Part shown: one piece after another, positions 1 through 25,020 of the stretch
Layout: every line of letters begins with the position of its first letter
Numbering within the stretch: position 1 is the first letter of the stretch
Origin: Tilletiaria anomala UBC 951
Lineage: Eukaryota > Basidiomycota > Exobasidiomycetes > Georgefischeriales > Tilletiariaceae
Direction: 5' to 3'
Assembly (NCBI RefSeq): GCF_000711695.1
Contig: NW_013546855.1
Coordinates: forward strand, 1-25,020
Length of the DNA stretch: 25,020 nucleotides
The notes under the pieces: model-generated
The model's input: the letters and a program-made list of their open reading frames with translations, nothing else
Databases searched by the model: none
What the model was told of the DNA's origin: nothing
Program-made: the position numbers and the translations under genes

Positions 1-31
1 CTCTCTCTCACACACACACACACACACACAA
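1..31. repeat. (CT)n(CA)n dinucleotide microsatellite inside an intron
   Basis: About four CT units are followed by about eleven CA units. The tract runs straight into an AG acceptor at 35-37, so it lies at the 3' end of an intron of the ribosome recycling factor gene and may serve as its polypyrimidine-like tract. Confidence 0.8.
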
Positions 32-37
32 CCACAG

Positions 38-732
38 GCCTTCTCGATGATTTGCGAGTGACGATCGGAAAGGACACTAGTTCTTCTCAGCCGTTGCGAG
101 AAATCGCGACTGTCGGTGCTAGGAACGGCGTGCTGTTCATTCACTGCTTTGACTCGTCTGTGCGTGCTGGGTGATGTGGCATGGCATGCGCGTTCGTTTC
201 CATCTGTTCCCTGGACTGACTCACCCCGGACCCGATCCTGGCTGTGGCTGCGGTGCTTCTCGTGCGCTTGCAGTACGTCAAGGATGTGGAGAAGGCGATC
301 TACGCTTCGCAGTTGAATCTTGCGCCGCAGGTCGTCTCTGGCGACGAGGAGGGGACGTTGCGGGTACCGGTGCCCAAGCCGACAGTGGAGACGCGCAAGG
401 AGCTCCTCAAGGACATTTCGCGCATCTGCGAGAGCGCGCGGGTTTCGATCCGCTCCGCGAGACACGCCGCGCAGAAGCAGATCAAGGCGGACATTGATGG
501 CAAGATCGTCGGCAGCAGCGAGGGCAAGGCGCTGATGAAGAAGGTGAGAGCGGGGAGTGCATCCCCACGCGCGGGAGTGCGCTTTGGCTGACTCGGTTCT
601 GGTGACTGTTGCGGATGCTGCCGCGTGCTACTTCCCTCGCAGATGGAAGACACGACGAAGAAGTTTTCGGCTGAGATTGATCAAGTCTTAGAGCTGAATA
701 AGAAGAAGATCGAAGCTAGTATCGAAGACTAA
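38..732 (+). CDS. RRF1: Ribosome recycling factor, mitochondrial type (5' exons outside the window)
   Basis: Ribosome recycling factor splits post-termination ribosomes; in fungi the RRF-fold protein acts in mitochondria. Three exons are visible: 38-159, 274-543 and 643-732 (stop TAA 730-732), separated by GT-AG introns 160-273 and 544-642. The first visible exon follows an AG at 36-37 in phase 2 and encodes LLDDLRVTIG, then PLREIATVGARNGVLFIHCF, a hallmark strand region of the family. The next exon gives YVKDVEKAIYASQLNLAPQV, then RVPVPKPTVETRKELLKDIS, the conserved 'P-P-T-ERR-EL' region. The last exon encodes the closing helix, ending KKKIEASIED. About 159 residues are seen; the start codon and any mitochondrial targeting peptide lie upstream of the window. 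Family identity is secure. The mitochondrial location is inferred from the family and is not visible here. Confidence 0.9.
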
Positions 733-944
733 AGAAATTGTAGCATAAAAGTACGCTGCCGATTGCCAACGACTTGAAAGACTCGCATTCCTGTGCAAAC
801 TTCGAAATTCGCATGCATTGCAGCAGCCTGAAGTTGACAAAAACATTATCGATTCACTTTTTCAGACTTTTCACCTCCCACCTCTTCCATCATTTCACCT
901 GAAGATCACGAGAATGCGTGGCAATGTCATAGGCGCAGCGCGCT

Positions 945-1823
945 TCAGAGCTGAGCAGAGGCACCCCTGGCCTTCTCGAAGCGTGCCTCGGCCTCCTGCC
1001 AGTTGATGACGCTCCAGATGGCCTCGAGGTACTTGGGCCTAAGGTTCCTGTACTGGAGGTAGTACGCGTGCTCCCACACGTCAACGCCGAGGATGGGAGC
1101 GTGCGAGATGAGTGGGTCCTGGTCCTTGGTGGTAACCACCTCGAGTTTCTGACTCAGGGCGCTGTAACCAAGCCAGCCCCAGCCGGAACCCTGGACGGCG
1201 GCGGTGGTCTTGTTGAAGTGCTCCTTGAACTTTTCGACGCTGCCAAAGTCCTTCTCAATCGCACTCTTCAGCGCGCCGTCCTTGAGCTGGCCACCGCCGG
1301 CCTTGCTAGGGGCGAGGTTCTTCCAGAAGAGCGTGTGGTTGATGTGGCCGCCACCGTTGAACTTGATCGCGGACTGGATCTCGATCTGCTTGCGCACGTC
1401 CCGCGCCTGGACGGCTGCGGCGTACGCCTTCTCGGCGGCGTTCAGGTTGGTGACGTAGGTGTTGTGGTGCTTGCTGTGATGGACTGCAAAAATGGTTCAG
1501 GGTTAGCAAGTGCAGGGAAACTGTCAGGCGGCGGCAGCGGTGGAACTGGCGGGTCGTCGACTCACTCTCCATGATCTCGCCTGCGCAGCACAAGCGGCAG
1601 CAGTGTAGGTGTCGAGGGCACTCAGGAAGACTATCAGCGAATTTCTAAGCTTTACCTATCTGCAGCAGGTTCACTCACCAGAGATTGCTGGCTCGAGGTC
1701 GGCGTAGCCGTAGTCAAGCTTGGGGAGAACGTGCTCAGCTGGCAAGGGAGGCGGGTTAAACATGGTCAGGTCAGCATCGCGCCAGTTGCAGACGCCCCCC
1801 CCCTCGGGGCATGACTCACACAT
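945..1823 (-). CDS. SOD2: Manganese superoxide dismutase, probably cytosolic form
   Basis: The enzyme dismutates superoxide to O2 and H2O2. Four exons, read on the minus strand, are 1823-1820 (ATG plus one base), 1738-1679, 1580-1566 (15 nt) and 1483-945. They add to 618 nt, or 205 residues. Introns are 81, 98 and 82 nt. The N-terminus reads [18 protein letters not shown]. Metal-site motifs are present: [17 protein letters not shown] and [22 protein letters not shown] is followed by DQDPL, whose Gln is typical of the Mn enzyme. There is no Arg-rich presequence; the conserved fold begins within four residues of the Met, as in known cytosolic MnSODs. The 15-nt exon encodes the middle of the conserved GEIMEIHH segment and cannot be skipped without deleting it. 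Intron 1 is a multiple of three with no stop, so its retention would give a 27-residue longer N-terminus. A targeting peptide from an unseen upstream exon is possible but unsupported. Confidence 0.92.
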
Positions 1824-2978
1824 GATGGCGATGTGAGTGATAAACTGCTCGATGTGAGAGTGCGTGTGTTTGCGCTTGTGCTTGTAGAATTTTGGTATAG
1901 TATCCAAATGGTAGGAACGACGTTGACGTGAAGATTGATGGTAGGAGCAATGGAGAGATGTTTGGCGAGTGAGGCGAAGAAGAACGTCTGCATCTACACT
2001 GCCTTTGGCGACCCAGCGAGTCTTCGTGCTCCTCCCTTACTCTTGCGTGCGGGGATAACGCAATGTATGTATTTCTGTATATACGCGAGCATGCACAGGC
2101 AGGCTGTCGTGTGGCACTGCAGCTCTGCCCACCTTGTCGCAAGGATCCAAACGTCACTGGGCGCTGCCTGCTGGCTCGTGCGCAGTTCCACTTGGAAAGC
2201 GGAGGCAAGTTTCTCGGCCGAGACAGGAGACAGGCTCGCATCGCCATCACCAGTCTCGCGAGGAGCGATGAGAAGATCGCTCTCGTCGATAAGGGAGAGA
2301 CGACAGACCGGCACGGATAGATGCACGGTGCGGGTGATAGGTAGGAGCTAGATGCGGTTTGGTCAGGGACGAGAAAGGAAGGTCAAGACGCCAGCTGGCT
2401 GGGTATCCATCAGTAGAAGCATAGAAGGCGGGTGTGGGGCCGGGTGAATGGACGACGTCGAACACGTTGCTCGGACGAAGAAGAGACAAAGGTGAGCGAT
2501 GAGCACCGGGGAACGCACTCAATGAACGCAAGAAGAACGGGTGGGCGCCAGGACGACGGATGGGTGATAGTCGCAGTCGGAACCCGTCTTCGCTATGCGG
2601 TGCTGTGCGACGCGGAGATCCAGCTGCGCACACCAGTAACAGCATCGATGTCCTTATCTCCTCGAATACGAGACAGCTCTTCTTCGGTCGCCTGTCTTGC
2701 ACGGTTGTTTGCCACAACACATTCTTTGTTACGTGTGCAAAAGACATCTGTTCTTTACCAAGGTCCCAACTCTTCTCCTTCAACGGGTCTCTGTATACGA
2801 CATCAGAATCGCTTCTTGCCGTGCCAGAGCTGACGCGCGCACTGCCTCCCTCGCCTTCCCTCGCCTTCCTCCAATCGCCTCCATATCGCAAGACCTCAAC
2901 AAGGTCCCACCAAATCAGCTTGGTGCAAGTGCAAGAGCCAGGGAACACTCACGACCCGCCGGCCGAACGGTGCGGCTG
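1824..2978. other. Upstream region of the SOD gene, no supported gene
   Basis: About 1.15 kb precedes the SOD start. Open frames on both strands (the longest is 233 codons, minus strand, 2247-2948) have no recognisable motifs and no even codon pattern, and they look like chance. GT-AG-like signals exist on the minus strand, such as a GTGAGT donor near 2950 and an acceptor-like CGAGCAG near 1845. A spliced 5' leader for SOD is therefore conceivable but not shown. Confidence 0.5.
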
Positions 2979-3659
2979 CTAAGGAAAGGCAGACTTTTTT
3001 GCCCATAGGGCCCAAAAGGCGGTGGCGGCATCAGCCATTGCAAACTCGGGGTCTCCGTCCCCGAGCGTCGGCACAGGCAGGACACTGTCTTCGGTCGCCG
3101 CGCTCGCACCAGCACCAGCAGCGAAGCAGAACCCGAGCTCCATCGTGAGGGAGTCTCCTGCGCAAGAGCGGGTAGAATCGCCCGGCCCGCGTCCATCCGC
3201 ACGGTTCGAATTTCCACTTACGACCTCTGTCGCTGCCGCTGTGTTTACGCAGCAGCAGCAGCAGGTACCGACACCCTTTGTCTCGCACGCCTGCAGCACA
3301 AGTTGCATCCGTATGGAAGTGCGCAGACCGTGGCGTCCTTAACTTTTTGGCTCCGCGCCGGGATCTCCACACCTGTTGCCGCCGTGCAGCTCTGGCGCAA
3401 GGTCGGCATCTGCAGCCGGATCGACGTCTCCGTCCAACGCACTCTATCGCAGATCGGTATCCCGCCGCTGCTTGCTGCTTGGAGGCCAGCATTCAGAGGC
3501 AGGTGTAGAAGCGACGTTGAAAGCAGGAGCGGTGGCAGGAGAGACTCCGGGACGCTGACCACGCTTTCCGGCCTCTTCAACTTCTCGTCATCATTGAGGG
3601 TAGCAGCAGCAGCAGGGAGAGAAGAGGGCGTAACAGCCTCGTTGACATTGGAGCGCATC
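2979..3659 (-). other. Ambiguous GC-rich stretch, possible short minus-strand spliced gene
   Basis: The minus strand holds coding-like text in pieces. A frame beginning MMRSNVNEAVTPSSLP starts at about 3662, overlapping the start codon of the plus-strand methyltransferase. Further pieces are ALDGDVDPAADADLAPEL (near 3440-3390) and a C-terminal-looking piece with GDGDPEFAMADAATAFWALW that ends in a stop at 2979. A good GTAAGT donor lies near 3216 with a GCGCAG acceptor about 50 nt on. The pieces do not join into one clean model, and two stops interrupt the best frame. The plus strand of the same stretch also has an open, Ala/Pro/Gln-rich frame. CAG/CTG runs occur near 3250-3264 and 3604-3620. 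I do not recognise any family. It may be leader sequence of the methyltransferase gene. Confidence 0.25.
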
Positions 3660-5317
3660 ATGCAGAAGGTCGAAGATTTCCACCTGGACCGGGGCGAGCA
3701 GGCCAAGGAGCAGGTGTATTTCAAGAGCATCCTTAGAGCGTTCGATGGCTACCTGCCTTTCTCGCTCTCGCAGAACAATGCCCGACGAAAGTCGTACTAC
3801 AGCCTGCCGAGAGCGCATCAGCAGCTGCTCACACATCTTGGGTCGCCCCTTCCCCTCCCGCAACTTGACGGTGGTGGAGGCGAGGAAGAAGCCGGCAACC
3901 GCGCTGACGGGGTGCCGGGCAGGCCAGAGGCATTCCAAGGCTTGCGTGGCGTGAAAGCGCGGCTGGAAGAGATCGACGACCGGATACGCCGGAACGCAGA
4001 TGTGCTGCATCTCATCGTGCAGGATGCACGTGACTTCATGGGCGATGAAGATGGAGACGCGTCATCGCCGGAGACAGATCATGATGGCAAGAATGGGGGT
4101 GTGGAAGAAGAGGAAAGGGAAGTGCAAATGCAAATGCAAGCGGAAGTAGAGAGCAGCGGGGTAGATGCAGACGAAGGCAGTGCGCGGCCACAGGCTGGGC
4201 ACGACATCACGCCACCCGATACGAATGCTGTCGCAGGGGACTCTAGGCTGCCGGGGTCGCCAACGAGCTCGGGCGCACATCTGCACTTGCGCACACATCC
4301 GAATACGCACGCAAACGGCCCGCCTCCGAAGTCGGTGTCGGGGGGCACGCGACGCAAGCGCAAGCGCATACCGGCACAGGACCTGGATAAGGTCCGCAGT
4401 ACGCTCAAGCAATTTGTCCGTGATTGGAGCGAATGCGGGCGCGCTGAGCGCGACGCGGCGTACCAGCCGATCCTCGATGCGCTCGAGCGGTACCTTCCGC
4501 AGCTTTACGCCCGGCTTCCGCAGGCAGGGCGTCCACTGGAGGACACACAGCAGCGGCAGGTGCACGCCGATTTGCGCGTCCTCGTCCCCGGCGCTGGTCT
4601 CGGTCGCCTGGCATTCGAGATCGCAAAGCGCGGCTTCTCATGCCAGGGCAACGAATTCAGCTTCTTCATGCTCGTCGCATCGCATTTCATCCTGAACAAC
4701 ACCAGCCGCGTCAACGAGCACACCCTCTACCCATACATCCATTCGGCGTCCAACTGGCGCACGGCGCGCGACATGCTTGCGCCTATCTACATCCCCGATG
4801 TCCTGCCCAACACGCTGCCGTCCCAGGTCGACTTTAGCATGGTGGCTGGTGAGGTGAGGACTCTCTCTGCGCGATTCGCTTCACTCTTGACGTCAAGGCT
4901 GCTGACCGTGTGCATGACGGCCGTCCGCTTGCATCCGTACAGTTCGTAGAGGTGTATTCAAAGAGCGAAGAGCGCGGCGCCTGGGACGCCGTCGCGACAT
5001 GCTACTTTATCGACACGGCGCGCAACATCATGCGATACCTTGAGACGCTCAACCATATCCTACCGCTTGGCGGCCTGTGGGTCAACGTCGGGCCTCTGCT
5101 GTGGCACTACGAAAACGGCGGCGACCTCAGCATCGAACTGACGCTCGAGGAGGTGCTGGGCCTCCTGCCCAAGATGGGGTTCGAGGTCGTCGAAAGGCGC
5201 AGCTTGCCGCCGCAGATGTACACGGGCAACGCAGCAGGTATGCTCACGTACGAGTACCATCCAGAATTCTGGATCGCCAGAAAGGTGATGAATGTCGAAC
5301 CGAGCGGCTCAGTGTAG
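3660..5317 (+). CDS. CARNMT1: Carnosine N-methyltransferase (N2227 family, UPF0586)
   Basis: This is a SAM-dependent methyltransferase of the family that converts carnosine to anserine in animals; the fungal homologue is yeast YNL092W, whose natural substrate is less clear. Two exons, 3660-4853 and 4943-5317, flank an 89-nt intron (phase 0) and encode 522 residues. The ATG at 3660 is the only in-frame Met before the conserved N-terminal helices (YFKSILRAFDGYLPFSLS). Residues of about 125-235 form a long acidic/Gln insert followed by the basic patch RRKRKR at about residue 228, a possible nuclear localisation signal. The SAM-binding loop is VLVPGAGLGRLAFE at about residue 305. The splice joins SMVAGE to FVEVYSK within the domain. 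CYFIDTARN and GPLLWHYENG match the catalytic-pocket segments; their Asp and His correspond, from memory, to substrate-binding residues of the human enzyme. The C-terminus ends EYHPEFWIARK plus a short tail. The frame is open back to 3303, so an upstream spliced leader cannot be excluded. Confidence 0.92.
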
Positions 5318-5354
5318 TGTAGAATTCCAGTGTCTTGCATTGCACGTGGGCAGG

Positions 5355-5841
5355 TCAATCTTGGCCGCCACTTTTTGCGACCTTCTGATGCGCCTGCAGT
5401 GCAGCAATGAATTTGCCCTTGTCCAGACTGTGACGCGCTATCTCTGCTTGGATCCAGGTGCAATCATTGAACAGGCGGATAATGAGTTCAAGTTGCACGC
5501 GAGCGTTGCAGTACCTCATGCTCACCCTCGCCATTCAAATGCAGAACCGGAATGTCATATTGGTAGAGCCGCCGCCACTTGTGCACGTCTGACAAAGAGT
5601 CGTCCCGGATGTTGAAGAGCTCCAATGTGAATGCAGGTGCTTCCTTGCGCGCAGAGTCAATGACCTCCTTCACGTCATCGCATAGTGAGCACTGGGGTCC
5701 CGTGTACAACCTCAGCTTGAGCACGCCGCTGGCCTCGAAGCTGCTCGTGCTGTAGGCGTAGGAAGCGCGATGGCGTGCGCCAGATCCAGATGCTCCATGC
5801 ATCGCTCGCATTAGGCCCGATGAGGCTCTTGGGAGTAACAT
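5355..5841 (-). CDS. Glutaredoxin-like protein with CSLC motif (DUF836/YDR286C type), likely mitochondrial
   Basis: A small thioredoxin-fold protein. The exons, minus strand, are 5841-5526 and 5443-5355, with an 82-nt intron (donor GTGAGC, phase 1), giving 134 residues. The fold begins VLKLRLYTGPQCSLCDDVKE, with the redox CxxC as CSLC, continues through FTLELFNIRDD, and has the cis-Pro strand YQYDIPVLHLNG; the second exon gives the last helix (DKGKFIAALQAHQK). The first 40 residues contain several Arg, many Ser/Ala and no acidic residue before FEASG, as expected of a mitochondrial targeting peptide. An in-frame ATG also exists at 6006, but the added stretch has poor codon use and is probably 5' leader. 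The gene converges on the methyltransferase gene, and the stop codons are 37 nt apart. The family is well recognised, but its biochemical role is poorly known. Confidence 0.85.
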
Positions 5842-6236
5842 CGTCACCGAAGTTCGATTGCGACCAGCCTCGCTGTCTGTACAGCCTGTGCGAATGAGCA
5901 CTGTGGTGTTAACACAGAAATGAAAGGTCCGTGCCCTAGCGAAAAGCTTCAGAGCGGTGAACTTGGAGTTGAAAGGCGTATCAGAAACATATAGTAATAG
6001 TCGCATGCCGGCATTAGGTGGTCAAATCTCGCGTCGTGGTGCCGAGTTACAGACCTGGTGGAGTGGCACAACTACATGGGAGATTGAGGTGGCTGATTGG
6101 TCTGGTACAAAAAATAACACATACACATAACCTTGTACACAAACGAGGATAGCAGTGTAGAACGAGAAACCAATGCGATTATTCGAAACAATGCGATGCG
6201 ATGGGAATAGAAAGCGAAAGCGAAATCTATTATCAA
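5842..6236. other. Intergenic stretch between glutaredoxin-like gene and decayed bZIP gene
   Basis: About 0.4 kb, noticeably richer in A+T than the surroundings (for example 6090-6240), with a repeated GAAAGC/AATGCGAT flavour near 6165-6230. It probably holds the glutaredoxin-like promoter and leader together with the old 3' region of the bZIP gene. No gene is supported. Confidence 0.5.
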
Positions 6237-8986
6237 GACGCACATTGAAGATGATCGGAACGAAGCACAAGCTCCACCACTTTGGTCTGGCCCGAGACTT
6301 TGCGGTTCATAGCCGCCGCCGATGGGGTTTGCGGCGCAGAAGGGAGGCGCTGCATCTGCTGCGTCGGCGACTGCCGCTGGGGTGCGAGTGCACATGCTGA
6401 TGTGCGCCAGCAGCAGCAGCGGTGGAGGCAGCGACCGCCTCGTTAGCGTACCTGCGATCGAGCAGGCCAACGACGCGCTCGACGGCGCCCTTGTCGAGGT
6501 CCAGCTTGCCCAATGCGCACCATCCCCCAGCTGCACCTTGGCGATCAATGGCAGCGCTGCTGCCATATGCAGACCTGTCCTCGGAGTCTCTAGACTCCGA
6601 GAACGACGCATGACCCAGGGGGACAGATGCGAGTCTGCTCGGATGGGAGGATATCGATGCCCCGCTCGAAAAAAGTAAGATGGCAAGATGCCTTTGCACA
6701 GGCAAGCCGAAATGCGGCGCCTCTGGGTTGTCGTTGCCGTTGCGCGCCTGATGACTGGCAGGCGGAGACTGACGGTTGGCACCCACGGCGTCGATGAGCT
6801 CATCCAGCTCGAACTTGATGGTCAAGAGCAGCTCTGGGTGCTGCGAGGGGCGCGAGTAGATACCGCCTGCAGTCATGTTTCCGCCGTTGCTGGGTATGCG
6901 GTTAGACTCTACAAGATGGCCGGTGCTGTTGCTCGCCCTTATGTTTTGTGCGCGCTGGTCTGGCGCAGGCGCGATGACCGAGTTATCGGAAGACGCCCTG
7001 CGCTTGAGACCCACGCGTAGCAACATGGTCAGCGTCGACTGAGACTGGTTCATCGTCGCTTGCGACTGTGCCATCGACCTACTGTCGATCACATTGCTGC
7101 CAGCGCGTGATGATCGGCGGCTTAAACCTAAGCTCCTCAAAATTACGACGGTTCCAGTTCGCGATAGGCTTTCGTTCGAGCAGCATGAGAAACATCTGCG
7201 CGTGCTCTGTCTGCGGCAAACTTGGGCTGCGTTGCTCGGCTTTAAACTGCTGTCACCTCTGTTGCTGCTGGCGCTGCTGCCCAGGCGCAGACGATGTGCA
7301 GCACATGGGTGTCTGCTGCTGGTGGTATTGTAAAGTATGCTGCGTTCAAAGCACATGCGCGTCGGCTCCGCCAGGGCATGGCGCTATGCCCGGCAGGATG
7401 CCCGGGTCTCTGGCGCCGCTGGGAGACGCCGACATGAACGATGACGTTGGGGCAGTCTGGGGACCAGCTTGGAGGACAAGTACATGTCGTCGCTGTGCAG
7501 CATGGCAGAGCCGCCGGTGCCTGCGCCGCTCTGGTGCTGCCCAAATCTCGCGTGGACGGCGTTTATGATGCGCATCGTCATCTCCTCGTTGGTAGGGGCT
7601 GCAGTTGCGGATGTCTGCGCCCGACGTGCCATTCTTCTGCCGCTGCATCTTGCCAACCTTGAAATGCAGGATCTGGCTGCTGTCCATGGACGAGTTGTCC
7701 TTCCTGTCGTCAGTCGAGCTGTGTCGCTACTCGGAAACGATGACACCTGTAGCCTGCCTCAGTCGTGCAGTGACGTTCGAGATCATGTACACATTTGGCG
7801 CACATTCGTTCGACCCCGCCACTACCCCTATTGACGAAGACGACGCTATCTGGTACTAGTTACGGTTGTCCTGTGAAGGAGGAGCAACACTGCTGACGGA
7901 GATGTGGACGTTCGGCTGTCGTCGCAACGACGTCGAAGGCTGATGCAGGATATTTGGATTGATATTTGCTTTAGTACTGTGGGAGGAAGCGTGAATATCG
8001 GCTGCGTTGCTGGAGCTGAGGAAGGCACGGCATTGCAATCGCCCGTTGCTGTTGCCGCGGATATCGGGACGACTGAGAGCGACACGGACCGCCTGCGAGC
8101 CTCCTCGTCCACTTCTGGTTGCTTGCGCTGAGCCGCTATCGCTGCCTGTTAATGCTTCTGAAGTAGCTGGCTCGTCCTCTCGCCAACATTACCGACCATC
8201 TGCTTCTCTCCGACGAGCACGTATCGCAAGCCGGTCGGCGGGTTTGTTGCGCACATTCGGATCAACGCCAGCCATGGTATATCCACCTGGCGATCCAGGT
8301 CCTTCGGGAACATTGCTGACCATGTTACCAAAGCAGAGGCGCACTAACAGATCGAACACGACGTCGTTGTCCTCCTTGGGACGCCAAGCCACGCGCTGAA
8401 GCTCTACGTTCGCCTCGAGACCCATCTGGTTGAAGCGGCGGCATCGAGCCTCGAGATCTCGCGTACGCGTCTCGCGCCATTTGTGAAACTCGCGCTGGGC
8501 TTTCCCTGCGTGTATGTGAGAGAGAAATCAGCACGAGCATATATGCATGCGATCCGCTGGCAGCAGGCACTCACGATTCTGCACCATCCGTTTAAACACG
8601 CGTACTTTACCTGTTCTCGGTTTGGGAGGCGAAGGAGTCCACTCCTCTTCGTCCTCCTCGCCATCCATGTTGACAGCGTCCTCCTAATCCTCATGCTCAA
8701 GGTACTTCATCATGCCCTTTTTACCGTTTGCAGTGGGTGGCGACGCAATGGTCGCCATGTTGCTTTTGCTGCCGCTGGTGGTGGAAGCTGACGCTTTGGA
8801 TTTGGAACTCGTGCTTGCACTTGCACTGGTAGTGCTGCCGCTTGATATACATCGCGCGATGGCTCTGGATGTGGTAGGCCCTATCGCTAGGGGGTAAGGT
8901 AGTGGGGGGTGGCGAGCACAGAGAGAGGATACAACTACATCTGCCTGGTTCGATGCAGCCTCGGGAGTTGTTGCTGGCGTGGTGGG
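6237..8986 (-). pseudogene. Decayed bZIP transcription factor gene
   Basis: Read on the minus strand, coding-like text runs for almost 2.7 kb but switches frame repeatedly. A Ser/Thr-rich start (first in-frame ATG at 8758, MATIASPPTANGKKGMM) leads to an acidic patch, then a bZIP basic region VFKRMVQNR, spliced by a 69-nt intron (8574-8506) to KAQREFHKWRETRTRDLEAR. The invariant Arg of the N-x7-R signature is His, and a Pro sits in the zipper (VAWRPKEDND). In-frame stops lie at 8686-8684, 8151-8149, 7858-7856, 7729-7727 and 7255-7253. Frame changes fall near 8240, 8060, 7600, 7460 and 7090, most without splice-like signals. Later coding-like pieces include APTNEEMTMRIINAVHARFG and HAQMFLMLLERKPIANWNRR. 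An expressed short product starting at the Met near 8668 (MDGEEDEEEW, just past the first stop) is possible. The family is clear from the bZIP region. Whether the breaks are real decay or assembly error cannot be told from this copy alone. Confidence 0.7.
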
Positions 8987-11892
8987 TCAGGGGAGGTGCA
9001 ACAGTAGGCCCCAACGCGAGATGGTGGAACACGCCAGGCATGTTCTTGCCAGTTACCAGTTACCAGTTGCTTGGTGCTGCGTGCTGCGTGTTACAGCATG
9101 AGGACCTTGGGTGCTTCCGAGCGGCAGCAAAGCAGGATGTGCGTTCGCAGCCAGGCGAATTGGTTCGCCCTGTGTGCGTTTATGTACGTATGGATGGAGA
9201 AGTGATCACTGGCGCTGGCTGTGGTTGGTATCGGTTTAATATCCATACCTGCAGTAGCAGGCTGTCTGCCGTGTTATACAGGCGAGTCGCAGCGTGTGTG
9301 CGTTCCTGCGTCTGCACCTGTGCAAGTCGATGACCCATTCCCGCCTGCCCGTCTCTTGCGCTGGACACGATCGCATGGTACGACGCTCGTTGACAATGAC
9401 GACGACGGCGGGTGAAAAGGGCCGACCCTTGTGCCCCGCCTCAACAAGAGGGGCCAAGGCAAGGCACCTTCAGAGGAATAGAGTTGAGGCACTATGGAGA
9501 AGTACAGAAGCAAAGGACGTACATTCGACCGAGAACAAATGCTGGAAGAGGAGACAGCCGGATGCATTCAATTGGACAGACGCAACCCCGATCCCGAACA
9601 GAGCGGCGAGGAAAGAAGGCTGCCCGGATGCACTCCTGGATCTGTGGGGTGTCTGCCACCGCCTGCCAAAGCCATCACTTGTCCCATATCCATGGTTCCA
9701 GCTTGCTGCAACAATCCAGTTGCTGAGATCTTACAGTTAAGGATGGGATCGGTGCTGTGCCAAGCAGTCCATTCAGCACCCATCAGCAGGCAGATGTTGA
9801 GTGGCGCCTTGGGGTGGTGTTCGGACGCACAGACACACACTCGCTAGCATCGCGGGGATCGATCGGCAGGCAGCCATCACCGCATTTCAGCCCCCGGTGC
9901 CTGGATTGGGTCCCCATATCAGGGGAATTTGATATTTGATTGAGCCGCAGCTGGATGTGACATCGCCCTGAAGCTGTGACGCATCACGACAATCCAAAGA
10001 TTGAGCTTGCCAGGTCTAGCGCGAACAGTCAACGACTCCAACAAGCGCACCTCCAGCAGCTTAGTCCACTCGACGCCATCGGGGTTCCCCTCGAGCCTCA
10101 AGGTGCTTCCAGTTTCAGCCGAACCTTGAGCCAGCTCAAGCCAAACTGAAATGGTGAGACATGTGATACGATGACAGAGGGGATGAGCTGCCGAAGAGCT
10201 CAAATCCTAGTTGGTGTTTTCGGTAGCTAGATCCACTACTGTCTATCCTGGCCACCAGAGCGGCGTGGTGGATTTGGCTAGTGGAGAGTCCCGTTATGCA
10301 TACGGCCATACCATACCGCATCGCGTCCTGCCCGCGTAAATGCTCCCTCGCAGCCACCAATCGATCAATCAGTCATATGAGTGATCGTGGCATAGTCGAG
10401 GTCGGCGGATATGCTTAATGCTAGTAGACATGCAGTAAAGTACAAGCATCAAGCGCCAAGCCGTACCAGCGCCTCCTTGTGCCCCATGGCCTCATGATTT
10501 ATGCCTTATGCATCCAGAGTCCAGGGCCAAGGCAGTAGGGTTCCAGTCCATTACATGCGTACTTTTGCAGAATTGAAGTGCATACATTCATTAGTTTACT
10601 GTGGGTCCAATAAGCGTATGCGCAAATATCCCGCACGAATCAGTGCCAATGTGGGCCCATGCAAGCGCCCGAGGCGACGTAGGTTTGGAGTGTAGAGTCT
10701 CCGCCTTCCAGCGCTTCAGGCTTTACAGGGCCCCACACATGCAGCCCTGCAAAAGGTGATGAGCACCCGGGGTCTAGCTTCTGTCGCCTCGGGAGCACCT
10801 TCGCAGAGGATACTTTCAACCCCATCGGGCTTCCACTGCACTATCACGCAGGCTAGCACTCGGAGACGTTGTGAGGTGGAGAGTGAAGGAAGATGCTAGA
10901 TTTGGCGAATAGACGCTGGGTATCGCAAGCCGACAACTTCGCTGCGCTCCACTCCGATGTCCACACCCGCCACTCTTCCGCACCAAGCACCAGGTACCTC
11001 TGGATGGAGCTGGTGGAACCTTCAAGGCGGGGGCCAAAGGGGGGTCGCGCGTGAATCCTTCAGCAGGCGCTGCTTCGCTAACATCATTTGCGCCGAGACG
11101 TGGAGTCAGGCTTGCCGACGAGCGCCTTGCCCTCTCCCACGACGGATGTGACAGCTGCATCATGCGCGCGCGTCGAAACTTTTCCTACCCTTTACTTTCT
11201 GGGAGCTGTCTGCCGGTGACTTTGCAACCAGCCAGCGCAGGAGCAGGAGGGCCACCTTCTCAAGGGGCTATATGGCTGGGGGAGCGAGACGGGATCACAT
11301 CGATCACATACAAAAACAGCGGTAGGAGGGCGGAGCCGATAGAGGGGTGTTCAACCCTTCCCTTGCAGGAATACGGAACCCAACAAAAACGTCAGAAGAA
11401 CTCTCATCAATCACCCACACGCGGCGTCGCAGGCTCGCGGCAAAACTTCTGCGGGCGGGCGAGAGTGGAGAGCAGGAGCCCGGCCTGGACCGGAAGAAAT
11501 GGAACTGCGGAATCCTATGCGAAGAAACGTGCGCAGTCATGTCCGAGTCTCGCATCTAGCAGGCGGCGCACTGGCCACTTGCACCGAGCCGAGACTCGGT
11601 GCACACGACACAGAGTTTATCTCAATGCTCCGGTGCTCAAGAGTGGAGTAGTGGACACTGAACAAGCTGAGCCGTGCGCAAAATAGTACAAGACTAGCAC
11701 CGGCGCTAGCTCTGTGAATCTTGTCGCTCGCCGGGGCACTGCGCCTGTCATAGGATGGGTGAGGAAATAGCTCAGCCATTTGGACTCGCTTGAATTCTTC
11801 GCTCTGCTGTCACGTTTCTTCCTGCGTGCCCTCCCACTGCAACGCTCTCGCCCATCGCACCACATTTCCAATCCCCCATCCCATGTCGCCAT
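8987..11892. other. Gene-poor stretch of about 2.9 kb
   Basis: No open frame on either strand shows a recognisable domain. The longest, 211 codons on the plus strand at 11051-11686, looks like chance: mixed codon use, no motif and no splice context. Short local repeats occur, such as three copies of AGTTACC at about 9050-9070. Only one piece, listed separately at 9919-10145, looks coding. No terminal inverted repeats, tRNA or transposase fragments were seen. Confidence 0.5.
9919..10145 (-). CDS. Possible 3' exon of an unrecognised protein
   Basis: After a good-looking acceptor (CATTTCAG, minus strand, ending at 10146) an open frame runs to a TGA at 9919-9921, with a hydrophobic/charged pattern: VWLELAQGSAETGSTLRLEG, then WTKLLEVRLLESLTVRARPG. 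No upstream exon with matching splice signals could be assembled, and I recognise no family. It may be a relic exon or chance. Confidence 0.2.
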
Positions 11893-11906
11893 CTCCATCT
11901 CCATCA

Positions 11907-11978
11907 CCTCTCCTTTCTTCCTTCCTTCCTTCCCTCCTTCCCTTTCCTTTCCTTTACCTTCTCTTCCTTTCTTACCCC
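11907..11978 (+). promoter_or_regulatory. Pyrimidine-rich tract upstream of MET6
   Basis: About 72 bases are almost purely C and T (repeated CTTCCTTCC and CCTTTCCTTT units) and lie 125-200 nt before the MET6 start codon. In fungi, CT-rich blocks just before the transcription start are a known feature of strongly expressed genes. Assigning it as the MET6 core promoter is an inference from position and composition. Confidence 0.5.
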
Positions 11979-12103
11979 ATCTGCTTCCATTTCCCCCATC
12001 CCCCGTCCACCTCTTCAGACCGCAGACCATCGCTGCTATCAGAAGAGTCTCGCGTTCAACGTTCTGCTCGCTGTTCCCGAGTCCGTTGAGACACATCCAC
12101 ATC

Positions 12104-14803
12104 ATGAGGTGAGTGCACAGTCCGGCGCCCAGCCCCCCCCAATATCTCCGTGCCTCGCCCGTCTGTCGTTCGACCCATTCCCAGCGGGCGTTCGGGGCAT
12201 CTTCAGAACGACTGTCAACATGCAGATCAGCTTGCAATACCTTCTTGCAGTAGGGCTGACACCACACTTCATGTTGTACTTACACAGCGTTCAGAGCAGC
12301 GTGCTGGGTTTCCCCCGCATCGGACCCCAGCGTGAGGTCAAGAAGGCTCTCGAGGCCTACTGGGCGGACAAGATTAGCGTCGACGAGCTACTCAAGATCG
12401 CCAAGGAGCAGCGTCTGCTCACCTACGAGACTATCAAGTCACAGGGTGTCGATTTCGTACCCACCGGCACGTTCTCCCTCTACGACCATGTCCTCGACTT
12501 CTCAGCCACGTTCAACGCGTTGCCCGAAGCACACGCCAACTCCGGTCTCTCCGCGCTCGACGCCTACTTTGCCGCCGCTCGCGGTCACCAGAAGAATGGC
12601 GTCGACTTGCCGGCGACGGAGATGAAGAAGTGGTTCGACAGCAATTACCACTACCTCGTCCCCGAGTTCAGCGAGAACACCCAGTTCAAGCTCAACAACA
12701 CCAAGCCCATTGATGACTTTGAGGAGGCCAAGGCTGCCGGCTACAACGCCCGCCCTGTCCTCCTCGGCCCCATCACTTACCTCTGGCTCGGCAAGGCCGG
12801 CAAGGGCGCAAGCGCCGGCTTCGATCAGTTCTCGCTCCTCTCCAAGCTCATCCCCGTCTACGTTGAGCTTCTCAACAAGCTCAGCCAAGCCGGTGCCGAG
12901 TGGATCCAGATTGACGAGCCCATTCTCGTGATGGACGCGGGCGCCAACTACGCCGAACAGTTCAAGCAGACCTACACCGAGTTCGCCAAGGCTGCCCCCA
13001 GTGTCAAGCTGATGCTCGCCACCTACTTTGGCCGCCTCGACGCTAACATCAACTTTGTCAAGGACCTCCCCATTGCCGGCCTCCACATCGACCTCGACCG
13101 CAACCCAGAGCAGCTGAACGAGATTATCAGCGCTGTCGCCGGCACCAAGATCGGTCTCTCCTTGGGTCTCGTCTCTGGCCGCAACATCTGGAAGACCGAC
13201 TTGGCTGCTGCCATCAAGACTGCACAGAGCGCCATCGCCAAGCTCGGTGCTGAGCGCATCGTCATCGCTACCAGCAGCTCGCTACAGCACTGTCCCATCA
13301 CCATCACCGCCGAGAAGAAGCTCAAGCCCGAGGTTCTTGACTGGTTTTCTTTCGCCACCGAGAAGTGCGCGGAGGTCGCCGTTCTCGCCAAGGCTCTCAC
13401 CAACGAGGCCTCGGTTGCCGACGCACTCGCCAAGAACGCCGCCAGCATCAAGGCTCGCCGCGACTTTGAGAAGAACTCGGACCCTGCCGTCCGCCAGCGC
13501 CTAGCCGCTGTCAAGCCCGAGGACCTCAACCGCAAGTCACCCTTCAACGTACGCAAGGAGGTTCAGCAGAAGGTGCTTGACCTTCCTCCATTCCCAACTA
13601 CCACCATCGGCTCTTTCCCGCAGACCAAGGAGATCCGTGTCCAGCGTGCCAAGTTCAACAAGGGCGAGATTGACCAGGCGACCTACGAGAAGTTCATTGA
13701 GGACGAGATCCGCGATGTCGTCAAGCGCCAGGAGGCGCTTGGCCTCGATGTGCTTGTTCACGGCGAGCCTGAGCGTAACGACATGAGCCAGTACTTCGGT
13801 GAGTGAGAGCCTCTGCTCCGCGGTATTATTACGCAGAACTCATGCTTACCGACTGCATATGCATTGTAGGTGAGCGTCTGTCGGGCATGGAGCACCCTGA
13901 CTCTGCCTGGGTGCAATCCTTCGGCTCGCGATATGTCCGCCCCCCCATCATTGTTGCCGATGTCTTCCGCCCGGAGCCGATGACTGTCCGCTGGTCGGCG
14001 TTCGCACAGAGTCTCACGAAGAAGACGATGAAGGGCATGCTTACTGGCCCAGTCACGATCCTCAACTGGTCGTTCCCACGCGTGGATGTCCCGCGCGAGC
14101 TCCAGTGCAAGCAAATCGCCCTGGCCCTGCGCGACGAGGTCATCGACCTTGAGAAGGCCGGCATCCGTGCTATCCAGGTCGACGAGCCAGCAATCCGCGA
14201 GGGTCTCCCGCTCCGCCAGAAGGAGTGGTCTGCCTACTTCCGCTGGGCTGTTGACTCATTCAAGCTCGCGACTTCCGCTGTCGACGACAACGTCAACATT
14301 GCGTCGCACTTCTGCTACTCGGACTTCCAGGAGGAGGCCACCATGCAGTCCATCATCGACCTTGACGCTGACTTCGTCTCGTGAGTAAATCTATGGTGCC
14401 CAGTTGGAGTCTTTTACTGATGACGGGCGCTCCATTTTCACCCACAGTATCGAGAACAGCAAGTCGGACGCGAAGCTGCTCAAGGCCTTCACCAATAAGA
14501 AGTACCCTGCAGACATTGGCCCCGGTGTCTTTGACATCCACTCTCCGCGTGTCCCGACCGCAGAGGAGATGGTCGCTCGCGTCCGTGAGATGACCAAGTA
14601 CCTTGGCCCCCACCAGATCTGGGTCAACCCTGGTATGTTCACCGCTTCGCTCCATTCCACTAAGACGTGATTTACTAACTGCGCTTCTACCTTCTTCACA
14701 CATAGACTGCGGTCTTAAGACGCGCACGTGGAACGAGACCACCGCCCAACTCGAAAACCTTGTTGCCGCTGCCAAGCAGGCGCGTCAAGAATTCTCTGCC
14801 TAA
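12104..14803 (+). CDS. MET6: Cobalamin-independent methionine synthase (5-methyltetrahydropteroyltriglutamate-homocysteine methyltransferase)
   Basis: This enzyme transfers a methyl group from methyl-tetrahydrofolate polyglutamate to homocysteine, the last step of methionine synthesis, in the cytosol. Exons: 12104-12108 (only ATGAG), 12288-13798, 13870-14380, 14448-14632 and 14706-14803. They total 2310 nt, or 769 residues, the usual family length. The N-terminus is MSVQSSVLGFPRIGPQREVK. The N-terminal domain spans about 1-400, then the linker, then the catalytic barrel starting PTTTIGSFPQTKEIR. Zinc-site segments are present: ASHFCYSDF, HGEPERNDM and NPDCGLKTR; the last Cys lies just after the final splice. 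IQVDEPAIREGLP, from the barrel, is also intact. Introns are 179, 71, 67 and 73 nt. Intron 1 begins right after the second base of codon 2; if it is retained, translation stops after Met-Arg. Codon use is strongly biased to C/G third positions, as expected for a highly expressed gene. Confidence 0.97.
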
Positions 14804-15185
14804 TGCAGCATTGTCCCCGTTAATCATTGTAGTACGTTCAACACCATACCGCTAAGAACATCGAATCTTAACGCAACTGGTCATGTATCATAGTCTTCAA
14901 CAGAAGTTGTGCCAACTCAGCTCGCTTGCATCGAGGTCCGCTCAGCTTCTTGGTCCACGACAGGCAGGTGTCACAGCCCGCCCCCTCATACAGCGCTGAT
15001 CGCATTGCATCGGCGCACTAGCTCAGCTAACATTGTCAGGCCCATCCTGGAATATTATGGACGACCGGCCATGGGCATAACATCATAGATCGCCTGCTTC
15101 GTTTGTCTCACACATGGTGAATTGACTTAAACATACTACATAATTATTATGATACTTGAGAGTGCACAACATAGATTGGCACCTC
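14804..15185. other. 3' space between MET6 and transporter A
   Basis: The two genes converge, leaving about 0.38 kb for both 3' untranslated regions and poly(A) sites. An AT-rich part (15120-15160, with AATTATTATGATA) may hold processing signals. No open frame or RNA gene was seen. Confidence 0.6.
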
Positions 15186-17428
15186 TCAGTTGCGTGGAGC
15201 GCAACTGAACGGGCGCCTACCGTTCTTGGACTCGCCTATAATAGACACGACTGAGGCGTATGTTCCCGCAACTAGTACCAGTGCGCCCTACGGAAAGAGG
15301 AAGCCAGTGGGGGTGGTATGCGCATATGCGGCCAACCGTTGCGTCAGTTGTTGACTCGGCTGTGGCCCTCTAATGCGCGCATGGATCACACAGCGACTCC
15401 AAGGGGGGGGACTCACGAGGAGGAAGACAAAGAGGTTGATGATGGTCGACACGATGTTGTGCCAGTTGTCGTTCCATTTGCCCTTGCGCAGAAGCAGCCA
15501 CCAGATCAACGCTGGGAAGATGAAGTTGAAGCTCGAGATGAACAGCGCGCTGGTCAACGACAGTAATGACGAGAACGTCGGGATGGCTTGTGCAACGAGG
15601 AATGCTAGTGGGAGCACAAGGCACGTTCAACAGACAGTCAGCAATTGGATGCCCATGCGCAGTATACTAATGTGAGATGCGCGGCAGAACGCACCGACGG
15701 CTACAAAGATTGCGTTAATGAGCAGCCACACGAGAATGCCCGTCTTGGTGGAGATCCAACGATGGCGCGTTTCGCCGAGTATGCGCTGATGGATGTAACG
15801 TGCGGGCTGGTTGACCAGAATGCTGCCGCTGATGAAGATGAGCGGCAGCGCAATGCCAAAAACGATGCGTGAGACGAGTGGCCCGGCGGAGAGCAGCGCC
15901 GGGGACTGGACGCCCGAGCCGACAAAAACATAGATGATCGAGCCGGTCAGCGTGTAGATCGTGACCTCCGTCAGGCCGATGGCCCAGACGGCTTTCATAT
16001 AGTCATTCGGTTGGCGCAGCTCTGCTTGCACAGTTGGTTGTCCCATGATGAAGGAATACTGGGTGACGAATGAGAGAACGTCAGCTCAGTGCGCTTGGTT
16101 GTAAAAGCCGCCCCGCGAAGTTGAACTCACAGCCTGGCAGTGTCAGGAAAAGCAAAGCAAGTATGCGGGAAATGTGTGACGTATCAGTTCAGCGGTGTAC
16201 AATAGTAATGCCCCAAAAGATAAGCAAATACCCACAAAGACAATATTGCTGACAGCAACAAAGGCTTGCACGAACGATGGCTTCTCCTGCGGAAAGGCGT
16301 GCCAGTCCACCGTGCTTCTTCCACCTGGCAGGTTAGTCGCTTGTATTCCCGTCGCGATCATGGTGATTACCACGGCTGCGATGAGTGAAATAAAGTCAAT
16401 CACGCCTAGGATGGCAAACTCTGTAAATGACGGCGGGAGCGCGAGCACAAACTGTATGACACGCGTTCAAGTGTGTCAGCACAGGAGGCAGATGCTTGAG
16501 GAGAGCGCGACCGCGCACTGGAACGAGCGCATCACTCACGAGCAGAATGGCGCTAACAACGCTCCAGACGATGCTGCACGTCGCGCCATTGGTGATGGAC
16601 GTGAATGCGATGGCGCCCGTGAGCGTGTGGCTTGCCGAGGCGAGTAGCTGGATCAACATGAACATGACTGTGAAGACCTCGCGCCCCCAGCGACCAAACA
16701 TGCGCTCGCCGAGGTCGACGTAGGACAGCACTTCTGTCGGAGAGTTGTTGCATGCCGCGCCGACGACGTGCGCCGTGTAGATGCTGCCGTCACAAAGAAA
16801 CAAGCCGCGGAGGTGTCGTCAGCCGCTGCGATACGTGCTACAACATTCGCTCTACGCACACGATGAGGCCTATACCAATGGTGAGAAGTACGCCTGGCAC
16901 TAATCCTACCGTCGCAAACGCGCTGTGCTCAGAAAAGAGAATGTCAATGCATGGATCGAAGGTGGAATACTGCGGTTGGCCTCCAACACAAACGCACGAT
17001 GGTAATGAAAGAGTCCCGAGCGCCTATGTTTGCAGCCAAGGGAGAGTATGCTCTGGTCAAATGCCAAGCCATGAAGGAGTGAGAAACAGGCGACTTACCA
17101 CCGCCTCTACAATCAAGCAAATGGCCAATCTCTGCCAGCTCAGTCGCTTGAACCGGTGTTCGCTTTTCGCTCGCATTCGTTCATATTTTTCTTGCTCCAG
17201 GGCTTCTACTGCTGTTCCAGCGCCCTTTTCGTTGCAGCTTCCGTGCACGGGGCCTGCCTTATGCGCCTGCAACTGCTTCTTCTCCGAGTCTTCTGGCGCT
17301 GACGCGACAGGGTCGTCGAGGTCCAGTGTCCGCTCATCCGCAGAGCAGCGGTTCGAAGACTGCCGGCAAGCATCTTGCGGACACTGGTCATCTGGTGAGC
17401 GCGAGCGCGAAGCGGAGATCAGGCCCAT
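15186..17428 (-). CDS. Amino-acid transporter A (AAAP family, MTR/neutral amino-acid permease type)
   Basis: An amino acid/proton symporter of the Aa_trans family, in the plasma or organelle membrane. Nine exons, minus strand: 17428-17099, 17023-16998 (26 nt), 16922-16860, 16783-16540, 16451-16236, 16133-16131 (3 nt), 16058-15695, 15604-15417 and 15287-15186. They total 1536 nt, or 511 residues. The N-terminal ~95 residues are hydrophilic. The first helix starts WQRLAICLIVEAV and continues ALGTLSLPSAFATVGLVPG. Family landmarks include HTLTGAIAFTSI, ILGVIDFISLIAAVVITM, WHAFPQEKP and YTLTGSIIYVFVG, then FGIALPLIFISGS. The C-terminus is RPFSCAPRN. The codon encoded by the 3-nt exon gives the Ala in IVF-A-YSF, matching VVFAYSF in the neighbouring paralogue. 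Removing it leaves the frame intact but one residue short. The ATG at 17428 is the first in-frame Met. By eye it is about two thirds identical to transporter B in the core. Substrate unknown. Confidence 0.88.
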
Positions 17429-18546
17429 GCTTAGTGGATATCCCCGTTGCAATCGTCGGTGCTGATGCTGGTGCTGATGCGAGCCCTTTCACTTCCTTTT
17501 CTTTTGCCTTGTCCTTTTCGTTTCGATCTGGCTCTCCGCTACACGGCTCTGAGCTTTGTGGAGGATAAACGGCGTTGCTCACACGTACTATTCACCAAGA
17601 AGCGACCGACTGTACCGAAGAATCAGGCGCGACCAAGAGGAGGAAGCGGGTAAAGCATGCCCAGTCACGGTCTAGACGGAGGCGGACTGAGGAGGAGAAT
17701 GCAAACGCCGACTAAAACAGACAAAAATTGACATGCTCGTCATGTCCGTTCGGATTTTTGAGAAAAAACAGCCGCGGCATGTTCACCCTCATTCTACCCA
17801 CCTAATGATACGTTTTCCCCTATCAGTGCGTCGCGCTTTTCAGGTTGTTCTGCTTTTGGTGCTGCAGTCTCAACATCTGGTACCCCTGTTTTACGCGAAT
17901 GCCTTCTGGCAAGCTTGTAAAGGGTTGCCCAGTTGAAATCAGTCCCACCCGCCCCGCCCCGAGTCTCCCCTGGCCGAGACGGCGACGAGCCTCGCTTTTC
18001 CATAGGGAAAGGGGCTGCACTGAAGGCACGCCGAGATTTGCCTTGTCGACGTTGGCGCATGGAGTTCAACAGTCTTTTGCTGTGTCAGCACGTAGGCAGC
18101 GGACAACACTCGGGGCGTCCATCTCAAGCGGGTCCACGCCGCACAACCTGCGTGGGTCTCGCAGAATCGTCCATCTTCGCGTGACAACGGACCTGACTGG
18201 TTTCGCATGAGAAAGAGCATTGTTACTCTTCCCCTTAATCCTTGTCTGCACATCACCAGGACAAGCTCTAACTCTTTGGGAGCACATACGTAACGCATCT
18301 CTGAATCACAGCCATTTATTCGTACTTTGGTTTTACTTTACCATACACTTGAATGAGTGAGAGCGCGTGAAGGCGAGCGCGAGCCGCGGTACACAATTTG
18401 GAAGGGGCTGACTAAGAACAGGATGCGCGTGGATGAAGCGAGCAAAGAGGTGCGAGAGTGTGCAAGGTCTGATCTGATGAATACAGTTGACAAGATGGTT
18501 GCATCGGGTTCGACAAAAGGATCAAGGCGCCGCACAGCTCAGCTGT
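17429..18546. other. Space between the tandem transporters (promoter of transporter A)
   Basis: About 1.1 kb between the stop of transporter B and the start of transporter A. Open frames on both strands have no motifs. A Gly/Asp/Ala-type triplet-rich patch (GATGCTGGTGCTGATGC) lies just upstream of the transporter A start near 17462-17480. The stretch presumably holds the 3' end of B and the promoter of A. Confidence 0.6.
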
Positions 18547-20881
18547 TTAATGGAGGTTGCAGCTGAACGGCCGGTGGATCGTGCCGGTCGCGTACTGTTC
18601 CTTGATCTCGGTCACACTTGAATAAACACCGCAGACCAGAATGAAGATGCCCTGCAGAAAAATAAGCGGAAGCGGTTGAATATGCGTTCTCCTTTGGAAG
18701 TGAATGGTCATGTCTCAGTTCGTGCTCACCATAAGGAAGATGACCGCATTCACAGCGGCCAGCATAATGTTCTTCCAGCTGTCGCGCCAGGTGCCTTCTT
18801 TCATACCCGGGCAAAGGAACCACTGTTGTACAGCGAGTAAGCGAAGGACATGAACGGGCTTGTCAGCAGCCGAGAAGGACAAGCATTTCGAGGGGCCTGG
18901 CATACCATGAGAGCAGGCAAGTAGAAGGTAAAGCCGGATACGGCCAGCGAAGCCATTAGTCTAGAATAAAAGGGACAGTAAGAGTCAGCGGTGGCGGGAG
19001 AATGAAGCAAGGAAGAGTTTAGGTGCTCACCCAAGGAACTGCACGGGGGGAGAGGACGACGCCCGAGTAGTAGAATGTAAGAGAAGTCAGGAAGGGTAAT
19101 ACACAACAGGCCGCGGGGGGGGGGGCTCACGTTTTCGAAGAACGGCACAAGACTGGCGACGACCCATCCTATGTGACGAGGGAAAGGGAAGATGCGTTTT
19201 AGCCGTGCACTCATATTTCGAGAGCCCTATCGCCAAGCAAGGCGAGGGCACAACATACCGAAGATGACGATCACAGCATTCAGGCCGAGCCACGCGCCGA
19301 TGCCGAGCGGTGTTGAGATCCAACGGTGGCGCGTCTTGCCAAAGATTCGAACATGCATGTACCGGGCGGCACTCGTCGTGTTAATCGAGCCAGAGATGAA
19401 AACTTTCCAAGCGGAAAGAGGTGGAACGCGGTCAGAAATCGCGTACTTTTGATGATGGCCACTAGCGGAATGTACTCACTGACTGGGAGGGCAACTGTGT
19501 GCGATCACGGCGGACGGGAGGAGAAGAGGACGACTCAGTACGGCAGACCCAGCTGCTCCCGCGCAAGGGGCTTCTTGCCACTCACTGCCGAACGCGATCT
19601 TGCTAACTGTAGGGCCAGCTGAGAGGAGCGCGGGTGACTGGACACCCTGGCCAACAAAGACATAGATGATGGCCCCGGTGAGCGTGTAGAGTACGATCTC
19701 CGTGATACCGAGCGCCCAGACGGACTTGATGTAGTCGTTAGGCTTCTTGAGCTCCGCCTGGAATGAAGGCTGGCAGATGGCAAACGAGTAGGCGAACACG
19801 ACGTTCGTGATTGCGACGAAGGCCTTTGCGAACGTCGGCCTCTCCTCCGGGAATGCGTGCCAGTTGACAGCGCTCAGTCCGCCCGGCGCATTCGACGCCT
19901 GAATCCCCGTTGCGACTATCGTCAAGAGGATCGCAGCGCAGATCGACACAAAGTCGATGTACCCCAGGATCGCAATATCCGCGAACGAAGGCGGTAGTGC
20001 GACGAGGAACTGGCCGTGTGCAGCGGGTCCGCGTCAGTCTCAATCGTCTCGCTTTGCTCGAAATGGAAGACGCACCAGAATGATGGACGACACGACGGTG
20101 AATACGATGGAGCAGACGGCACTGTTAGAGAGGTTGTTGAACGCGATGGCGCCAGTGAGCGCATGCGAGCCAGTGACGAGTCCGAGGTACACGAAGAAAC
20201 ACCCTCCGATAACCTCCCGTCCGACCCGGCCAAACATCAGCTCGCCGAGGTCGTGGAAGTGCTCAATAGGTATCGGTGAGCGGTTGCACGCCCGGCCGAC
20301 CAGGTACGACGTGTAGATCGCGATGAGGCCAATACCGATGCAGGTCAGTGCACCAGGGACCAGGCCGAGTGTTGCGAATACTCTGCAAGCGGGAGTGACA
20401 CGAGCAAGCCTGATGTGAGTCGGTATTCCGTATGGTACAGAAGCGAGGAGAAAAGAAACTCACCCAGGTAAGGACAGTGCACCTAAGGCCTACATTGTGG
20501 GCGATCAGGAAAATCCTTGCATTCAACACGTTGCACTTCCTCAGGATTCAGCCTGCCTTGGCTCTGCGCACTCACGATGGCCTCAACGATCAAGCATACT
20601 GTCAGACGCACCCAACCGAGCTGCTTGAACTTGGCCTTGGTCTTTTCGCTGATCCCCTGGGATGCATCGTAGTCATCCGCCTGCACGACGACCGGGCCTT
20701 TCTCAGCGCCGTCGACGAGGCTTGCGCTACCGACGGCATCCTTTTTCTTTCCCACGTCGGTGCTGGCGCCGCCGAGTACGCCTGCTGTCTCTCCGGACGA
20801 AGCAATGGACGACGAGTCTGCCGCTGGCGTCGCGGCAGCAGCTGGCTCGACCGAGCGTCGGTGAATCGAGTCGGACGACAT
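18547..20881 (-). CDS. Amino-acid transporter B (AAAP family, MTR type), paralogue of A
   Basis: Eleven exons, minus strand: 20881-20576, 20489-20464 (26 nt), 20382-20076, 20009-19586, 19494-19480 (15 nt), 19402-19259, 19168-19131, 19038-19031 (8 nt), 18960-18906, 18822-18730 and 18651-18547. The sum is 1521 nt, or 506 residues, in frame throughout. The N-terminal ~85 residues are Ala/Ser/Asp-rich and hydrophilic. Helix 1 is WVRLTVCLIVEAI, then ALGALSLPG-VFATLGLVPG. Landmarks: SHALTGAIAFNNL, ILGYIDFVSICAAILLTI, WHAFPEERP and YTLTGAIIYVFVG, then FGIALPVIFISGSI. The 15-nt exon supplies ALPV; the 8-nt exon supplies FLG in FFEN-FLG-LMAS. The intron at 19479-19403 ends in AAG rather than YAG. The C-terminus, HRPFSCNLH, resembles RPFSCAPRN of A. 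Shared intron sites and the C-terminus show that A and B arose by tandem duplication. Substrate unknown. Confidence 0.88.
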
Positions 20882-22897
20882 GATGAGCTTGCCTTTCTTG
20901 CGAATCCGTGTAACCGTCTCTGTCTGTTCTATCAGGTCTATCGGACAACACAACCGTGTTGTCTCCTATGACTTTCTGGGGGCCCGCGTCTGGTCGTCCT
21001 TGACCATGTATCGAGATGGGAAGAGGAGTGGGGTCTGTACGTTGATGGGTCTATGTCGGATGCCCTATAGCTAGCTGATAGCGCTTCTAAAGTTGGCAGA
21101 CAGTGAGCCAGGTGGTCGTCACCGGTGTGGGTTACGCGGAGAGGGAGTCAGGAAGAAGAAGAAGAAGAAGAAGAGCGACAGTCAAAGTGACAAAACTCCT
21201 ACTACAGGAGTTTGGAGGTGGAGAGAGAGCCTGGTCAACCTTCTCGGGTCACGGGTACGTTATGTATACGCAGGAAATGTGTCGGCATCGGGCACAGGGC
21301 CCGTGTAGGTTCACGTACATGGATGGGGGTTCTATCTCAAAAAAAAAGTTGGTGAGGTGGCCTTGTTCCTCGCCAACGGTTCTGCGATGAGAATTACACC
21401 ACAGATGACGATGCACCTCATAACGGACGAGACTCGGCTTGGCCGCCAAGTCCCTCCCGCAATGACAGCGTTGCCTCCACAGCGCAAGTGTATCCTTCAT
21501 TGATTGTGGTCCGACTACAGCCGGTGATTTCCGTTCGTTCGTTCGTCGGTCCTAGCCTTGTTGTCTTCTCGGTTCCTCCATGTTACCTCTCGCTTCTGAG
21601 GATCCCCAGTAAACGATGGTGACGAGTGGCAAAGTGACTCATGACGACGATCATGCGCATTCTCGGCTTTTTCCCCCTTTCCGCTTCCGCGCTCAAAAGA
21701 CAAAAGGAGCTTTACAATTTGTAAAAAAAAATACAAAGGGAGAAACTGCCTGAACAGTTTTGAAGAAGGATGGGATGCAGCTCGCGAGAGGAACGACGCG
21801 CTTTCATGAGGCGGCATGGCAAGAGAGCAGTCTATCTAAATCAACACGGAAATCTAAGGGAGATCTGCAAAGCCCACTGCGCACGCGACGTAGCGCTCGC
21901 CTGCCGTCTGTGCAGAAGAATGTATGAAACCAACCGTCCAAAGTTTGATAAGCGAAATCCGAACCAGAGGGTGGGCTACTGCCCTCAAAAGGAGCCAGGC
22001 TGCCGCTCCGGCTGCGGCTGCACTGGGCCTGTTTGACGACTGGTCCATCGGGCGGTTAAGGAGGAGCCACGGCAGTGCCGCGGCCGAGGTGTGCCGGCCC
22101 GTGGAAATCCCTGATGGGATCCGCTATGGGTGCATATTAGGGCTGCATTTCCGTCGTTTGCTCCGATGCGCTATGTACTTGCCGCGGCATAATAGTGGCA
22201 AAACGAACAGACGATGGTAGTACGTAAGAACATCTCTGATCTTGCTTCAGCTGATGTGCTGGCCGACTCTTCTTCCCATTAGTGGTGAAAGTTTGGCAGG
22301 CTCCCCCCCTTTCGCCTGGTTGGTTCTTTGTTTCATCGCGTCGATACCACAGGGTGACCTTGAGCTGCGATCGGGTGCGGGGTATGTACACGGCCGATTT
22401 TATGGAGTTGATCACCAACACCCTGCGGCCTCGGACATGTAGGATGGGAGACATGGCAATTCGCGCAAGACCATTTTGCGAGAATCGGCAGAAGTCCAGA
22501 GCGCCAAGTGTCTCATGAGGCACAAATGGAATTGCCAAATGCGTGCCTTGGGGCAGCTCGCTTGCGACTGGGGTGCATACTGCACGCATGTCACCTTCGA
22601 GTCTCGAGAGATTGCAAGGCCGGGAAACCCCGCAGACCGCATTTCCTCCCTTCAAGCGTTGTCTTCCGACAGCGACGAGATTTTTGTATCCTCCCGAGCA
22701 AACGAAGAATTCAAGCGAGACTCGAGACGCACACGAGTGGCCAGTATGAGGGTACGCTTGCCACCAAGCAGGAGATCATACAGCAAGCGACATGCCTCAC
22801 AGTGGGAATCGAAGAAGAAATAAGACAGGTTGATGAAAAGGAGGAAAGACCCACCCCAAACACGTGTGTACCTGAAAATAAAACAGATACACACCGC
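20882..22897. other. Long intergenic stretch, no supported gene
   Basis: About 2 kb between the transporter B start and the stop of the membrane-protein gene. It should contain the transporter B promoter and the 3' region of the membrane-protein gene. A plus-strand frame at 21924-22220 (MKPTVQSLISEIRTRGWATA, then an Ala-rich run) has an ATG and a mildly coding look but no recognisable family or splice partners. Poly(A) and poly(T) runs sit near 21338-21346 and 21723-21731. I see nothing else that can be supported. Confidence 0.5.
21152..21173. repeat. (GAA)n trinucleotide microsatellite
   Basis: About seven GAA/AAG units in tandem within non-coding sequence upstream of transporter B. It is purine-rich on the plus strand and therefore a CT-type tract on the strand of transporter B. 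Confidence 0.85.
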
Positions 22898-24607
22898 TTA
22901 TGGATGCTCATGTATCCAGCCACCGCGGCCGGTAGCGCCGGTCGGGAGCCTTCCACCACTCCCAGCACCACCGCCAAGCCGTTCTTGGATTGGCGAAGCA
23001 GCGGGCCAGGCGCCCGCTTGCATCGCATGCGGGCTCTTCTCTGGCGGAGACGTCGACGCCGATGTCGCTGTGCTCACGTTGCCGCTATAACCCGGTCCGC
23101 TCGGCTGCTGTTGATATGGACGAGCGCTCACATTGTTTGGAAAGAACGATGTTGCTCTTGGCGGCTGCTGTTGCTGTTGCTTGTATGGTCGGCCGGGTGC
23201 AGCTCGCGCCGAGCTATTGTGTGCCTTGCCGTCCTTAGCCCTATCATCGACATCATCGACACTGCTGAATTCGCTGTCCTCGCTCCACATTCCGCTCCTT
23301 GCGCTAAGCTTCACGTCGAAAGCCGCCTCCTGATCGTCTTCCACGTCGCGTGCGAACACGTCGTCGTCGTCCAAAAACCCTCCATTTTCGGCGCGGGATC
23401 GCCTCCGCACCGAGGCTAGCTCGCGTATGGCTTGAGAGATGACGCTCTTGCCGCGGCCACTTGAGCGTCGCCGATGCTTCTGCTTCTGCTGCTGACTGCC
23501 ATTGCCACTGTTCGCACCGACCGCACGGCCTTTCTCACCACGCGCGGGGACGTCACTGGGCTCCACGCGCGTGCCCCTTTCGTTAATTTTCATCCCTTTC
23601 GCGCCTCGCTCGTCGTCATCATCCCCTCTGCCGAGGCTGCTCAAAGTCTGTTTTTCCACCGCGCTGCTATCATTGAAAACAAAGCTGCCGAGCAGGAGCA
23701 CGACACCCGCGCCTGTGCCGAGCGTGATCCCGATCGTCACTGCGGCTCCCAGGAAGAGGTAGAGTGGGTAGAGCTCCTTTCCTACCACGATGAACGCAGC
23801 GAGCGGGAGCTCCAGCATGATGTAATAGAGACCGAGCAGTAGATACGCGACAGGCGCGAGCAGCAGCAGGCGGACCGGCTTGAGACTGTGCAGGACGCAC
23901 GACTTGGTGAACGCGTATACTGACGACGCCGCCGAAGTCGTCACACGCCCGACTAGGCTGAACACGGGGAAAAGGATGGATAGGAGCACCGAAGAGGTGC
24001 TGCGGAGGCTGACGAGTGCATAGCTTCCAAGCAGAATCACGAGCCATGCCGTGCCGCTGAACAGGTTGATTAGTGCTGAGCGCTCCGAGTCTGAGTCTGA
24101 GCGAGTTCGGGTGCGTGAGCGTGACTGTCGTCGTGGCAAGTTATCGTCGTGGTCGGCGGAATAGTCCTCGTTGTTGTATTCATCGCCTTTGTCATTATAA
24201 GTCTCTCGCCGGCTCTGTTGCTTCGGCGAGCGCCCTTTATTCGAGGGTCGCTCTTGCGCTGCTCTGCGAGGAGTTGCTGCTTTGGTACTACCCTTGTTTT
24301 TGGATGCTGCAACTTTGGCTGTATCGGCAATCTGGTCTGGAACGTGTTGCTGATCCGTGTTATGGGGCTGCTGCTTTTGGTGGATCGCATGGAAATGCGT
24401 GTCGCCAAAGAGAAAGCGCTCCTGAGCTGCCAGCCGCTCCTTGTCCGTAATCTCGTGCATCGAGCGGCGGACTGGCTGCTCAGCACGAGTCGGCGGCAGC
24501 AGGGCGGCGCCAAGCGCGAGTAGAAGAAGAACCAGGTGGAGAGAATGGGTAGGCCTTCGGCGTGCTCGAAGCGCCACGTGCGGGCCGCGAGATGGGGACG
24601 ACAGCAT
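22898..24607 (-). CDS. Membrane protein of unknown function with signal peptide and disordered tails
   Basis: A single exon of 569 residues; the ATG at 24607 is chosen because it starts a clear signal peptide (Arg-rich n-region, LHLVLLLLALGAALLPP at about 24-39, likely cleavage after TRA). Residues 45-175 are very hydrophilic, with RS/RT and acidic patches. Hydrophobic segments lie at about 180-200 (LINLFSGTAWLVILLGSYAL), 207-222, 245-275 (RLLLLAPVAYLLLGLYYIML) and 280-310 (YPLYLFLGAAVTIGITLGTG). Residues 312-569 are disordered: DDDDE, KHRRRSSGRGK (possible phosphorylation patch), a Q5 run and Ser/Pro/Gly. The run of hairpin-like hydrophobic segments with a PLYLFLG-x-A element weakly recalls fungal Ldb16, the seipin partner at lipid-droplet contact sites. 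That is a suggestion from memory, and an N-terminal signal peptide would be unusual for it. Codon use and the length of the open frame make it a real gene. Confidence 0.8.
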   Translation of the reverse strand: MLSSPSRGPHVALRARRRPTHSLHLVLLLLALGAALLPPTRAEQPVRRSMHEITDKERLAAQERFLFGDTHFHAIHQKQQPHNTDQQHVPDQIADTAKVAASKNKGSTKAATPRRAAQERPSNKGRSPKQQSRRETYNDKGDEYNNEDYSADHDDNLPRRQSRSRTRTRSDSDSERSALINLFSGTAWLVILLGSYALVSLRSTSSVLLSILFPVFSLVGRVTTSAASSVYAFTKSCVLHSLKPVRLLLLAPVAYLLLGLYYIMLELPLAAFIVVGKELYPLYLFLGAAVTIGITLGTGAGVVLLLGSFVFNDSSAVEKQTLSSLGRGDDDDERGAKGMKINERGTRVEPSDVPARGEKGRAVGANSGNGSQQQKQKHRRRSSGRGKSVISQAIRELASVRRRSRAENGGFLDDDDVFARDVEDDQEAAFDVKLSARSGMWSEDSEFSSVDDVDDRAKDGKAHNSSARAAPGRPYKQQQQQPPRATSFFPNNVSARPYQQQPSGPGYSGNVSTATSASTSPPEKSPHAMQAGAWPAASPIQERLGGGAGSGGRLPTGATGRGGWIHEHP

Positions 24608-25020
24608 CCTTGCCGTTGCTCGTATCACTTATCGCGACGCACAGGGTATCAACACCTGCGTCGTCGTGGTTTTGGACGCTGTCGCCGCCGCAACCGGACA
24701 AGTGCGTGTTCCACAGCAGGATGAAGGCGTACCGTATTGATCTTCTCTCTTCAAGCATCTGCCCAACGACAGTTACTTGGAACCTGGGTACACTGCACAT
24801 AGTCGTCATCCACGACCACAACCCAGCAAGCTGACAAAATTATTGGGTATCGTCTGGTCCTCTCCAAGTCCCCCCCCCGCGCAACATGCCGCGCACGGTA
24901 CTACGAGCGACTGAGCATTTGCACCGATCGAGCCTCGTGTGAAAGCGCAATCTGAATATGCTACTTGTGTAATCATGGCACAGATTCCAGCTCGCGTGCA
25001 ATTCCATTTCCGCGCCATCC
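24608..25020. other. Upstream region of the membrane-protein gene
   Basis: About 0.4 kb to the window edge. It holds a run of nine or more C near 24870-24879. No gene is supported on either strand; the minus-strand frame at 24806-25018 has no motif. Confidence 0.5.

What the first reader, a model, noticed from the sequence alone, without database searches (positions are those of the whole stretch)
16131..16133. A single-codon (3-nt) exon in transporter A
Minus strand: a CTGAC branch-like site and CCAG acceptor end an intron (16235-16134, 102 nt). GCT follows at once, then a perfect GTGAGT donor opens a second intron (16130-16059, 72 nt, ending CACCCAG). The GCT supplies Ala in IVF-A-YSF, exactly the residue in the intron-free VVFAYSF of the tandem paralogue. 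Exons this small are almost never annotated and are near the physical limit for exon definition.
Basis: partly seen in the sequence, partly recalled or inferred. Interest (0 to 1): 0.88.

Follow-up and report, generated by a model that had tools for sequence, protein, structure and literature searches.

The report
Single-codon exon in fungal transporter gene
In an intron-rich gene that looks fungal and encodes a probable amino-acid transporter, one alanine codon appears to stand alone between two introns, forming a 3-letter exon of the kind that gene-finding programs tend to miss.

Summary
In an Aa_trans (PF01490) gene on the minus strand (17428-15186, 9 exons, 511 aa), GCT at 16133-16131 lies between a 102-nt and a 72-nt GT-AG intron. 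It supplies the Ala of VF-A-YSF, which the tandem paralogue (53% identical) carries without introns there. The alternative, one 177-nt intron, exceeds all 16 other modelled introns (66-129 nt) and drops the residue. The flanking halves match Pfam positions 2-204 and 206-407, leaving exactly one open. Of 43 in-frame splice models, only this one gives VF-x-YSF, and it scores best. Shuffles gave an equally good 3-nt exon in 1 of 20,000, an Ala one in none. Splicing is probably sequential, by intron definition (inferred). No RNA, genome or orthologue was available. Ultra-small exons are known (1 nt in Fusarium and Arabidopsis, 3 nt in Drosophila, 6 nt in a basidiomycete); my searches showed no fungal 3-nt exon. 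Verdict: very probably a real constitutive microexon, a new member of a known kind.

The parts
16131..16133 (-). 3-nt exon (GCT, Ala294, phase 0 on both sides)
16134..16235 (-). intron 5, 102 nt, GTGGGT...CTGCCAG; no AG before its acceptor; CTGAT 50 nt and CTGAC 9 nt from the 3' end
16059..16130 (-). intron 6, 72 nt, GTGAGT...CACCCAG; CTGAC 22 nt from the 3' end
16236..16451 (-). exon 5, ends ...VSNIVF
15695..16058 (-). exon 7, begins YSFIMG...
15186..17428 (-). transporter gene A, 9 exons, 511 aa, Pfam PF01490 Aa_trans (model)
18547..20881 (-). tandem paralogue B, 11 exons, 506 aa, PF01490 (model); VVFAYSF lies in one exon (20009-19586)
19480..19494 (-). 15-nt exon of paralogue B (inferred)
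19031..19038 (-). 8-nt exon of paralogue B (inferred; not a multiple of 3, so its skipping would shift the frame)

Best explanation
GCT 16133-16131 is a constitutive 3-nt exon of a 9-exon gene for a PF01490 (AAAP) transporter. Two ordinary short GT-AG introns flank one Ala codon. They are removed one after the other by intron definition, because the acceptor of the first and the donor of the second are too close to be occupied at once. The 3-nt exon holds all three exonic donor positions (-3 to -1), so the second donor reads the same whether or not the first intron has gone, and either order of removal leaves good sites. The mature mRNA then encodes VF-A-YSF in a hydrophobic segment that is probably TM6. 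Shown: the sequence, frame, splice motifs, paralogue match and profile gap. Inferred: actual splicing, sequential order, constitutive use and TM6.
For: Paralogue alignment: 266 of 502 aligned residues identical overall and 33 of 51 around the site, with the Ala shared. Pfam: 181.3 bits with Ala and 169.5 without; the halves end at profile 204 and begin at 206. The two introns, 102 and 72 nt, lie within the 66-129 nt range of the 16 others, while 177 nt does not. It scores highest of 43 in-frame models: 20.2 bits over four sites, against 11.1 over two sites for the best one-intron model. Only 4 of the 43 keep the 511-aa length, and the other three score -2.1 or less. Chance is 1 of 20,000 shuffles, 0 with an Ala codon. 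Its donors (5.4, 7.4) and acceptors (1.8, 5.6) lie within the leave-one-out range of the other 16 introns; 3 of 16 donors are weaker than 5.4 and 3 of 16 acceptors weaker than 1.8. Retaining the whole stretch gives 2 in-frame stops. Paralogue B has inferred 15-nt and 8-nt exons.
Against: There is no RNA evidence. Donor GTGGGT is not seen in the 16 other introns and the 16134 acceptor is moderate. Skipping is in frame, so frame alone does not demand the exon. I drew both gene models with the paralogue in view and trained the score matrices on them, so these lines are partly circular. No orthologue was found, in collections that hold few or no fungal genomes. One of the two other AG-NNN-GT sites of equal score in the window is antisense to a coding gene, so such sites do arise by chance.
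Confidence: 0.9

Rival explanations
1. One 177-nt intron (16235-16059) is removed and the protein lacks the Ala (VF-YSF); the GCT between splice-like motifs is accidental.
For: The product is in frame and open (510 aa); the same outer donor and acceptor are needed in the favoured model too.
Against: 177 nt is longer than all 16 other modelled introns. It deletes a residue that the paralogue has and for which the Pfam profile has a position. A chance 3-nt Ala exon this good came up in 0 of 20,000 shuffles.
Confidence: 0.05
2. Both forms are made: the microexon is a cassette and the transporter exists with and without Ala294. (Overlaps with the best explanation, which shares the claim that the exon is real.)
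For: Both forms are in frame. The outer donor and outer acceptor together score 11.1 bits.
Against: Nothing here shows regulated skipping. The residue is shared with the paralogue and has a profile position.
Confidence: 0.1
3. The exon in the 177 nt is larger or lies elsewhere (other acceptor or donor pairs).
For: Other in-frame combinations exist, for example a 17-nt exon (6.2 bits) or a 9-nt exon (4.6 bits).
Against: No two-intron model without the GCT exon scores above 6.2 bits, against 20.2. None of them gives IVF-x-YSF, and the best two give proteins of 517 and 513 aa, longer where the paralogue aligns without a gap. No AG lies upstream of 16134 in intron 5.
Confidence: 0.02

Closest known systems
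1-nt exon of CYP621A P450 genes, Fusarium (PMC12940212; parts 1-2 of 3 of the text read)
   Same: A fungal ultra-small internal exon inside a conserved motif, between two short introns, inferred from an intronless relative and missed by annotation.
   Different: 1 nt, not a whole codon; in an ascomycete P450; needed for frame; supported by RNA reads and by 20 orthologues. Here it is 3 nt, frame-neutral, without RNA.
1-nt exons of Arabidopsis APC11 (PMC4674806; abstract and passages) and plant VPS55 (PMC8831610; passages)
   Same: Exon far below the size thought to suit exon definition, with copies lacking the flanking introns in some relatives; one-after-another intron removal is proposed.
   Different: Plant genes; 1 nt; experimentally confirmed.
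3-bp exon of Drosophila homothorax (PMC7392893; abstract and section list)
   Same: Exon of the same size, one codon long.
   Different: Alternatively spliced as the first 3 nt of a 48-bp exon; animal gene.
Microexons of Phanerochaete chrysosporium P450 genes (PMC1184071; passages)
   Same: Intron-rich fungal gene family with many tiny exons.
   Different: Shortest exon given there is 6 bp.
Stwintrons (nested spliceosomal introns) in fungi (search listing with starts of abstracts)
   Same: Two short introns next to each other, removed consecutively.
   Different: In a stwintron one intron interrupts a splice element of the other; here a codon lies between two complete introns.

Membership tests
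spliceosomal microexon (exon of 30 nt or less) | internal exon of 30 nt or less flanked by GT-AG introns | tested here: met
   3 nt in the model, both introns GT-AG, 102 and 72 nt
spliceosomal microexon (exon of 30 nt or less) | coding contribution conserved in relatives | tested here: met
   Ala in the paralogue and one open position in PF01490; only one paralogue was available and the residue preferred at that profile position was not seen
spliceosomal microexon (exon of 30 nt or less) | included in mature mRNA | not testable with these tools
   no transcript data
AAAP / Aa_trans transporter | match to PF01490 above the gathering score | tested here: met
   181.3 bits against a cut-off of 25.6, profile 2-407 of 410
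AAAP / Aa_trans transporter | transport of amino acids | not testable with these tools
   no assay
stwintron | one intron interrupts a splice element of the other | tested here: not met
   a complete codon lies between two complete introns
recursive splice site (zero-nt exon) | AG directly followed by GT | tested here: not met
   the sequence is AG-GCT-GT

The most novel reading that the evidence does not exclude
The single-codon exon is a switch. Skipping and inclusion are both in frame, so the organism could make two transporters that differ by one residue in a probable substrate-lining helix, without nonsense-mediated decay. The 3-nt length would leave the downstream donor equally strong in either splicing order.
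Probability: 0.1. Interest if true: 0.72.

Novelty: new member of a known kind. Interest (0 to 1): 0.5.

Why it matters
It adds a single-codon exon, apparently fungal, between the reported 1-nt and 6-nt fungal exons, in a gene pair where the partner serves as a ready control. Exons this small are easily lost by gene finders and read aligners; here the loss would silently delete one residue of a membrane transporter. The pair also bears on how microexons arise. Six of the eight introns private to one paralogue come as close pairs (3, 15 and 8 nt apart), as expected if cDNA-mediated loss removes neighbours together or if new introns tend to land beside existing ones.

Tried and rejected
Relatives: two scans of genome contigs and two of viral contigs confirmed none. 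These collections are prokaryotic or viral, so the blank says little. PDB by sequence gave only chance-level hits (best E 0.25 and 0.049, cytochrome oxidase subunit 2). No whole genome is held for the window. A structure of the paralogue's 141-aa exon, folded alone, came out at mean pLDDT 51.7; it puts the Ala (residue 73 there) inside a helix (57-79) but is too weak to use.

Introns 5 and 6 show no clear kinship to each other or to the other introns: their best local scores were reached by 130 of 200 and 33 of 200 shuffles. U1-duplex energies did not separate used from unused donors (the unused GTATTT at 16231 gave -5.4, like several modelled donors), so I give them no weight; the U1 sequence was recalled.

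A chance reading was rejected on the shuffles and the paralogue. Stwintron and recursive-site readings were rejected because a codon lies between complete introns. A literature hit for '3-bp exon' in Ganoderma gpd (PMC8379801, passages) refers to part of a longer exon. My first idea that intron 5 alone lacks an internal AG did not survive a recount (see the report).

Full report
OBSERVATION. The minus strand reads ...AATATTGTCTTT|GTGGGT...CTGCCAG|GCT|GTGAGT...CACCCAG|TATTCCTTC... at the stated coordinates. I drew gene models by eye for the gene and its tandem neighbour and checked them in a script. Gene A runs 17428-15186 with 9 exons and 511 aa; gene B runs 20881-18547 with 11 exons and 506 aa. 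All 18 introns modelled are GT-AG. The two proteins align over 502 residue pairs with 266 identities and both match PF01490 Aa_trans (181.3 and 174.9 bits). Around the site 33 of 51 residues are identical, and the Ala is shared. In B the motif VVFAYSF lies inside a 424-nt exon.

IS THE CODON NEEDED? Without splicing the stretch has 2 in-frame stops, so something is removed. If the whole 177 nt is one intron, the protein reads VF-YSF, and Pfam scores 169.5 bits instead of 181.3. Scanned apart, the upstream half matches profile positions 2-204 and the downstream half 206-407: one position is open, the size of one codon. I take the loss of 11.8 bits to be roughly the price of any one-residue gap (not tested), so the number is weak; the gap of exactly one position is the point. 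The 16 other introns are 66-129 nt long. The proposed two are 102 and 72; a single one would be 177.

SPLICE SITES. A matrix was trained on the 16 other introns. Donor 16130 scores 7.4 (2.8% of 1402 minus-strand GTs as good) and donor 16235 scores 5.4 (6.3%). Acceptor 16059 scores 5.6 (6.2% of 1576 AGs) and acceptor 16134 scores 1.8 (30%). By leave-one-out scores, 3 of 16 other donors are weaker than 5.4 and 3 of 16 other acceptors weaker than 1.8. GTGGGT does not occur among the 16. I enumerated the in-frame models between 16262 and 16030 with GT or GC donors, introns of at least 45 nt and a middle exon of at most 60 nt. Four of the 43 keep the length of 511 aa.

CHANCE. In 20,000 dinucleotide shuffles of the stretch, 1 held any 3-nt exon with both sites as good and none an Ala codon; with the summed score as criterion, 22 and 0. 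In the real window, 3 of 199 AG-NNN-GT sites reach both scores, all on the minus strand: this one, the last 3 nt of B's 15-nt exon, and one antisense to MET6. Of the 16 other introns, 3 hold an AG-NNN-GT of any score at least 20 nt from their ends.

MECHANISM (inferred). The introns are short, so each should be recognised across the intron. The acceptor at 16134 and the donor at 16130 are 3 nt apart and are unlikely both to be bound by full complexes, so removal should be sequential. This is what the APC11 authors propose for their 1-nt exon; they cite potato invertase, where the intron after a 9-nt exon goes first (PMC4674806, passages). The three nucleotides are exactly the exonic part of a donor site, so the donor at 16130 is the same before and after intron 5 is removed; the acceptor at 16134 likewise keeps its following G. 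Either order leaves good sites. Intron 6, with the stronger donor and acceptor and a CTGAC 22 nt from its end, may well go first. Looser YTNAY motifs do occur at 6-12 nt in some introns.

INTERNAL AG. Intron 5 has no AG at all before its acceptor. AG-free 100-nt stretches make up 126 of 24,920 on this strand and 329 of 24,920 on the other. This is not unique, however: leaving the donor hexamer aside, two other introns of the 18 have no internal AG. These are the two that flank B's 8-nt exon (19130, 19030). All three AG-free introns thus lie beside the 3-nt or the 8-nt exon. With the 3-, 8- and 15-nt exons counted, 6 of 18 introns are flanking and chance would put all three there in 20 of 816 draws; with the 26-nt exons of A and B counted too, in 120 of 816 (my arithmetic). 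It was seen after looking and is only suggestive, but it would fit tiny exons that need unambiguous acceptors.

WHERE IN THE PROTEIN. The Ala is residue 294, inside the hydrophobic stretch 281-299. By order of segments this is probably TM6, which in the APC/LeuT-like fold lines the substrate site (recalled, not tested). The structure prediction was too weak to use.

ORIGIN. Five intron positions are shared by A and B; three are private to A and five to B. Of these eight, six form close pairs: 3 nt apart in A, 15 and 8 nt apart in B. If private introns were placed at random, at least one such pair in A and two in B would occur in 0.063% of trials. If instead an ancestor had all 13 positions, three or more pairs within 15 nt would occur in 19% of trials. 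Each pair would then have to be lost together: three of three on the same side has odds of 1 in 8 under independent loss, and needs no luck if a cDNA tract removes neighbours at once. The second account fits with less strain, so the microexon may be old and lost in B. Without outgroups this stays open. Introns 5 and 6 show no clear sequence kinship to other introns.

KNOWN WORK. A 1-nt exon is reported for Fusarium CYP621A genes as the first for a fungal gene, with RNA reads (PMC12940212, parts 1-2 of 3 read). Arabidopsis APC11 has one too; its paper gives 6 nt as the smallest constitutive and 3 nt as the smallest alternative exon known until then (PMC4674806). Plant VPS55 has another (PMC8831610, passages). 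A 3-bp exon is alternatively spliced in Drosophila homothorax (PMC7392893, abstract). Phanerochaete P450 genes have exons down to 6 bp (PMC1184071, passages). A 20-nt switch microexon is described in Trichoderma virens (PMC11121469, passages). The listings showed me no fungal 3-nt exon. I opened only some of the papers listed, one search showed 15 of 3,963 and was uninformative, and the library lacks most subscription papers, so absence from print is not established.

LIMITS. That it is a fungus, probably a basidiomycete, is my inference from the short introns, the gene types and general knowledge, not a test.

Noticed in passing
19494-19480 and 19038-19031 (minus): Paralogue B has inferred 15-nt (ALPV) and 8-nt (FLG) exons where gene A has no introns; the 8-nt exon is required for the reading frame.
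   Followed up: partly
17023-16998 and 20489-20464 (minus): Both paralogues share a 26-nt second exon at the same place and phase.
   Followed up: no
genes A 17428-15186 and B 20881-18547: Six of the eight introns private to one paralogue come as close pairs (3, 15 and 8 nt apart), while five positions are shared.
   Followed up: partly
16235-16134, 19130-19039, 19030-18961: The only three of 18 modelled introns without an AG between donor hexamer and acceptor all lie beside the 3-nt or the 8-nt exon.
   Followed up: partly
19482-19480: The last 3 nt of B's 15-nt exon are themselves preceded by CCCAG and followed by GTGAGT, so an alternative 3-nt exon is possible there.
   Followed up: no
12109-13806 and onward (plus): Cobalamin-independent methionine synthase gene; the open frame ends at profile position 496 of 754 (TIGR01371), so the gene seems to go on behind introns.
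   Followed up: no
244-591 (+), 945-1397 (-), 3303-4949 (+), 5488-6006 (-): Neighbouring open frames match ribosome recycling factor, Fe/Mn superoxide dismutase, carnosine N-methyltransferase and glutaredoxin-like DUF836.
   Followed up: no
22898-24628 (-): A 576-codon open frame with no Pfam or NCBIfam match at E 0.001.
   Followed up: no
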